From: Robiginitalea aurantiaca
Lineage (GTDB): Bacteria; Bacteroidota; Bacteroidia; Flavobacteriales; Flavobacteriaceae
Assembly (NCBI RefSeq): GCF_030380815.1
Contig: NZ_JAUDUY010000011.1
Coordinates: 1 to 64,000 of the forward strand
DNA length: 64,000 bases
Direction of reading: 5' to 3'
Both the position numbers and the translations under genes were made by a program. Shown here one piece after another: positions 1 to 64,000 of the stretch. A model generated the notes under the pieces. It did not search any database. It saw only the letters and a program-made list of their open reading frames with translations, and was not told the DNA's origin. Each line of letters starts with the position of its first letter. The first letter of the stretch is position 1.

Positions 1-705
1 ACCGATGGTGACGGCGTACCAGATGGATGCGACATATGCACAGGCGGGGATGATTCCATCGACTCTGACGGGGATGGCATCCCGGATTTCTGTGATACGG
101 ATACCTGCGATAGCGTGACAGTAACCATTAATTTTGATGATTATGCCAAAGAAACATCCTGGGAACTCCTGGATGAAAATGGTGTCGTTGTTTTAGAAGG
201 TAGTGGATATTCGGATGCAGATGATTTTACAACTATAAATGAAAGCATCTGTCTTGAGGATGGTTGTTATGACTTTATCATATACGATAGCTATGGTGAT
301 GGAATATGTTGCGGTCAATACGGTGATGGCAGTTACAGTGTAACCCGGGCCGATGGAACAATAGTGGCTTCAGGAGCATCTTTTGGGGCTTCTGAAACAA
401 CAAATTTTTGTATAGGAACCGGAAGTATCGCTTTACAAGCACCATTAGCATCTAACAATAATCTGGTTGTATTTCCTAATCCTGCAAATGAAGAGGCGTA
501 TATAGGTTTTGAAGCACCAACTGAGGTATACTTCATACAAATTTTTGACATCACGGGTAGGTTAGTTCAGCAAATCGATGGAGGTCTTATCGACTATAAT
601 GGGATTCCATTAAATATTCGCGAATTACCCATCGGCGTTTATTTTGTTCGGACAACTAACAATGTAGGGATGCGCTTCCAGGGTAAATTAATAATTGAAA
701 GATAG
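1..705 (+). CDS. C-terminal part of a secreted T9SS cargo protein with calcium-binding TSP3-type repeats
   Basis: The reading frame is open from base 1, so the gene begins left of the window; 234 residues are visible. The first ~38 residues are Asp/Gly-rich repeats (DGDGVPDGCD, DSDGDGIPDFCD) of the thrombospondin type-3 kind, which bind calcium. Residues ~39-140 form a Cys-containing beta-rich module (motifs SYGDGICCG and ETTNFC) that often precedes sorting domains in flavobacterial secreted proteins. The last ~75 residues (from VVFPNPANEE to the terminal KLIIER) match the T9SS type A sorting domain, which directs export across the outer membrane and cell-surface attachment. The N-terminal catalytic or adhesive part is outside the window, so the function is unknown. 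The downstream genes are unrelated. Confidence 0.85.
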   Translation, partial: TDGDGVPDGCDICTGGDDSIDSDGDGIPDFCDTDTCDSVTVTINFDDYAKETSWELLDENGVVVLEGSGYSDADDFTTINESICLEDGCYDFIIYDSYGDGICCGQYGDGSYSVTRADGTIVASGASFGASETTNFCIGTGSIALQAPLASNNNLVVFPNPANEEAYIGFEAPTEVYFIQIFDITGRLVQQIDGGLIDYNGIPLNIRELPIGVYFVRTTNNVGMRFQGKLIIER

Positions 706-1002
706 TTTGGATTGCATACCTTGGAAAATAAATATACTCGATAGACCTACGGCAAAATAATCACTCCTCCCCTTCCTGCAAAAGGATGATTTTATTTAGT
801 TATCCTTGGGAACGGTCACAGAATTTCATTGCAGACTTATCTGGCGTGTGCCTTTCGGGGAGTTATCTGTGGCCAACTAAAATACTTCAACGATTAATTG
901 TGTATTTTGGTTCACTTTTTTTGATAACCTATCATATCTGGATTTCTTTGTTCAATAAATCGGAACTCGAAAAAGGCTATTAACTAATACTTTATCTAGA
1001 GA
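706..1002. other. AT-rich intergenic stretch, no supported gene
   Basis: These 297 bases separate the T9SS protein from the first FemAB-like gene. One 65-codon open frame (786-983, plus strand) is present but has no recognisable family and no promoter element. I see no TAnnTTTG element, terminator hairpin or RNA gene here. Confidence 0.5.
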
Positions 1003-2091
1003 ATGCTTGAATTGAAGTTTTTTCCTATTTCAGTTGAGGAGGATATATGGAGATATAAGTCACTACTTTCTCAGATCGATCCTTACAATCCATATTCCCG
1101 TTATGAATTGATCGATTTGGAGTCCAGCAGAGACAATAAAAGTCTGAATTACTTTTTACTTACTTCTAAAGGATTACCAATTGTTTTAATGCCATTTTAT
1201 CTTGAAAAGATACATATAGAAAATGAACCTACTGCCTATTTTGACGTTACCACCCCTTGGGGATATATGGGGCCTATAGTGAAACCTGAGAACATTTCCA
1301 TCCTGGAATCATTTTGGAAAAAAGCAGACGAATGGTACCGTTCAAATAATGTGATATCTGAGTTTGTCAGATTCAGTTTCAATGGGAATCAAATGGGCTA
1401 TTCGGGCACTATAGCACATACCTTATCAAATATTCGGGGAAGGCTTCTGTCAACGGAGGAATTATGGGGCGGATTCAAACGATCCGTAAGAAAAAATTAC
1501 AATACTGCCATTCGAAATCAATTGGTTTATAGGATTTATCACAAAAACATTCCTGTTGAAAAAATTGAGGATTTCTATTCGATATGGAAAGGAACCATGG
1601 ATCGATTGGAAGCTGCTCCCTCGTATTACCACTCTTTGGATTACTTCAGTAATTACATTTGTAATAACGAAGACTGCTGTGCATTGGCAATCGTGGAGAA
1701 TCCGGATGGGGTTGCCATTTCGACAGAATTACTGCTCTTCAATGAGGATACCATGTTTTCTTTTTTGGGAGGGACGGATGCGAAATACTTTGCCTCAAGA
1801 CCAAATGACCTCTTGAAAATAGAGTCCATGAAATGGGCCAGGGAGCAAGGGCTGAAATATTATATGTTGGGAGGTGGTTTGAGTGATGGGGACACCTTAT
1901 ATCAATATAAGAAGAAGTTTTTTCCTGAGGAACCAGAGGTGATTTTCTACACCGGAAGAAAAATTGTTAACCCGGAAGTCTACGGCGAAATTAGTTTATT
2001 ATCCGGTTTCGGATATTCAGAACCCTTTATCCAAAACGATTTAAGCAATCGTTTTTTTCCTAAATACAGAAGCCAAAAAGTGAGCCTTTGA
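1003..2091 (+). CDS. FemAB/GNAT-like acyltransferase (paralogue 1)
   Basis: This 362-residue cytoplasmic protein has no signal peptide or membrane segment. It resembles GNAT-fold enzymes related to the Fem aminoacyl transferases and BioF2-type acetyltransferases, which move an acyl or aminoacyl group onto a sugar or peptidoglycan precursor. Features are a tandem GNAT-like layout, a central TPWGYMGPI segment, a KRSVRKNYNTAIRN basic helix, and a C-terminal block with LGGG followed by QYKKKFFPEE and FYTGRKI. It is clearly homologous along its length to the protein at 4076-5173: both share YKK-FFP and FYTGRKI-N-EVY. It precedes a flavoprotein at 2332, so the three plus-strand genes look like one cassette. 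The ATG at 1003 is the only good start. Donor and acceptor cannot be read from sequence. Codon use is AT-rich compared with genes further right. Confidence 0.7.
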   Translation: MLELKFFPISVEEDIWRYKSLLSQIDPYNPYSRYELIDLESSRDNKSLNYFLLTSKGLPIVLMPFYLEKIHIENEPTAYFDVTTPWGYMGPIVKPENISILESFWKKADEWYRSNNVISEFVRFSFNGNQMGYSGTIAHTLSNIRGRLLSTEELWGGFKRSVRKNYNTAIRNQLVYRIYHKNIPVEKIEDFYSIWKGTMDRLEAAPSYYHSLDYFSNYICNNEDCCALAIVENPDGVAISTELLLFNEDTMFSFLGGTDAKYFASRPNDLLKIESMKWAREQGLKYYMLGGGLSDGDTLYQYKKKFFPEEPEVIFYTGRKIVNPEVYGEISLLSGFGYSEPFIQNDLSNRFFPKYRSQKVSL

Positions 2092-2331
2092 TTAGATCAG
2101 ACTCATTTTATAGATTCGGGGTTAACAAAGGATTGAAGGCTTAACCAGAGATGTATTTTGGCGCTTAATCTATAATTAGATTAGTTAGTCTATATAACAT
2201 AAAGATTTATTAGCGTATATATTATCTTTATCTGACTGATCATGGGCTGCTAGCACCTTAAACTAATAGTTTAAAGCATTTCCGAAATCAAATGATTATC
2301 CTTTTTAATATGGCTGAATTAGTTTTTAGCC
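2092..2331. other. AT-rich spacer with a small inverted repeat
   Basis: A 240-base non-coding spacer upstream of the flavoprotein gene. At 2167-2182 there is a perfect inverted repeat, AATCTA-TAAT-TAGATT, which could be an operator or a weak hairpin. TATCTTTA near 2224 differs by one base from the Bacteroidota -7 element TAnnTTTG, so a weak promoter for the gene at 2332 is possible but unproven. Confidence 0.3.
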
Positions 2332-3936
2332 ATGACCATAAAACTTGGGAGTCTTGTGACACAATATAATCAAGAGAGTATTCAGGAGATCACCTTTATC
2401 GGGGCTGGTATTGCTACGGCATATTCGCTACTAGGTTTAATAGAAAAACTGAAGCAGAGCAACATCAAAACGCCTTTAAAGGTTACCATTATCGATAAAC
2501 ACCCGGACTTCTTCAAAGGGATTCCATATGGTGACAGATCGGGTAACTCTGTTTTACTGATTAATGCCCTAAACCGATTCATGCCGGAACCACACAGGGG
2601 TAAGTTTGTTGCATGGTTAAACCAAAACAGGGATGCTCTTTTGGATGATTTTCGGAAAAATGGAGGGGCAAAAACTGAAAAATGGGTTTCTGATAATCTA
2701 TCGAGCATTCTCGAAAATCAATGGGATACATTATATATTCCCAGGTATTTCTACGGAAAGTATATCTCCGAATTGTTACATAATGTGATTTCAGAAAATG
2801 AACAAAGAGGGGTCATTAAACTCTCTTACGTTCTGGACCAGGCAGATGATATTACTAAAAGTGAATCCATTTTTACAATTATCACACAAGTAGGAATAAA
2901 TATTCAATCTAAACTTGTTGTGTTATCTGTTGGCTCTCTACCTACCAAAAGAGTCTTTGAACAAACCCCCGTCATTAAGGATCATAATTTTTTATTGATC
3001 AATGATCTGTACGAAGATAGCCTGCCATCGAGATTTAAAATGATCAGGGACTTTTTAGCAAAAAGGAAAGGTCAGGATACCAATGTATTGGTCCTAGGGG
3101 CAAATGCAAGTTCTCTTGAGACACTTTATAAGTTTTCTGATGAGGAGCAGCTAAATCAGAATGTCACAAATTATACTGTTTTATCTTCTCAGGGCATTAT
3201 GCCGGATTCAGAGGTAGATACAGAGGGGCAGAAGAGATTCATTCCTGAGCATCTGAAAGCACTTTCAGATGTAAAAGAACTAACAGCCGAAAAAATTGCA
3301 AATGCTGCTTACAGTGATCTGTCCGAAGCTCGGGAATTGGGTCTTGGCGCTGCCTCGACGGTTAATGTGATCTCAAAGCATGTCGGGATTTTGCTGCCCA
3401 GACTGAGTTTTTCAGAGTCGAAAGTTTTTGCCTGTGAGTACGGCAACAGTATTGGCCGAATGCAGCGCTGTGCGGGGGCCCACTATACAAATACACTAAA
3501 AGAATTGAGCAAAACAAAGCGCCTTCGCCATATAGCTGGGCGGTTTTTCGCATTGAAGCCTTCAGAGAAAGGAGAGGCAGGACTACATTTGGAATATATA
3601 GCACGCCACTCTGGTAAAAAAAGTCTGGATCCTATGGATTTTAACATTGTGGTGAACTGTATGGGAGCTACTGATCTGAAAAGTAATGATACGCCATTAT
3701 TATTGAAAAATTTAATTTCCAAAAACTTTATCACACCAAATGCTTCAGGTATAGGCCTGGAGGTAGATTCCGAATTTCAGGGGTCTGAAAACCTATTTAT
3801 TATTGGGCCTTTGCTAGCTGGTAATGTAATTGATAACAAACCACTTTGGCACCTTGAGCACTGTGGTCGCATTATTTGGAGCAGTAACCTTATGGCTAGC
3901 AGTTTAGCCCAAAGAATTTATACTGCAATAGCTTAG
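2332..3936 (+). CDS. FAD/NAD(P)-binding oxidoreductase-like protein (NAD_binding_9 type)
   Basis: A 534-residue soluble flavoprotein. An N-terminal Rossmann motif is visible at residues 22-29 (FIGAGIAT), followed by GIPYG near residue 60, typical of the NAD_binding_9 family. A second dinucleotide-binding segment (VLVLGANASS) lies near residue 252. The C-terminal part has VVNCMGAT and a FIIGPLLAGN-type closing strand that contacts FAD in two-domain flavoproteins. Such a layout recalls N-hydroxylating or Baeyer-Villiger monooxygenases, but no substrate signature is visible, so only oxidoreductase can be claimed. It sits between two FemAB-like paralogues, which suggests it oxidises a substrate or product of those transferases (inference). 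ATG start; no signal peptide. Confidence 0.7.
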   Translation: MTIKLGSLVTQYNQESIQEITFIGAGIATAYSLLGLIEKLKQSNIKTPLKVTIIDKHPDFFKGIPYGDRSGNSVLLINALNRFMPEPHRGKFVAWLNQNRDALLDDFRKNGGAKTEKWVSDNLSSILENQWDTLYIPRYFYGKYISELLHNVISENEQRGVIKLSYVLDQADDITKSESIFTIITQVGINIQSKLVVLSVGSLPTKRVFEQTPVIKDHNFLLINDLYEDSLPSRFKMIRDFLAKRKGQDTNVLVLGANASSLETLYKFSDEEQLNQNVTNYTVLSSQGIMPDSEVDTEGQKRFIPEHLKALSDVKELTAEKIANAAYSDLSEARELGLGAASTVNVISKHVGILLPRLSFSESKVFACEYGNSIGRMQRCAGAHYTNTLKELSKTKRLRHIAGRFFALKPSEKGEAGLHLEYIARHSGKKSLDPMDFNIVVNCMGATDLKSNDTPLLLKNLISKNFITPNASGIGLEVDSEFQGSENLFIIGPLLAGNVIDNKPLWHLEHCGRIIWSSNLMASSLAQRIYTAIA

Positions 3937-4075
3937 CCCATTTTAAAGTAATCTTTTTATTCGTTCTGCGTTTATTATTTACTCACATTTGCAAAGTTTT
4001 AGGAATGCGTAATCCTGTTCAAATAGCGCGGTAAGGATAATTCTAATGATTGCAGCCAAGTATTGATTATAATTT

Positions 4076-5173
4076 ATGACAAAAGGGGTTCTGAAAATAT
4101 TAACTCTGAATATCCAAAGCGACCGAGATAAATTCGTCCAATTATCCAAACAAGTCTATCCGAGTTATCCTTTTGTCAGTTTGAAGTACATCATTGAATC
4201 CAAGATGCAACTGGAGACATTGAAGAGTTTTATCTATTACGTGGAGGACACCCCAAAAATACTTATGCTCTTTCATCAAAGACCAATCCTGGTTGGAGAA
4301 GAGGAAACGAGTTATTATGACACGATAAGTCCTTACGGTTATAGTGGTCCAATGTTCCGGTTGCCTGCAGATCCTGAAATTATATCTGCCTTTTGGACAG
4401 CCGTTGATTCATGGTATCATAGAAACAATATCGTAAGCGAATTTATTCGTTTTAGTCTTAATAACAATCACTTGTGCTACAATGGCTGTATCATGGAGAC
4501 CCTTGCCACTGTTAGGGGTAAAATAGTTCCCGAAGAGGTTCAGTTTTCGAATTTTAAGAAAAAAGTTCGAAATAACATCAGGCGCGCCATAAAGAGTGAA
4601 CTCACATCGGAAATTCATTTCAAGGAAATACCGCTTAAGGCTATTCTTGAATTCTATAAAATCTATACGGATACTTTAGAAAGGCATAAAGCGATAAAAC
4701 GATATTATTTCGGGTTAGACTATTTTAAGAACCTTCTCCGTCAGGATCACGAAGATAACAGCTATGCATTAGCTATTATTCGAAGGGATGGCATTCCAAT
4801 CTCAGTAGAGTTATTAGTGCTAACCAGGGAAACTGTATATTCCTATCTGGGGGGTACTGACGTGGCTTATTTTGAATATAGGCCTAACGATTATCTTAAA
4901 TACTGTGTAATAAATTGGGCCAGAGATAAAGGTTATAAATATTATAACCTTGGGGGAGGCCAAAAGGCAAATGACTCATTGTACCGTTACAAGAAATCGT
5001 TCTTTCCAAAGGACGAAGATCTGACATTCTATACAGGCCGGAAAATTATCAATAAGGAAGTTTATAATAGCCTTGTTGAGGAGTTTTGTAAATCGAATAA
5101 ACTACCCATCCCGAAATCCTCTGACCCTTGTAAGGGAGGATTTTTTCCGCAGTACAGGATCGAAAGCATATAG
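4076..5173 (+). CDS. FemAB/GNAT-like acyltransferase (paralogue 2)
   Basis: A 365-residue paralogue of the protein at 1003-2091, with the same layout: SPYGYSGPM, a NNIVSEFIRFSLNNN block, the basic helix KKKVRNNIRRAIK, then NLGGG, RYKKSFFPK and FYTGRKI near the end. No signal peptide or membrane helix is seen. By family it should transfer an acyl or aminoacyl group in the cytoplasm; the acceptor is unknown. Two related transferases in one cassette could act on successive positions or use different donors (inference). The ATG at 4076 fits the conserved N-terminus. It ends 64 bases before the convergent acetyltransferase gene. Confidence 0.7.
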   Translation: MTKGVLKILTLNIQSDRDKFVQLSKQVYPSYPFVSLKYIIESKMQLETLKSFIYYVEDTPKILMLFHQRPILVGEEETSYYDTISPYGYSGPMFRLPADPEIISAFWTAVDSWYHRNNIVSEFIRFSLNNNHLCYNGCIMETLATVRGKIVPEEVQFSNFKKKVRNNIRRAIKSELTSEIHFKEIPLKAILEFYKIYTDTLERHKAIKRYYFGLDYFKNLLRQDHEDNSYALAIIRRDGIPISVELLVLTRETVYSYLGGTDVAYFEYRPNDYLKYCVINWARDKGYKYYNLGGGQKANDSLYRYKKSFFPKDEDLTFYTGRKIINKEVYNSLVEEFCKSNKLPIPKSSDPCKGGFFPQYRIESI

Positions 5174-5202
5174 ATTCCGCTAAGTTATTCTGAGAAATTA
5201 AA

Positions 5203-5227
5203 TAGGCTCACCATATTTTGTGAGACC
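5203..5227 (-). terminator. Possible terminator of the NeuD-like gene
   Basis: A hairpin CTCAC (5207-5211) / GTGAG (5220-5224), extended by a GG/CC pair around one bulged base, lies between convergent genes. On the minus strand it is followed by a T-rich stretch (TATTTAATTT), as expected for a weak terminator after the gene that ends at 5238. Confidence 0.3.
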
Positions 5228-5237
5228 AGTGTGCAGA

Positions 5238-5879
5238 TCATTCTTTATACCTGATAATCCTTCCCGGATTTCCGACCACTACGGCTTTATCTGGGACGTC
5301 TTTAATCAGAACACTACCTGCTCCAATCAAACAACTTTCCCCTATTACACTAATCCCGGTCATCCCGGTTACCCCGATTCCTATAAAAGCACAACGCTTA
5401 ACCCTTATAAGGGCTCCAATATTCACACCAGAGGAGAGAAATACTCCTTCTTCAATTACTGTATGATGGGCAACCGTGCTGGAGGTATTCATCATGAAAT
5501 AGTTTCCAATACGGGTATGGGGCATGATAATGTTCCCAGGAAACATGTAAATAGCTTCTCCCAAATGAACATCAGGACCAATAACCACAGATGGATGTAT
5601 ATAACTTGGCGTGTTGTATCCAAGTGCTTTTAAGGAAGATAAGTACTTTACTCTTATGATATTGACCCCGAGAGGGCAATATACATCATCGATCAACTCT
5701 TGATACTCAGAGGTGAGAAGATCATTATAGGTACCCATAACAGGCAGTCCAAGAACACTTTTTCCAACGAGATCCGGACTGTCATCAATAAAACCTATGA
5801 CATTCACGTCTGCCTCCCGAAGGTATGAGCACAAAACCTGTCCGTGCGTTCCAGCGCCAATAATTATAGATTTTTTCAT
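5238..5879 (-). CDS. NeuD/PglD-like sugar O-acetyltransferase
   Basis: A 213-residue acetyltransferase. Residues 1-75 form a small Rossmann-like domain (SIIIGAGTHG, then VIGFIDDSP) as in PglD and NeuD. Residues ~90-205 are left-handed beta-helix hexapeptide repeats (for example HPSVVIGPDV, VFLSSGVNIGA). The His pair in TVAHHTVIEEG matches the catalytic base region of the family. Family members use acetyl-CoA to acetylate a sugar hydroxyl or amino group during surface glycan synthesis. No glycosyltransferase or nucleotide-sugar gene is in view, so the substrate is unknown. It is convergent with the FemAB cassette and may belong to the same surface-modification region. ATG start at 5879. Confidence 0.8.
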   Translation of the reverse strand: MKKSIIIGAGTHGQVLCSYLREADVNVIGFIDDSPDLVGKSVLGLPVMGTYNDLLTSEYQELIDDVYCPLGVNIIRVKYLSSLKALGYNTPSYIHPSVVIGPDVHLGEAIYMFPGNIIMPHTRIGNYFMMNTSSTVAHHTVIEEGVFLSSGVNIGALIRVKRCAFIGIGVTGMTGISVIGESCLIGAGSVLIKDVPDKAVVVGNPGRIIRYKE

Positions 5880-6128
5880 TTAATTGTGCCACTTCGTTTG
5901 TGGCCCGTTAAGGTATTCTTAATTCTATAGTTAATCAAATTGGAAGGTCAAACAGATAGTAATTGTCGTTGAACTTATTGAGATAATCGAATTGGAAATT
6001 TACAGTTGTTATATTTAAATAGACTATAGACTTAATGGTATGGGCTTAGTAAAACGTTGTGCCTTAAGATAATACTTATTTCAATATTCGAATCTAGTTG
6101 GCCTGGATATTAATAATCATGTGTACGA

Positions 6129-6147
6129 ATTTTTGAGCTCCAAAAAT
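6129..6147. repeat. Inverted repeat with 7-base arms
   Basis: ATTTTTG (6129-6135), spacer AGCTC, CAAAAAT (6141-6147). The arms are perfect. It could be an operator or a hairpin; it lies 250 bases upstream of the NeuD-like gene start, and no role can be assigned. Confidence 0.35.
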
Positions 6148-6259
6148 GTAATAAACACCATCATGTCCAACGACAAACATTTTACCTTAAGCTCTTAAAA
6201 TTATTCAGCCTTTAAAGGTTCTTTATTCCCTTGAGATTCCCGCTGCTCTCAAGAAATCC

Positions 6260-6285
6260 AAAAATAGAATAGTTGAGATCTATTC
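6260..6285 (-). terminator. Probable terminator of the OmpA-family gene
   Basis: On the minus strand a GAATAG/CTATTC stem with a 7-base loop (6267-6285) is followed by TATTTTT (down to 6260). It lies about 30 bases after the stop codon at 6316. The stem is AT-rich, so confidence is moderate. Confidence 0.4.
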
Positions 6286-6315
6286 ATGTTCAGAATACTC
6301 TGGATGGAAATATTC

Positions 6316-7503
6316 CTAATAATCCTGAATGACGATCTCCACCCTCCTGTTGATGGCGTGCTCTTCTTCTGTACAGCGAACCCCATCTGCACAAGAATTC
6401 AGCAACTGGGTCTCCCCATGGGCCGAGGTAAGGATGCGATCTGAACGAACACCCTGCCCTACCAGGAATTCTTTGGTTCTATCTGCCCGCCTTTGGGAGA
6501 GTAATTGATTATACGCTGCAGGTCCTCGTGAATCGGTATGGGCACTCAGTGAAAATGAGAGTGCGCTATTTTTCTCCATAAAAGCTGCTGTTCTGCGCAG
6601 TGTTTCTTTGGATTCATTTGTAAGGTTTGCGGAATCGAAAGCAAAATTAATCGAGCCGAGGTCTTCAAGTTCACGTTTCAGGGCTTCCCGTTTTTCGGCC
6701 TCCTCTTGCTGCCTGGCAGCCTCAGCAGCCGCAAGGGCTTCTTCCCGGCGCAATTGCTCTTCCAATGCCCTTTTTCTTGATAGTTCTTCTGCATTCTGAA
6801 TGGAATCGGCCACCCGTTGTTCCTCAGCTTTCATGGCTTCAATAAGGGCGAGTTTCTCCGCTCCCTTCTTTGTTAACTCCTTTTCCATACCAAATCGATA
6901 GACCACACCTGCCCCGTGCTGTATGTGATTCGTACTCTCGCTTTCGAGACCCCACTTTCCTGTAGAGTTCAGATCTGCCCCCCAGCGTTCCGAAAACCAC
7001 AACCGAAAGCCGATTATCGCATTTGCGGTTCGTCGTCGCACCTCGGTTTGGGTATACCCAAGTCCTGCTCCGATATAGGGGTCAAAAATTCCGGTTTCTC
7101 CGACAAGCCTGTTCAGGTCGTAACTTATTCGTGAATCAACAGCCCAGTATTCCGATTCCTCAGTTATGGGCTGTCCATCGATGACCTTGCCTTCTTTAAA
7201 TTTGTTGTAAGTTCCAATTAACTCCAGACCGATGCCACTTTTGAAATAGCGCCCAAAACTGAGCCTGGAAGGATATGGAACTGTGTTCCACATTTCAGAA
7301 AGCGCATAATTCTGCCTGGCCCTCCAGGAATCGTCAACAATATTAATTCCCAGTCCGGCAAGCCAGTAGCTCGTGACAAGACTGTCTTTTTTGGTGAGTT
7401 GTGGTATGGTATCATTTGGAAGCGCAGTAGGCAGTTCCTGGCCCATTAAAGGATAGATCGCCAGCAGTATGACTACTAAGGCATAGTTGATTCGGTAAAG
7501 CAT
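6316..7503 (-). CDS. OmpA-family outer membrane protein
   Basis: The protein is 395 residues from the ATG at 7503. A longer frame from a TTG at 7527 is rejected because that codon lies inside the promoter's -7 element. A signal peptide (NYALVVILLAIYPLMG then Q) is followed by a beta-barrel-like region to about residue 200. Next is a strongly charged coiled-coil stretch (Glu/Ala/Arg-rich, about 205-285) and a C-terminal OmpA domain of ~110 residues with AHTDSRG and QRRADRTKEFL, which binds diaminopimelate in peptidoglycan. The final NRRVEIVI strand is typical. The protein should tie the outer membrane to the cell wall. It appears monocistronic, with its own promoter and terminator. Confidence 0.85.
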   Translation of the reverse strand: MLYRINYALVVILLAIYPLMGQELPTALPNDTIPQLTKKDSLVTSYWLAGLGINIVDDSWRARQNYALSEMWNTVPYPSRLSFGRYFKSGIGLELIGTYNKFKEGKVIDGQPITEESEYWAVDSRISYDLNRLVGETGIFDPYIGAGLGYTQTEVRRRTANAIIGFRLWFSERWGADLNSTGKWGLESESTNHIQHGAGVVYRFGMEKELTKKGAEKLALIEAMKAEEQRVADSIQNAEELSRKRALEEQLRREEALAAAEAARQQEEAEKREALKRELEDLGSINFAFDSANLTNESKETLRRTAAFMEKNSALSFSLSAHTDSRGPAAYNQLLSQRRADRTKEFLVGQGVRSDRILTSAHGETQLLNSCADGVRCTEEEHAINRRVEIVIQDY

Positions 7504-7524
7504 GTTACTCAGATTTGGGTACCA

Positions 7525-7554
7525 CAAAGATATGCCAGGATGCCCTTATTCCAA
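7525..7554 (-). promoter_or_regulatory. Promoter of the OmpA-family gene
   Basis: On the minus strand TATCTTTG (7532 down to 7525) matches the Bacteroidota -7 consensus TAnnTTTG exactly. A TTG (7554-7552) lies 19 bases upstream, the expected -33 position. The ATG at 7503 is 21 bases downstream. Confidence 0.65.
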
Positions 7555-7682
7555 GTTGGGTTCTATGAACTACCTCTTAGTACGGGCCAATGACAGGACT
7601 TCCATATTGAATCGCCATGCATAATACGAAAAATGGAGAATCCTCAGACCAATAACCCTATTAAGGGGTTGAACGAACAGGT

Positions 7683-8939
7683 TCAGACAATCATACCCGC
7701 TGCTACCGTTTCATTGGTCATGTCGTCTACAAGAATCACACTCCCTGTGGTGCGGTTTTCGCGATACGAATCGATCATCAGCGGCTTGGTTGTTCGAATC
7801 CGGGCTTTACAGATCTCATTCATAGATAATTCCTTGTCGTCAGGGTTCCGGTTCAGGGATTGGATGTCAATTTTATGGATCACCTCCTTGATCACGGCTT
7901 TTTGCTGATTTGAAGTATGCAGGATCGTATACTTTGCCCTGGGTTTGGCCGGACTGTTATTCAACCAGCATAACATAACTTCCAGGTCCTGAGTGGCCTT
8001 CGGCTGGTTGTTCGATCGGACGATCATATCACCACGACTGACATCAATGTCATCTTCGAGACTTATGGAAATAGACATGGGAGCAAAAGCTTCTTCCAAT
8101 GGCCCATCGGGCCCTTCAATTCCCTTAATTCGTGAGGTAAAACCGGATGGAAGAACAGTTATTTCATCACCTTTCCTGAAAATACCCCCAGCAATACGTC
8201 CGGCATAGGCCCGGTAATCGAGATATCCCTCGCTTTGGGGGCGCAGTACGGTCTGAACCGGGAATCGGGCATCTACTTTATTGATATCACTGCTGATATG
8301 CAAGGTTTCCAGGGTATGAAGTAAAGGAGCACCCATATACCATTTCATATGCTCCGAACGGTTTACCACATTATCGCCCAACAATGCAGATATCGGGATA
8401 AATCGAATATCCGGGATCAACATTTTAGAGGCAAAAGCCTCAAACTGATTGACAATAGACTGATACGTATCCTCCCTAAAATCGACAAGGTCCATTTTAT
8501 TAACACAGACAATGACATGTGGAATATTAAGCAGGGAGGCGATAAATGCGTGGCGTTTGGTCTGTTCAATCACTCCGTGGCGCGCATCGATCAAAATAAT
8601 CGCTGCATTCGCCGTTGAGGCGCCAGTAACCATGTTTCGGGTATATTGAATATGCCCTGGGGTATCTGCTATAATGAATTTTCGCTTTGGGGTGGTGAAG
8701 TACCTGTAGGCTACATCTATAGTAATACCCTGTTCGCGTTCATCCTTCAAACCGTCCGTGAAAAGGGCTAAATCAACCCCATCCAATCCTTTTTGCTTAC
8801 TTGTCGTGGTCACTGCTTCCAACTGATCCTCAAAAAGGGATTTGGAATCATACAACAACCTTCCAATCAGGGTGCTTTTACCGTCATCCACACTTCCGGC
8901 GGTGGTAAAACGCAATAATTGACTTTTATTTAGTTCCAT
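7683..8939 (-). CDS. cysN: Sulfate adenylyltransferase subunit 1 (GTPase subunit)
   Basis: A 418-residue elongation-factor-like GTPase. The P-loop is at residues 15-22 (GSVDDGKS), DTPGH at 92-96 and NKMD at 147-150, followed by beta-barrel domains II and III. With CysD it forms ATP sulfurylase, making adenosine 5'-phosphosulfate from ATP and sulfate with GTP hydrolysis driving the reaction. It has no fused CysC domain; CysC is a separate upstream gene. The start ATG at 8939 lies 15 bases after cysD, as last gene of the cysQ-DUF2061-cysC-cysD-cysN operon. Confidence 0.95.
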   Translation of the reverse strand: MELNKSQLLRFTTAGSVDDGKSTLIGRLLYDSKSLFEDQLEAVTTTSKQKGLDGVDLALFTDGLKDEREQGITIDVAYRYFTTPKRKFIIADTPGHIQYTRNMVTGASTANAAIILIDARHGVIEQTKRHAFIASLLNIPHVIVCVNKMDLVDFREDTYQSIVNQFEAFASKMLIPDIRFIPISALLGDNVVNRSEHMKWYMGAPLLHTLETLHISSDINKVDARFPVQTVLRPQSEGYLDYRAYAGRIAGGIFRKGDEITVLPSGFTSRIKGIEGPDGPLEEAFAPMSISISLEDDIDVSRGDMIVRSNNQPKATQDLEVMLCWLNNSPAKPRAKYTILHTSNQQKAVIKEVIHKIDIQSLNRNPDDKELSMNEICKARIRTTKPLMIDSYRENRTTGSVILVDDMTNETVAAGMIV

Positions 8940-8954
8940 GGTATAATTTATTCT

Positions 8955-9860
8955 TTAGAAATAACCTTGCTTTTTACGATCCTCCATTGCAGTTTCAGAT
9001 CGCTTATCATCCGTCCTGTTCCCACGTTCGGTCTGCCTTAATGCAGAAACTTCCTCGACTATTTTGGAAAGGGTATCCGCTTCAGATTCTATACCTCCCG
9101 TAATGGTAATATCACCCAAAGTTCTGAATCGAATTTTCTTTACTTCAACGGCTTCATTTTCCTCAATAATTAAATATTCGGATTTGGGAATCCAGGAATC
9201 ATTTCTCCATACTACTTCCCGTTCATGGGCAAAATACAAGGATGGTATTTTTATATTTTCGCGTAAGATATAATTCCAGACATCCATTTCTGTCCAGTTG
9301 CTAATGGGGAATACCCGGAAATGTTCGCCTTCGAAGCACTTTCCATTAAAGATATTCCAAAGTTCGGGTCTCTGATTCTTTGGATCCCATTGGCCGAAAT
9401 CGTCTCTATGTGAAAAGAAGCGTTCTTTTGCCCTGGCCTTTTCCTCATCTCTTCTTCCTCCGCCAATAGCGCAATCAACTTTATGTTCCTCGATTGCATC
9501 TAACAAGGTTGTGATCTGCAAAGCATTCCTTGTGGCATTTTTTCCGCGTTCCTCGGCGACGCGCCCCTGATCTATTGATTCCTGAACGGATCCCACGATT
9601 AAAGACACGCCTAAAGCGCTGATCAAATTATCACGAAACTCAATCGTTTCCGGGAAATTATGTCCGGTATCCACATGCATCAGGGAGAAAGGAATCTTAC
9701 ATGGGTGAAAAGCCTTTTTAGCCAAATGGGTAAGGACTATTGAATCTTTTCCGCCTGAAAAAAGGATTACCGGATTCTGGAATTGTGCCCAGACTTCCCG
9801 GATCACATAGATGGCTTCGGATTCCAGTTCATCCAGGTAATTCAAATAATACTTGCTCAT
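8955..9860 (-). CDS. cysD: Sulfate adenylyltransferase subunit 2
   Basis: A 301-residue PP-loop ATP pyrophosphatase. The motif SGGKDS lies at residues 35-40, and the CAIGGGRRDEEKARAKER segment and the C-terminal MEDRKKQGYF are characteristic of CysD. It is the catalytic subunit that adenylates sulfate with CysN. Its ATG overlaps the end of cysC by four bases (9857-9860), which indicates translational coupling. Confidence 0.95.
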   Translation of the reverse strand: MSKYYLNYLDELESEAIYVIREVWAQFQNPVILFSGGKDSIVLTHLAKKAFHPCKIPFSLMHVDTGHNFPETIEFRDNLISALGVSLIVGSVQESIDQGRVAEERGKNATRNALQITTLLDAIEEHKVDCAIGGGRRDEEKARAKERFFSHRDDFGQWDPKNQRPELWNIFNGKCFEGEHFRVFPISNWTEMDVWNYILRENIKIPSLYFAHEREVVWRNDSWIPKSEYLIIEENEAVEVKKIRFRTLGDITITGGIESEADTLSKIVEEVSALRQTERGNRTDDKRSETAMEDRKKQGYF

Positions 9861-10453
9861 GCTTTACTGCTTAATTTGTCAATTATCAATGGAATGATAT
9901 GTTCGACGGAATCCTCAACTGAGAGTTCCGTGTTTAGTTCTAATTCAGGGTTTACCGGTGCTTCGTAAGGGGCAGAAATACCCGTCATATTGGATATTTC
10001 TCCTTTTCTCGCTTTCGCGTACAGGCCTTTTACATCGCGCTGCTCACAGATTTCCAGAGGGGTATTGACAAAAACCTCAATATAATTTTCTTTACCCACC
10101 AGGGAACGGATTTGCGCGCGGTCTTTCTCATAGGGAGCGACAAAGGCGGCAAGGGTGACGATACCTGCATCGACGAATAATTTGGCAATTTCACCTATGC
10201 GTCGAATGTTCTCTTCCCGATCCTCGGGACTGAAGGTTAGGTTTTTGTTAATTCCTTTGCGAATATTATCCCCATCAAGCACATAGGTGTGAATCCCCAT
10301 GTTATAAAGGCGTTGTTCAAGAGCATTGCAAAGCGTAGACTTTCCGGACCCGGAAAGTCCGGTGAAAAAGACCAAAAAGGAGTTATGGCCTTTCATCCTC
10401 TTGCGTTCCTCACGATTCAACTGATAAGAATGTGGAATAATATTGTCGCTCAT
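9857..10453 (-). CDS. cysC: Adenylylsulfate kinase
   Basis: A 198-residue kinase with P-loop GLSGSGKST at residues 32-40, VLDGDNIR at the APS site and the family motif FVAPYEKDR. It phosphorylates APS to PAPS, the sulfuryl donor for sulfotransferases and the substrate of PAPS reductase. It overlaps both neighbours by four bases (DUF2061 gene upstream, cysD downstream). Confidence 0.95.
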   Translation of the reverse strand: MSDNIIPHSYQLNREERKRMKGHNSFLVFFTGLSGSGKSTLCNALEQRLYNMGIHTYVLDGDNIRKGINKNLTFSPEDREENIRRIGEIAKLFVDAGIVTLAAFVAPYEKDRAQIRSLVGKENYIEVFVNTPLEICEQRDVKGLYAKARKGEISNMTGISAPYEAPVNPELELNTELSVEDSVEHIIPLIIDKLSSKA

Positions 10454-10872
10454 TTGTACTCTTTATTGCTTCTTCGGGCTCCCAGTCCATAATTTATGTT
10501 GTACCAGGTTCTTTCGTGAAAATAATACAGGACCATTTTTGTAATTACCTCAACAATACCAATCTGAAGACCCGTTAAAGGGTTGCCGGTAATAATCCAT
10601 GAAAGCAGGATTGTATCCAAAGTGCCGATCATCCGCCACGAGACTGTCTTCAATAGGTGACGTTTTCTGCTTTCATGCATTGGCGACCTGAACCATAGTC
10701 TTTCATGCAGATAATACAAAATCATTTTGGTAATTACCTCCGAGAATCCGATTTTAAGTCCTGTAAAAGGATTCCCTGTAATAAACCAGGAAATTATTAC
10801 AGTATCCAAGGTCCCGACAAGGCGCCAGGTAACCGTTTTAGCAATATGTCTTTTTCTGCTTAAATCTGACAT
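10450..10872 (-). CDS. Tandem DUF2061 membrane protein of the PAPS operon
   Basis: A 140-residue protein made of two copies of the same ~60-residue unit (residues ~4-62 and ~66-126). Each has K-RHI/LLKT, then TLDT, a hydrophobic segment, ITGNP, TGL and VITKM-LYY-HER. The hydrophobic stretches suggest small paired membrane helices. DUF2061 has no assigned biochemical role. Its position between cysQ and cysC, with 2-4 base gaps or overlaps, ties it to sulfate activation; a role in sulfate or nucleotide transport is possible but is inference only. The copies differ enough to be an old duplication. Confidence 0.8.
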   Translation of the reverse strand: MSDLSRKRHIAKTVTWRLVGTLDTVIISWFITGNPFTGLKIGFSEVITKMILYYLHERLWFRSPMHESRKRHLLKTVSWRMIGTLDTILLSWIITGNPLTGLQIGIVEVITKMVLYYFHERTWYNINYGLGARRSNKEYK

Positions 10873-10874
10873 AA

Positions 10875-11681
10875 TTACATACTTACCAAAAAATAAGGAT
10901 TTAGCAGGTTTTCCTTATTGTATACTAAGGGTTCTTCAGTATTACCTGTTGTTACTTTTAACCCCAGGGCTTCTACAATAGCGCTGCCTGCGGCAGTATC
11001 CCATTCCATGGTCGGTGCAAACCTGGGGTACATATGTGCCTTTCCTTCAGCAACCATGCAAAACTTTAGGGAGCTCCCTTTGGACACAATTTCAATTTTT
11101 TCAAATTGGTTTTGCATCTTATTGATGAAGGCCTCTGTTTCAGGATTCATATGCGAACGACTCCCTACCAATTTTAAGGATGTGGATGGGGAATTGGCAG
11201 GTTGTAGTCTGTCTGACGACATAAATAGGGGTGTTACCAAGGTGTGTTCTGAACTAACCATGGTTTTAAAAGCCATTCCACTATCGACATCCCCGTAGTA
11301 TAATTCCCGGGATACGGGAACATAGATTACGCCGAATGTGGGTTTTCCATTTTTACAAAAGGCAATATTCACCGTAAACTCACCATTTTTTTTGATGAAT
11401 TCCTTGGTGCCATCCAATGGGTCTACGATCCAGCAGGAATCCCAATTTTTGCGTACTTCATAAGGAATTTGCTTATTCTCCTCGCTTATTATTGGGTATT
11501 CGGTTTGAGTTAAGTATCTGTTTATGACATCATTTGCGGCCTGATCCGCCTTGGTCAAAGGGGAATCATCCGCCTTATGCACAACCTCGATATCATTCGT
11601 GCTATTGTAAATATTCAGTATCGCCTTTCCGGCTTCAAGAGCTGCTGCAATTGGATAATCTATTAAGAACTTCTTGATCAT
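10875..11681 (-). CDS. cysQ: 3'(2'),5'-bisphosphate nucleotidase
   Basis: A 268-residue member of the inositol monophosphatase family. The metal-binding motif DPLDGTKEF starts at residue 87, with SEEN at 67-70 and the C-terminal WDTAAGSAIVEALG. It removes the 3'-phosphate from PAP, a toxic by-product of PAPS use, giving AMP. Being first in the operon with PAPS synthesis enzymes supports active sulfuryl transfer or sulfate reduction. ATG start at 11681. Confidence 0.92.
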   Translation of the reverse strand: MIKKFLIDYPIAAALEAGKAILNIYNSTNDIEVVHKADDSPLTKADQAANDVINRYLTQTEYPIISEENKQIPYEVRKNWDSCWIVDPLDGTKEFIKKNGEFTVNIAFCKNGKPTFGVIYVPVSRELYYGDVDSGMAFKTMVSSEHTLVTPLFMSSDRLQPANSPSTSLKLVGSRSHMNPETEAFINKMQNQFEKIEIVSKGSSLKFCMVAEGKAHMYPRFAPTMEWDTAAGSAIVEALGLKVTTGNTEEPLVYNKENLLNPYFLVSM

Positions 11682-11822
11682 AAAGTGTAGGCTCAGGGAT
11701 TTCTACGTTCCCGGTTCGTTTGATACGACATCAAATTCCTATTGATTCTGGTTTCCTAAAATTACCAACACAATGTCTAAAGTGAATTTTAGAAACATCG
11801 TTTAGCTTTAAAAAATATGCCA

Positions 11823-11830
11823 CAAAGTTA
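11823..11830 (-). promoter_or_regulatory. Candidate -7 element for the cysQ operon
   Basis: TAACTTTG on the minus strand is an exact TAnnTTTG match, 142 bases upstream of the cysQ ATG. No TTG lies at the ideal -33 spacing, so this is a single-element call. The 260-base gap between bshA and cysQ otherwise shows nothing recognisable. Confidence 0.35.
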
Positions 11831-11941
11831 CTACTTTATTGCGGTCACATCAGAATTGCGAAATCCAGACAAATTATCCCTTGAAACGCCAAGGTTTATG
11901 GGCAAATACTGAGATATCTTTATATGAAATTTAAATGGGAT

Positions 11942-13087
11942 TTAATCGAACGCATTTTTATAGCGCCATTTGTACGCCAGTCGATAAATGTCCTCGTACA
12001 TCGGAAGGATTTTGAGAATGTCAAATTCGCAGGCGACCTCGTAGGCTTGCGTTTTAAAGGTTTCGAGCATTTCCTCGTCCCTGAGCAGGGTTAGGGTGTT
12101 TTTTACCATGTCGTCAACGTCACCAACGTCGCTGAGAAAGCCCGTGACCCCCTGTCTGTTCACTTCCGGAATCCCCCCGGTATTGCTGGAGATTACAGCA
12201 ACCTTGTTGATCATGGCTTCCAGGGCAGACAACCCGAAGCTCTCCTTTTCAGAAGGCAACATAAAAATATCCGAAAAACACAGGATGCGATCAATTTCAT
12301 TACTGTTGCCCAAAAATACGACCCGGTCAGTGATGCCCAGTTTTTCTACGGTAAATTCGGCGTGCTCCTTTTCAGGACCTTCCCCGATCATGATAAGTTT
12401 GGCCGGCACTTCCTGTTGAATCCTGTAAAACGCCTCAATGACGTCAGGGATGCGTTTAACCTTTCTGAAGTTACTGACGTGGGTTATAATTTTTTCATCG
12501 TCATTTGCGAGCAAAGACCTTTGACAATCCGTGTAGTTGTGTCCGTACTTGCGTTTATCCACAAAATTAGGAATGACGTGAACCTCCTTGGTGATATCAA
12601 ACAATTCGAGGGTATCGTTTTTCAGGCTTTCTGAAACTGCCGTTACCATATCCGATTTATTGATGCTAAAATTCACTGCAGTACGATAAAAAGGATGATT
12701 CCCCACAAGGGTGATGTCTGTGCCGTGCAGCGTAGTGATCATGGGAATATAAATCCCTTCCTCCTTCAACATCTTCTTGGTCATATATCCGGCATAGGCA
12801 TGGGGGATCGCATAGTGCACATGCAATACTTCGATGTCGTACATTTTTATAGTATCCACCAATTTACTGGAAAGGGCCAGTTCATATGGCTGGTAATGGA
12901 ATAAGGGATACTCAGGGACAAAGACCTCGTGAAAATGGATGTTATTGCTAAGCAATTCCAGACGCACAGGTTGCTTGTACGTGACAAAGTGTATTTCATG
13001 CCCCCTCTGGGCTAAGGCAATTCCCAGTTCCGTGGCTACAACACCACTCCCTCCGAAAGTCGGATAACAAACTATAGCGAGTTTCAT
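11942..13087 (-). CDS. bshA: N-acetyl-alpha-D-glucosaminyl L-malate synthase
   Basis: A 381-residue family 4 glycosyltransferase with a GT-B fold. The N-terminal GGSGVVATELG loop, HVHYAIPHAYAGY, TTLHGTDITLVG, and the C-terminal PSEKESFGLSALEAM nucleotide-sugar motif match BshA. It joins GlcNAc from UDP-GlcNAc to L-malate, the first step of bacillithiol synthesis, the low-molecular-weight thiol of many Bacteroidota. It follows the GH3/serine hydrolase gene by 30 bases and is probably last in the operon that starts with the amidase at 21232. bshB and bshC are not in the window. Confidence 0.92.
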   Translation of the reverse strand: MKLAIVCYPTFGGSGVVATELGIALAQRGHEIHFVTYKQPVRLELLSNNIHFHEVFVPEYPLFHYQPYELALSSKLVDTIKMYDIEVLHVHYAIPHAYAGYMTKKMLKEEGIYIPMITTLHGTDITLVGNHPFYRTAVNFSINKSDMVTAVSESLKNDTLELFDITKEVHVIPNFVDKRKYGHNYTDCQRSLLANDDEKIITHVSNFRKVKRIPDVIEAFYRIQQEVPAKLIMIGEGPEKEHAEFTVEKLGITDRVVFLGNSNEIDRILCFSDIFMLPSEKESFGLSALEAMINKVAVISSNTGGIPEVNRQGVTGFLSDVGDVDDMVKNTLTLLRDEEMLETFKTQAYEVACEFDILKILPMYEDIYRLAYKWRYKNAFD

Positions 13088-13117
13088 AGGAGGTAAATTT
13101 AAGTTTTATATACGTGT

Positions 13118-16045
13118 TTAATTGATAAGGGAATCATAAATAGCCTGTTGGATGCGGGAACGCAGGCCGCTTTGGATCAACATGGTGTTGGAGGAGGAAG
13201 GATAGGTGCGGTTGGAAAGGAAGACGTAGACCAAACCGGTATCCGGGTCGGCCCACGTAAATGTTCCTGTGAAGCCACTATGTCCAAAACTCCGGTGAGA
13301 CACGCATCCGCAGGTAGGACCGGGTTCCTCGAGTTGGGGTTTGTCGAACCCCACACCCCGGCGTACATTTTTATTGCAGAAATAGCATTTATTGAATTTT
13401 TCAATTGTCCTGGAATTCAAAAACTGCTTGCCTCCATAATTACCACCCTGGAGATACATCTGCATAATCTTAGCAACGTCATTGGCATTGCTGAACAGGC
13501 CGGCGTGACCTCCTACCCCGCCTTGCATGGCGGCACCCATATCATGAACAAAACCACGCACGACCTGGTAGCGGTAGTAATTATCCACTTCAGTGGGCAT
13601 TATCTGGGACTTCGGAAAATGCTCCAGAGGCCTGTAGGTCGTTTGTGTTGCCCCCAGGGATTTATAAAAATAGGCATTGGTCAGCTCGTCGAGTGGTTCG
13701 TTATATGAGTCCTCGATAAATTTCTTGAACACGTAATAGGGTACATCGCTATACCGATAACGGTTGGATTTCAGGGACTGGCGCCCTATCCGATTGTAAA
13801 TGGAGTCGTTATAGGCATCCGAAAGATACATGCGCTCCGCGACCTGGATGGAGAAGCCGTCCGCTGGATTCGGACGGTAAAAATCCGGGGAAGGTCTCCG
13901 GTCCTTATTGAGGGTGTCTAAATAAAAGGCAATCCACGCCGGCAAACGGCCATAGTGGCTCAAAGCCTTAAGCACAGTCACATCCCGGAGTTCTGTTTCG
14001 GCATAGTCAGGATTTAACTCCCCAAAGGTGGTTTCAAAACTTATCCGACCTGTCTCCTCCATTTCCATAAGCATTGGAAGGGTCGCCAGGATTTTGGTCA
14101 GGGATGCCAAATCGTATAAATCGGTGGTAGATACTTCCTGTTCTGAGTCGTAGGTTGGTTTGCCATACGCTTTATGAAAGACAACCTGGCCGTGACGTGC
14201 GATTAAAACCTGTGCCCCCGGGAACATCAGCGAATCCAAACCAATCTGCATGAGGCTGTCCACTCTTGAGAGTCGATGGGCATCCAAACCCACCCGATTC
14301 GGGACACTATAACCAAGCCGGTTCAAAAGTTGGGTCGTCTCTCCGCTCCCTGCCGGAAACGTAGGATGCGCGGTAACCGGCAGGCGTCCTTTTGCCTCAA
14401 ATACCCCAAAGAGCAATTCCGCAGTCGTCTGCTGGGCTATTACACTATTCTGGTATGACATTACGAGTCCGTCAACTCTGTCGAATGAAAGAACATCCGA
14501 TAGGATATAGGGTTTGGCAAAAACCGCCAGGATCGAATTCGAAGTTGGCTGACGCGAAATTTCCTCCAGCCAGAAAAGTTCCTTTTCTGAAAAACTGTGT
14601 TTCTTGTACGGCGACTCATTGGATTGATGCATGCCGATAATGACCAGGTTGTATTCTTTGAGTTTTCGGTTCAAAGTCCCAATATCATTAGCGGAAACCT
14701 CGTCGATTTCAGCGTATTGGCGGAGTCGCTCTAAAAAGGGCAAATGATCTGCATCCCCGAATCTGACATAGGCAATTTTCTTGTTCTCCAAATTCTTAAT
14801 CCCTATAATGTCCGCGCGGTTTTTAAGCACGGTAATAGCCCCTTCCATAGCGCGCTCGCCCAGCAATTCATTATCCAATGAATTCAGGTTCTGAGTAAGC
14901 GTTGTGGTCTCTATGGGAACATAGCGATGCAATCCCGCCTTATACTTGGCCTTCAATATCTTTTTGACTGAGGTTGCCATGCGGGATTCCGATATTTTTC
15001 CAACCATATAGGCCTCGAGAACCGCGGCATAATCAGTTTCCAGGTTCTCTGGCATAAGCAGCAAATCATTTCCCGCCATAAAAGCACCAAGAGATGCATT
15101 ATCCACACCTTCATATCCGGTAACACCTTTCATGTTTAAGGCATCCGTGCATATCAAACCCTGAAACCCCAATTCCCTTTTAAGTACAGTGCGCATAAGT
15201 TTAGGGGACAGAGAGGTAGGCTCTCCAGGGACACCTGTAAGGGCGGGAACATCGAGATGTGCAATCATGATAGCATCCAAACCTTCTTTAATAAGGTTTC
15301 GGAAGGGTACCAATTCCACAGTATCGAGCCGTTGACGATCAAACATTACCTGAGGCAATGCTTTGTGAGAATCGACTTCCGTATCCCCATGTCCCGGAAA
15401 GTGTTTGGCTGTGGTCAATATGCCTGCCTGCTGCATGCCTTTCATCAGGGCAACGGCGTGCTGGCTGACCTTTTCAGGATTCTCCCCAAAAGAGCGGTTC
15501 CCAATTATCGGATTTTTCACATTGGTATTGATATCCACTACGGGGGCGAAGTTGAGATGTACTCCCATTTGACGGAGTTGGGTTCCCATTTGCCTTCCGA
15601 TGTCCTTAATGAGAAGCGTATCCTGAATGGCCCCAAGGGTCATGTTCCATGGAAAGGAATAGGTAGAATCCAGGCGCATTGCCAATCCCCATTCCGCATC
15701 CAATCCGATAAGCAGAGGTACTCTGGAAGATTCCTGAAGCGCATTTGTAAGCCGTGCCTGGGCGTGTGGGGTTCCACGGGAAAAAATAAGGCCGCCAATT
15801 CCATATTCCGAAATCCATTTTTCCGCCTTACTTAACGCTCCTTCCTCCTTACCGGATTCTGAAGTAATCATTGGCATAAATAGCTGGCCCACCCTTGCCT
15901 CCTGCGTCATATTAGCATATTGGGCTTCAACCCATTGGGCTTGAGCGGTTGTATCAGGGGAAATTAAAGGATCGGATTGCGCAGCCCCCCATCCTGGCAA
16001 CAGGAGGGATACAAGAATTATTGCAAGCAGCTTAAATCCTCTCAT
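13118..16045 (-). CDS. GH3 beta-N-acetylhexosaminidase (NagZ-like) fused to a serine hydrolase
   Basis: A 975-residue exported protein (signal peptide residues ~1-22, ending near AAQ). Residues ~35-400 are a GH3 domain with KHFPGHGDT near 212 and the nucleophile Asp in CTDALNMKG near 300, matching NagZ-type enzymes that cut GlcNAc from muropeptides. Residues ~400-580 look like the GH3 C-terminal domain. Residues ~610-975 are a beta-lactamase-like serine hydrolase: SLTK (Ser near 648) is the SxxK motif, YSD replaces the usual YxN, and GHSGFTG stands for the KTG box. This architecture is known in Bacteroidota. It probably acts on periplasmic peptidoglycan fragments with the upstream amidase. 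It is followed by bshA after 30 bases. Confidence 0.88.
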   Translation of the reverse strand: MRGFKLLAIILVSLLLPGWGAAQSDPLISPDTTAQAQWVEAQYANMTQEARVGQLFMPMITSESGKEEGALSKAEKWISEYGIGGLIFSRGTPHAQARLTNALQESSRVPLLIGLDAEWGLAMRLDSTYSFPWNMTLGAIQDTLLIKDIGRQMGTQLRQMGVHLNFAPVVDINTNVKNPIIGNRSFGENPEKVSQHAVALMKGMQQAGILTTAKHFPGHGDTEVDSHKALPQVMFDRQRLDTVELVPFRNLIKEGLDAIMIAHLDVPALTGVPGEPTSLSPKLMRTVLKRELGFQGLICTDALNMKGVTGYEGVDNASLGAFMAGNDLLLMPENLETDYAAVLEAYMVGKISESRMATSVKKILKAKYKAGLHRYVPIETTTLTQNLNSLDNELLGERAMEGAITVLKNRADIIGIKNLENKKIAYVRFGDADHLPFLERLRQYAEIDEVSANDIGTLNRKLKEYNLVIIGMHQSNESPYKKHSFSEKELFWLEEISRQPTSNSILAVFAKPYILSDVLSFDRVDGLVMSYQNSVIAQQTTAELLFGVFEAKGRLPVTAHPTFPAGSGETTQLLNRLGYSVPNRVGLDAHRLSRVDSLMQIGLDSLMFPGAQVLIARHGQVVFHKAYGKPTYDSEQEVSTTDLYDLASLTKILATLPMLMEMEETGRISFETTFGELNPDYAETELRDVTVLKALSHYGRLPAWIAFYLDTLNKDRRPSPDFYRPNPADGFSIQVAERMYLSDAYNDSIYNRIGRQSLKSNRYRYSDVPYYVFKKFIEDSYNEPLDELTNAYFYKSLGATQTTYRPLEHFPKSQIMPTEVDNYYRYQVVRGFVHDMGAAMQGGVGGHAGLFSNANDVAKIMQMYLQGGNYGGKQFLNSRTIEKFNKCYFCNKNVRRGVGFDKPQLEEPGPTCGCVSHRSFGHSGFTGTFTWADPDTGLVYVFLSNRTYPSSSNTMLIQSGLRSRIQQAIYDSLIN

Positions 16046-16102
16046 AATACGTATAGGGCCGGGTTTCGAAATCCGTTCTTATTACCTTGTGTCCCATGAA
16101 AC

Positions 16103-16585
16103 CTAAAAAAATCGGCTATGCCAACTCTCCGAGGCCGGAATCTCCCAGTTTTCAGTGTATTCGTGCTTGTTGGCCACCAGATTATTGAAAACAATGGTTT
16201 TGCCTGAAACCGATCGCGCTTTCGCCATTTTTTTAAATTCATCAAGGGGCTTATAAGCGATGTAGGGGCCCTGTTTATAGGTGACATTCATCCGGTCCAA
16301 CAAATTCACCCCATACTCGGATTCCAGGGACTGAAGAAAATGAACAGAGGCGTCAATACTGCATCCGGAGGCGGAAGCCTGTGACTGATCCAGGCCAATC
16401 ACGATGAACCGATTGTAGGGGAGCTCAAATCCTGCATTAAGATCACTTCCGTGGGCCGTCCATTGGGTAAGAAACCTCTCGAGATCTTTCCTTATTTGCT
16501 CAAGTTCATCCCCGGTAAAAGGTCTGTTGGACTGATAGACCCAAATCCGCGCTTCTTCAGGCAATGACTCAAATGGAACTAACAT
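16103..16585 (-). CDS. Conserved 160-residue flavobacterial protein of unknown function
   Basis: A soluble 160-residue protein with no signal peptide. The N-terminus (LVPFESLPEEARIWVYQSNR) and the central FIVIGLDQSQASASGCSID with a Cys in a conserved-looking context are distinctive. Relatives are sometimes labelled as ABC transporter ATPase, but no Walker A, Walker B or signature motif is present, so that name is not supported. It lies 19 bases after the CCG-domain Fe-S gene and 57 bases before the GH3 fusion, inside the same operon. No function is assigned. Confidence 0.75.
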   Translation of the reverse strand: MLVPFESLPEEARIWVYQSNRPFTGDELEQIRKDLERFLTQWTAHGSDLNAGFELPYNRFIVIGLDQSQASASGCSIDASVHFLQSLESEYGVNLLDRMNVTYKQGPYIAYKPLDEFKKMAKARSVSGKTIVFNNLVANKHEYTENWEIPASESWHSRFF

Positions 16586-16604
16586 AGCAATTGTTTATCT
16601 GCAG

Positions 16605-17414
16605 TTAAAGGTCCGCCACTCCGTCGAGCAGTTCGGCAATATCCATTACTTTAATACGCGCTTCTTTTTCCTTGTTTTTTACACCATCCGTCATCATGGT
16701 ATTGCAAAACGGGCAGCCCGCCGCGATAATATCCGGCTGTGTCTCCAGGGCCTGTTCAGTTCGCTCAATATTGACGTCTTTATCTCCTTTTTCCGGCTCT
16801 TTGAACATTTGTGCACCTCCTGCCCCGCAACACAGACCACGCTCTTTACAGTTCTTCATCTCAACCAGTTCAGCATCGATCTTACGAATGATTTCCCTGG
16901 GAGCTTCATAGACCCCATTAGCCCTGCCCAGATAACACGGATCGTGAAATGTTACACGCTTGCCGCGGAACGAGCCCCCTTCTACCTGCAACCTTCCATC
17001 CCTGATCAGGTCCCGCAACAATTGGGTGTGGTGAAGCACCTCATAATTCCCGCCGAGTTGAGGGTATTCATTTTTCAGTGTGTTGAAACAGTGCGGACAG
17101 GTGGTAACTATTTTCTGAATGCCGTATCCATTGAGGACCTGGATATTAACAGCTGCCTGCATCTGAAATAGAAATTCATTCCCCGCCCGCTTCGCCGGGT
17201 CACCGGTACAACTTTCTTCAGTGCCCAATACGGCGAATGATATCCCCGCCTTTTGCAGCAAATGCACAAAAGCCTTGGTTATTTTTTTGGCCCGATCGTC
17301 AAAGCTACCGGCACAGCCAACCCAGAACAAGACCTCTGGCTGCTTTCCCTGCGCGGCCATTTCGGCCATTGTGGCCACCTTGGCACCTTTTGTTTGCTTA
17401 TGCTCCTGTTCCAT
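16605..17414 (-). CDS. CCG-domain (HdrB/LutA-like) Fe-S oxidoreductase subunit
   Basis: A 269-residue soluble protein with cysteine-rich CCG domains: VGCAGSFDDRAKK near the N-terminus, TCPHCFNTLKNEYP in the middle, then FHDPCYLGR with GLCCGAGGAQMF, and AAGCPFCNTMM near the end. This pattern matches the catalytic-type subunit of heterodisulfide reductase (HdrB), GlpC and LutA families, which handle electrons through unusual Fe-S clusters. It overlaps the upstream membrane Fe-S gene by one base (TAATG), so the two products almost certainly form a complex. The electron donor and acceptor are unknown. Confidence 0.85.
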   Translation of the reverse strand: MEQEHKQTKGAKVATMAEMAAQGKQPEVLFWVGCAGSFDDRAKKITKAFVHLLQKAGISFAVLGTEESCTGDPAKRAGNEFLFQMQAAVNIQVLNGYGIQKIVTTCPHCFNTLKNEYPQLGGNYEVLHHTQLLRDLIRDGRLQVEGGSFRGKRVTFHDPCYLGRANGVYEAPREIIRKIDAELVEMKNCKERGLCCGAGGAQMFKEPEKGDKDVNIERTEQALETQPDIIAAGCPFCNTMMTDGVKNKEKEARIKVMDIAELLDGVADL

Positions 17415-18739
17415 TAATTCTCCTCATTCCAGTTCAGGCGATCCATCTGGTTAAAAGGCCAGGGTGCCCCATTATTTTCAATATTACTCATCATCACATT
17501 CAGGTCAGATGGAGCAGCTGACTGTTCCATCACCAAATATCTTCTCATGTCCAGGATTATGGACAATGGATCGATGCTCACGGGACAGGCCTCAACACAG
17601 GCATTACATGAAGTACAGGCCCAGAGTTCCTCTCGACTGATATAGTCATCGAGTAATTGTTTTCCGTCGGGTTCCCAGTTTCCCTTGTTGGCGTCGAGCT
17701 TGCGGCCCACTTCTTCCAAACGGTCCCTGGTATCCATCATAATCTTTCTCGGAGACAGTTTTTTCCCGGTCTGATTGGCCGGACATTCACTTGTACAACG
17801 CCCGCACTCCGTACAGGTATATGCATTCAATAGCTGGATTTGGTTCAGATCCATCACGTCAGAGGCTCCGAATTTATCAGGCGGAGGGGTGTCCTCTGCC
17901 GGTGCGGCAAACGGATCTGCATTGGGATCCATCATCAGGGCTACTTCCTTCTGAACCGATTCAAGGTTATTGAACTGCCCCTGTGGGGTGAGCCTTCCAA
18001 AAAAAGTATTTGGAAAAGCAAGCAGGATATGCAGGTGTTTGGAATAGTACAAATAATTCAAGAAGAAAAGAATCCCAAGGATATGCAACCACCAGGCACC
18101 ACGCTCCACGAGTATCAGGGTGGACTCCGACCAGGAGGACATCCAACCTGCGATATAACTGCTCACGGGAAAAGCTCCTGCCATTTCATAATGGGCCGAA
18201 CCGAGTTCCTGAAGCCGCAAATCTGCAGCATTCATGGTGAGGAAAAGTGTCATCAGGATTACTTCGATATAGAGGATCCAGTCCGCATCTTTTTTTGGCC
18301 ATCCCTTCATCTCTGGCTTCCAGAAACGCTGTAGTTTCAAGGCGTTTCGCCTTAACCAGAAAATCACAACCGAAACGATTACCAAAAGGGCGAGGATTTC
18401 AAAAGAACCGATCAGGAAATCGTAAAAACCGCCCATAAACGCAAATATCCTGTGTGTTCCAAAAATTCCGTCAATTATGATCTCGAGAACCTCTAAATTA
18501 ATGATGACAAACCCCAGATAGATAATAATATGCAGGATGCCAGCTACCGGTCGAACGACCATCTTCTGTTGTCCCAGGGCGATGCGGGCCATGTTTTTCC
18601 ATCGCTGTGAAACCGGGCCGTCAACACGGACTGTCTTGCCCAGGCGGATATTGCGCATCAGTTTTCTGACATTGGCGCTGAAATATCCTATGCCCGCGGC
18701 CAGGGCCACGACAAACAGTATGTTAGGTACGATTTCCAT
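17414..18739 (-). CDS. Membrane-bound [4Fe-4S] protein with cytochrome b-like N-terminus (HdrE/NarI plus HdrD/C-like)
   Basis: The start is the ATG at 18739; the frame could open at a TTG one codon earlier, but ATG is normal. This gives 441 residues. The N-terminal ~260 residues hold about five or six hydrophobic segments, similar to the nitrate reductase gamma/HdrE type. Two ferredoxin motifs follow: CTECGRCTSECP at ~309 and CTSCNACVEACP at ~375. Together with the CCG protein downstream it should move electrons between the quinone pool and a soluble partner. Its ATG overlaps the mlaD-like stop by one base. Similar gene pairs are found with acyl-CoA/ETF oxidation or lactate use elsewhere, but nothing here shows which. 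Confidence 0.85.
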   Translation of the reverse strand: MEIVPNILFVVALAAGIGYFSANVRKLMRNIRLGKTVRVDGPVSQRWKNMARIALGQQKMVVRPVAGILHIIIYLGFVIINLEVLEIIIDGIFGTHRIFAFMGGFYDFLIGSFEILALLVIVSVVIFWLRRNALKLQRFWKPEMKGWPKKDADWILYIEVILMTLFLTMNAADLRLQELGSAHYEMAGAFPVSSYIAGWMSSWSESTLILVERGAWWLHILGILFFLNYLYYSKHLHILLAFPNTFFGRLTPQGQFNNLESVQKEVALMMDPNADPFAAPAEDTPPPDKFGASDVMDLNQIQLLNAYTCTECGRCTSECPANQTGKKLSPRKIMMDTRDRLEEVGRKLDANKGNWEPDGKQLLDDYISREELWACTSCNACVEACPVSIDPLSIILDMRRYLVMEQSAAPSDLNVMMSNIENNGAPWPFNQMDRLNWNEEN

Positions 18740-19707
18740 CAATTTGGATCTGATTGTTCTGCCGGATCACTTTCGGGCAGGTTGTATTCTTTCTGCTTCT
18801 TTCCAAAGACGGAAACATTGACATAGCGTTTTGGGTTCAGACGAAGATCCTGAAGTAAGAGATCCAGTTCATGAGAGGCGCTGGCGAGGTTTTCGTAAAG
18901 GGCTTCGTCCTGAAGTAATTTACCCATAGTCCCTTCCCCCTGCTCCAGGCGCTGCAACACCACATCCAGGTTAGCCAGGGTGGATTCCATACTACGCACC
19001 GTCTGGCTCAGTCCCGCATTGGCGAGTGAATCCGAAATTTTTGTGAAATTGACCGTGATTTCATGGATATTCCCAATAGCGCTATCCAGTTCTCCCTGGT
19101 TTTCGGTCAAAAATTCATTCAGGTTGTCTGTCGTACCCTGCAGACTACCGATTAGTCTGTTGAGCCCCTTGACACTCTCCCGGAGATTCTGCTGCGTATC
19201 TTCGTCCAGAACCCTGTTGAAATTGACAAGAACGGAATCTGCATTGGAAACCGCATCTTCAACTTTGTTTTGAAGGGGCGTGAGTTTTTGTTGTACAAGT
19301 TCGGTGATCCCGGGTCGGATCCGCGTGGGTATGGTATCCCCGGACCGGGCAGATGGACTCTGATCAAAAACAGGAATGATCTGAATGCCTTTTCCTCCAA
19401 TAATCCCCGTGTCATAGAGCTCGGCAATACTGTTTTCAGAAAAATTGAAGTCATTGCTTACGGTAAAGGTCACGAGTAATTTTCCGGAACTGTCTTTGAA
19501 CTTGATATCATTGACTTTGCCCACACTGAATCCGTTGATTGTAACCTGTGTTCCGGTTTGCAGTCCGCCAACCTGTTCGTATACCGCATAGAATACTTTG
19601 CTATTGTCAAAAATGGGATTGGATTTCAAATAACTGAACCCCATGATGAATAACAGGATACCGCCAATGACAATAATACCTGTTTTAAGTTCTCTGGAAA
19701 ATTTCAA
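18739..19707 (-). CDS. MCE/MlaD-family lipid-transfer protein
   Basis: A 322-residue protein with an N-terminal membrane anchor (GIIVIGGILLFIMGFSYL) and an MCE domain at about 35-120 (VGGLQTGTQVTINGFSVGKV). A long helical region with heptad-like spacing follows (about 140-290). MCE proteins carry phospholipids between inner and outer membranes. The frame upstream has no ATG before a stop, so TTG at 19707 must be the start; the resulting KFSRELKTGIIVIGG N-terminus is the standard one for flavobacterial members. MlaE and MlaF partners are not in the window. It overlaps the next gene by one base and follows the amidase by 55 bases. Confidence 0.88.
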   Translation of the reverse strand: MKFSRELKTGIIVIGGILLFIMGFSYLKSNPIFDNSKVFYAVYEQVGGLQTGTQVTINGFSVGKVNDIKFKDSSGKLLVTFTVSNDFNFSENSIAELYDTGIIGGKGIQIIPVFDQSPSARSGDTIPTRIRPGITELVQQKLTPLQNKVEDAVSNADSVLVNFNRVLDEDTQQNLRESVKGLNRLIGSLQGTTDNLNEFLTENQGELDSAIGNIHEITVNFTKISDSLANAGLSQTVRSMESTLANLDVVLQRLEQGEGTMGKLLQDEALYENLASASHELDLLLQDLRLNPKRYVNVSVFGKKQKEYNLPESDPAEQSDPN

Positions 19708-19762
19708 AGGTTGAATTTTGGGTTCAAAACAAAATTAGAAATAAATTAATTACCCTCCCCGA

Positions 19763-21232
19763 TCAATTCGAAAGGTACTTCACAGCCTTATCAACAGGGA
19801 TGCGTTCTCCATCCTTATAGGCTACAATATAGGCCTGCGTATATCCCTTTTTTATTGCACCCGCCTGCAACACCTTCGCCTGTTCATAAGAAGTAGTACT
19901 GCCGTAAAGGATCCGATACATATTATTGACCGGCTCCTTTGACAAGGTGTTGAGCCCTTTGAAATTGGATGGTGTAAGGGCCATATCTTTACTGACGGCC
20001 ATTAACTGAACCTTAAAGAGCACCTCAGGCTTATCTGAAACTGCCGGTTGGATATCCTTTTTTTCGGATACCTCCGAAGCGACATTCTTCTCCTCTATAG
20101 GATCTTCTGCAATTATTGCTTTGGCCCCGGATTCCTTTTCGTCAATACTCGTAATATCCTTCCCATTGCTCTTTTCCGTGTCAGGGGTGCCGGCTGCAAC
20201 CCCTGCCGTAACGGCTGCTTGCCCAGCCTGGGCACCTTCTCCTTTAACCTGGGCCTGCTTTATCTCATCTGCCGCAACCTCAACGGACTTTTCGGAAACA
20301 GGTGGCGTGTCTACTTCCGGCTCCTCCGTTTTTTTCAGGGCAGGGACCACGCTTACCACTTCGGTGGATTCATTGGTATCCTCTGCATCCGCGGCCGACA
20401 TTCCTGAGCTGGCATTCAGCGTTGTACTGTTTGAGCGTATGGTATTTCGATATTCCAGAATCGCATTCGCAATGGCCTGACCCATATCCTGCTGACCCTT
20501 TTTGGAATTGAGATACTGGCCTTCATCCCGATTGGTCAAAAACCCGGTTTCAATAAGAACACTTGGCATAAAGGTCTGATGCAACACAATGAACCCCGCC
20601 TGTTTTACTTTCCTGTCCTTTCGCTTTAAATTTCCCGTAAATCGATCCTGCATCAACTTACCCAATAAGATACTCTGATCCAGAAACTCCTCCTGCATGA
20701 TGGTAAGGCCGATCACCGATTCCGGAGAACTAATATCGTAATCGGCATACCGGGATTCGTAATTATCCTCCAGGTAAATTACCGAGTTTTCCTTTTTGGC
20801 CACTTCGAAGTTTTGTTTATTGGCATGTAAACCAAGGACAAAAGTCCCTGCACCATTGGCATTGGAGTTATGCGAATCACAATGGACCGAAACAAAGAGG
20901 TCGGCCTGGGCCTTGTTGGCGATTTCCCCTCTTTTGTATAAATCCACAAAAGTGTCATCATCCCGGGTATAGATCACCTTTACATTGCCATCCGCTTCAA
21001 GCGCCTTTCCAGCCTGTAGTACAATACTAAGGGCAATGTTTTTTTCAAGGAAGCCATTACCGAGGTTTCCCGGGTCATGACCGCCATGTCCGGCGTCCAG
21101 TACAACCGTAAAGGGAATATCCCCTGCCGGGTCCCCAAGGGCAGCCTGTGCCTTCAGCGTATTTGAGCTGAAAAAGATACTTAGGGTTGCCAGAAATGCG
21201 TAAAAGCCCGTTATGGTGTGTTGAGTCTTCAA
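19763..21232 (-). CDS. N-acetylmuramoyl-L-alanine amidase (Amidase_3) with a C-terminal SPOR-like domain
   Basis: A 489-residue exported enzyme. The signal peptide is followed by an Amidase_3 domain at about 40-265: the zinc-binding DAGHGGHD has its first His at 49, Glu at 63, SVHCDSH near 118, and the catalytic Glu lies in IETGFLTN. It cleaves the amide between MurNAc and the peptide stem. Residues ~270-400 are a low-complexity Glu/Ser/Val/Ala linker, and ~405-489 resemble a SPOR-type peptidoglycan-binding domain. No in-frame ATG lies before the upstream stop, so the start is TTG at 21232. It is the first gene of a probable seven-gene operon. TACCTTTA on the minus strand (21262-21255) could be its -7 element. 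Confidence 0.88.
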   Translation of the reverse strand: MKTQHTITGFYAFLATLSIFFSSNTLKAQAALGDPAGDIPFTVVLDAGHGGHDPGNLGNGFLEKNIALSIVLQAGKALEADGNVKVIYTRDDDTFVDLYKRGEIANKAQADLFVSVHCDSHNSNANGAGTFVLGLHANKQNFEVAKKENSVIYLEDNYESRYADYDISSPESVIGLTIMQEEFLDQSILLGKLMQDRFTGNLKRKDRKVKQAGFIVLHQTFMPSVLIETGFLTNRDEGQYLNSKKGQQDMGQAIANAILEYRNTIRSNSTTLNASSGMSAADAEDTNESTEVVSVVPALKKTEEPEVDTPPVSEKSVEVAADEIKQAQVKGEGAQAGQAAVTAGVAAGTPDTEKSNGKDITSIDEKESGAKAIIAEDPIEEKNVASEVSEKKDIQPAVSDKPEVLFKVQLMAVSKDMALTPSNFKGLNTLSKEPVNNMYRILYGSTTSYEQAKVLQAGAIKKGYTQAYIVAYKDGERIPVDKAVKYLSN

Positions 21233-21266
21233 TTCTATGCGGGTTAAAATTACCTAAAGGTACGCC

Positions 21267-21293
21267 TTGCAGAAGGAAAAATATGTAAGTTTG
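21267..21293 (+). promoter_or_regulatory. Promoter of the lptD-ridA unit
   Basis: TAAGTTTG (21286-21293) is an exact TAnnTTTG match, with TTG at 21267-21269, 16 bases upstream (slightly short of the usual 17-23). It lies 47 bases before the TTG start of lptD, in the spacer shared with the divergent amidase operon. Confidence 0.5.
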
Positions 21294-21340
21294 ACCACTG
21301 AATTTCAAGCGAACTCACTACAAAAATAGAACTTATCGCT

Positions 21341-24046
21341 TTGCAATCAAAGATACATCTGGGACTTTTCCTGGGTTTGGTGTTGATGGCCATCGGGGGA
21401 TTGTCCGCTCAGGAAGATTTGGTCAAGCCACTTCCGATCAAAGCTGTAGGCGATACTTTAAAGGCTCCGGATCTCACGTATCTGCTCAGAAACATCGATT
21501 CTGTAGGGACGGATACCGTTCAGACTTCAGAGAGTGCCCTTCTTGATAAGGTCCGGTATACGGCCAAGGATTATGTGCGCATTAGTCAAAAGGATAAGAA
21601 AATTTACCTCTACGACGAGGCTGAAATCTATTATCAGGACACAGAACTCAAAGCGGGTGTCATCGTCCTTGATTACATCAATAACGAGGTTTACGCCGGA
21701 CGCATCAAAGATTCCCTGGGGAATTATACCCAGTTGCCCTATTTTAAACAGGGCTCCAATGAAGTGATCCCAGACTCCATCCGATTTAATTTCGATACCG
21801 AAAAGGCTATTATATGGAATTCCCGTTCTGAACAGCAAGCGGGGTTAGGCCAGTTGGGAAGCGAGGCGATGAAAGTGTATGCTGAACGCACAAAAAAAGA
21901 AAATGATTCGGTTTATTACTTAAGTGAGGGGAAGTTGACCACCTCCAAAGATACCATTGACCCGGATTATTACATCAGGGTTCGCAAGGCGAAGTTTGTC
22001 CCAAACAAAAAGGTGATCGCAGGTTTTTCCAACCTTTATATCGTGGACGTTCCTACCCCGATTGCCCTGCCATTTGCATATTTCCCGCTGTCGTCCGGGA
22101 GAACAGCTGGTATTCTGATGCCTACTTTTGGAATGGATCCGGACCGCGGGTTCTTTATGCAAAATGGGGGATATTACCTCCCGGTGAATGATTATGTGGA
22201 CCTAACGGTAACCGGGGATCTGTACAGTAATGGAAGTTATGGGATACGGGCGCAGTCCGTTTATGCGAAACGCTACCGCTACAGGGGGAATTTCAATTTC
22301 CGATACGAAAATCTGGTGACCAGTCAGAAAGGTTTTGATGATTATTCAAGGTCGGCCATCTACAATATCCAGATATCCCATACGCAGGATGCCAAGGCGA
22401 ATCCGAATTCACGTCTTTCCGCATCGGTAAACCTGGGAAGTAGCCAGTACTACAGGAATTCACTTATTCAACAAAACCTGCCCAATACCCAGGTCAATAA
22501 CCTGTCTTCATCTATTTCGTATTCAAGGACATTTCCAACCTATCCTTCCGTCAATTTCAGTTTGACTGCCACACATAACCAGAATACGAATACCGATGTG
22601 GTGGATCTTACACTTCCCACCCTGCAGGCAAGTATGGACCGGATTTTTCCACTGGCCAAAAGGGACGGGATAAAAAAGGGGGCAATACAGAATATCAATT
22701 TACAGTACAACCTGAATGGCCGGTATGGGATCCGGACCACTACGGATAAATTCCTGACCGGAGAAATGTTCGAAAATGGGCGGCTTGGAGCCGAACATCA
22801 AATCCCAATCGCCACGAATTTCAAGATTGCAAAGTACCTCAGTGTTTCCGCCGGAGGTACCTATCGGGACGTTTGGACCTGGGAGACCTATCCTCAGCGA
22901 TATGACCCGGAGACAGAGACCGTAGTGAGGGATACCATTTCCGGATTTGACCGTTTTAACCAGTACAGCCTGAGCGCTGGCCTGGGCACCACGGTTTACG
23001 GGACCTTCGATTTTGGGGAAGACAAAAAAATCCAGGCCCTAAGGCATATCATGAGGCCAAACGTCACTTACGGGTATGCCCCTTCCTTTGATCAGTATTA
23101 CGACGAGGTGGTGAACGAATCGACGGGGTCAGTTTCCAGTTTTACGCGATTTCAAAACACTCCTTATGGCACCCCGAGCCAGGGGCGCTCCAATGCGTTT
23201 AGTTTTGGCCTGGCAAACACCCTGGAAGCCAAAGTAAGGGATAAGGACAGTACAGCTTTGGAGCCTAAGAAGGTCTTTTTACTCAACAGTTTTAACCTTA
23301 ACGCAAGTTATAACCTCGAGGCGGATTCCCTTCGGCTGAGCCCTATTAATCTGACAGGGGGAACGACCTTTATGGATAACAAGATCAATGTTAATTTTGG
23401 GGCGAGTATGGACCCATACGCTATCGATAATACAGGAAGGCGGATCAATACCCTGAACATCGATGCGGGAGGTGGACTCGTCAGGATTACCAGTGCCCGG
23501 GCCAATATCGGATACACCCTGAGCAGCAGGGATTTCCAAAAAGATCCCGAAGAAGAGGAAGAAGAAGAGGAATTTGATCCCTACAGTGGAAATAATTACG
23601 TCGCTTCCAGTGGCGGTAGGACGGACGAACTTTTTGGAGCTGCGGATAATTTCAATCGCAGTGCTTTCGAGGGGAGAGATCCTGCTTCCGTTGAAAACCC
23701 CATTTTTGGAACAAAAATCCCATGGAATTTGAGCCTGCAGTATGCCGTCACCTATAACAACAGTGCGCGACAGGGTTCCATAACAAATAATTCCCTTATG
23801 TTCCGAGGAAATGTGGAGTTGACCCCCAAATGGCGTGTCGGGCTTTCCTCGGGGTACGACTTTGTAAATAAAGGGTTTACATTAACACAGTTCCAGTTTG
23901 AACGCGACCTGAATAGTTTTCATTTGAAGTTTGACTGGACGCCCTTTGGAGATTTTGAACGCTGGTACTTTTTTATCGGGATCAAGGCCAATCTTTTGAA
24001 AGATCTCAAATGGGAGAACCGCAGCCAACCCTCAAATATCCGTTAA
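21341..24046 (+). CDS. lptD: LPS-assembly outer membrane protein LptD
   Basis: A 901-residue protein with a signal peptide (HLGLFLGLVLMAIGGLSA then Q), an OstA/LptA-like beta-jellyroll region at about 75-240 (motifs YDEAEIYYQD and YAGRIKDS), and a long LptD-type beta-barrel to the end. It inserts lipopolysaccharide into the outer leaflet together with LptE. There is no in-frame ATG between the upstream stop (21299) and the mature region, so TTG at 21341 is the start. A run of eight Glu at 23552-23575 (residues ~738-745) lies in a predicted barrel loop. It is co-transcribed with ridA (15-base gap). Confidence 0.88.
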   Translation: MQSKIHLGLFLGLVLMAIGGLSAQEDLVKPLPIKAVGDTLKAPDLTYLLRNIDSVGTDTVQTSESALLDKVRYTAKDYVRISQKDKKIYLYDEAEIYYQDTELKAGVIVLDYINNEVYAGRIKDSLGNYTQLPYFKQGSNEVIPDSIRFNFDTEKAIIWNSRSEQQAGLGQLGSEAMKVYAERTKKENDSVYYLSEGKLTTSKDTIDPDYYIRVRKAKFVPNKKVIAGFSNLYIVDVPTPIALPFAYFPLSSGRTAGILMPTFGMDPDRGFFMQNGGYYLPVNDYVDLTVTGDLYSNGSYGIRAQSVYAKRYRYRGNFNFRYENLVTSQKGFDDYSRSAIYNIQISHTQDAKANPNSRLSASVNLGSSQYYRNSLIQQNLPNTQVNNLSSSISYSRTFPTYPSVNFSLTATHNQNTNTDVVDLTLPTLQASMDRIFPLAKRDGIKKGAIQNINLQYNLNGRYGIRTTTDKFLTGEMFENGRLGAEHQIPIATNFKIAKYLSVSAGGTYRDVWTWETYPQRYDPETETVVRDTISGFDRFNQYSLSAGLGTTVYGTFDFGEDKKIQALRHIMRPNVTYGYAPSFDQYYDEVVNESTGSVSSFTRFQNTPYGTPSQGRSNAFSFGLANTLEAKVRDKDSTALEPKKVFLLNSFNLNASYNLEADSLRLSPINLTGGTTFMDNKINVNFGASMDPYAIDNTGRRINTLNIDAGGGLVRITSARANIGYTLSSRDFQKDPEEEEEEEEFDPYSGNNYVASSGGRTDELFGAADNFNRSAFEGRDPASVENPIFGTKIPWNLSLQYAVTYNNSARQGSITNNSLMFRGNVELTPKWRVGLSSGYDFVNKGFTLTQFQFERDLNSFHLKFDWTPFGDFERWYFFIGIKANLLKDLKWENRSQPSNIR

Positions 24047-24061
24047 CACCTAATTTAACTC

Positions 24062-24457
24062 ATGAAAAAAATCATCAAAACCGAAAAGGCCCCAGCCCCC
24101 ATTGGCCCTTACAACCAGGCGGTACTTGCCGGAAAGACGCTCTATGTTTCGGGCCAGATCGCACTGAATCCGGAAACGGGGGAACTGCTTAAGGGATCCA
24201 TAGAAGCGGAAACAGAATTGGTTATGAGGAATTTGGATGCCGTTTTAAAGGCTGCGGGGGCCGATTTCTCCCACGTAGTAAAAAGCAGCATATTCGTAGC
24301 AGATATGGGACAATTTGCCCGGATAAATGAAGTCTATGGAGCTTATTTTGATGCAGATTCCGCCCCTGCCAGAGAAACCGTGGAAGTAGCCAACCTTCCG
24401 AAGTATGTCAATGTCGAGATATCGGTAATTGCCTATCTCGGGGATTCAGATCGGTAA
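24062..24457 (+). CDS. ridA: RidA family reactive-intermediate deaminase
   Basis: A 131-residue protein. APIGPYNQAV, LYVSGQIALNPETGEL and the C-terminal PARETVEVANLPK with its conserved Arg match RidA. The enzyme hydrolyses reactive enamine/imine intermediates formed by PLP enzymes such as threonine dehydratase. It lies 15 bases after lptD. ATG start. Confidence 0.92.
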   Translation: MKKIIKTEKAPAPIGPYNQAVLAGKTLYVSGQIALNPETGELLKGSIEAETELVMRNLDAVLKAAGADFSHVVKSSIFVADMGQFARINEVYGAYFDADSAPARETVEVANLPKYVNVEISVIAYLGDSDR

Positions 24458-24530
24458 AACGCAGAAGGTCCCCTCCACCATGCAAAGGCCTCTGGTTCGC
24501 CCTTAGCAGCCTCACTCAAGGGTGTTCTTT

Positions 24531-25382
24531 CTAAATGGTGTCTTTGTGGAATTCGACCAAACCTTCGATCGGACGCTGACGGATGACCCCAAGGACCATA
24601 TCGTTGCGTTGAATCACCTCTGTTAATTCTTCCCGCAGATAATACGCGATACTCCCCACGAAGTGGATGGGCACTTTGGTGGCCAATTCAAATTGCATTA
24701 CGTGATTATTGACAAATTGTTGGAACCCTTTGTCAATAACGCCCTTACAGTAAGGGTGCTCTTTGTGCTCCACAATAAAACGGGCAAATGTGGCCAGATA
24801 GGTATTTGGATTGGGTTTCTTATACAGGTTTTCTTTAATGACATCGGCATCGAGGTTGTACTCCTTGTCGAATTCGATACTGAGGTCCTGGGGCATTTTG
24901 TGGTAGTAATAATCCCGAACCAGTTTTCGACCGAAAAAATTCCCACTCCCGTCATCCATCAGTATGTACCCCAGGGAAGTCACCTTCTGAAACATCTGGT
25001 GCCCGTCGTAATAACTGCAGTTGGAACCCGTACCCAGGATGCATACAATCCCTGCATGTCCTATTTTGGTAGTCGAGTAAATAGCGGCATAGGTATCCTC
25101 TTTGACCTGAATCTTGGCTTTGGGGAAAAACTGCCTGAAAATGTTCTTCAGGAATTTGCGCATCCTTGCCGTACCGCACCCTGCACCATAGAAATAGAGG
25201 CGCTCCACTTTGGAGCTGCTTTTGGCGAGTTCAAAATTATTGGCAAGGCGCTCCTCGATGACCTCGCGCGTCAAGACCTCAGGGCTCAGACCAAGGGTCT
25301 GGGTCATAAAAATCTGTTCCCCTTTCGGACCCAGGGCGATCCAATCTGCCTTTGTGGCTCCGCTGTCTACAATGAGTACCAT
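24531..25382 (-). CDS. BadF/BadG-type ATPase, probable N-acetylglucosamine kinase
   Basis: A 283-residue ASKHA-fold kinase. The phosphate-1 motif DSGATKADW is at residues 6-14, CILGTGSNC near 113, and DDGSGNFFGR near 142, followed by the adenosine-binding region HFVGSIAYYL. The family phosphorylates amino sugars such as GlcNAc; in this genus-level context a role in recycling GlcNAc from cell wall turnover is plausible but inferred. It lies downstream of the gapA terminator and so probably has its own transcript. Confidence 0.8.
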   Translation of the reverse strand: MVLIVDSGATKADWIALGPKGEQIFMTQTLGLSPEVLTREVIEERLANNFELAKSSSKVERLYFYGAGCGTARMRKFLKNIFRQFFPKAKIQVKEDTYAAIYSTTKIGHAGIVCILGTGSNCSYYDGHQMFQKVTSLGYILMDDGSGNFFGRKLVRDYYYHKMPQDLSIEFDKEYNLDADVIKENLYKKPNPNTYLATFARFIVEHKEHPYCKGVIDKGFQQFVNNHVMQFELATKVPIHFVGSIAYYLREELTEVIQRNDMVLGVIRQRPIEGLVEFHKDTI

Positions 25383-25396
25383 ACGATTAATGAATT

Positions 25397-25436
25397 AAAA
25401 AAGGATCCTTCAAAAGATGTGTGTTGAAAGATCCTT
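25397..25436 (-). terminator. Rho-independent terminator of pfkA-gapA
   Basis: Arms AAGGATCCTTCAA (25401-25413) and TTGAAAGATCCTT (25424-25436) pair with one mismatch around a 10-base loop. On the minus strand the hairpin is followed by six T (25402-25397). It sits 26 bases after the gapA stop. Confidence 0.85.
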
Positions 25437-25461
25437 CCGTTTAATTTGATTCTAAAATAAA

Positions 25462-27466
<2,005 letters not shown>

Positions 27467-27483
27467 GCAGAAATATCAATCGT

Positions 27484-27491
27484 CAAAAGTA
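27484..27491 (-). promoter_or_regulatory. Candidate -7 element for pfkA-gapA
   Basis: TACTTTTG on the minus strand matches TAnnTTTG, 18 bases before the pfkA ATG at 27466. No TTG is seen at the -33 spacing. Confidence 0.4.
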
Positions 27492-27605
27492 ATAAACTTA
27501 CGCTTAAAAAAGGAATGGATTCTCCCGAAAACAGGGCATTTTAAAACGAAATCGTTTGCGTATCAGCGGTGTGGGAGTACAACCGGTCCGGGAAGTGAAC
27601 GGTGT

Positions 27606-30600
27606 TTAACCTTTTGGGGTTCCGGTTTTTGAATAAAAATTGATCAAAGTATCCTGAACTACGGGATCAATCTTTTGATTTTGGAGGTTCACACTGTCCG
27701 ATTCGGCCTCTTCCGGCTCCTGTTTTTTGAATACATTCTGGAATATTTCACGAACATTGTTGAAATCCAGATTGTAGGAGAGCCCTACCCCCTGTGTATA
27801 ACCCTGACGGTCTGTAACGAATTGCTGCATTTCATTCTGCCGGTTAAATATACGGGCACTAAAAGTACCTTCCTCATTGAGAATGACCTGGACTTCGGCA
27901 TCACCTGCCACATTGCTTTCCTGAACACCGCCTACCGGCACCCCTAATCTTCCGTTAAACAAAACCCGGTCACTTATTTTGGTCGAAACGGTAACTCCGA
28001 TACGATCCTCGGTAATAATATCGGCATTGGGGTCCTGATACCCACTCTCATAAGAGAGTCCCCAGTTGATTACGTCTCCATCCGAACCCAGGGCCTTGGA
28101 GAATAAATTGGAAGCCGTCTGATAGATATTGCCCGCCATAGCCTGTTGATTCAGGCCTGAGCGCTCGTTTACAAAAGTCCCCTGAGCCAGCAAGAAAAGG
28201 GCATTGCGCTCTTCTACCGTAGGATCCTGAAGCCGGTATTCCAGCTCGCTCTTGACAATAGAACTCGTTCCAGGAAACTGGATGTCAAAACCCACGGTAG
28301 GTTTTTCGAGTTGGTCCGTTAATCGCACGACAACCTCTGTGGGTATCCTGCGTGTGTACCCGGAATTTTCAAGTAGAGGGGCGGGATTTGCATTTAATTC
28401 ATAAATGGCTTCCATATCCAAAAGGGCTTCCAGGGGTTCACCATCCCAGTTAATGGTACCCCCTGGCCTAACACTGAATGTCTTATCGATCAGGCCTGCG
28501 TATTTAAGGCGATACTGCCCGGTAACTACGACAAAATCCCCCCACATATTGAACTTACCATTGGTATTGATGTTCATAAAAATCAAACCCGCTCCGGTCC
28601 CTTTTAACGAGCTCCCCGTTTTCTGGTCCACCACGATTTCAACCTCGGCATCAGGGGTGACATCCAGGTCAAATTCGAGCTCCAGGCCCCGGTAGTCCTT
28701 GGACAATACGCCATTCTCGAGATCTTCCTGATCTTTTTTCTCGATAAAGGTGATAAAGGAATAATCCCCGACGGAAGCGACATCGCTGATCGGGATTTTA
28801 AGGGTCGTCCCGCGTGCTGACGCCCCGGTAAATTCTATATTCAATCCGGAAGTAGGACCGTAAATCCGCCCGTTACCCCTCACAAAAGCGGTTCCGAAAT
28901 ACAATTCGTCTTCGTCGTATTCTGTGTTGAGTATCAGAAGCCGTTCTCCTTTACTTCCCAGGTCGAGATTCAGTTGCCAGTCCTTAAATCCGGAATGACT
29001 GATGGTCCCTCCAAGGTCTGCCTGAGTCCCGGCGAAGGTATCCGTTAAAGTAACCCCTTCGAATTGAAACGTCTGATCGAACAGGCGTACCCCTGAATTC
29101 GGACTGAGCTCATAATCTACATTCAGGTACGGAATCCCAAGCCCGCCATCCTGAATATCCAGCAACCCGCTAATAGAGGGGTTCCGAATATCGCCTTCAA
29201 TTCTTGCAGTTCCATTTACGGTACCGCGTATATCGCCCAGGACCCCTTCGGCGAGCCGGTTAAAGGGCGAGAGGGAAAAACCCTGCAAATTCGCTGTCAA
29301 TTGGGCTGTGGGGTAATCTGAGGTATTGAAAATATTCCCGATCAGACTGAACTTATCCCTCCCCTGATCCGTGATCCGCGTATTGACTGAGAATTCAGTA
29401 AGGTCCCGGTTCCCAACGATTCCGATATCCAAATCCCCCTGAACTTCATCATTTATTTTAAAATCGGAAATATTCAAATTTCCGATGGGCAGGTAGACAT
29501 CATCCTCCTGCAATACGTTTAAAACACCGTTTACTTCGCCTTTGAGATCAAAACCATTCAGGTCCGGTGTGATTTTGCTTAATGAAACAATTTTAAACCG
29601 AAGTTCCAGGTCTTTATAGGTTGAATCGGCCAGCTGTCCTTTGAGTAGGATCTCCTCCCGCTCTTCATTGATCATGACAATTTCGCGAATATCGATACTG
29701 TCCAGCCCCTGACTCACAATCACTTTGTTCCTTGAATTCCCATCCTTATTCAGCACCCAGGTATTGCCTTTAAAACTGATATCGGAGCGCTTAAGTCCAA
29801 TAACGGATTTATTGCCATCAGCAAAGGTGTGGTAAAAATTCAGGCTGTACCGGTCGTTATACTGGCTCCCGCCCTTGAATTCAGTTCGGAAGAATAGGGT
29901 GTCAGCCAACCTTGTGTTGATCAGTTCAAAGTCCTTTAAATCATAGTATACCGTCGAGATATCCGCTACAGAAATATAGGTATTAAACAGGGGGTTCTTA
30001 TTATCGATCCGTATGTCAATGGTGTCCATTTCATTGCCGTAGGCGGCAATTCCCGGGGATTTAAAATTTAATTTAAACTCATTTTCGTCTGCGACAATTT
30101 CGCCCCGAACAAATGTATTGGCCTCAAAGGAAACTTCGGGAAAAAACACCTCGACAATTTTATTGTAGATACGGAAATTGAAGTCCAGTTTCTGACCTGG
30201 CGAAATGCTATCTGCCTGGTAATTGGTATAAATGCCCCCAATGGAGTTTTTAAACAATTTTCCAAGCTCTCCAATCCGAAACTTCCCACTTACATATCCC
30301 GTAATAATGTCAGGGGAATTAATGGTGATGGAGTGCACCGAATCCGGGCTTAAACTGGAACTAACCTTGAAATCTTCAAAAAAGTAGGTGTCATTATTGT
30401 TTTGAAAACTGGTCTTGCTGAATCTTATATCCCCTTTTACTTCATCGAGTGAATTCCCACTGATATCCATATTCACTCTTCCTTTAAAGATGGAGGTGGA
30501 GGCAGAATCTTTTATGAAATTAAGGCGCTGCAAATCGGCGTAATCCACAGAAGCTACAAAATTGAAGGTGTTCTCCTCACTGCCAAAGTCCGCCAGGCCC

Positions 30601-32033
30601 GTGAAATTAAAGATGAAATTCGGATCCTTGCTATTGAGGGAACCATCAAAGAGCTGCTCTTTCAGTATTCCCGAAACGGCAATGTCCGTATACTCGTATC
30701 CGTTAAATGTAAAATTGTACACCTGGCCGATGACCTCGGTATTGAGCCGCTCTTTAGAGAATCCCTGCCCTTCCACATTGACATCCAAAGTCGCCTTCCC
30801 AAGGGATTTACTGCCTGTAAACCGACCTAAATCAAAATCGATGAGTGAAACAAACCCGGTGTACTGGGCATTGTCAATATCGTCTATTTTCGTCAGGTTG
30901 AGATCCGCATAACTGCTACCCAGGGAACTCTGAATATTAACCTGGGTATTCACTGAATTTTCGGTAACCAGCGCAGGGCCGCGGACCGTGAACTGTCCAA
31001 GGCCTTTTAAGAATTCAGGCAGGGAGTTGCCGAATAATTCGGGCATCAACCCCCTTAACTGATAATAACTCGTTGTGATGTCCCGGATCCGGGCATCCAT
31101 CTGAAAAGGTCCGGACCGGTTAAAAAGGTTCTCAAAATTAAAACTTCCCCGTATCCCTGTATTGTCCGTGACCAGCAGTAAATCGTCTAACTGGAGTTTG
31201 TTGAGCGTTCCCGAAACCTGGGTGGACAACAGAGCCTTTCGGCCTTTTCCGAAGCCATCGTAAAACTGATTGACCTCGTCCAGGGCTATCGTGGATTCAT
31301 TGAACCCCGCCGTTACCTGTACCTTGTCGGTGAATTCCGCAAGGTCCTCCCTTTTGTAATCGAAACGTAGCTCCCCTATTAATTCAGATTCCGGAGTCCG
31401 GATGTAAAGGGAATCAAAAACCATCTGTTCCCGGGTATAGGTGAAGTCTGTCGCCAATTTCTCAATATTCACGTTTCTGGAGGTCTTCACCTGAAAATCG
31501 GCAATTCGAGTCCGGACTTCCGGCCCCTCGATTGTAAACTGTTCTGCGATTACCTGCAATTCTGAAAAGTCCAGGATCACAGGGGTTTCCAAATTGTCAT
31601 CCCGAAGAACAAAGCGACTGCTGTAGAGTTGCAATCCCTCTGCGAAAAAATAAAAAGGGGGTCTTCCCTCCTCCCTGGGTTTGCCGCTGTCGAGTTTATC
31701 AATGAAGATCCCGAGATTGGTATCCGGGGCATCCTTATAGGTCCTCATATTGAGAAAAAGCCGGTCTATCTCAATATCCCCAAATTCGAGTTTTCCCCCG
31801 GCCAGGTCCCGCAGACTGAGAATGGAGGTGTTTAGTTCATTGACATAGATCAATGTATCTCCCTTGTAATCAGCTATGTAAATATCCTTAAGGGCGGTAT
31901 CCCAGCTGATGAGTGAAATACGCAACCTGTCTATATTGATGTTTGTTCCGAAGTCATTGTTGATCCGCTCGGTCACATAACCGGCAAGCTGCGTTTGAAC
32001 CACAGGTAATGAAAGTACCACGGTTCCCAACAC
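27606..32033 (-). CDS. tamB: Translocation/assembly module TamB (DUF490)
   Basis: At least 1475 residues. Long runs of beta-strand repeats fill most of the protein, and the TamB/DUF490 domain occupies the last ~400 residues (DKTFSVRPGGTINWDGEPLEAL and QDPTVEERNALFLLAQGTF). TamB spans the periplasm from an inner-membrane anchor and helps build outer-membrane proteins or carry lipids. The frame listed starts at GTG 32033, but coding continues upstream with a typical anchor (RKFRKIVVRILLVILVFC) and no ATG until a stop near 32150. The true start may be further upstream at a rare codon (for example ATC at 32090), or there may be a sequence error. It is divergent from tsaD. Confidence 0.88.
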   Translation of the reverse strand: MLGTVVLSLPVVQTQLAGYVTERINNDFGTNINIDRLRISLISWDTALKDIYIADYKGDTLIYVNELNTSILSLRDLAGGKLEFGDIEIDRLFLNMRTYKDAPDTNLGIFIDKLDSGKPREEGRPPFYFFAEGLQLYSSRFVLRDDNLETPVILDFSELQVIAEQFTIEGPEVRTRIADFQVKTSRNVNIEKLATDFTYTREQMVFDSLYIRTPESELIGELRFDYKREDLAEFTDKVQVTAGFNESTIALDEVNQFYDGFGKGRKALLSTQVSGTLNKLQLDDLLLVTDNTGIRGSFNFENLFNRSGPFQMDARIRDITTSYYQLRGLMPELFGNSLPEFLKGLGQFTVRGPALVTENSVNTQVNIQSSLGSSYADLNLTKIDDIDNAQYTGFVSLIDFDLGRFTGSKSLGKATLDVNVEGQGFSKERLNTEVIGQVYNFTFNGYEYTDIAVSGILKEQLFDGSLNSKDPNFIFNFTGLADFGSEENTFNFVASVDYADLQRLNFIKDSASTSIFKGRVNMDISGNSLDEVKGDIRFSKTSFQNNNDTYFFEDFKVSSSLSPDSVHSITINSPDIITGYVSGKFRIGELGKLFKNSIGGIYTNYQADSISPGQKLDFNFRIYNKIVEVFFPEVSFEANTFVRGEIVADENEFKLNFKSPGIAAYGNEMDTIDIRIDNKNPLFNTYISVADISTVYYDLKDFELINTRLADTLFFRTEFKGGSQYNDRYSLNFYHTFADGNKSVIGLKRSDISFKGNTWVLNKDGNSRNKVIVSQGLDSIDIREIVMINEEREEILLKGQLADSTYKDLELRFKIVSLSKITPDLNGFDLKGEVNGVLNVLQEDDVYLPIGNLNISDFKINDEVQGDLDIGIVGNRDLTEFSVNTRITDQGRDKFSLIGNIFNTSDYPTAQLTANLQGFSLSPFNRLAEGVLGDIRGTVNGTARIEGDIRNPSISGLLDIQDGGLGIPYLNVDYELSPNSGVRLFDQTFQFEGVTLTDTFAGTQADLGGTISHSGFKDWQLNLDLGSKGERLLILNTEYDEDELYFGTAFVRGNGRIYGPTSGLNIEFTGASARGTTLKIPISDVASVGDYSFITFIEKKDQEDLENGVLSKDYRGLELEFDLDVTPDAEVEIVVDQKTGSSLKGTGAGLIFMNINTNGKFNMWGDFVVVTGQYRLKYAGLIDKTFSVRPGGTINWDGEPLEALLDMEAIYELNANPAPLLENSGYTRRIPTEVVVRLTDQLEKPTVGFDIQFPGTSSIVKSELEYRLQDPTVEERNALFLLAQGTFVNERSGLNQQAMAGNIYQTASNLFSKALGSDGDVINWGLSYESGYQDPNADIITEDRIGVTVSTKISDRVLFNGRLGVPVGGVQESNVAGDAEVQVILNEEGTFSARIFNRQNEMQQFVTDRQGYTQGVGLSYNLDFNNVREIFQNVFKKQEPEEAESDSVNLQNQKIDPVVQDTLINFYSKTGTPKG

Positions 32034-32102
32034 ACAAAATACCAGTATAACCAGCAGGATGCGAACAACTATTTTACGGAATTTTCTGATAAGATGTTTT
32101 TT

Positions 32103-32110
32103 TACCTTTG
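32103..32110 (+). promoter_or_regulatory. -7 element for the tsaD operon
   Basis: TACCTTTG is an exact TAnnTTTG match, 26 bases upstream of the GTG at 32137. No clear -33 TTG is visible. It lies inside the longer reading frame that would start at ATG 32059, which argues against that longer start. Confidence 0.5.
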
Positions 32111-32136
32111 TAAACCAAAATCCGTACCGTTTTAAG

Positions 32137-33165
32137 GTGAAACAGACAGATATTTATATTCTAGCCATTGAATCGTCCTGCGACGATACAGCTGCTGCTA
32201 TTCTACACAACAGTAAAGCACTCAGTAATATTGTTGCAACCCAGCATATTCACGAGGCTTATGGGGGTGTGGTACCCGAATTGGCGTCCCGGGCTCACCA
32301 ACAAAATATCGTACCTCTGGTCCACCAGGCGCTGACAGAGGCAAATATCGACAAAAAACAGCTTTCAGCCATAGCATTTACCAGAGGTCCGGGGCTATTA
32401 GGATCGCTTTTGGTAGGCACTTCATTTGCAAAATCACTTTCAATGGGCCTGGGGGTGCCACTTATTGAAGTAAATCATATGGAGGCGCATATCCTGTCTC
32501 ATTTTCTGAAAGATGATGACCGGGACCCGCCCACCTTTCCATTTCTCGCCATGACTATAAGCGGGGGGCATACGCAAATTGTCCTGGTCAAAGACTACTT
32601 TGACATGGAGGTTTTAGGGGAAACCCTTGATGATGCCGTGGGCGAAGCCTTTGATAAAAGTGCAAAACTGCTTGGGTTGCCATATCCCGGAGGACCCCTG
32701 ATAGATAAGTACGCCAAAGATGGCGATCCGGATAAGTACAGGTTTCCCATCCCAAAAGTAGATGGGCTGGATTTCAGTTTTTCCGGTCTTAAAACCAGCG
32801 TGTTGTATTTCCTTCAAAGAGAAACCGCTAAGGACCCTGGATTTGTCGAGAAAGAAAGGGACAATATCTGTGCTTCCCTGCAAAAGACTATCGTTGAGAT
32901 TCTGATGAAGAAACTCAGCAAGGCTGTAGACGACTATGGCATAACCCAGGTGGCCCTGGCCGGAGGTGTAGCGGCCAATTCGGGTATTCGAAACGCCCTC
33001 AAAACGGCGGAACTTGAGCGAGGCTGGAAGGCGTATATTCCTCCCTTTGAGTACTGCACGGACAATGCCGCAATGATAGGAATTGTAGGATATTTCAAGT
33101 ATCTTGACAATCGTTTTTCAGACCTTAAAACCCCGGCAAAGGCCCGGTATACAATTGGAAGCTGA
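32137..33165 (+). CDS. tsaD: tRNA N6-adenosine threonylcarbamoyltransferase
   Basis: The enzyme transfers the threonylcarbamoyl group from TC-AMP to A37 of tRNAs that read ANN codons, with TsaB and TsaE. GTG at 32137 gives 342 residues beginning KQTDIYILAIESSCDDT, the normal start for the family; an ATG at 32059 would add 26 atypical residues and run through the promoter element. Metal-binding HMEAH lies at 114-118, SGGHTQIVLV and DDAVGEAFDK follow, and ALAGGVAANSGIR is in the C-terminal half. It is first of a probable plus-strand operon with rsmE, a DUF4159 gene, an AI-2E-family transporter and a methyltransferase. Confidence 0.93.
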   Translation: MKQTDIYILAIESSCDDTAAAILHNSKALSNIVATQHIHEAYGGVVPELASRAHQQNIVPLVHQALTEANIDKKQLSAIAFTRGPGLLGSLLVGTSFAKSLSMGLGVPLIEVNHMEAHILSHFLKDDDRDPPTFPFLAMTISGGHTQIVLVKDYFDMEVLGETLDDAVGEAFDKSAKLLGLPYPGGPLIDKYAKDGDPDKYRFPIPKVDGLDFSFSGLKTSVLYFLQRETAKDPGFVEKERDNICASLQKTIVEILMKKLSKAVDDYGITQVALAGGVAANSGIRNALKTAELERGWKAYIPPFEYCTDNAAMIGIVGYFKYLDNRFSDLKTPAKARYTIGS

Positions 33166-33205
33166 CTTTTTTACCAAAGGAATTTAACTGCCAAACTGCG
33201 AATTG

Positions 33206-33913
33206 ATGAATTACTTCTTTCACCCTACCCTGGACAGCAGTGTTTCCCAGTTTGCATTTTCGCCTGAAGAAAGCAGGCATATTGTTAAAGTCCTTCGAAA
33301 GAAAGAGGGAGATCTGCTTCACATCACCAATGGCAAAGGATATTTGTTCACTTCTGAGATCACACTCGCAGATCCGAAAAAATGTGTAGGCAGGGTCCTG
33401 GACACCAAAAAAACGCATCCTTCGAGGTTTGAACTCCATCTGGCCGTAGCCCCTACAAAAAGACTTGAACGCTTTCAATGGTTTTTGGAAAAAGCTACTG
33501 AAATAGGCGTTTCGGAAATTACACCCATTTACTGCAAACGATCTGAAAGGGACAAACTTTCCATGGAGCGCATGCAACGCGTAATTCAGGAAGCCATGAA
33601 ACAGAGCCTGCGGACCTATCTTCCCAAACTCAATAAACTAACACCTGTTTCGGAGTTTTTACAAAGCGACCTCCCGGACCTCAGGTTTATTGCGCATTGC
33701 GAGGCTGACGAAAAAGTTGACCTGAAAAGACGGGTGGCCCCCGATAAGGACATCGTGATACTCATTGGCCCGGAGGGGGACTTTTCCAGACCTGAAATAG
33801 AAAGCGCATATGAAGCCGGGTTTTTGCCGGTATCCCTGGGACGCAGCCGCCTTAGAACTGAGACAGCAGCCATAGTGGCTTGTGCAACCGTAAACCTTAT
33901 TAACAGCGCCTGA
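33206..33913 (+). CDS. rsmE: 16S rRNA (uracil1498-N3)-methyltransferase
   Basis: A 235-residue SPOUT-family methyltransferase. The N-terminal PUA-like part contains ESRHIVKVLRKKEGD. The knot domain shows ATEIGVSEITPIYCKRSE, IGPEGDFS and SLGRSRLRTETAAIVAC, the SAM-binding knot. It methylates U1498 of 16S rRNA in the assembled 30S subunit. ATG at 33206 is preferred to the TTG one codon earlier. The tsaD gene ends 40 bases before. Confidence 0.93.
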   Translation: MNYFFHPTLDSSVSQFAFSPEESRHIVKVLRKKEGDLLHITNGKGYLFTSEITLADPKKCVGRVLDTKKTHPSRFELHLAVAPTKRLERFQWFLEKATEIGVSEITPIYCKRSERDKLSMERMQRVIQEAMKQSLRTYLPKLNKLTPVSEFLQSDLPDLRFIAHCEADEKVDLKRRVAPDKDIVILIGPEGDFSRPEIESAYEAGFLPVSLGRSRLRTETAAIVACATVNLINSA

Positions 33914-33927
33914 TAAAACCCCTTTTT

Positions 33928-34614
33928 ATGAGAATTGCTATTGCTTCAGGCCGATTGAACATTCCCCCGGGACACCTCACCTGGATTGGCGTATTAACCC
34001 TCTTTATGAGCCTGATGGGTAATGCGCAACAGGTCGGATTGTTGAAGTACCAGGGCGGGGGCGACTGGTACGCTAATCCAACTGCATTGCCTAACCTGAT
34101 TGAATTCAGCAATAGCGAAATTGGCACCACCCTAGATGCAAAACCACAGACTGTTGTAGCCGGAAGTTCAGAAGTTTTCAGGTATCCATTTCTTCATATG
34201 ACCGGCCATGGCAATGTGGTCTTTTCGGATGAGGAGGCGAGCACGCTGAGAACCTATCTTTTGGCCGGTGGGTTTTTGCATATAGATGACAACTACGGTA
34301 TGGCTCCCTATTTGGAGAAAGAACTTCCGAAGATCTTTCCGGATAAGGACCTGGTCGAGATCGGGGTCGACCATCCCATTTTTAAAGCCCCTTTTGAATT
34401 TGCAGATGGTCTTCCCAAAATCCACGAGCACGATGGCCAGCGACCCCAGGCTTTTGGGTATTTTCACGAAGGCCGACTATTGCTTCTATTCACCTATGAG
34501 TCGGACCTCGGAGACGGATGGGAAGATCCTGAGGTTCATAATGACCCTGAAGAAATTCGTTTGAAGGCCCTTAAAATGGGTTCGAATATTCTATATTACG
34601 CCTTTAATCAGTAG
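33928..34614 (+). CDS. DUF4159-domain exported protein
   Basis: A 228-residue protein with an N-terminal hydrophobic segment (LTWIGVLTLFMSLMGNA then Q) that looks like a signal peptide. The rest is a DUF4159 domain: YQGGGDWYAN near the start, FLHMTGHGNVVF, GGFLHIDDNYG and the VDHPIF segment. The fold is thought to resemble glutamine-amidotransferase-like proteins, but no enzymatic role is established. It lies 14 bases after rsmE and 6 before the transporter. In other bacteria DUF4159 proteins sit with MoxR/BatA genes; those partners are absent here. Confidence 0.85.
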   Translation: MRIAIASGRLNIPPGHLTWIGVLTLFMSLMGNAQQVGLLKYQGGGDWYANPTALPNLIEFSNSEIGTTLDAKPQTVVAGSSEVFRYPFLHMTGHGNVVFSDEEASTLRTYLLAGGFLHIDDNYGMAPYLEKELPKIFPDKDLVEIGVDHPIFKAPFEFADGLPKIHEHDGQRPQAFGYFHEGRLLLLFTYESDLGDGWEDPEVHNDPEEIRLKALKMGSNILYYAFNQ

Positions 34615-34620
34615 AGTACT

Positions 34621-35721
34621 ATGGATTCGAAAAGCATTTCCGATGGCATCCTGCGCGCTATAGCCATCCTGGCCGGTGTCGTAGCACTGGGATATTTCCT
34701 TTACCTCATTCAGACTGTGTTGATCTACCTGCTTTTTGCAATAGTGGTGGCACTAATCGGAAGACCGATTGTCATGTTTCTTAAAAACAGACTAAAATTT
34801 CCAGATACCCTGGCCGTGCTTGTTGTAATTCTCTTTGTTCTGGGACTGCTCGTCGGGCTGATCATGCTCTTTATACCCGTGCTTGTTGAGCAGGGAAAAA
34901 ACTTGTCGATCCTTGATGTTGACGGATTTTCCAGAAATTTGAAGCTGATCGAATTGGAAATAAACAAATTCTTTGGAAGAACCCCGCTTTCCATTGATAA
35001 CATGGTGGATACGCAAGAGCTCAAAAAGGAGTTTATTCAGGGTATTGAAATGAATTTTATCCCCAAACTCCTCAATGGCCTGGTGTCTGTACTGAGTAGT
35101 TTCAGCCTGGGGCTTATCTCCGTACTTTTTATTTCGTTCTTCTTCCTGAAGGACAGCAAACTCGTGCAAAACAGCCTCCTGGCACTTGTTCCGGATTCCA
35201 AAGAAACCCGCCTGATCAATTCAATTGGGAAAATCAAAAATCTTTTATCACGCTATTTCCTCGGCCTATTGGCTCAGATTATGGTTTTGTTCATCATTTA
35301 TACCGTTACGCTTTTACTGGTAGGTGTGGAGAATGCCCTTGTCATCGCCTTCCTCTGTGCTATATTTAATATTATCCCTTGGCTGGGGCCGCTTATAGCG
35401 CTGGCGCTGATGGTCATACTAACGATTACCAGCCATCTGGGTGCTGATTTTTCTACCGTAATTTTGCCTGACATCGGATGGGTAATTATTGGATTCGGGA
35501 TTGGCCAACTCATCGATAATTTATTTTCCCAGCCTTTGATATTCGCCAATGCGATTAAACTACACCCCCTGGAAATTTTTCTGGTCATCCTTATGGCCGG
35601 GATGTTGTTCGGCGTGGTCGGGATGATTATTGCCATTCCCGGATACACGGCAATCAAAGTAATCCTAAAAGAATTTCTCTCTGAGAATAAGTTTGTTAAA
35701 AAGCTCACCCAAAACATGTAG
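34621..35721 (+). CDS. AI-2E family (PerM/TqsA-like) membrane transporter
   Basis: A 366-residue polytopic membrane protein with about eight hydrophobic segments. The family arrangement is visible: two or three N-terminal helices, a soluble region (~90-150), then FIS-FFLKDS, and the C-terminal GxxLGPLxAL-like WLGPLIALAL and GQLIDNLFSQPLIF blocks. Relatives export small molecules (AI-2, or Na+/H+ antiport in some). The substrate cannot be read from sequence. The downstream methyltransferase starts 7 bases after its stop. Confidence 0.85.
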   Translation: MDSKSISDGILRAIAILAGVVALGYFLYLIQTVLIYLLFAIVVALIGRPIVMFLKNRLKFPDTLAVLVVILFVLGLLVGLIMLFIPVLVEQGKNLSILDVDGFSRNLKLIELEINKFFGRTPLSIDNMVDTQELKKEFIQGIEMNFIPKLLNGLVSVLSSFSLGLISVLFISFFFLKDSKLVQNSLLALVPDSKETRLINSIGKIKNLLSRYFLGLLAQIMVLFIIYTVTLLLVGVENALVIAFLCAIFNIIPWLGPLIALALMVILTITSHLGADFSTVILPDIGWVIIGFGIGQLIDNLFSQPLIFANAIKLHPLEIFLVILMAGMLFGVVGMIIAIPGYTAIKVILKEFLSENKFVKKLTQNM

Positions 35722-35728
35722 TATTGCT

Positions 35729-36901
35729 TTGAATAAAGAAATACTGAATCCTGAGGTTCAGGATTTTATTTTTAAGAATTTCGAGGCTGACCCTGTCGTC
35801 ATTTCTCTGGGCAAAAGTCCTTTTCCCAACATTTCGTCCCGGGAATTGGCTGAGCAGATAGGGGGCCGCAAAAAAATCAAAACAAAACTGCCCTTTTGGT
35901 TTAATCAGAAGGGTATTTACTACCCGCCGGCTCTAAACCTCGAGCAAACCTCATCTGAAATAACAGGTCGCTACAAAGCCTCGATTGCGAAAGGGCGAAG
36001 GCTTCTGGATATCACAGGGGGTTCGGGAATTGACACCTATTTAATGCGGGAAGGATTCCAGGAGGTGCATTATGCAGAGCGCAATGCCGATCTCGCAGAA
36101 ATCACAAGGCACAATATGGGAATACTGAAGGCGAACAACATTCACATACACATTGGGGATGCGCTCGAACTTCTCAAAAACCAGGGAAGTAATCCGACCT
36201 GGGATTGGATCTACCTGGACCCTTCCAGGCGTAAAAATGACCGTTCAAAGGTCTTTATGCTGGCCGATTGTGAACCCGCTTTACCGGATATCCTCCCAGC
36301 CCTGTTTAAGGCCGGCAGGAATATTTTGATAAAAACTTCACCCATGCTCGATGTCACAGAGGGCACAAGGTTGCTAAAAAGTGTTAGGGAAGTACATGTA
36401 GTGGCCGTGGGAAACGAGGTCAGAGAATTGGTTTGGTGGCTGCAGGAGGGTTTTGACCATGAGCCGGATCGGATTGCAGTGGATTTAAAAGCTACCCTTC
36501 CCCCTTTTCGATTCAGAATCTCTGAAGAATACCAGGCGACATCGGATTTTGATGAACCCCTGGCATACCTCTATGAACCGAACGCAGCCTTGCTCAAGGC
36601 CGGGGCCTTTAAAATGACCGGTATTCAGTACGGGCTGAAAAAAATACACCTGAGCACGCATCTCTATACCTCAGACTCCTTGGTCGATTTTCCCGGAAGG
36701 CGTTTTAAAATTTTGGAAAACCTCAACTACAAACCAGGGAAACTGCCTTTTAAAAAGGCGAATGTGAGCGCGCGAAATTTCCCGGAATCCGTGGCTGCGA
36801 TTCGCAAACGCAACCGGATACAGGATGGCGGAGATACCTACCTGTTTTTTGTCCGAACCCTCGGGGATGCATTGCGCGTATTGGTTTGCCAACGCCTTTA
36901 G
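35729..36901 (+). CDS. THUMP-like domain class I SAM-dependent methyltransferase
   Basis: A 390-residue protein if started at the TTG at 35729 (NKEILNPEVQDFI); the frame is open a little further up, but that would overlap the transporter gene by 29 bases and add atypical residues. The SAM-binding motif LLDITGGSGIDTYLM lies near residue 92, HYAERN ends strand 2, and DWIYLDPSRR is the DPPY-like catalytic motif. A C-terminal domain of the THUMP-like type follows. A nucleic-acid substrate, probably RNA, is likely by family but unproven. It is last in the tsaD operon. Confidence 0.8.
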   Translation: MNKEILNPEVQDFIFKNFEADPVVISLGKSPFPNISSRELAEQIGGRKKIKTKLPFWFNQKGIYYPPALNLEQTSSEITGRYKASIAKGRRLLDITGGSGIDTYLMREGFQEVHYAERNADLAEITRHNMGILKANNIHIHIGDALELLKNQGSNPTWDWIYLDPSRRKNDRSKVFMLADCEPALPDILPALFKAGRNILIKTSPMLDVTEGTRLLKSVREVHVVAVGNEVRELVWWLQEGFDHEPDRIAVDLKATLPPFRFRISEEYQATSDFDEPLAYLYEPNAALLKAGAFKMTGIQYGLKKIHLSTHLYTSDSLVDFPGRRFKILENLNYKPGKLPFKKANVSARNFPESVAAIRKRNRIQDGGDTYLFFVRTLGDALRVLVCQRL

Positions 36902-36919
36902 CCCAATCGTCCTATCGCT

Positions 36920-37666
36920 TTATTGGGGCAGGGCCATACTACAGGACCATTTAAAATCTTCTACAGGATAAGAAGAAGCAGCCTTGAGGTTATAGTGCCA
37001 CCACTCCGTCCGAACAGACCAAAAGCCATAGTGCTCCATGGTCTCCTTTAACAATTTCCTATTGGCGAGTACCCGGGTTGGAAGCTCGGTAGCGTCGTGA
37101 TAGGCCGGCTTTCCAAAGAAATCAAAGTCCGTACCCATATCAAGGGGTTCACCCTCCAGGGTTTCGAGGGTGATATCTACCGCCCCGCCTTTGTTGTGGA
37201 TCGATCCTTTTACAGGATTCGCTACATATTGAGGGTTCGGGACGATTTTCCACATGAGGTATTGTACCGAATTGGGCCGGTAACAATCAAAAAACCGAAT
37301 CCGGACCCCTTTCTTCATAAATGCTGCATTCGCCTCGATCAGGGCCCGGGCCGTGATCGCGCGGGTGTAACACTTCGGGCAGTCATACACCCTGGTGTTC
37401 ATGAAATTATTTTCAGTGGCATACCGGAGGTCAAATGAAAAATCACTGCTGTAATCCGAAAGGCGTACAAATGCCGTGTCGGGAAGCGAAGCCAATGAAG
37501 GAAGGGTTTTCCCGGATTCCGAAGTGGTTGTGGGCAAGACCTGAATCTCAGTCTCTTCAAGTCCTGAATCTACAACCCTTTCCGACAGATCCCTACAGGA
37601 ACTCAGGCTCAGCAGAACACACAACAGGAACAGACCGATTTTTGACAACTCAAACTGATTTAGCAA
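36920..37666 (-). CDS. D-alanyl-D-alanine dipeptidase-like lipoprotein (M15D, VanX type)
   Basis: A 248-residue zinc peptidase with a lipoprotein signal (CVLLSLSSC, Cys24). The VanX zinc-binding and catalytic residues are present: SIHNKGGAVD (His157, Asp164) and EWWH (Glu221, His224), with RFFDCYRP. It should split D-Ala-D-Ala in the periplasm for peptide recycling; its location argues against a vancomycin-resistance role, which is cytoplasmic. No in-frame ATG exists; TTG at 37666 or at 37648 (18 bases later) must be used. It converges with the methyltransferase gene and is divergent from the GH130-like gene. Confidence 0.82.
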   Translation of the reverse strand: MLNQFELSKIGLFLLCVLLSLSSCRDLSERVVDSGLEETEIQVLPTTTSESGKTLPSLASLPDTAFVRLSDYSSDFSFDLRYATENNFMNTRVYDCPKCYTRAITARALIEANAAFMKKGVRIRFFDCYRPNSVQYLMWKIVPNPQYVANPVKGSIHNKGGAVDITLETLEGEPLDMGTDFDFFGKPAYHDATELPTRVLANRKLLKETMEHYGFWSVRTEWWHYNLKAASSYPVEDFKWSCSMALPQ

Positions 37667-37725
37667 CGCCAGCGAATTTACGCATTTTCCATTTTTCGAA
37701 TTATTTACAGCAATAGTGCATTCAG

Positions 37726-38838
37726 ATGAAAAGAACCTATATTTACCTTATGCGCAACATTTTTCTACTCCTGTTATTTACAGTTCCTTCGATGCTCTGG
37801 TCGCAATCACCCTGGCTTATCGGTTTCGAAAAACCCGCCAAAAATCCAATCCTCCAGGCAGATTCTTCCTATCAATTTTTCTGTCCGGTTCGCAAAGATT
37901 TAGTCGCCTGGCAAAAGGCAGATGTTTTTAACCCGGGTGCAGTGGTTCGAAACGATACTGTTTTTCTTTTTTTCAGGGCGGAGGACAATCCTGTTGCCAA
38001 ATTGGGGGAACGCACCTCCAGGATCGGAATGGCCTGGAGTACAGATGGATTGAATTTCCACCGCTATCCGGACCCGGTACTCTATCCGGATGCGGACGCG
38101 CAACTGAAATGGGAGTATCCCGGAGGCGTTGAAGACCCAAGGGTTACCGAGCTTGAGGACGGTTCTTACCTTATGCTCTACACGGGTTGGAATCAGAAGA
38201 CGGCCCGCTTATGCAGTGCCATCTCCAAGGATCTCATCCACTGGGTAAAACAGGGACCGGTCTTTGAAGTTGCTCACAATGGAAAGTATTTGAATACCTG
38301 GAGCAAATCAGGCTCCGTGGTCACGGAAGTCCGGGAGGGCCGGCTGGTCGCAAAAAAAATTAACGGGGCTTATCAGATGTATTGGGGCGAATTATTCGTA
38401 AACCTTGCTACCTCTGCCGATGGCAATGACTGGATGCCCATTCAGGATTCAAAAGGAGAACTCCTCAAAGTATTTACCCCTACCCTTAACGATTTTGACA
38501 GCCACCTGGTAGAACCCGGACCCCCGGCAATTTATACAGATGATGGGATCCTATTGATCTACAACGGCAAGAATCTCAGTGGGCCTGGCTCCGGGCAGGG
38601 TACTCCGGAAGGGACTTACTGTGGCGGGCAGGTACTTTTTGACAAGGAGCACCCTGAAAAGTTTTTAAAACGTCTTGAAACTCCTTTTATCTGCCCAAGT
38701 CTGCCCCATGAAGTGAGTGGACAATACAAGGCCGGAACGACCTTTGCCGAAGGCTTGGTATACTTTAAAAACAATTGGTTCCTCTACTACGGAACAGCTG
38801 ATTCCATGGTTGGTGTGGCTGTTCGGTCCGGGGAGTAA
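37726..38838 (+). CDS. Exported GH130-like glycosidase/phosphorylase
   Basis: A 370-residue protein with a signal peptide (NIFLLLLFTVPSMLWSQ). The five-bladed propeller family GH130 is indicated by FNPGAVVRNDTVFLFFRAED, MAWSTDGLNF, GGVEDPRVTELEDGSYLMLYTG (with the conserved Glu-Asp-Pro-Arg) and GTTFAEGLVYF-NNWFLYYGTAD at the end. GH130 enzymes act on beta-mannosides, mostly by phosphorolysis in the cytoplasm; exported members are more likely hydrolases. No mannan locus is around, so the substrate is open. Transcribed alone on the plus strand between minus-strand genes. Confidence 0.82.
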   Translation: MKRTYIYLMRNIFLLLLFTVPSMLWSQSPWLIGFEKPAKNPILQADSSYQFFCPVRKDLVAWQKADVFNPGAVVRNDTVFLFFRAEDNPVAKLGERTSRIGMAWSTDGLNFHRYPDPVLYPDADAQLKWEYPGGVEDPRVTELEDGSYLMLYTGWNQKTARLCSAISKDLIHWVKQGPVFEVAHNGKYLNTWSKSGSVVTEVREGRLVAKKINGAYQMYWGELFVNLATSADGNDWMPIQDSKGELLKVFTPTLNDFDSHLVEPGPPAIYTDDGILLIYNGKNLSGPGSGQGTPEGTYCGGQVLFDKEHPEKFLKRLETPFICPSLPHEVSGQYKAGTTFAEGLVYFKNNWFLYYGTADSMVGVAVRSGE

Positions 38839-38860
38839 TTATATCCGAGCAAAAAGAATA

Positions 38861-39697
38861 CTATTTCTGAAGCGATTTTAGATAATCCAGACTTAGAGGG
38901 ATTTGCATCATAGATTTCGGACTTTCGTCTTCGATAAAAACATAGGGAATCCCCAGCTGGGAGGCTTTGCGCATGAGTCCCGCTATATCGATCTGACCCC
39001 GACCCAGAACTACGTTCGTCCTCACATCCGAATGGCCGCTAAAATCCCCGACTACACCTTCAGCCATGTCTTTCATATGCATCAGGATAAAACGATCCGG
39101 GTATTGCTCCAGGAGGGCTAAAGGGTCCTGCCCTCCATGACGCACCCAATAAACATCCAACTGAAATTCAAAATCAGACGCTTCTGAGATCATGTAGTCT
39201 AAAAGCGTGCCCGTTTTATAGGGCCTTAATTCGTATCCGTGAGGGTGGTAAAATACCTGAATTCCATCATCGTCAGCGAGTTTCCCTGCCCGGTTGAACA
39301 CTTCCAGGGCGTGACGAACTTCTCTAATTGTAAAATCATTTTCGCGATGTGGGATCCATGCACACCCGATATATTTGGCACCATAAGCCTTAGCGATATG
39401 AATCGCTTCTTCCGGGTTGTCCCGAAACATCTCATATGGGAGCAAAAGGCTGACTACTTCCAGTTCATACTTCCGAAGCAAACTCAGGAAGTCCCCGAGT
39501 GGCAGGCCATAGGTCTCCCCTCCTTCCACTGTGGTAATCCCCCATTTCTGAATCTGAGAGAGGGTCCCTTCCACATCGTTTTTAAACGCATTGCGGAGAC
39601 TGTAGAACTGCAGCCCGATTTCCTGTGCGTAAAGGGCTGGCATCCCCATAAACCCGGTCAGCAGGGAAAAGAGGACCAAAAAAATCCGCTTCCGCAT
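38861..39697 (-). CDS. Exported sugar phosphate isomerase/epimerase-like TIM barrel
   Basis: A 278-residue protein with a cleavable signal peptide (LVLFSLLTGFMGMPALYAQ), so it is periplasmic and cannot act on sugar phosphates in the cytoplasm. The xylose isomerase-like TIM-barrel family is shown by IGLQFYSLR, TTVEGGETYG, FYHPHGYE, FQLDVYWVRHGG, LMHMKDM and VFIEDES, which supply the usual Glu/Asp/His metal ligands. It follows the GMC subunit genes by 4 bases and probably handles their oxidised product, for example as a 3-keto-glycoside lyase or epimerase (inference). Confidence 0.82.
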   Translation of the reverse strand: MRKRIFLVLFSLLTGFMGMPALYAQEIGLQFYSLRNAFKNDVEGTLSQIQKWGITTVEGGETYGLPLGDFLSLLRKYELEVVSLLLPYEMFRDNPEEAIHIAKAYGAKYIGCAWIPHRENDFTIREVRHALEVFNRAGKLADDDGIQVFYHPHGYELRPYKTGTLLDYMISEASDFEFQLDVYWVRHGGQDPLALLEQYPDRFILMHMKDMAEGVVGDFSGHSDVRTNVVLGRGQIDIAGLMRKASQLGIPYVFIEDESPKSMMQIPLSLDYLKSLQK

Positions 39698-39701
39698 TAT
39701 G

Positions 39702-40418
39702 TCAGGTCAGCAAATTACCTTCGTCATCCCACAGGGCTATCACACCTCTCCGGCTTTGGTCCACGCATTTTTCCAACCACTCAGGTTCATACGCCAGGCC
39801 GTGTTTATCCAATACCTCCTGAGGCACACCATCCCATATGTTAGGACTGTTTCCCTTGTACCCCAGATCAGCGATTCCCACCTTTGAAGTGTAATACCCA
39901 CTAACCGTAAGATTGCGCATAAGATTGAAAAACTGTATTTCCAGTGGATGTTCGTCCATCGGTACAATTGGATCGTAATAGGCGATTTCATCCATCAGTA
40001 CTTTTTGTTGTTCTTCCGAAGCACTTTTGAACTCGGCACCGAACGCTGTATTGCTCTTATGATCCAGCCACATAAGACCTCCCCTGAGGGTTGGTTGAAA
40101 AGCAGGATAGTCCTTCGCCATAAATTCAATAAATTCAGGAACCCCAGCCTCCAGTGGCCCGCCGAACTCCTCATTAGGAGGAAGGATGAGCTCGCAAAGG
40201 ACTTGTATTGTCTCGAGTTCATGGGGGTTTAAAAACGTTTCCGAATGCAATTCCTTAAGTGTTTCCAGTTCTTCCGGAAGCCTCCCGTACTCAAAACCTA
40301 TTTGGGGTGTCAGCTGGTCTGCAGCCTCTGCGGCTTCGCGGGTTGTGCACCCGTGGACCGCCAAACCTCCTGCAACACTACCGAGTAGAATGTTTTTTAA
40401 GCTAGATCTTCTATCCAT
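39702..40418 (-). CDS. Gluconate 2-dehydrogenase subunit 3 family protein
   Basis: From the ATG at 40418 the protein has 238 residues. It begins DRRSSLKNILLGSVAGGLAVHGC, a twin-arginine-like signal with a lipobox Cys, and then the subunit-3 fold (ELILPPNEEFGGPLEAGVPEF, LDHKSNTAFG). This small subunit is needed for export and assembly of membrane-associated GMC dehydrogenases. It follows the large subunit gene by 2 bases. A longer frame to 40499 lies inside the large-subunit gene and is not used. Confidence 0.88.
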   Translation of the reverse strand: MDRRSSLKNILLGSVAGGLAVHGCTTREAAEAADQLTPQIGFEYGRLPEELETLKELHSETFLNPHELETIQVLCELILPPNEEFGGPLEAGVPEFIEFMAKDYPAFQPTLRGGLMWLDHKSNTAFGAEFKSASEEQQKVLMDEIAYYDPIVPMDEHPLEIQFFNLMRNLTVSGYYTSKVGIADLGYKGNSPNIWDGVPQEVLDKHGLAYEPEWLEKCVDQSRRGVIALWDDEGNLLT

Positions 40419-40420
40419 CT

Positions 40421-42139
40421 TCAGATGTTTTGTTGTTTGAGTTGATCGATGATGTATTCTGAAGCCCTCCAGGAGAGCGCGAGAATTGTCCAGGTGCAAT
40501 TCTTATCGGCCTGGGATACGAAGGGCCCTGCGTCGGTGATAAAAACATTGTCAGAATCGTGCAACTGCTGGAAGCGGTTGGTTACTGAAGTTGCCGGGTC
40601 GTCTCCCATTCGGGTAGTACCGACCTCGTGGATAATACGTCCCGGGGTTTCCAGGCCGTAATCCCGTTCTGCAGGAGGGGTATCGCCCAGGGGTTCGCCC
40701 CCCATATGATGAATGATTTCCTCAAAGGTAGTCTGCATGTGACGCGCTTGTTTGCGTTCATAATCCGACCAGTTGTAATTAAAACGAAGCACCGGGATTC
40801 CGAATTCATCCACCGTGGTCGGGTCTATTTCGCAATAGTTGTCCTTTCGGGCAATCGCCTCGCCGCGACCGCCAAAACCAATAACAGATCCGTAATATTT
40901 TTTAACATCCTTTCTGAGCTGTTCGCCGTAGCCCCCGGTAGTCAATCCAAAAAACTTATTGAATTCGTTGGGGTTAAACCCAAATCCGTAATTCGGCATT
41001 CCGATTCCTCCCCAAACCTCGATATGATATCCCCTTGGGAAGTCGAGATTTTTATTGTCCATCCACCAGGGCGAGTATACGTGCATTCCGCCAACCCCAT
41101 CCTCGTTATACTGTTCCCGGTTCATAAGTGCCGGGATAAATGCTGCCCGGCTGCTGCCCGTGGAATCATGCAGGTATTTACCTACCAGATCACTGCTGTT
41201 CCCCAGGCCATTTGGGTGCTGAGCGCTTTTGGAATTCAACAAAATCCGGGCAGAACTGCAGGCAGAAGCCGCGAGGATCACTACCTTCCCGCGGAGCTGA
41301 TACTCCTTTCGATCCTCCCGGTTAATATAGGAGACCCCCGTCGCCTTACCTTCCTTATCGGTTGTGACCTCCCGCACCATGGAATTCACAAAGAGATCCA
41401 CCTGCCCGCGGCTTTTTTGCGCCGGGAAAATCAAACAGGTGCCTGCGGAAAAATCAGCGTAGACCTGACAGGCCCTCGAACATTGCCCGCAATAAAAGCA
41501 CACGCCCCGCTCATTGTTAATTTTTTTGGTCAGCATCGAAAGACGGGCGGGAATTACCGGAACTCCCGCTTTCCTGGCTCCTTTTATATAATACAGCTCG
41601 TGGAGACGTGGTTTTGGCGCGGGAAGAAAAAATCCGTCGGGCTCATTGGGAAGCCCCTCTTTGCTGCCGAAAACCCCGATGAGTTTGTCGACCTTGTCGT
41701 AATAGGGCTTTACATCTTCGTAACCGATAGGCCAGTTATCGCCCAACCCATCGACATCCTTGTGTTTAAAATCCCGTGGACCAAACCGCAAGGAGATCCG
41801 ACCCCAGTGGTTTGTCCGGCCTCCCAGCATCTGAGAGCGAAACCAGTCGAACCGGGTACCGTTTTTCTGTGTATAAGGTTGTCCCTTGATCTCCCAACCT
41901 CCATATGCCGCGTCGAAATCCCCAAACGGACGAACCGTTGCAGCGCCCCTTCGCGGGGATTCATACGGCCATTTTAACTGGGTCTGGTGTTCGGGCAGGG
42001 CCGGATGGAAAAAGGGGCCGGCTTCCACAACCGCTACTTTCAGGCCGGCATCCGCAAGTACTTTTGTAGCCATCCCCCCTCCTGCCCCGGATCCGACAAT
42101 TATCGCATCGTATACGGTTGGTTGTTCTTTAATTTGCAT
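40421..42139 (-). CDS. GMC oxidoreductase (FAD-dependent sugar dehydrogenase large subunit)
   Basis: A 572-residue flavoprotein. The FAD dinucleotide motif IIVGSGAGGG is at residues 13-22 and EVGTTRMGDDPATSV plus a C-terminal catalytic-type region (FVSQADKNCTWTILALSWRASEYI) match the gluconate/glucoside dehydrogenase branch of the family. A four-Cys segment CFYCGQCSRACQV near 215-227 suggests an Fe-S cluster, as in FAD-dependent glucose/glycoside 3-dehydrogenases. No cytochrome c domain is visible. It is the first gene of a three-gene operon with the small subunit and the periplasmic epimerase. Confidence 0.88.
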   Translation of the reverse strand: MQIKEQPTVYDAIIVGSGAGGGMATKVLADAGLKVAVVEAGPFFHPALPEHQTQLKWPYESPRRGAATVRPFGDFDAAYGGWEIKGQPYTQKNGTRFDWFRSQMLGGRTNHWGRISLRFGPRDFKHKDVDGLGDNWPIGYEDVKPYYDKVDKLIGVFGSKEGLPNEPDGFFLPAPKPRLHELYYIKGARKAGVPVIPARLSMLTKKINNERGVCFYCGQCSRACQVYADFSAGTCLIFPAQKSRGQVDLFVNSMVREVTTDKEGKATGVSYINREDRKEYQLRGKVVILAASACSSARILLNSKSAQHPNGLGNSSDLVGKYLHDSTGSSRAAFIPALMNREQYNEDGVGGMHVYSPWWMDNKNLDFPRGYHIEVWGGIGMPNYGFGFNPNEFNKFFGLTTGGYGEQLRKDVKKYYGSVIGFGGRGEAIARKDNYCEIDPTTVDEFGIPVLRFNYNWSDYERKQARHMQTTFEEIIHHMGGEPLGDTPPAERDYGLETPGRIIHEVGTTRMGDDPATSVTNRFQQLHDSDNVFITDAGPFVSQADKNCTWTILALSWRASEYIIDQLKQQNI

Positions 42140-42254
42140 GTAGAAATATCTATAACCCTAAATATACGAGTGCTGTTGGAAATCTCAGCGGCTCAGGGTG
42201 TGAAATTTGCCCAGACATAACTTCTGCAATCGCAAGGATGTCCTGTGTAGAAAA

Positions 42255-44369
42255 TCAGGGGAAGATCAGGGACGGGCCGGAACGAATTTGATTCAGGGCC
42301 TCGTGCACCTCTGAAACCGGCAGTCGACATGTGTGATCCTGGCAGACAAAGATGCGCGTTTCACCCGTGTCGAACCGACCTTCAAAAAGCGGAAGCTCTG
42401 ATTCGGTTTGCGTTGCCACAAGCAGGACATCCGGCAGAAATTCCAGTGCCATTTGCGCCCGTTTTTCCACGGCCTGAGGTCCGGCGATTGCCACTTCATA
42501 GTAGGGTTGCTGATCCCGCAGCAATAGACGACCCCAGCCGGCATAGTTTTCCGGCATCTGTGAAAACCGGTCCTTGAGGGCATGTACCATCTCCTTACTT
42601 TGTTCGAGGTATTCAGGGGTGTAGTAAAAGTGGCCTAATTCATATAAAAGGCTTGCAACCTCCGTGTTTGGAGAAGGCATCACCCCATCGTCCGTTTTAA
42701 TGATCTGAGCAACCAAATCGGATTCTTCCCGAAACCGGTAAAAAGGGGAATCCGCATCGGGGAAGCGCTTTTGGATTTCTTGCAGCAGACCTGTGGCATC
42801 CTGGAGATACCCGGACTCACCGGTCACCTGATAGAGTCTGAAAGCGGCTTTTGCCAGATAGGCGTAGTCCTCGAGAAAACCCAGAGATCTGGAATCTCCA
42901 GGTTTGTAGCTATGCCCCAGGTTACCTTCGGTATAGCTGTGCTCTTTTAGAAACGTATAGAGAGTCTGTGCTTCCAGGAGGTATTCACCTTCACCAAAGG
43001 CGTCATACGCATCGGTCAGCCCGGTGATAAGCAGGGCGTTCCATGAGGTGATGATCTTATCGTCAATACCCGGGAAAACGCGTTTTCCCCTTTGCGTCAT
43101 CAGCAGATCCCGCCATTTCTGTTTTAGCGCATCGAGCTCCTGAAGTTTTAGGTTCTGAGATCTCGCAAAATCCCTGTCCGATGCCTTCCTGAAAGGGATG
43201 TAGTATCCCGACTCCCATTCCATTTCCGCATCAATGGCGTAATACTGGCTGAAAAGTGGGTAATCACCGCCTAAAGCTTGCTGTAATTCAGCCCTTTCCC
43301 ATCGATAAAACTTTCCTTCCTCTCCTTCACTATCTGCATCGAGGGCAGAATAAAACCCGCCATCGGGACCTTTCATGTCCCGCTTCAGAAAGGACACGAT
43401 GGCTTCTGCGACCTTTTTATACTCCGGATCCGAAAAAAGCTGAAACGCTTTGCTGTAGACGCCCAGCAGTTGCGCGTTATCATAGAGCATCTTTTCAAAA
43501 TGAGGCACATGCCAGCTCGGGTCTGTGCTGTACCTGAAAAAGCCTCCGCCAACCTGGTCAAATACACCTCCAAAAGCCATGCGATCCAGGGTTGTTTTAA
43601 GGTGGTCACGGGATTTCTGGTCACCTGTGAGATGGGAATAATTCAGTAAAAAAGTAAGGTTGGGGGGGAGCATAAATTTCTGGACCCCTGCATTTCCTCC
43701 CCATTGGATGTCCCATTTGGATTGCCATCGGAGCACTGCCTCATCTATAGAGATCTCTTCTGATCCCGAGGTCTCTTCAGGTTCCGGGATTAAATTTACC
43801 TCAGCTATTCCCTGGGCAACGCGATCGGCGTATTCTGAAAGTTTAGCCGGATTTTTTTTATACTGTTTGTACACTTCGCTAAGCACCTGCATCCAGCGTT
43901 CCCGGGTGTGATAAGTACCCCCGTAAACAGGCTTTCCATTTGGCAAAACAATGACATTGAGGGGCCAGCCGCCGGAGCCTGTCATCAGCTGTACAGCAGT
44001 CATATAGACCTGGTCCACATCCGGACGCTCCTCCCGGTCTACCTTGATGCTGATAAAGTTTTCGTTCATAAAAGAAGCCACAGAATCATTTTCAAAGGTC
44101 TCCTCCTCCATGACGTGGCACCAGTGACAAGAGGAATACCCAATGCTCACCAGGACCAACTTTCCCTCGGATTCGGCTTGTTCAAAGATGGAGTCATCCC
44201 ACGGTTTCCAGTGTACGGGGTTTGAGGCGTGCTGCTGCAGGTAAGGACTGGTCTCTGCCCCCAGCATATTGCCGGCTGAAGTTCTTTTCTCTGCCTGCTC
44301 ACATGAGCCCAATAAACCTGTAAGGAGGGCAGTAAAGGTCAAAGAAAACAAGTGGCGAATCACAGTCAT
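42255..44369 (-). CDS. DUF255 thioredoxin-fold lipoprotein (YyaL/SSP411-like)
   Basis: A 704-residue protein with a lipoprotein signal (LLGSC, Cys23). The N-terminal DUF255 thioredoxin-like domain has [14 protein letters not shown] (Cys81, Cys84) and [14 protein letters not shown]. The remaining ~500 residues form a six-hairpin (alpha/alpha) barrel, with [20 protein letters not shown] and [14 protein letters not shown]. The family is widespread with no settled function; a redox or glycosidase-like role has been suggested. Unlike many relatives this one is exported and lipid-anchored. A TAnnTTTG element precedes it. Confidence 0.85.
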
Positions 44370-44391
44370 ACCTATGGCATTCAGATTTGTT

Positions 44392-44399
44392 CAAAAGTA
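44392..44399 (-). promoter_or_regulatory. Candidate -7 element for the DUF255 gene
   Basis: TACTTTTG on the minus strand matches TAnnTTTG, 22 bases before the ATG at 44369. A -33 TTG at proper spacing is not seen. Confidence 0.4.
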
Positions 44400-44583
44400 C
44401 AAATAGTGTAGTGATTTTGGCGTCGTGATCCTCCCCCTCCTCCATTTTCCAATTCCGCTCCTGGGAGTAAAACCGCTATTTGGGTGGATGCGTGGCGATA
44501 ACCCGATTTTGCGCCTGAATTTTGATTGTCAAAAAAGACATGCTGGAAATCCGGAAATGGAATCAACGACTGCCTTGGGGCGT

Positions 44584-45303
44584 TTATTCTTTCGAATAGT
44601 TTAAAAACCATTCGTACAAGCCTTCTTCCAGATACGCCTTTTCCCAGGCGTTGTGCCCCACTCCTTCATAGGCAGTGAGCCTGACATCATAGCCCATTTC
44701 CTCTAGTTTTCGGGTCATTTGCTCAGACTCGGAAAAAAGTATTACAGGGTCTTCTTTGCCGTGAAAAACCCATATGGGCATGGATTTATTGATCCAATGG
44801 GCATAAGGAACCGGAGTCATGCCACAAACTACGGCCATGGCTGCAAAGGTATCGGGAAACTGGGCTGCTATTTCCCAACATGCGTTTCCACCCCTGCTCA
44901 GACCTGTCAGATATAAACGTTTCGGATCTATCCGGTACTCCCTCGTGATCTGCTCGAGCAAAGCCATGACCGCCCGTACATTCCACCATTGTTTCTTATG
45001 CGGATTCTGAGGGGCCAGGATCAAAAAAGGGAAGTCCTTTCCCTCCGTCAGGAGCTTCGGAGGTCCATTTTCCCGGATCAACTCCAAATCTCCCCCGGAC
45101 TCACCCCCTCCGTGCAGAAAAAGTAATAAAGGGAACCTTTTTGAAGATGATTCCTGATATTCCGGAGGGAAATACAGGTAGTATTCCAGAGATTCCGAAA
45201 CCGAAACCTCCTTTTTCCCGGACTCAAGGCGTGATTGGGCGGAACAGCTGCACAGTGTGCAAATAACGAAGGCAACAGAAAAAAGACGTATTAATCCAGG
45301 CAT
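44584..45303 (-). CDS. Alpha/beta-hydrolase lipoprotein (esterase/PHB-depolymerase-like)
   Basis: A 239-residue protein with a lipoprotein signal (VICTLCSCS). The alpha/beta-hydrolase fold shows the oxyanion-region FLHGGGESG, the nucleophile Ser136 in GLSRGG, the Asp in GKEDPVI and the catalytic His in GVGHNAW. Substrates may be acetyl or feruloyl esters on polysaccharides, as for similar exported hydrolases in Bacteroidota, but this is not certain. A TATCTTTG element 37 bases upstream (45348-45341, minus strand) may be its promoter. Confidence 0.8.
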   Translation of the reverse strand: MPGLIRLFSVAFVICTLCSCSAQSRLESGKKEVSVSESLEYYLYFPPEYQESSSKRFPLLLFLHGGGESGGDLELIRENGPPKLLTEGKDFPFLILAPQNPHKKQWWNVRAVMALLEQITREYRIDPKRLYLTGLSRGGNACWEIAAQFPDTFAAMAVVCGMTPVPYAHWINKSMPIWVFHGKEDPVILFSESEQMTRKLEEMGYDVRLTAYEGVGHNAWEKAYLEEGLYEWFLNYSKE

Positions 45304-45340
45304 TAAGCATATTTATGATTATAGGGTATTCCCATGAACT

Positions 45341-45348
45341 CAAAGATA
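45341..45348 (-). promoter_or_regulatory. Candidate -7 element for the esterase gene
   Basis: TATCTTTG on the minus strand matches TAnnTTTG, 37 bases upstream of the ATG at 45303. No clear -33 TTG at proper spacing. Confidence 0.35.
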
Positions 45349-45488
45349 TTTAATCCCCATAGAATACACTGACCGGATGTCCTTCAAGTGAAAATATTTT
45401 ATTTAGGTGAACGGAATCTGAAGGATCTTTAAATCCCTTCACATTTTATTAACACAGGTTGCGCGTTGAAAACTGTAATTTCGCTCCT

Positions 45489-45788
45489 ATGCGTAAAGAT
45501 GCGTGGCGACTTATTACCGCTATTTGCCTTCTCCTCCTGTTTATGGGATCCAAAGGAATGGAATTACATTCCCTTTCCCATAGTCCGGATGGTGACCAGG
45601 TGAGTTGTGAATGGTGTGAACATGCCCTGGTCATCCATAATACGCCGTTTGAACCTGCAGAGGTGATCTCGCTGAATGTAGCATCTTTCATAAGCTTCCA
45701 CGATCAAATCGTTTCCTCCCACCCCATCCCCTCGGAAGGTGCAAAAACCTGGGAACCTTTATTTGGCCGACCTCCTCCCGTTATCTGA
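45489..45788 (+). CDS. Small exported His/Cys protein preceding a TonB receptor
   Basis: The ATG at 45489 gives 99 residues; a TTG 30 bases earlier is less likely. A hydrophobic N-terminus (LITAICLLLLFMG) is followed by a short exported part with HSLSH, then CEWCEHAL and further His residues, a plausible metal-binding pattern. No named family was recognised. It precedes the TonB receptor by 66 bases and probably belongs to its operon, so a role in sensing or handling a metal such as zinc or copper is likely (inference). Confidence 0.6.
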   Translation: MRKDAWRLITAICLLLLFMGSKGMELHSLSHSPDGDQVSCEWCEHALVIHNTPFEPAEVISLNVASFISFHDQIVSSHPIPSEGAKTWEPLFGRPPPVI

Positions 45789-45854
45789 TTCCTGCCAACA
45801 CAAGATCCTCTTTCTCCGGCCATACCCGGAGCCTATTACCCTAGTTTAACACAT

Positions 45855-48254
45855 ATGAAAGTTGTTTTAGCATTATTGCTAAGTTTTCTGGCTTACCATG
45901 TTTCCCATGGACAGGAATGCCGGGGTGTCCTTTATGGACGCGTTCTGGATTTTCACAACCAGACCCCCCTGGTTGGAGCTACGGTTTATATCCTTGAACT
46001 TGAGAAAGCTGTGCTCACAGATTTTGAAGGACGTTACCGAATTGACGGAGTTTGTCACGGTAATTACCAGATAGAACTCTCCCATCCGCTCTGTCGTACC
46101 TTGCTTTTTGAAGTCGAAATACAGGGAAGTACCGAACGTGATTTCCAGATGGAACACCATCTGGAGGAATTAGAAGAAGTACAGGTAGTTGGCGAATTAC
46201 TTCCGGACCTGACAAAGACAGCACAAGAACAGAGACTGGCCACCAAAACCCTGGAAAACTACAGCGGTGGTACATTGGGAGACGCCCTGAGGGAAATCAG
46301 CGGGGTTTCCACCCTCAAAACGGGTAGTAATATCGTAAAACCATCCATCAACGGCCTTACCGGAAGCAGGGTACTAATTCTAAACGATGGGGTACGTATG
46401 CAGGATATGGAATGGGGAGATGAGCATGCGCCCAATCTGGATATTAATTCCGCAGATCAGGTTTCTGTCATCAAGGGACCAGCTGCCCTAAAATATGCGG
46501 GTGACGCCATTGGGGGGCTTGTAGTGGTTGAGCGAGAACGGGTTGCTGTTGGAGATTCCCTGTTTGGGAAAACACTTATGACCCTGATGTCCAACGGACG
46601 GGGTGGAAACATAAGCACTGAAATGACCCGCACCTACAAGAGCGGATGGTACCTGAACGGGCAGGCATCTTTCAAGCGCCTCGGGGATCGGGAAGCTCCG
46701 GATTACATCCTTTCAAATACTGGCATGCAGGACGCCGGGCTTTCACTGCATGCCGGGAAACGCTCCCTGAACCAGGGATGGGATGTGGATTATTCGTACT
46801 ACCAGGCCGACATTGCCATACTCCGTGCCTCTCATATTGGAAATGTAGATGACCTGATAAAGAGCATTAATTCCGGAGTCCCGTCCGTTATTGAGCCCTT
46901 TACCTATGAACTTGGGGTACCCCGGCAGGAGGTTTCGCATCATCTGGGTAAAGCAAATTATTACCTGCGGATCAAAGGGGTTGGTAAATGGACAGCGCAA
47001 TACGATTTTCAGAATAATCGAAGGTTTGAATACGACGTACGGGTCGGGGCGGATCGCGATAAACCCGCAATTGACCTTGAGTTGACAACGCATACCGTCA
47101 TGACGGATTTCACCTGGGATGCTTCTTCCAACCTGGAATTACAAGCCGGAGTGCTCGGGAGGTATCAGAACAATTTTGCAAATCCGGAAACAGGAGTGCG
47201 CCGTTTAATTCCGGATTACGACAAATATGACTTTGGCGCCTTTCTTATAGGTGAATACCGTTTTAAGGATTATTGGCTGTTTGAAGCGGGACTCCGTTAC
47301 GACTACAATCAAATCGATGCCTTGAAGTTTTACAGGACTTCCCGTTGGGAAGAGCGGGGTTATGATGAGGATTTTCCCCAGTTTGTAGTTGAAGATCTCG
47401 GGTCACAACTTTTGACCAATCCCGTCTTCGAATACCACAATTTTTCAGCCTCTGCGGGCATGCGGTTTACACTTGATGCCGTTTCAGATATTCGGGCGAA
47501 TTACGCTCTGGGACAACGCCCCCCAAACCCCTCGGAACTTTTCAGCGATGGACTTCACCATTCCGCGGCCCGAATCGAGTTGGGAGATCTGCGTATCGCC
47601 AATGAAACATCCCATAGGATTTCGCTTGCTTATAACCGCAATGGAGATCGCTGGGGAATTACCGTGGAACCCTATTTAAATTATATTAAGGATTTCATAC
47701 TTCTGGAACCGACGGGTGTGGAATTCACGATCCGGGGTGCCTTCCCAGTATGGAGCTACAGACAAACCGATGCCCGTTTGGCAGGGTTGGATTTGTCCGG
47801 ATACTTCCAATGGAGCGAAAATTGGGAGTCCAGGCATCATTTCTCCCTGACCAAAGGAAATGATCTGGATCAGAACCAACCCCTGATCAATATCCCGGCC
47901 CCGATCACCAGAAATGCCCTGGCGTTTACCAAACCGCAATGGCATCAATTCGAAATAAGCCTGGAAAGCACTTACGTATTTCGTCAGAATGAAACCCCTC
48001 CCAATATTTTTGTATTCTCCCCTTCCGAGCAGGAGCTGGTAGAACTCGAAATAAATACCCCTCCGGACGCCTACCATCTTTTAGATCTCAGGGCCGGTAT
48101 GGAGTTTGCGCTTTCCGAAACCCTTGTATTGAATACAGGCCTCGCCATTGAGAATCTGGTAAACACAAATTACAGGGAATACCTGAACCGAAATCGTTAT
48201 TTCGCCGATGACCTCGGACGGAATGTAATTCTTCAATTAAAACTCTATTATTAA
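45855..48254 (+). CDS. TonB-dependent receptor, probable metal or metal-complex uptake
   Basis: A 799-residue outer-membrane receptor. Signal peptide (VVLALLLSFLAYHVSHGQ), a carboxypeptidase-regulatory-like domain at ~20-105 that is unusually Cys/His-rich (QECRG, GVCHGNYQ, LSHPLCR), a plug domain (LREISGVSTLKTGSNIVKPSING, GPAALKYAGDAIGGLV), then a beta-barrel ending in LQLKLYY. It is a classical receptor rather than a SusC, which lacks such a small size. The His/Cys content and its neighbours (a small CxxC/His protein and a lipoprotein) suggest zinc or copper import as in ZnuD-type receptors. Confidence 0.85.
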   Translation: MKVVLALLLSFLAYHVSHGQECRGVLYGRVLDFHNQTPLVGATVYILELEKAVLTDFEGRYRIDGVCHGNYQIELSHPLCRTLLFEVEIQGSTERDFQMEHHLEELEEVQVVGELLPDLTKTAQEQRLATKTLENYSGGTLGDALREISGVSTLKTGSNIVKPSINGLTGSRVLILNDGVRMQDMEWGDEHAPNLDINSADQVSVIKGPAALKYAGDAIGGLVVVERERVAVGDSLFGKTLMTLMSNGRGGNISTEMTRTYKSGWYLNGQASFKRLGDREAPDYILSNTGMQDAGLSLHAGKRSLNQGWDVDYSYYQADIAILRASHIGNVDDLIKSINSGVPSVIEPFTYELGVPRQEVSHHLGKANYYLRIKGVGKWTAQYDFQNNRRFEYDVRVGADRDKPAIDLELTTHTVMTDFTWDASSNLELQAGVLGRYQNNFANPETGVRRLIPDYDKYDFGAFLIGEYRFKDYWLFEAGLRYDYNQIDALKFYRTSRWEERGYDEDFPQFVVEDLGSQLLTNPVFEYHNFSASAGMRFTLDAVSDIRANYALGQRPPNPSELFSDGLHHSAARIELGDLRIANETSHRISLAYNRNGDRWGITVEPYLNYIKDFILLEPTGVEFTIRGAFPVWSYRQTDARLAGLDLSGYFQWSENWESRHHFSLTKGNDLDQNQPLINIPAPITRNALAFTKPQWHQFEISLESTYVFRQNETPPNIFVFSPSEQELVELEINTPPDAYHLLDLRAGMEFALSETLVLNTGLAIENLVNTNYREYLNRNRYFADDLGRNVILQLKLYY

Positions 48255-48277
48255 TCACTCTTAAAATCCATTTGTCT

Positions 48278-48832
48278 ATGAAAACTATTAAATTATTATC
48301 GCTCTTTACCGCTGCTATTTTAGCTTTGAACTCTTGTTCCAGTGATGACGATCCGGAGCCGGTAAACGAGGAAGAAGTCATAACTACCATGACCATAACA
48401 CTTGTTCCACAGTCTGGTGGCGCGCCCATTCAGTTGGAGTCCAGGGATCTTGATGGAGATGGTCCGAATCCTCCGGAAATCACAGTTTCAGGGAATTTTA
48501 GCGCCCGTACGCTTTATACAGGAAGTATTGTATTGCTCAATGAAACCGAAACACCCGCGGAAAATATCACAACCGAAGTAGAAGAAGAAGCAGAGGAACA
48601 TCAATTTTTCTACACGCTTAGTCCGAGCCTTTCAGGAAGCACAGAATATATCAATGTCGATGGAGACGGGAATCCTCTTGGAACAGAGTTTGCTTTTTCC
48701 GCAGGGGATGAAAGTACGGGAACCATGACCTTTACACTTCGACATGATCTTAAAAAACCCAATGACGGAACACTTTCGGATGCCGGAGGGGAGACGGACA
48801 TTGCCCAAACCTTTGATGTCGTTATTGAATAG
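48278..48832 (+). CDS. Small lipoprotein downstream of the TonB receptor
   Basis: The ATG at 48278 gives 184 residues (a TTG two codons upstream is less likely). The lipobox LNSC (Cys20) is followed by a Ser/Asp/Glu-rich linker, NEEEVITTMTITLVPQSGG and a beta-rich region ending in DVVIE. Similar flavobacterial proteins are called type 1 periplasmic-binding-fold proteins and sit next to TonB receptors, but the fold is not evident here. An acidic stretch (EVEEEAEEHQF) near the middle could bind metal. It ends the three-gene unit, before a terminator. Confidence 0.75.
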   Translation: MKTIKLLSLFTAAILALNSCSSDDDPEPVNEEEVITTMTITLVPQSGGAPIQLESRDLDGDGPNPPEITVSGNFSARTLYTGSIVLLNETETPAENITTEVEEEAEEHQFFYTLSPSLSGSTEYINVDGDGNPLGTEFAFSAGDESTGTMTFTLRHDLKKPNDGTLSDAGGETDIAQTFDVVIE

Positions 48833-48871
48833 CTCGTATTAAGCAATTGAGTGGTTCACAACAGCAGTTTA

Positions 48872-48904
48872 AAAAGCCCGTCAGCAATGGCGGGCTTTTA
48901 TTTT
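48872..48904. terminator. Bidirectional Rho-independent terminator
   Basis: AAAAGCCCG (48872-48880) and CGGGCTTTT (48891-48899) form a perfect 9-pair stem around a 10-base loop. T-rich tracts follow on both strands, so it can stop the metal-receptor operon (plus) and transcription coming from the porin region (minus). Confidence 0.88.
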
Positions 48905-49033
48905 GATACGAGGCATTAAAGGAAAGCTGGCTTATGATTGTACTTTGGAAATAAAGACAGTTGTTGTCAGGACCCATTTGGGAATAGGTTCAGGGATCGC
49001 CGGGTTAGGGAAACTGTTGGGATGGTTTTTTGG

Positions 49034-49321
49034 CTATTCTACGGTAAAACGAAACACCTCTGAAATCGATTCATTCCCGGCCTGGTCCCGGGTTATTATT
49101 TGCCAGAAATAGTTCCCTGTGTCAACAGGGATTGGATCTGTCTGTGTGTCGGTCAATTCTGAGCGGAACAGTGGAGGAGGATTCTCCCGGCCAAAATAAA
49201 CATCGTACCCCAAGATATCATCATCCAGGTCATTGGCCTCCCAGACGAGGGTTACCTCATCCTGTCCGGCCGGAAAGTTCTGACCATTTCCAGGGGCGAT
49301 AACCAATTCGGGTGCACAACC
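49034..49321 (-). pseudogene. 5'-truncated remnant of a fibronectin type III-like lipoprotein
   Basis: Immediately after the porin stop codon (49324-49322), the same frame continues with GCAPELVIAPGNG and ~90 residues of a fibronectin III-like domain (VTLVWEANDLDDDILGYDVY, YFWQIITRDQAGNESIS) up to a stop at 49034. A Cys followed by APEL looks like the mature N-terminus of a small lipoprotein, but the signal peptide is missing because that stretch is porin coding sequence. A TTG at 49306 could still start a 90-residue product, yet it would lack any export signal. I therefore read it as a decayed gene whose 5' end was deleted next to the porin gene. Confidence 0.55.
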
Positions 49322-50536
49322 CTAAAACGAAATATCCCATTGAACCCTGAAACGGGTCGTATTTTGCAGATCACCGGCCGATGTTTCAAAGTCAAAAACA
49401 GAGATCTCGGCAGTGAGTTTATTGCGATGTCCCCCTTTAAAAAACCAGTTGAGCCCAAGTGTTAATTCTTCCTCCCGATCCTCCTTTTGGTCTGTATTCG
49501 GAATGTATTGCGCATACCGAACCGCTAATTCTAATGGTTTTGGGATGACTTCCCAGAGGTTGTAAAAAAAGTAACCTGCCTGGTAATAGCTCCCTGTAAG
49601 CCGGGTGGTGCCGCCATTTATCTTATCGATGATTTCCTTGGTGTGAAATTCATTTTGCCAGGAGAAGCCCCGCCACATAAAAGCGGTTTCCAAAAGTCCC
49701 TGATTCACCCGGTACTGTCCGGGCAACCCTTCATCAAAACCTGATAGCTGTCCCCCGCCTGCCTGTGAAAACCGGGTAAAAGGACTCCGGTTTGTAAGGG
49801 CACCCAAGGCAATTAGGGCCGTAGGTTCTTTATGAAAAAAGAGGTCTGAGCCGGTCATTTCCAGTTCGCGTCCTAAAAAATTCCATTGCAGCCTTCCCAC
49901 ATACATAAAGTTGGAATCGTCGTTTTCAACAACACCGCGTCCCGTTCCTGTCAGCACGGATGCGTGATAGGTGAAATCTGCCAGGCTGCCTGGAAACACA
50001 CGTCCGTAAAAGGAAATACCCATTTGCCTGTCTACGGTGAATGGCCTGTTAATTATAGAGCGATCCGCAAGTTGTTGTTTTCCGGAGGAAATTACGCGTT
50101 CTCGATTGTAGTACGTTTTCCACTGTCCTACCTTGATTTTGAATTCGGGAAGCCTTTCGAACATGATCCTGAAATCCAGTAAGTTTCCCTGGGAAAGTTC
50201 ATACTCCCAGTAGTATTTCAGGTAGGGCTTAAACGCATGCCCACCTACCTTTAAGCGCGCCCTGTTTATCTTAAAAACCGGCTGATCACTATCCAGGTCG
50301 TCAAAGGTTAAGGGATTCTGATCACCGGGGGTTGCGAACCGAAATTGCAGGCGTGATTCAATATGTAACTGGAACCGATCATCTGATGTTGAAAACTGAA
50401 AACCCTTGTCGGTGTATTCCAGCTCAATTTTAGATTTGCCTATGGAATCGTTCTGTGCCCGGGCACTAAAGAGCAGGAAGGTCATTCCTATGGCAAAACA
50501 GGTGCGAATTGCGATGGATTTATAAAGGCAGGGCAT
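49322..50536 (-). CDS. OprO/OprP-type porin
   Basis: A 404-residue outer-membrane protein. A signal peptide (CFAIGMTFLLFSARAQ) is followed by a 16-strand-type barrel with the phosphate-selective porin family signatures RLQFRFA, KINRARLKVGGHAFKP, KIKVGQWKTYYNRERV and the C-terminal NTTRFRVQWDISF, which ends in Phe as barrel proteins do. The family carries phosphate, pyrophosphate or other anions. Upstream lies the GH17 gene of the polysaccharide locus in the same direction, 73 bases before; whether they share a transcript is unclear. Confidence 0.85.
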   Translation of the reverse strand: MPCLYKSIAIRTCFAIGMTFLLFSARAQNDSIGKSKIELEYTDKGFQFSTSDDRFQLHIESRLQFRFATPGDQNPLTFDDLDSDQPVFKINRARLKVGGHAFKPYLKYYWEYELSQGNLLDFRIMFERLPEFKIKVGQWKTYYNRERVISSGKQQLADRSIINRPFTVDRQMGISFYGRVFPGSLADFTYHASVLTGTGRGVVENDDSNFMYVGRLQWNFLGRELEMTGSDLFFHKEPTALIALGALTNRSPFTRFSQAGGGQLSGFDEGLPGQYRVNQGLLETAFMWRGFSWQNEFHTKEIIDKINGGTTRLTGSYYQAGYFFYNLWEVIPKPLELAVRYAQYIPNTDQKEDREEELTLGLNWFFKGGHRNKLTAEISVFDFETSAGDLQNTTRFRVQWDISF

Positions 50537-50609
50537 AGGGATTCAAGGGCTTAAAATCCCAAAATAACCAAAATTCTTTGCTTAGTCCTTTGATTTAGTT
50601 TCGAACTGC

Positions 50610-51494
50610 TCAGAATTTTAGACTTTCCTCTTTATCCCAAAGTCCCCAATAGGCACCAACGTCACCTTCTGCGCCCACTTTCCAGGATTCGTCAAAAGAT
50701 GAAAAGTAAAAGACCTCAATCCCATCTTCTTCTGCCCATTTCTGGGTATTGATAAAGTATTTAAGGAAATTCTCGAACGAAGGATGTGCACCCCCCGTAC
50801 TGCTCCCGGTACTGGGCCATCCTGTTTCAGAAATAATCACTTTTTTTCCGTTCCCAGCCTTTAAAGCCCTGTGAAACATGTCCTTCATGTACAAAATGGA
50901 ATACTCCAGACTACATCCCTCCCAGAAGGGGTAGCAGTTGGCCAGAATGACATCACAGGCCTCTGAGATTCTGGGATGGTCGGCAAACTCATAGTACGCA
51001 TCTACATATCCGACCGGGATGTCCGGAACTGCCTGTTTTACCTGATTTATAAAGCCGAGGAGTTCGTCTTCTTTCAGGTCTCCCCTAAGCAGTACTTCGT
51101 TCCCGACAGCTGCAATATCTACGTATCCTTCTCTGGCAAGGGCTATAAGGTTCGCGACTTCTTCCCGGTTGATCTCCGGGTCATCCCCCAACCAGGCGCC
51201 TACCATCGTTTTGATTCCAAATTCTTTGGCGATCCGTGGAATTTCCTCGTTCCCCTCAGTACATGAAAATGATCTGATCCACTTTGTATACGGCCGTATA
51301 ATCTCCATCCGCCTCCGAATCTGGTCTTCAGAGATGTGATCTCCAGGTTTTTGACCTTCCTCATAGGGACTGAAACAGAGGCCGTGCATGCCCATCGCCA
51401 GGACCTCCCTCGCCATTTCTTTTAAGGACTCCCCGGTTATTCCCGTTAAATCCGTGGCAGCCAGGGCAAGGCGTTTATCTCTTCTGTATGACAT
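50610..51494 (-). CDS. Cytoplasmic GH17 beta-1,3-glucan-active hydrolase
   Basis: A 294-residue GH17 TIM barrel without a signal peptide. The acid/base Glu133 lies in AVGNEV and the nucleophile Glu223 in ISETGWPSTG, with NCYPFWEG and YFSSFDESWK, all typical of GH17. It closely resembles the C-terminal domain of the MFS fusion encoded just upstream (gap of 3 bases), so the two arose by tandem duplication. Lacking an export signal, it should cut imported beta-1,3-gluco-oligosaccharides in the cytoplasm; transglycosylation cannot be excluded. It is the last gene of the beta-glucan operon. Confidence 0.87.
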   Translation of the reverse strand: MSYRRDKRLALAATDLTGITGESLKEMAREVLAMGMHGLCFSPYEEGQKPGDHISEDQIRRRMEIIRPYTKWIRSFSCTEGNEEIPRIAKEFGIKTMVGAWLGDDPEINREEVANLIALAREGYVDIAAVGNEVLLRGDLKEDELLGFINQVKQAVPDIPVGYVDAYYEFADHPRISEACDVILANCYPFWEGCSLEYSILYMKDMFHRALKAGNGKKVIISETGWPSTGSSTGGAHPSFENFLKYFINTQKWAEEDGIEVFYFSSFDESWKVGAEGDVGAYWGLWDKEESLKF

Positions 51495-51497
51495 GAT

Positions 51498-53861
51498 CTA
51501 TTCGTATTTTAATTGTTCATTTTGGTCCCAAATACCCCAACCAGCGCCAACATCGCCTTCGTGATGGACCTTCCAGGATTCGTCGAAGGAAGAGAAGTAA
51601 AAGAGTTCCACCCCGCTTTCCCGGTGCCATTTACTGACGTTAATAAAATATTTCATGGCGTTTATGGAGGAGGGTTCAGCGGCTTCCGTATTGCTTCCTT
51701 TGTTAGGCCAGCCCGTTTCCGTTAAGATTACGCGTTTGCCTTTGGCAACCTCTAAAGTCAGTCTGTGCATCTGCCTTAGGTACCCGGCCGCATCTTTGAT
51801 ATCAGAACCTTCCCAGAAAGGATAACAATTGGTCAGAATAACATCACAAGCCGCTATGAGTTCTGGGCGTTCAATCAATTGATAATAGGCATCGACGTAG
51901 CCTACCGGAATGGCCGGCAGGGCTTTTTTAACCCGGCTCAGGTATTCGAGTATTTCAGCCTCGGACAGCTCATTTCGGAGTAAAACTTCATTCCCAACGG
52001 CAGCAATGTCGACCAACCCGGCATTCCCCAGGGCAATAAGGTTCTGGATTTCTTTCTCATTCCGAGCTTTGTCCCTGCCAATCCAGGCACCCACAATTGT
52101 CTTTAACCCTTTTTCTTTTGCGACTTTGGGGATAAACTCATTTCCATCTGTACAGGAAAAAGAACGCACCCATTTGGTGTAGGGTTCGATAACTTGCATT
52201 CGATTTCGAATCTGCCCCTCGTCTAGCTGGTCTCCTATGTCCTGGCCCTGAGAGTAAGGACTAAAACACAACCCATGTACTCCTTGTTGCAGTGCATCGG
52301 AGAATAGCCCTTTTATTTCAGAATCACTTCTGGAGGTGAAATTCACATCAGGGGCTAAATCCAGTTTGAGTTCCCCGGAGACCAGGGACTTCAATTTATC
52401 AGACGGATAAGAAGCGGATGGGGCAGACGGTGAAATTGGATCTTCTTTCTGTCGTTTGTCGAGTGCCTCCCTTATTTCATTCGCCCGCTCTTCAGTTACA
52501 TCGTAGTCCCACATAACGAACATGGCAATGAGGGTCCCTAAGATTGGAACGCCCGAATAAAAGGCCCTCAAACCCGTAATGGCCTGTTCAGTCTGAACGG
52601 TTGCATCTGATTCAAAACCAACAACGGATAAAATAGCCCCGCTCAATAACCCTGCAATGGCGAACCCGAATTTCACCATCCACCAGTAAATAGCCCCGAA
52701 GATGCCTTCCCTTCGTTTTCCGCTGGTCAGCTCGTCAAGGTCGATTACATCCGCGGTCATTGACATCATCAGGACAAACAAACTGCCAATGCCAAATGAA
52801 AAGAATGGAAGGGCAAAAATAAACATGTACGGTTTTCCGGGGATAAAGAGGAACCACAGCATGATATATCCAATAACAGAGATCCCCTGTGACGTCACAA
52901 AGGCCCTCTTTTTCCCCATGACCTTCGACATTTTTGTGACTACGGGAATTACTAAAAATGTGGTTATCAAAGCCCCAAGGCTGCCGAAAAGGGTTGGCCA
53001 GATACCCGCCGCTCCGGCATCTCCGTTAAAGAGGTAGTAGACCACGATAAAAAAGGAGAATGCAGCGATGGTATTAAAGGCATTAAAGATGAAAAATGTG
53101 GCAATGCATAATTTTCGGAACGGTTTGCATTTGAAGGCCTCAACAAACCCCTGAAGTATTTCTTTAAGGCTGCCCCCAATATTACTGACTGTCAGGGGAG
53201 AATAATCCTCATTGACCGTGGACTTGCTTTTGAGGAAAATAGCCGGAACCATCGCAAAAACCATACAAATTACCCCCACCCAGATTGCCAGGGTTCGGGT
53301 GGCGACATCTGCAGATTCAAACCAGCCCTGATCGTACATGACCACCCAGAACCAGGGTGCGATAACCCATGCCCATTGCCCGATCCATTGAGCCACCGCC
53401 ATGATACTCGTGCGCTCATGGAAATCGTTGCTCATCTCATAACCCATGGCCACGTAGGGCACACTAAAAATGGTAAGGCCCAAATAGAAGACAAAGGACC
53501 AGAGCAGGAAATAGGTGAAATTGTAGTCCACCCCGTTCTCCCGGTACAATTGCCACATTATTACGAAGGATACCCCCATAATTATGGCGCCCAATAATAC
53601 GTATTGCCGTCGCCTGCCCCAGCGTGATTTTGTATTGTCGGATATGAAACCCATGATCGGGTCGGTAATGGAATCGAAAACCCTTGGGAGAAAAAACAAA
53701 ACGCCCCACATCCACCCGGGAAAACCGAGATCCTGAACCAGGACTACCATAAAAATCGCCAATGCTGCCGGAAACATCTGATTCGCGAGCATTCCAATTC
53801 CAAAAGCAACCTTATCGCTAAATGGTACTTTGGCCGAAGTCGTACTATTTGAGTTACTCAT
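51498..53861 (-). CDS. Sugar:cation symporter (MFS/GPH type) fused to a GH17 hydrolase domain
   Basis: A 787-residue fusion. Residues ~1-465 are a 12-helix transporter of the glycoside-pentoside-hexuronide (MelB-like) type, with ITDPIMGFISDNTKSRWGRR in the first cytoplasmic loop. A ~45-residue linker rich in Ser/Pro/Lys follows, and residues ~510-787 are a complete GH17 domain: DIAAVGNEVLLR holds the acid/base Glu and TETGWPNKG the nucleophile. In GPH transporters both termini face the cytoplasm, so the GH17 domain would meet oligosaccharides as they emerge. The gene overlaps the GH30 gene by 4 bases and is followed by a homologous GH17 gene after 3. The frame is intact and the start ATG (53861) normal. 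Confidence 0.9.
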   Translation of the reverse strand: MSNSNSTTSAKVPFSDKVAFGIGMLANQMFPAALAIFMVVLVQDLGFPGWMWGVLFFLPRVFDSITDPIMGFISDNTKSRWGRRRQYVLLGAIIMGVSFVIMWQLYRENGVDYNFTYFLLWSFVFYLGLTIFSVPYVAMGYEMSNDFHERTSIMAVAQWIGQWAWVIAPWFWVVMYDQGWFESADVATRTLAIWVGVICMVFAMVPAIFLKSKSTVNEDYSPLTVSNIGGSLKEILQGFVEAFKCKPFRKLCIATFFIFNAFNTIAAFSFFIVVYYLFNGDAGAAGIWPTLFGSLGALITTFLVIPVVTKMSKVMGKKRAFVTSQGISVIGYIMLWFLFIPGKPYMFIFALPFFSFGIGSLFVLMMSMTADVIDLDELTSGKRREGIFGAIYWWMVKFGFAIAGLLSGAILSVVGFESDATVQTEQAITGLRAFYSGVPILGTLIAMFVMWDYDVTEERANEIREALDKRQKEDPISPSAPSASYPSDKLKSLVSGELKLDLAPDVNFTSRSDSEIKGLFSDALQQGVHGLCFSPYSQGQDIGDQLDEGQIRNRMQVIEPYTKWVRSFSCTDGNEFIPKVAKEKGLKTIVGAWIGRDKARNEKEIQNLIALGNAGLVDIAAVGNEVLLRNELSEAEILEYLSRVKKALPAIPVGYVDAYYQLIERPELIAACDVILTNCYPFWEGSDIKDAAGYLRQMHRLTLEVAKGKRVILTETGWPNKGSNTEAAEPSSINAMKYFINVSKWHRESGVELFYFSSFDESWKVHHEGDVGAGWGIWDQNEQLKYE

Positions 53862-55366
53862 ATTTTCTGGCTTGATTGGTTATGTGATGGGATGACCACA
53901 GTTTGAATGGCCTGTGGACTTATAGTTATGTGGGTGGAACGTTCCCCGAGGGTCAATTTAAAATTCTTCGCCGAAGCCTCCTGATTGAGGACTACCACGA
54001 CCACAGACCCATCCGGGTTCTCGGCCGCAGTGACCATTAGGGAATCGTCCGGGTTCTGGAAACCTATTCGCACAGCGCCCGGCCTGATATATCGGCTAAA
54101 ATGGGCGAGGGTATGATACAGAGGCGTATAATAGACCTCATCCTGATCGGGGTCTACAATAACAGGGGCCACACACCAGTTTTCGAACCAGTTTGGACCT
54201 CCCTGCCGGTCCAGGACCATATTCCAATCGATCCATCCATCCACCCAGTTATTCATGCAGCCAATGATATCACGGGCGTACCTGTATACCGGGACATACT
54301 TTGGATGCAGGTGTTTGTCCTTTTCAGGGGCCCAATCCCAACCCCAGTCGGTCGCTTCCTTAGACCAATACCAGTCATCATCCTGCCACTTCGGGATTTC
54401 CGCATCCACACAGGCCTCCGATTGAATCAGGTATTTGTCGGGAGCTTTCTCATGAGCGAATTGCAGATTATCCGGAAACCAGTCGAAAGTACTGCCATAC
54501 CAGTGCACAGCCGTACCATCAAAGTACTTGGCGGCCTCCTTATCTGTATACATGGCATTGACCCAATCCTTTAATTCTTCCCCCCTATTCTGATCGTAGC
54601 CAAGAATTTTGGCCGAGTGCCCGTCTGCCCTGAGTTTTGGTCCGAGATGGTCCTTTACAAAAGCCGTCATTTCTTCCGGGGTAAAATGCATGCTCTCCCA
54701 GTTGTTGTCATTGCCAAGGGGTTCATTCTCGACGGTAAAACCCCAGATCGGTATTCCCTCCTTCGCATACGCATCCAGGTACCTGGAAAAAAACAATGCC
54801 CAGGTATCGTAATACTCCGGCAGGAGTTTTCCCCCGCGCCAGTCTTTATTGTCCTTCATCCAGGGTGGGGCGGTCCAGGGAGAAGCTATGATCTTAAACC
54901 CATCCTCCGATATTGCCATAGCTTCCCTGATCATCGGAATCAGATCTTCCCGATCTTCATCAATGGAGAAGTGCTCCAGTTGCAGATCTCCGGCAACAGG
55001 GGCATATGAGTAATTACCCAGGGAAAAATCACAGGAATTCATGTGCGTTCGCGTAAGGGAATACCGTGCCCCGTCAGATCCAAAATAGGCCTGCAATATT
55101 GCTTTTCGATTTTCCGGGCCCAATCGGTTCAGCAGGGAGGCCGATGCTTCTGTAAAAGAACCTCCAAAGCCCGTAATGGTTTGAAATCGCTGTTCAGGAT
55201 TTAGAATTAGTACTCCGGCACCTTCATCTTCTGCGAATTCGGTAACCTCGGTTAACTTGTTTCCTGAGGCGGCCGTTTCAAATACTTCAACCGCTAATTT
55301 ATCCTCTGTGTTGCACGAGCTGAGCATCAAACCAATCGTAAAAAAAGCAAGCGTTTTGTATAACAT
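53858..55366 (-). CDS. GH30 beta-glucanase lipoprotein (probable beta-1,6-glucan debranching)
   Basis: A 502-residue protein with a lipoprotein signal (TIGLMLSSC, Cys18). GH30 signatures are GFGGSFTEASA, SLTRTHMNSCDFS, the acid/base Glu in WGFTVENEPLG near 213, and the nucleophile Glu in IQSEACVD near 316; the C-terminal beta-sandwich ends in VVIPSH. In laminarin loci GH30 enzymes remove beta-1,6-linked glucose side chains, and the neighbours (GH16, three GH17, GH3) support that. Periplasmic, anchored in the outer or inner membrane. Transcriptional overlap with the transporter fusion suggests tight coupling. Confidence 0.9.
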   Translation of the reverse strand: MLYKTLAFFTIGLMLSSCNTEDKLAVEVFETAASGNKLTEVTEFAEDEGAGVLILNPEQRFQTITGFGGSFTEASASLLNRLGPENRKAILQAYFGSDGARYSLTRTHMNSCDFSLGNYSYAPVAGDLQLEHFSIDEDREDLIPMIREAMAISEDGFKIIASPWTAPPWMKDNKDWRGGKLLPEYYDTWALFFSRYLDAYAKEGIPIWGFTVENEPLGNDNNWESMHFTPEEMTAFVKDHLGPKLRADGHSAKILGYDQNRGEELKDWVNAMYTDKEAAKYFDGTAVHWYGSTFDWFPDNLQFAHEKAPDKYLIQSEACVDAEIPKWQDDDWYWSKEATDWGWDWAPEKDKHLHPKYVPVYRYARDIIGCMNNWVDGWIDWNMVLDRQGGPNWFENWCVAPVIVDPDQDEVYYTPLYHTLAHFSRYIRPGAVRIGFQNPDDSLMVTAAENPDGSVVVVVLNQEASAKNFKLTLGERSTHITISPQAIQTVVIPSHNQSSQKI

Positions 55367-55400
55367 TTTATCTGGATTCTAAGGTTGTTGTGCAAGGTGT

Positions 55401-56690
55401 TCAAGGTACTTCTGATTTTTCATTTGCCGATGGAGGCACCAGTACTTTGTGCATTAAAGTGTCCTTATTCCCACCGAAGGTCTTTTTTATCTTATTTCCA
55501 TTCCGGGTTACCTTTGAAAAAACCCCCTGATCCACCAGATCCCAGAGCGCGTATTTGGCCTGCCCTTCTACGGTGAACAATCCGAAATGGTTTTCGGACC
55601 CCATTCTGTTCGCATCATCCTTCCAGGGCTCGTTAAAGGCCTCAAAATAAAAGCAGGAAATACCCTGTTGCTCGGTCCATTCCCTGATTAACTTATGATA
55701 GAGGGCTTGTTTGTACTCATCTGTGGCCCGGGAACCTTCAGGACCGTATAAACCCTCGGAAATACTCGCCCATCCGGTTTCTCCAATATGTATGGGCTTA
55801 TCGTATCCTAAACCCTTAACATAGTCGGAGACCGCATTATACTGGTTCCTGGCAAAGGCAACCGCCCGGACCATGGCGGCGTCTATTTTCTCAATATCCG
55901 TCAGGTTTTTTTCCTTTTCAGGTATGTACCAGAATTCCGGGTTGTAATGGGAATTGTGATAGGGATAGGTATGCATTGAGATATAATCGACAGCCTCGAC
56001 CAGTTTTGCCAGGGCTTCCGTGTGATATTCCGCGTCACCCCCGCCCCAGGAGGCAAAATCATCAGAACTGGTAATCCATAGGGATTCGGGCAGACGTCCT
56101 TCTGCTTTGAGATTCTGTAGATGTACAACCCATTTGAGAATAACTTCGGGTTGCACATAATAACTGGTGGCCCATTTAACCATCGCCTCGTTTCCAACAG
56201 CAATAACTTTGACAATATCCGGATACGCATTCGCCAAAGTAACCGCTTGCGCAATTTCCCCAGCATTGGCAGGGCTTTCCTCATGGTGATCTGGTTCCTG
56301 GTCGGTCCAGGCATTTTTACAGTCGATCCACGCCCCGAGCATGACATACATTTCAAAATCGGGATCTTCTGATTTCAGCTGGCGTATTGCCAAAAGCAAA
56401 TTTGACGCCTGGTAAAGATGAACATTATAGGTGCGCAGGATTTTGATCCCCATTGCCTCAAGAATCCTTAAATCCTCCTTGAGCTGCTCCAGGGTGGGCT
56501 GCACATCCCTGGTGCTTTGTCGATATCCGCCGTAGGAAATTGCAGGGTATTTAGGGTTTCCCAGGATATCTTCAGCTGTTAATTCCATAGTTTCTTCGTG
56601 CTGAATTACTTGTGAATTTTCCTTTTGACTACAGGAGGAAAGGATCAAAAAACACGCGACCGACATTCCAATTTTCACAACCGATTTCAT
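55401..56690 (-). CDS. GH17-family lipoprotein
   Basis: A 429-residue exported protein: lipoprotein signal CFLILSSC (Cys20), then a GH17-type TIM barrel with IAVGNEAMVKW (acid/base Glu near 168) and IGETGWASISEG (nucleophile Glu near 303), and FYFEAFNEPWKDD. It is distantly related to the two other GH17 proteins of this locus. The likely role is beta-1,3-glucan cleavage in the periplasm or at the surface. It lies 34 bases before the GH30 gene and 61 after GH3 in one operon. Confidence 0.86.
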   Translation of the reverse strand: MKSVVKIGMSVACFLILSSCSQKENSQVIQHEETMELTAEDILGNPKYPAISYGGYRQSTRDVQPTLEQLKEDLRILEAMGIKILRTYNVHLYQASNLLLAIRQLKSEDPDFEMYVMLGAWIDCKNAWTDQEPDHHEESPANAGEIAQAVTLANAYPDIVKVIAVGNEAMVKWATSYYVQPEVILKWVVHLQNLKAEGRLPESLWITSSDDFASWGGGDAEYHTEALAKLVEAVDYISMHTYPYHNSHYNPEFWYIPEKEKNLTDIEKIDAAMVRAVAFARNQYNAVSDYVKGLGYDKPIHIGETGWASISEGLYGPEGSRATDEYKQALYHKLIREWTEQQGISCFYFEAFNEPWKDDANRMGSENHFGLFTVEGQAKYALWDLVDQGVFSKVTRNGNKIKKTFGGNKDTLMHKVLVPPSANEKSEVP

Positions 56691-56751
56691 TTGCTATCCG
56701 TTAATCTGTTCTTTGTCTGTTAACTGGTCTCCTAATGTTCCCCTGACCCAA

Positions 56752-58494
56752 TCATCCGTAAGATAATCCATATCCCAGGGGAAACAAGGGCGTTACCGAA
56801 TCATCCCAAAAATTAGGGCCGTATTTGCCCTCTAAATCCTCGAGGGAAGCCGGCCAGCAATGTGGCAATTTACCTTTAAAATCATACTTTCCGAAGAGCA
56901 CTTCCGCTATGCCATCCCCTTCGGATCCCGGTAACCATGCCGCGATAAAGGCATCTGCCTTTTCTAGCTCAGGGGTCACTACTAACGGCCGGCCGGAAAT
57001 AAGCACAACAACTGTGGCCACACCCTGATCATGGTAATTAGCAATGACTTCTTTATGTTTTTTGGACAACTCGAGTTTCAGGGTATTTGACTCATGCCCG
57101 ATATCGCCAAAAAATTCTGCGTAGGGAGGTTCTCCGACACAAATAATGGCCAGGTCGGCATCCGGATGTTTTTCCCGGCCTTCCGCATCGTAAATCACAT
57201 CACCTTCTGCCATACGCGCTATACCCTGAAGGATGGTTGTGGCTCCGGCGTAATTCCGGTCTGTGCCCTGCCAGTCAATTGTCCAACCCCCGGATTGTAA
57301 TCCGGAGTTGTCCCCATGTGCCCCTACTACGATAATTTTGGCAGCGCCGGGGCTTACCGGAAGTACTTCATTCTTATTTTTTAGCAAAACAAGGGATTCC
57401 CTTACCGCCTGACGGGCAACGTCCCGGTGCTCCTGACATCCAATTTTGTCTATCAGGGCAGCCGAGGGATAGGGATTATCGAAAAGTCCCAGCCTGAACT
57501 TCTGGCGAAGGATGCGTCTTACTGCGTCGTCAATGCGACCCCCTGATACATATCCGGTTTCCACGGCCGTTCTTAATCCTTCTTGAAATAATTCGAGGTC
57601 GCCGTCAACGGCCATCACCATATCAATGCCCGCATTGATGATATCTGCCTCTCCAAATCTGGAATACGCCTTCCAGTCCGATACGACAATCCCATCAAAT
57701 TGCATTTCCCCTTTGAGGGTACCTGTTATAAGTTCCCGATGGGCATGCATCGGAATCCCGTCAAAAGTGTTGAAAGAAGCCATAACAGCTCCCACACCGC
57801 TAGCCACCGCAGCGCGATAGGGAGGTAAAAGCCGATCTTTTATTTCCGATGCGCTCAAGGTAGTAGCCCCTCCTTCGATTCCATTTTCGGTAGAACCGTC
57901 CCCTACAAAATGTTTGGCGGTCGCCATTACCGTATGCACATCCGACAAACGCCCCTGATGACCCCGGACCGAGGCTTGTGTGAGTTTTTCTGTAATTGGG
58001 GTACTTTCGGAAAAAGCCTCATAGACCCTTCCCCACTTTTCATTAAACGGAATTGCAATGCAGGGTGAAAAAACCCAGTTAAACCCCGTTGCTTGGGCCT
58101 CAAGAGCCGTAATTGCTGCAGCTTTTTCTACCAGATCCGCATTCTGTGATGCCCCTAACCCTATGTTATGTGGAAAGATCGTCGCCCCCTCATAGGTATT
58201 CTGGCCGTGTACAGCATCCACTCCAAATAACAGCGGAATGCCCGGACCTGAAGCCAGTGCCATTTCCTGCAAATTGCGGAACCGCTGCTGCCACCCCATT
58301 GCCCCTTCCCCGGGCAGTGGTCCCTGGGTATGGATTACAGAGCCAATTCGCCCGGCAGCCACTTCGCCCTCGGTAAGTGGCTCAAAATGCAATACCTGGG
58401 TCATTTGTCCGATTTTTTGCTCCAGGGTCAGCCCTTTGAGCAAGGCGTCAATTTTTCGTTCGGTTTCGATAGCTTCAGTGATTTTCAGGTCCAT
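56752..58494 (-). CDS. GH3 beta-glucosidase without export signal
   Basis: A 580-residue GH3 enzyme if started at the ATG at 58494; another ATG at 58527 would add 11 residues that do not form a signal peptide. Typical motifs: FGVDAVHGQN, KHFVGDGSTENG, nucleophile Asp in IVVSDWKAY near 272, and LPGSEGDGIAEVLFGKYDFKGKLPHCWP. It should release glucose from short beta-linked glucans. No export signal is seen, although most GH3 enzymes of such loci are periplasmic, so it may act in the cytoplasm on imported oligosaccharides along with the two cytoplasmic GH17 domains. Confidence 0.85.
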   Translation of the reverse strand: MDLKITEAIETERKIDALLKGLTLEQKIGQMTQVLHFEPLTEGEVAAGRIGSVIHTQGPLPGEGAMGWQQRFRNLQEMALASGPGIPLLFGVDAVHGQNTYEGATIFPHNIGLGASQNADLVEKAAAITALEAQATGFNWVFSPCIAIPFNEKWGRVYEAFSESTPITEKLTQASVRGHQGRLSDVHTVMATAKHFVGDGSTENGIEGGATTLSASEIKDRLLPPYRAAVASGVGAVMASFNTFDGIPMHAHRELITGTLKGEMQFDGIVVSDWKAYSRFGEADIINAGIDMVMAVDGDLELFQEGLRTAVETGYVSGGRIDDAVRRILRQKFRLGLFDNPYPSAALIDKIGCQEHRDVARQAVRESLVLLKNKNEVLPVSPGAAKIIVVGAHGDNSGLQSGGWTIDWQGTDRNYAGATTILQGIARMAEGDVIYDAEGREKHPDADLAIICVGEPPYAEFFGDIGHESNTLKLELSKKHKEVIANYHDQGVATVVVLISGRPLVVTPELEKADAFIAAWLPGSEGDGIAEVLFGKYDFKGKLPHCWPASLEDLEGKYGPNFWDDSVTPLFPLGYGLSYG

Positions 58495-58579
58495 TTGGAA
58501 TTCTTTGCATAAGGAAAAGATTGGCATCCTATCTTTAAAATGCCAACCTTTTGGGTTCCTTATGGCATGCTGTTATTAG

Positions 58580-61408
58580 CTATTCCAGCCGTAAATCATC
58601 CAGGTAATAAGTCCCGCCATTTGTTATCGGACTGTCGGTCTGATCATTGTCTGGTTTAATGACCAACTGGCTGTAGGCTGTTGGCCCGGCGGGTAATCCG
58701 GTAAAGGTAAACTCAACCTCCGTCCATTCATTCGCATTGGACACAGTCGCGAATACCGGGGCCGGATTTCCGATACTGCCATCGTTCGGATTGGCCAGTA
58801 ACTCAAACCGGAAAACCGCGTTGGCCTTTGTCGAGTAAATCTTGATCTTAAAGGTATTTGTGGTGGTCAGATCAAAATTCGAAGGAAACACGTTCTGTAT
58901 CCCGGCAAAGAAATCGGACCCCGTTGGCTTATCCACCTGCAGTACAAAATCGGAGGTGTTGATTCCCGATTTTGATGGATTTGCGTTGATCTCCGAAGTC
59001 AGGCCAGCACCAAAATTCTGGTCGGATAAAAAGGTTTCACACCCTTCAAAATCCAGGGGAAGTTGGGTCGCGGCGACCAGTGTACCACTGGTACAACCGT
59101 TATTCCCAGGACCGGTTCCACCGCCGCTATAAAGCCTGAAATCATCGATATAGTAGGTCTGTGCAGTATTCGTATTGAGTTCGAAAAAGAGGATGATCCG
59201 GTCGTATTTATCCGTTTCGCTGCTCGGGAAATCGAAGGTGAGTTCTTCCCATGCACTTGCTGTGGTGGTCACTGCCCCTACCTCGGTGTTTATAGCCCCA
59301 TTGGTCTTATCTTCCAGTTTGAGCAGGACATTGGTACCTGCAACAGGTGACCATACTTTGATCTTAAATCCGGAATATGCATTGAAATCAAATTTGGAAT
59401 CAAAGACCATTTGATTATTGGCAAAGAGTGCGCTACCACTGCGGTCGATCTGACCAACCTGGCAGGATGGATTTACCGCATTGTCGAAATCCGGATTCGA
59501 AACAAAGCTGTAGACTGCATCATAGGATTCGATAAATGCCCCCGGATCTGTCTGGAAAGTAATATCCAGGTTGGACGCATCCAGAGACTGGCTGGTCTCG
59601 GGCACACAACTGGGGCCTCCCCCACCGGTACCATAGACCCTGAAGTCATCGATGTAATAAGTGGCTTCGATATTGGTAGTGATATCGAAGAACAGGACGA
59701 TCTTGTCATAGGTGTCGCTTGCCGAAGCCGGGAAATCAAATGTCAGTTCCTCCCAGGCATTCCCTGTGGTGGTTACCGCCCCTACTTCTGTATTGATGGC
59801 GCCATTTGTTTTGTCCTCCAGTTTTAATAACACGTTTGTTCCTGCTACAGGTGCCCAAACTTTCAGTTTAAACCCTGCATTGGCATTAAAATCAAATTTG
59901 GAATCAAAGACAATCTGATTATTGGCAAAAGGAAGGCCGGGATCCCGATCGAGCTGTCCAACTTTACAAGACGGATTTATCGCATTGTCAAAATCAGGGT
60001 TGTCGATATAGGAATAGGCTGATCCATCACTTATGATAAGGCTGCCGGGGTCTGATTGAAAGGTCAGATCAAAATCCGCTGCACTGAGGGATTGAGATGT
60101 CTCCGAAGTACAGGTAGCGCCGCCTCCATCCGAATACAGCGCAAAGTCATCGATATAATAGGTCGCCCCGCTATCAGTATTGATATCAAAAAACAGGACG
60201 ATTTTGTCATATGTATCACTGGCTGCACCCGAGAAATCAAAAGTCAGTTCCTCCCAGGCATTTCCTGTGGTGGTTACTGCACCCACTTCCGTGTTGACAG
60301 CGCTATTGGACTTGTCTTCCAATTTCAGTAAGACGTTGGTGCCTGCAACCGGAGCCCAAACTTTCAGTTTAAATCCTTCATTTGTATTAAAATCAAATTT
60401 GGAATCGAAAACAATTTGGCTGTTGGCAAAAGGCAAACTTGGGTCCCGATCAATCTGGCCTGCCTTACACGAAGGATTGACATCGTTCTCCGTATCGGGA
60501 TTGTCGATATAGGAATACGCTGCCCCGTCCCCTATAATGGCAGTACCGGGGTCTGTCTGGAAAGTCAGGTTAAAGTCTGAGGCGTCGAGGGACTGCTCGG
60601 TTTCAGCCGTACAGTCATCGCCTCCGGGATCGGTTCCGGCCTGCTCCACGTCATCGAAATAGAAGATGCCCGCCGTTGTACCCGGACCATCCACAAATAG
60701 GGTAAGCCTGGAATAGGATGCGGATGAAGTGAAATCGAAGGCGATCTCTTCCCAACCGGTACCTCCATGACTGGCACTGGTCTCAGCGGCGGCGCCGGTT
60801 CCCTCTTCGAGTTTCATCAAAACATCAATCGGGGTTTCCGACCAGAAATTCATGGTTATGGTCTTCTCTGTGGTCAGGTCAACCGGGGTCTCCAGGTCAA
60901 AGAACAAGCCTTCAAAAGCCGTTCCTCCATTGGTAATCTCACCCACGTTCGTTTCCTTGTCATTTGAACCCGAAACATCGGGGTTGGCAACAATCCTGAA
61001 TGCTGCCCCTTCAAAAGTTGAAGGATCGTATATCACATCGGTTTCATCAAAAGTTATCGGCAGGGAAACTCCGCGCTTCAGGGATACGACCAATTCATCT
61101 TCGAAGGTATTTGATGCCCCTGCCTGATTTGAGGCTACAAGGGTTACTTTGTACGTACCGCTGCTCTCATATGTCTTTATCGGGTCTATCTCCTCAGACT
61201 TCGTACCATCCCCAAAGTCCCATATATAGGTCCGCGCCCCTTCTGAAACATTGATAAAAGTTACTGTTCCCGTATCGGGGTTCTGAGTATAGGTAAATGC
61301 AGACTTCACCTGGGGCAATTTATCCATATCGCTTTTGGTACAGCCCAAAAAGGTTAGTACAAAAACCCCTATAGCAAGTCCTCTGCCTAGAATATTTAGA
61401 TGTTTCAT
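58580..61408 (-). CDS. Surface glycan-binding lipoprotein: PKD domain plus five carbohydrate-binding-like modules
   Basis: A 942-residue lipoprotein (LTFLGC, Cys23). Residues ~35-110 are a PKD domain (YIWDFGDGTKS). Then come five beta-sandwich modules of about 150-170 residues: one at ~115-265, three closely related copies at 267-433, 434-601 and 602-770, and a divergent one at ~775-942. Each copy has FANxQIVFDSKFDFN, FKLKVWAPVAGTNVLLKLED, AVTTTGNAWEELTFDF and TYYIDDFRxY, a CBM-like pattern. It probably holds laminarin at the cell surface near GH16. It is placed between GH16 and GH3 in the locus, 9 bases after GH16. Confidence 0.87.
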   Translation of the reverse strand: MKHLNILGRGLAIGVFVLTFLGCTKSDMDKLPQVKSAFTYTQNPDTGTVTFINVSEGARTYIWDFGDGTKSEEIDPIKTYESSGTYKVTLVASNQAGASNTFEDELVVSLKRGVSLPITFDETDVIYDPSTFEGAAFRIVANPDVSGSNDKETNVGEITNGGTAFEGLFFDLETPVDLTTEKTITMNFWSETPIDVLMKLEEGTGAAAETSASHGGTGWEEIAFDFTSSASYSRLTLFVDGPGTTAGIFYFDDVEQAGTDPGGDDCTAETEQSLDASDFNLTFQTDPGTAIIGDGAAYSYIDNPDTENDVNPSCKAGQIDRDPSLPFANSQIVFDSKFDFNTNEGFKLKVWAPVAGTNVLLKLEDKSNSAVNTEVGAVTTTGNAWEELTFDFSGAASDTYDKIVLFFDINTDSGATYYIDDFALYSDGGGATCTSETSQSLSAADFDLTFQSDPGSLIISDGSAYSYIDNPDFDNAINPSCKVGQLDRDPGLPFANNQIVFDSKFDFNANAGFKLKVWAPVAGTNVLLKLEDKTNGAINTEVGAVTTTGNAWEELTFDFPASASDTYDKIVLFFDITTNIEATYYIDDFRVYGTGGGGPSCVPETSQSLDASNLDITFQTDPGAFIESYDAVYSFVSNPDFDNAVNPSCQVGQIDRSGSALFANNQMVFDSKFDFNAYSGFKIKVWSPVAGTNVLLKLEDKTNGAINTEVGAVTTTASAWEELTFDFPSSETDKYDRIILFFELNTNTAQTYYIDDFRLYSGGGTGPGNNGCTSGTLVAATQLPLDFEGCETFLSDQNFGAGLTSEINANPSKSGINTSDFVLQVDKPTGSDFFAGIQNVFPSNFDLTTTNTFKIKIYSTKANAVFRFELLANPNDGSIGNPAPVFATVSNANEWTEVEFTFTGLPAGPTAYSQLVIKPDNDQTDSPITNGGTYYLDDLRLE
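59100..60610 (-). repeat. Three tandem ~500-base repeats inside the glycan-binding protein gene
   Basis: Units at 60610-60110, 60109-59605 and 59604-59100 encode the three near-identical CBM-like modules. Many differences at the DNA level are silent, so the protein copies are more alike than the DNA; the period is about 167 codons. Confidence 0.85.
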
Positions 61409-61417
61409 AGTTGTGAT

Positions 61418-62317
61418 TTATTCGTTTGGTCCGTTATATTTATAAGCCCTCACGTAGTCTACGAGCATTTGTTGCGGAAAGACCGTTTCCTGGTTGGGGG
61501 AACCTACGAAGGACCCTCCAACAGCTACATTGAGGATAAGGTAAAATGGCTGATTGAAGACCCAGTTATCCGGATTGGGCAGGTCTTCTCGGGTAATCTG
61601 ATTATAGAGCACGTCATCCACGTAATAATTCACGTAATCCGGACCCCATTCAATGCCAAAGATGTGAAATCCGGTATCGAAGCGATCGTTCATCAGATCA
61701 AAACGTTTGGTTATAGCCTCCCCGGCCGAATACCCCGGTCCGTGTACGCTACCAAAGAGAATGGTGGGTTCCTGGCCCCGAATTTCCATAATATCAATTT
61801 CTCCACATTCAGGCCATATCACCTCATCGGAATTGGCACCCAACATCCAGAATGCCGGCCAAATACCTTGTCCGTAAGGTGCCTTGATCCGGGCTTCGAA
61901 CCTCCCGTATTTCTGCTCAAATTTGTCCTTGGTCAAAATGCGTGCAGAAGTATAGGCAGATCCTTCAAAATTCTCCTGACGGGCAGTAAAAATGAGGTAT
62001 CCGTTCTGAACCGTAATGTTTTCAGGGCGGTCGGTGTAGTATTGCAATTCGTTGTTCCCCCACCCATCGCCCCGGGTGCCTATATCGTAGTTCCACAGTG
62101 AACTGTCCGGTGCTCCATTAACGTCGAATTCATCCTGAACCGTAATTTCGGTGAAGTTGGCGACACGCTGATCCTCACCATAACTGCATCCTAAATTTAG
62201 AATCAAGATGCCTGTAAGTGCGGCCAACGTCTTCAGTCCTGAAAGCTTTCCAAGCCATTTCAGGTAAGGAGGACTTAGTATATCTGTACTCATTTCCAGT
62301 CTTATTTTCTGATTCAT
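61418..62317 (-). CDS. GH16 endo-beta-1,3-glucanase (laminarinase) lipoprotein
   Basis: A 299-residue protein with a lipoprotein signal (LILNLGC, Cys44; the n-region is long, and a second ATG eight codons in is possible). The GH16 catalytic motif GEIDIME (residues ~171-177) has both active-site Glu residues, flanked by YTSARI, FWMLGANS and FHIFGIEWGPDYV. These match laminarinase-type GH16 (no agarase or carrageenase insert is seen). It should cut beta-1,3-glucan chains at the cell surface. Upstream, 26 bases away, is a second glycan-binding lipoprotein. Confidence 0.92.
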   Translation of the reverse strand: MNQKIRLEMSTDILSPPYLKWLGKLSGLKTLAALTGILILNLGCSYGEDQRVANFTEITVQDEFDVNGAPDSSLWNYDIGTRGDGWGNNELQYYTDRPENITVQNGYLIFTARQENFEGSAYTSARILTKDKFEQKYGRFEARIKAPYGQGIWPAFWMLGANSDEVIWPECGEIDIMEIRGQEPTILFGSVHGPGYSAGEAITKRFDLMNDRFDTGFHIFGIEWGPDYVNYYVDDVLYNQITREDLPNPDNWVFNQPFYLILNVAVGGSFVGSPNQETVFPQQMLVDYVRAYKYNGPNE

Positions 62318-62343
62318 TACTCTTTTTTCAATTTTTTCCTGTT

Positions 62344-63756
62344 TTACTCTTTGTAGAAATAGATGTTATCTACCAAAATATTCGATATGGTTGCATCAGA
62401 AACAAAGAAGTACAGCGCCAGATTTTCGGTATTTAGTCCAACAAAGTCGGAGAGCGGAATATCGAGGCTGACCCATTGCCGGGATATCAGTGTAGGCGCC
62501 TGGAATTCAACAGAAGCCTCTGTATCATCTTCTGTTCCTATTACATTATCAGGTCCCGCATCCACCAGGAGTATCCGCAGGAAGTCCCCTGGTGCAATTT
62601 GCTGATCTTCCACCTGAATATCCAGATGGTAGTGTGTCATCTCAGAGGCATTGACTGTATTTTGAGTCCGAATCGCAACAAAATTCAGGTTCGTATAGCG
62701 GATTACATTATCTCCGCCAATGTTGATGTCAGCACCTCCAAGGGTGGTTTGCCCATCAGGAATAAAGAACCCGTTATAGTACTCTACAGGTACATCGGCG
62801 TAGGCATCACTAAAGACCGAAATTACATCTTCCGGGTTTCGGGCCGGAGGTACAGGGGCCGTTTCAAAACTGCCCTCAACTTCCAGGGTAAGGGAGCCGG
62901 CGGCTTTGACGCCTGCAAGCAGGGCCGTAATTGTAGCCGTACCCGTGCCGACAATAGAAATCACTCCGGATTCACTTACCCGTGCCACCTCATTATCTGT
63001 AGAACTGAAGTTAAAATAGGCAGGGGCAGCCGAAACGGTCTGGTTGCCACCCGAGGCGAGATTAAAGGTTTGCGTGAGGCCTGTAACAGGTATCTGCACA
63101 TCCAGAAATGTTGTTTCCACACGATCTTCCCCGTTAAAAATTGCAGGTTTTGGCTGGCCTAGTGTACCTAACTTCTCGAATTGCAGCTCATCGATCCAAA
63201 AGGTGAACCCGTCCCCATCCTCCGGTCCGGCAGCGTAGAAAAACAAGCCCTTTTCCACAGTGAGCTTAAAGGGGTCCGGAATTGGAATCGTGTATTTGGA
63301 CCATCCTGTTCCCACCCGAAGATTGGGAATGTTAACGCGGTATTTGTTTTCGCCAAAATCGACTCCAAAACCAATTTCATTGATCGAGGTCGCTTTTGAG
63401 GCTTTGGCCCAAAATGTAAGGGCGTCATAATCTGATAAATCCCGGCCTCCCATATCGGGAAATACTGCTCCCGCAAAGGAACCGGAAGGATCCCCGAAAT
63501 TCGGTATGTCAAACCGCATTGAAGATGTGCCGTCATACCTGATTTCTGTATCGACGGTGAAGGCATCGAGTTTGGAGCCAGCAAAAGGAAAATACTCCAG
63601 GCCACCGCTGAATCCATCGATAAAAACCAAAGGATTGTTCGGGAACGTGGCAAAATCAACTTTGTCCGAATACTCACGTTCACATCCTGCAAACAAACCG
63701 ATAAAGGCCAGAGCAAGCAGTGAATTTTTTAGATAAATAAACAGTTCGGTTTTCAT
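62344..63756 (-). CDS. Surface glycan-binding lipoprotein with CBM-like and BIG2 domains
   Basis: A 470-residue lipoprotein (FIGLFAGC, Cys25). Residues ~45-205 form a CBM-like beta-sandwich (GTSSMRFDIPNFG, YDALTFWAKAS, WSKYTIPIPD). Residues ~215-305 are a bacterial Ig-like BIG2 domain (VARVSESGVISIVGTGTATITAL). Residues ~310-470 form a second carbohydrate-binding module (THYHLDIQV, RQWVSLDIPLSDF, ILVDNIYFYK). It has no catalytic motif and fits a SusE/F-like substrate-binding role for beta-glucan with the PKD protein. It lies 14 bases after the partial gene at the window edge. Confidence 0.85.
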   Translation of the reverse strand: MKTELFIYLKNSLLALAFIGLFAGCEREYSDKVDFATFPNNPLVFIDGFSGGLEYFPFAGSKLDAFTVDTEIRYDGTSSMRFDIPNFGDPSGSFAGAVFPDMGGRDLSDYDALTFWAKASKATSINEIGFGVDFGENKYRVNIPNLRVGTGWSKYTIPIPDPFKLTVEKGLFFYAAGPEDGDGFTFWIDELQFEKLGTLGQPKPAIFNGEDRVETTFLDVQIPVTGLTQTFNLASGGNQTVSAAPAYFNFSSTDNEVARVSESGVISIVGTGTATITALLAGVKAAGSLTLEVEGSFETAPVPPARNPEDVISVFSDAYADVPVEYYNGFFIPDGQTTLGGADINIGGDNVIRYTNLNFVAIRTQNTVNASEMTHYHLDIQVEDQQIAPGDFLRILLVDAGPDNVIGTEDDTEASVEFQAPTLISRQWVSLDIPLSDFVGLNTENLALYFFVSDATISNILVDNIYFYKE

Positions 63757-63770
63757 TTTTACGTCATTTT

Positions 63771-64000
63771 TTATTTACCAATGTTAATATGTATGTACGT
63801 GCGTATCTCCCATTCCGTACCGTCAGGGAAACCTACAGGGCTTATGATGGAATCATCGGCAAATTCGAGTGATTCATTTGGCAGGTACCTGGGTGAGAAC
63901 TCATTCATGGTACGCCAGGTACCCCGGATCCCTATCTGGGTATTCGGCAATACGAACCAATCGGGTATCCCGAGTGTCGTGGATACATCTAACATCAATT
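63771..64000 (-). CDS. C-terminal fragment of an unidentified outer-membrane-like protein
   Basis: The frame is open to the window edge; only the last 75 or so residues are seen. Alternating polar/hydrophobic strands (TQIGIRGTWRTMNEF and EWEIRTYIHINIG) look like the end of a beta-barrel or beta-sandwich. I cannot recognise SusC or SusD C-termini in it. As the first visible gene of the operon it probably belongs to the glycan-uptake apparatus. Confidence 0.55.
   Translation of the reverse strand, partial: LMLDVSTTLGIPDWFVLPNTQIGIRGTWRTMNEFSPRYLPNESLEFADDSIISPVGFPDGTEWEIRTYIHINIGK

Follow-up and report, generated by a model that had tools for sequence, protein, structure and literature searches.

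A MelB-like transporter joined in one frame to a GH17 domain in a putative laminarin utilisation cluster of Robiginitalea aurantiaca

The window analysed here is a 64,000-nucleotide stretch of DNA from Robiginitalea aurantiaca (RefSeq assembly GCF_030380815.1, contig NZ_JAUDUY010000011.1, positions 1 to 64,000), and it contains a minus-strand gene whose predicted product joins an N-terminal MFS transporter to a C-terminal GH17 domain. This gene, its parts and its neighbours are as follows (window coordinates, strand, feature and, in brackets, basis):

49322..50536, minus: porin O/P-like gene downstream of the tandem GH17 gene, a candidate operon member only (Pfam)
50610..51494, minus: tandem stand-alone GH17 of 294 aa, MlGH17B type, no signal peptide seen (Pfam GH17, residue match)
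51498..53861, minus: MFS-GH17 fusion gene, 787 codons (ORF, Pfam MFS_2 and Glyco_hydro_17, orthologues)
51501..52346, minus: GH17 catalytic domain, residues 506-787 (Pfam, phmmer, fold match)
51717..51719, minus: codon of Glu715, presumed nucleophile (in 96/96 fused and 104/104 stand-alone rows)
51987..51989, minus: codon of Glu625, presumed acid/base (in 96/96 fused and 104/104 stand-alone rows)
52347..52445, minus: linker, residues 473-505, low-confidence and fast-evolving (pLDDT, pN)
52446..53861, minus: MFS part, residues 1-472, 12 transmembrane helices and a helix at 457-472 (Pfam, AlphaFold2, Foldseek)
53858..55366, minus: GH30, beta-1,6-glucanase-like, lipoprotein-like N-terminus by eye (ORF, Pfam)
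55401..56690, minus: GH17A-type, lipoprotein-like N-terminus by eye (ORF, Pfam)
56752..58527, minus: GH3, no evident signal peptide by eye (ORF, Pfam)
58580..61408, minus: PKD/CBM-like surface lipoprotein, by eye (ORF, Pfam)
61418..62317, minus: GH16 (ORF scan)

The fusion gene runs from an ATG at 53861 to a TAG at 51498 without an internal stop, and the plus-strand reading of the same interval meets many stops; the intact 787-codon frame claimed in a preliminary description of this DNA is thus borne out by the ORF listing, and its strand, which that description did not give, is minus. The linker has AlphaFold2 pLDDT values below 50 at residues 473-483 and is the fastest-changing portion of the fusion protein (pN = 0.26 for residues 461-505), and the span from E457 to G530 is 73 residues long in the window protein and 65-102 across the 67 aligned fusions (alignment A3, a hand-thinned set of 67 from 98 fused ORFs). 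The AlphaFold2 model made from 67 sequences has a pLDDT of 84.8 and a pTM of 0.58, with the mutual placement of the two domains not fixed; a first model from 6 sequences (pLDDT 66.8, pTM 0.49) was discarded as poor.

The upstream GH30 gene shares 4 bases with the fusion gene, and the tandem GH17 gene (50610-51494, minus strand) follows it after a gap of exactly 3 bases, as had been noted before. A stand-alone GH17 also lies directly downstream in 68 of the 76 fused loci with room for one (from the best 80 of at least 551 relatives). Further upstream of the GH16 gene are genes for a 470-aa protein, a 1077-aa protein with a weak GH2 barrel match and a Y_Y_Y/Reg_prop protein. The make-up of this gene cluster is that of a putative beta-1,3/1,6-glucan (laminarin) utilisation locus. 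The ORFs scanned, as far as contig position 78380, include no SusC/SusD pair, and within 49000-64000 predicted promoters and terminators were no more numerous than in shuffles (17 vs 20.4 and 17 vs 17.6, respectively). The 470-aa protein (62344-63756) is lipoprotein-like, belongs to the same gene run, has zero Pfam matches and is possibly glycan-binding. The window GH30 also begins like a lipoprotein (by eye), whereas the Muricauda GH30 is predicted to be cytoplasmic in the accessible text of PMC13188888.

A contig scan with one genome per species found the fusion in a single frame in 78 of 80 loci, these being the best 80 of at least 551 relatives and so a selection that favours full-length fusions; the MFS + GH17 architecture, for which the preliminary description had proposed a search of protein databases, is widely conserved. 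Among 395 sampled genomes of the phylum 15 have the fusion, the window's own included (12 full-length by search and three, L116, L122 and L123, by ORF inspection), as do 6 of 60 relatives, again with the window's own genome included. Comparison with the closest relative (86% identity) gave pN/pS values of 0.046/0.697 for the MFS part and 0.109/0.755 for the GH17 part; in both domains synonymous differences are close to saturated and few amino acids have changed.

The N-terminal part had been described as a 12-helix GPH/MelB-type transporter, and Pfam MFS_2, the AlphaFold2 helices and the Foldseek match to MelB (9old) agree on this. MFS_2 matches residues 20-457 with 219 bits against a gathering score of 27, and the model aligns with 9old at a TM of 0.84 by target length, a 12-helix MFS fold; NCBIfam TIGR00792, the model of the GPH subfamily, scores 201.4 bits, below its cutoff of 231.35. 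By these profiles the MFS part is MelB-like and an MFS_2 member, yet not a formal GPH member by the TIGR00792 model. In MelB the residues to compare are the cation-site pair Asp55 and Asp59, Lys377, and the galactoside-binding sugar-site residues Asp19, Asp124 and Arg149. The equivalents of the first three, Asp63, Asp67 and Lys397, are kept in 67/67 aligned fusions, and the last three are replaced in the window protein by Gln28, Ser133 and Gln158, which are present in 65, 63 and 65 of the 67 aligned fusions, respectively. This pattern, cation-site residues kept and galactoside-binding residues swapped, fits a cation-coupled importer of a sugar other than galactosides. Compared with MelB, the Salmonella melibiose permease (4m64, 7l16, 9old), the window protein is alike in fold, in the cation-site Asp pair and in the Lys377 equivalent, but differs in its galactoside-binding residues and in the enzyme added at its C-terminus.

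If both the N- and C-termini of the transporter are assumed to be inside, the loops of the window protein have 27 Lys + Arg residues inside and 2 outside, and the inside count exceeds the outside count, by at least 22, in 67/67 aligned fusions (helix limits were taken from the AlphaFold2 model of 67 sequences). No membrane-spanning 19-residue stretch was found after the MFS part of the window protein (maximum mean hydrophobicity 1.33), and the highest post-MFS hydrophobicity among the 98 fused ORFs, 2.0, is located in the barrel core. A hydrophobic N-terminus is present in 0/105 stand-alone relatives of the GH17 domain vs 59/69 GH17A-type ORFs, the latter a loosely defined comparison set in which some starts are wrongly called. 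The charge pattern, the lack of a later membrane segment and the stand-alone relatives without a hydrophobic N-terminus together indicate that the GH17 domain is very probably cytoplasmic. The cytoplasmic C-terminus that had previously been deduced is supported by the loop charges and the absence of a further membrane segment, and the topology analysis gave this side instead of the predicted periplasmic C-terminus that the preliminary description had named as grounds for abandoning its reading.

That the C-terminal part is a complete GH17 domain with both catalytic Glu residues was likewise claimed earlier, and profile, phmmer, fold and residue matches all uphold it. Pfam Glyco_hydro_17 scores 41.7 bits against a gathering score of 28.2, with a match that covers only residues 711-787; the phmmer alignment with 4wtp, a solved fungal GH17 enzyme, extends over residues 550-776, and the modelled structure fits 4wtr at a TM of 0.86 by target length. 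The two catalytic Glu residues, E625 and E715, which from family knowledge we take to be the acid/base and the nucleophile, lie in a TIM barrel as in GH17 enzymes, and two acceptor-site residues, Trp683 and Glu684, occur in 96/96 fused rows. RmBgt17A, the Rhizomucor miehei beta-1,3-glucanosyltransferase (4wtp, 4wtr), shares this barrel, the catalytic Glu pair and the acceptor-site Trp/Glu, but it is a fungal stand-alone enzyme with Tyr102 where the fused domain of the window has Leu.

This Tyr aligns with position 136 of MlGH17B, a beta-1,3-glucanosyltransglycosylase of Muricauda lutaonensis, and its loss in RmBgt17A abolished transglycosylation (both from the available part of PMC11005184). 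Tyr occupies the position in 91 of 104 stand-alone rows (Leu in the other 13) and in only 5 of 96 fused rows, where Leu (63), Met (20), His (4), Gln (3) and Phe (1) are found instead; two other GH17 types at these loci mostly have Val. Within the window both the fused domain and the tandem GH17 have Leu. FbGH17B, a fusion from Formosa (below), has Met there according to the same portion of PMC11005184 and is reported to release glucose (PMC6246565), and this together with the Leu leads us to predict that the fused GH17 domain hydrolyses. The tandem gene product has E133, W191, E192, E223, F76, W101, F264, W271 and W283 at the MlGH17B numbers and, like MlGH17B in the text available, has no signal peptide; it has two of the three residues that mark an MlGH17B-type transglycosylase, Trp191 and Glu192, but Leu for Tyr136, and we predict weaker transglycosylation from it than from MlGH17B. 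Other loci (L023 9279-10208 and 15 similar ORFs) encode a third type of GH17 that also lacks a hydrophobic N-terminus; it often adjoins the stand-alone GH17, and where MlGH17B has Tyr136 it has Val or Ala.

Trees and residue counts were made after omitting L002 (same contig as L021), L046 (truncated), L015, L126 and domains of less than 400 bits (MFS) or 380 bits (GH17). The MFS tree was built by a quick method with SH-aLRT only, the first GH17 tree contains 145 of 200 rows, with near-duplicate loci removed by hand, and a careful GH17 tree contains 30 hand-picked fused rows, 32 stand-alone rows (random and named) and 6 outgroup rows. What was counted is sequences and not independent events, and near relatives of the L028 type remain in several of the counts. 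Clade MFS-A has 94 fused and 9 unfused among its 103 rows, in a sample biased to full-length matches, with the unfused ones scattered on the tree, and clade MFS-B has 18 unfused and 2 fused rows; the fused/unfused label needs 10 changes on this unrooted tree, in which gain and loss are indistinguishable. In the careful tree the stand-alone GH17s form one clade (100/99) with a single fused member, L116; a constraint holding the fused-type GH17s together (without L116) was not rejected (AU p 0.513). The window gene 50610-51494 is on the same branch as the other stand-alone GH17s, and by these trees the two tandem GH17s of the window are distinct branches.

Several loci depart from the common arrangement. 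The L116 gene (499-2961) joins an MFS-A transporter to a stand-alone-type GH17, and its product still contains the start motif with which the stand-alone gene begins, which marks it as a separate fusion. In L122 (295-2862) and L123 (1498-3993) a fused-type GH17 is attached to an MFS-B transporter; their GH17s are sisters, whereas the two transporters each have a different unfused relative as the nearest in the tree and in windowed identities, which points to partner exchange or separate events. A stand-alone-type GH17 adjoins the unfused MFS-A genes of L007, L048 and L063, and in L007 it is from such a stand-alone-type GH17 that a stop divides the transporter; four genomes with an unfused MFS-A gene (G122, G360, G298 and G388) gave no GH17 match of such kind at E 1e-40. 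These unfused variants imply that the fusion is not indispensable. Judged from the sequences, it is apparently old and widespread, sometimes lost and sometimes remade.

Six loci (L087, L090, L092, L095, L099 and L100) carry the fusion in metagenome-assembled genomes labelled Burkholderiales or beta proteobacteria. In the MFS-A tree they cluster together, with support, among the Bacteroidota, and four of the six have a stand-alone-type GH17 upstream, not downstream. Transfer between phyla is likely for these loci, and mis-binning may also explain them.

An MFS-GH17 fusion was already described in 2018, and the window gene repeats this published kind. In the part of Unfried et al. 2018 (PMC6246565) that is available, FbGH17B (FORMB_24740) of Formosa sp. 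Hel1_33_131 is such a fusion and is reported as a glucose-releasing exo-beta-1,3-glucosidase, coupled uptake and hydrolysis are suggested for it, and fusions like it are called common in marine Flavobacteriia. The accessible text of a 2023 paper (PMC10108472) places GH17-MFS fusions in the majority of the expressed variant 1 laminarin PULs from Bacteroidota and Gammaproteobacteria (SAR92, Luminiphilus, SAR86). As far as these sources extend, FbGH17B and the window protein both have an N-terminal 12-helix MFS and a C-terminal GH17 in one frame, at a laminarin locus with GH17A and GH30; FbGH17B is from another genus, has Met rather than Leu at the acceptor Tyr position, and its reported activity is its own. 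MlGH17A, MlGH17B and FbGH17B are discussed in PMC13188888, which in the passages available treats MlGH17B and FbGH17B as positional counterparts, whereas our trees put stand-alone and fused GH17s on different branches. No account of a Tyr difference between whole GH17 branches, or of separate fusions, was found in the literature searched, which covers few subscription journals. What is added here is the distinct branches of the tandem GH17s, the Tyr contrast, the separate fusion of L116, the fused-type GH17s on a different transporter in L122 and L123, and the lineages whose transporter has no fused enzyme.

We consider the gene product to be probably a MelB/GPH-type cation-coupled oligosaccharide importer with a tethered cytoplasmic GH17 beta-1,3-glucanase, encoded in a laminarin cluster. 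Laminarin would be cut and debranched by the envelope enzymes (GH16, GH17A-type and GH30), and the short beta-1,3-gluco-oligosaccharides produced would enter through the MFS part. On their exit at the inner mouth of the transporter they would meet the tethered GH17, whose hydrolysis would block back-flow. We infer the transporter substrate, the cation coupling and any gain from tethering; coupling of import to hydrolysis fits the predicted anatomy of the protein. A soluble cytoplasmic hydrolase would also block back-flow, so the tether is unneeded for the thermodynamic pull.

The fusion could instead be a convenience that gives existing neighbours a fixed 1:1 ratio and a membrane location, with no kinetic coupling or channelling, an account that might well hold although we would not choose it. 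Transporter and GH17 adjoin also when unfused (L007, with a 6-base gap, L009, L010 and L048), the linker is variable and of low confidence, and the MFS-A rows without a fused GH17 (9/103) are scattered on the tree, all of which suits this account; the 94 of 103 rows that keep the fusion, in the sample biased to full-length matches, and the existence of fusions with other partners (L116, L122, L123) count against it. We think it unlikely that the fused GH17 is mainly a cytoplasmic transglycosylase, lengthening or branching imported oligosaccharides so that none leave: the Tyr essential in RmBgt17A (PMC11005184, available part) is Leu here and Tyr in only 5/96 fused rows, and FbGH17B, with Met at this position, is reported to release glucose (PMC6246565, available part), even though the nearest solved relative, 4wtp, is a beta-1,3-glucanosyltransferase, the stand-alone relative MlGH17B is a transglycosylase and the acceptor-site Trp683 and Glu684 are in 96/96 fused rows. 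A periplasmic GH17 that feeds its product to the transporter is very improbable in view of the loop charges (27 vs 2), the absence of a further membrane segment and the stand-alone relatives without a signal peptide, although the accessible part of PMC6246565 does not state the side on which the fused GH17 lies. Finally, a frameshift or other sequencing or assembly error as the source of the joined frame was ruled out, being next to inconceivable with the fusion in 78 of the best 80 of at least 551 loci and in 15/395 genomes of the phylum, and the stop between transporter and GH17 in L007 involves a stand-alone-type GH17.

Laminarin, an algal sugar, is among the main sugars respired by marine bacteria, so the way they take up its fragments bears on the carbon cycle. 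An importer that carries its own hydrolase, as we read the window protein, would be a clean case for learning whether enzyme tethering speeds uptake, and the natural set of fused and unfused proteins and of fusions with other partners would allow tethering to be tested without design work. It is conceivable, and we put it forward tentatively, that tethering has been under repeated selection, with the module assembled more than once (MFS-A with fused-type GH17, MFS-A with stand-alone-type GH17 in L116, and MFS-B with fused-type GH17 in L122/L123), and that once the GH17 branches had split, hydrolysis fell to the tethered copy and transglycosylation to the stand-alone one, the tandem genes dividing imported glucan between breakdown and remodelling. 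If this were true, lineages without one state or the other would be a ready natural experiment.
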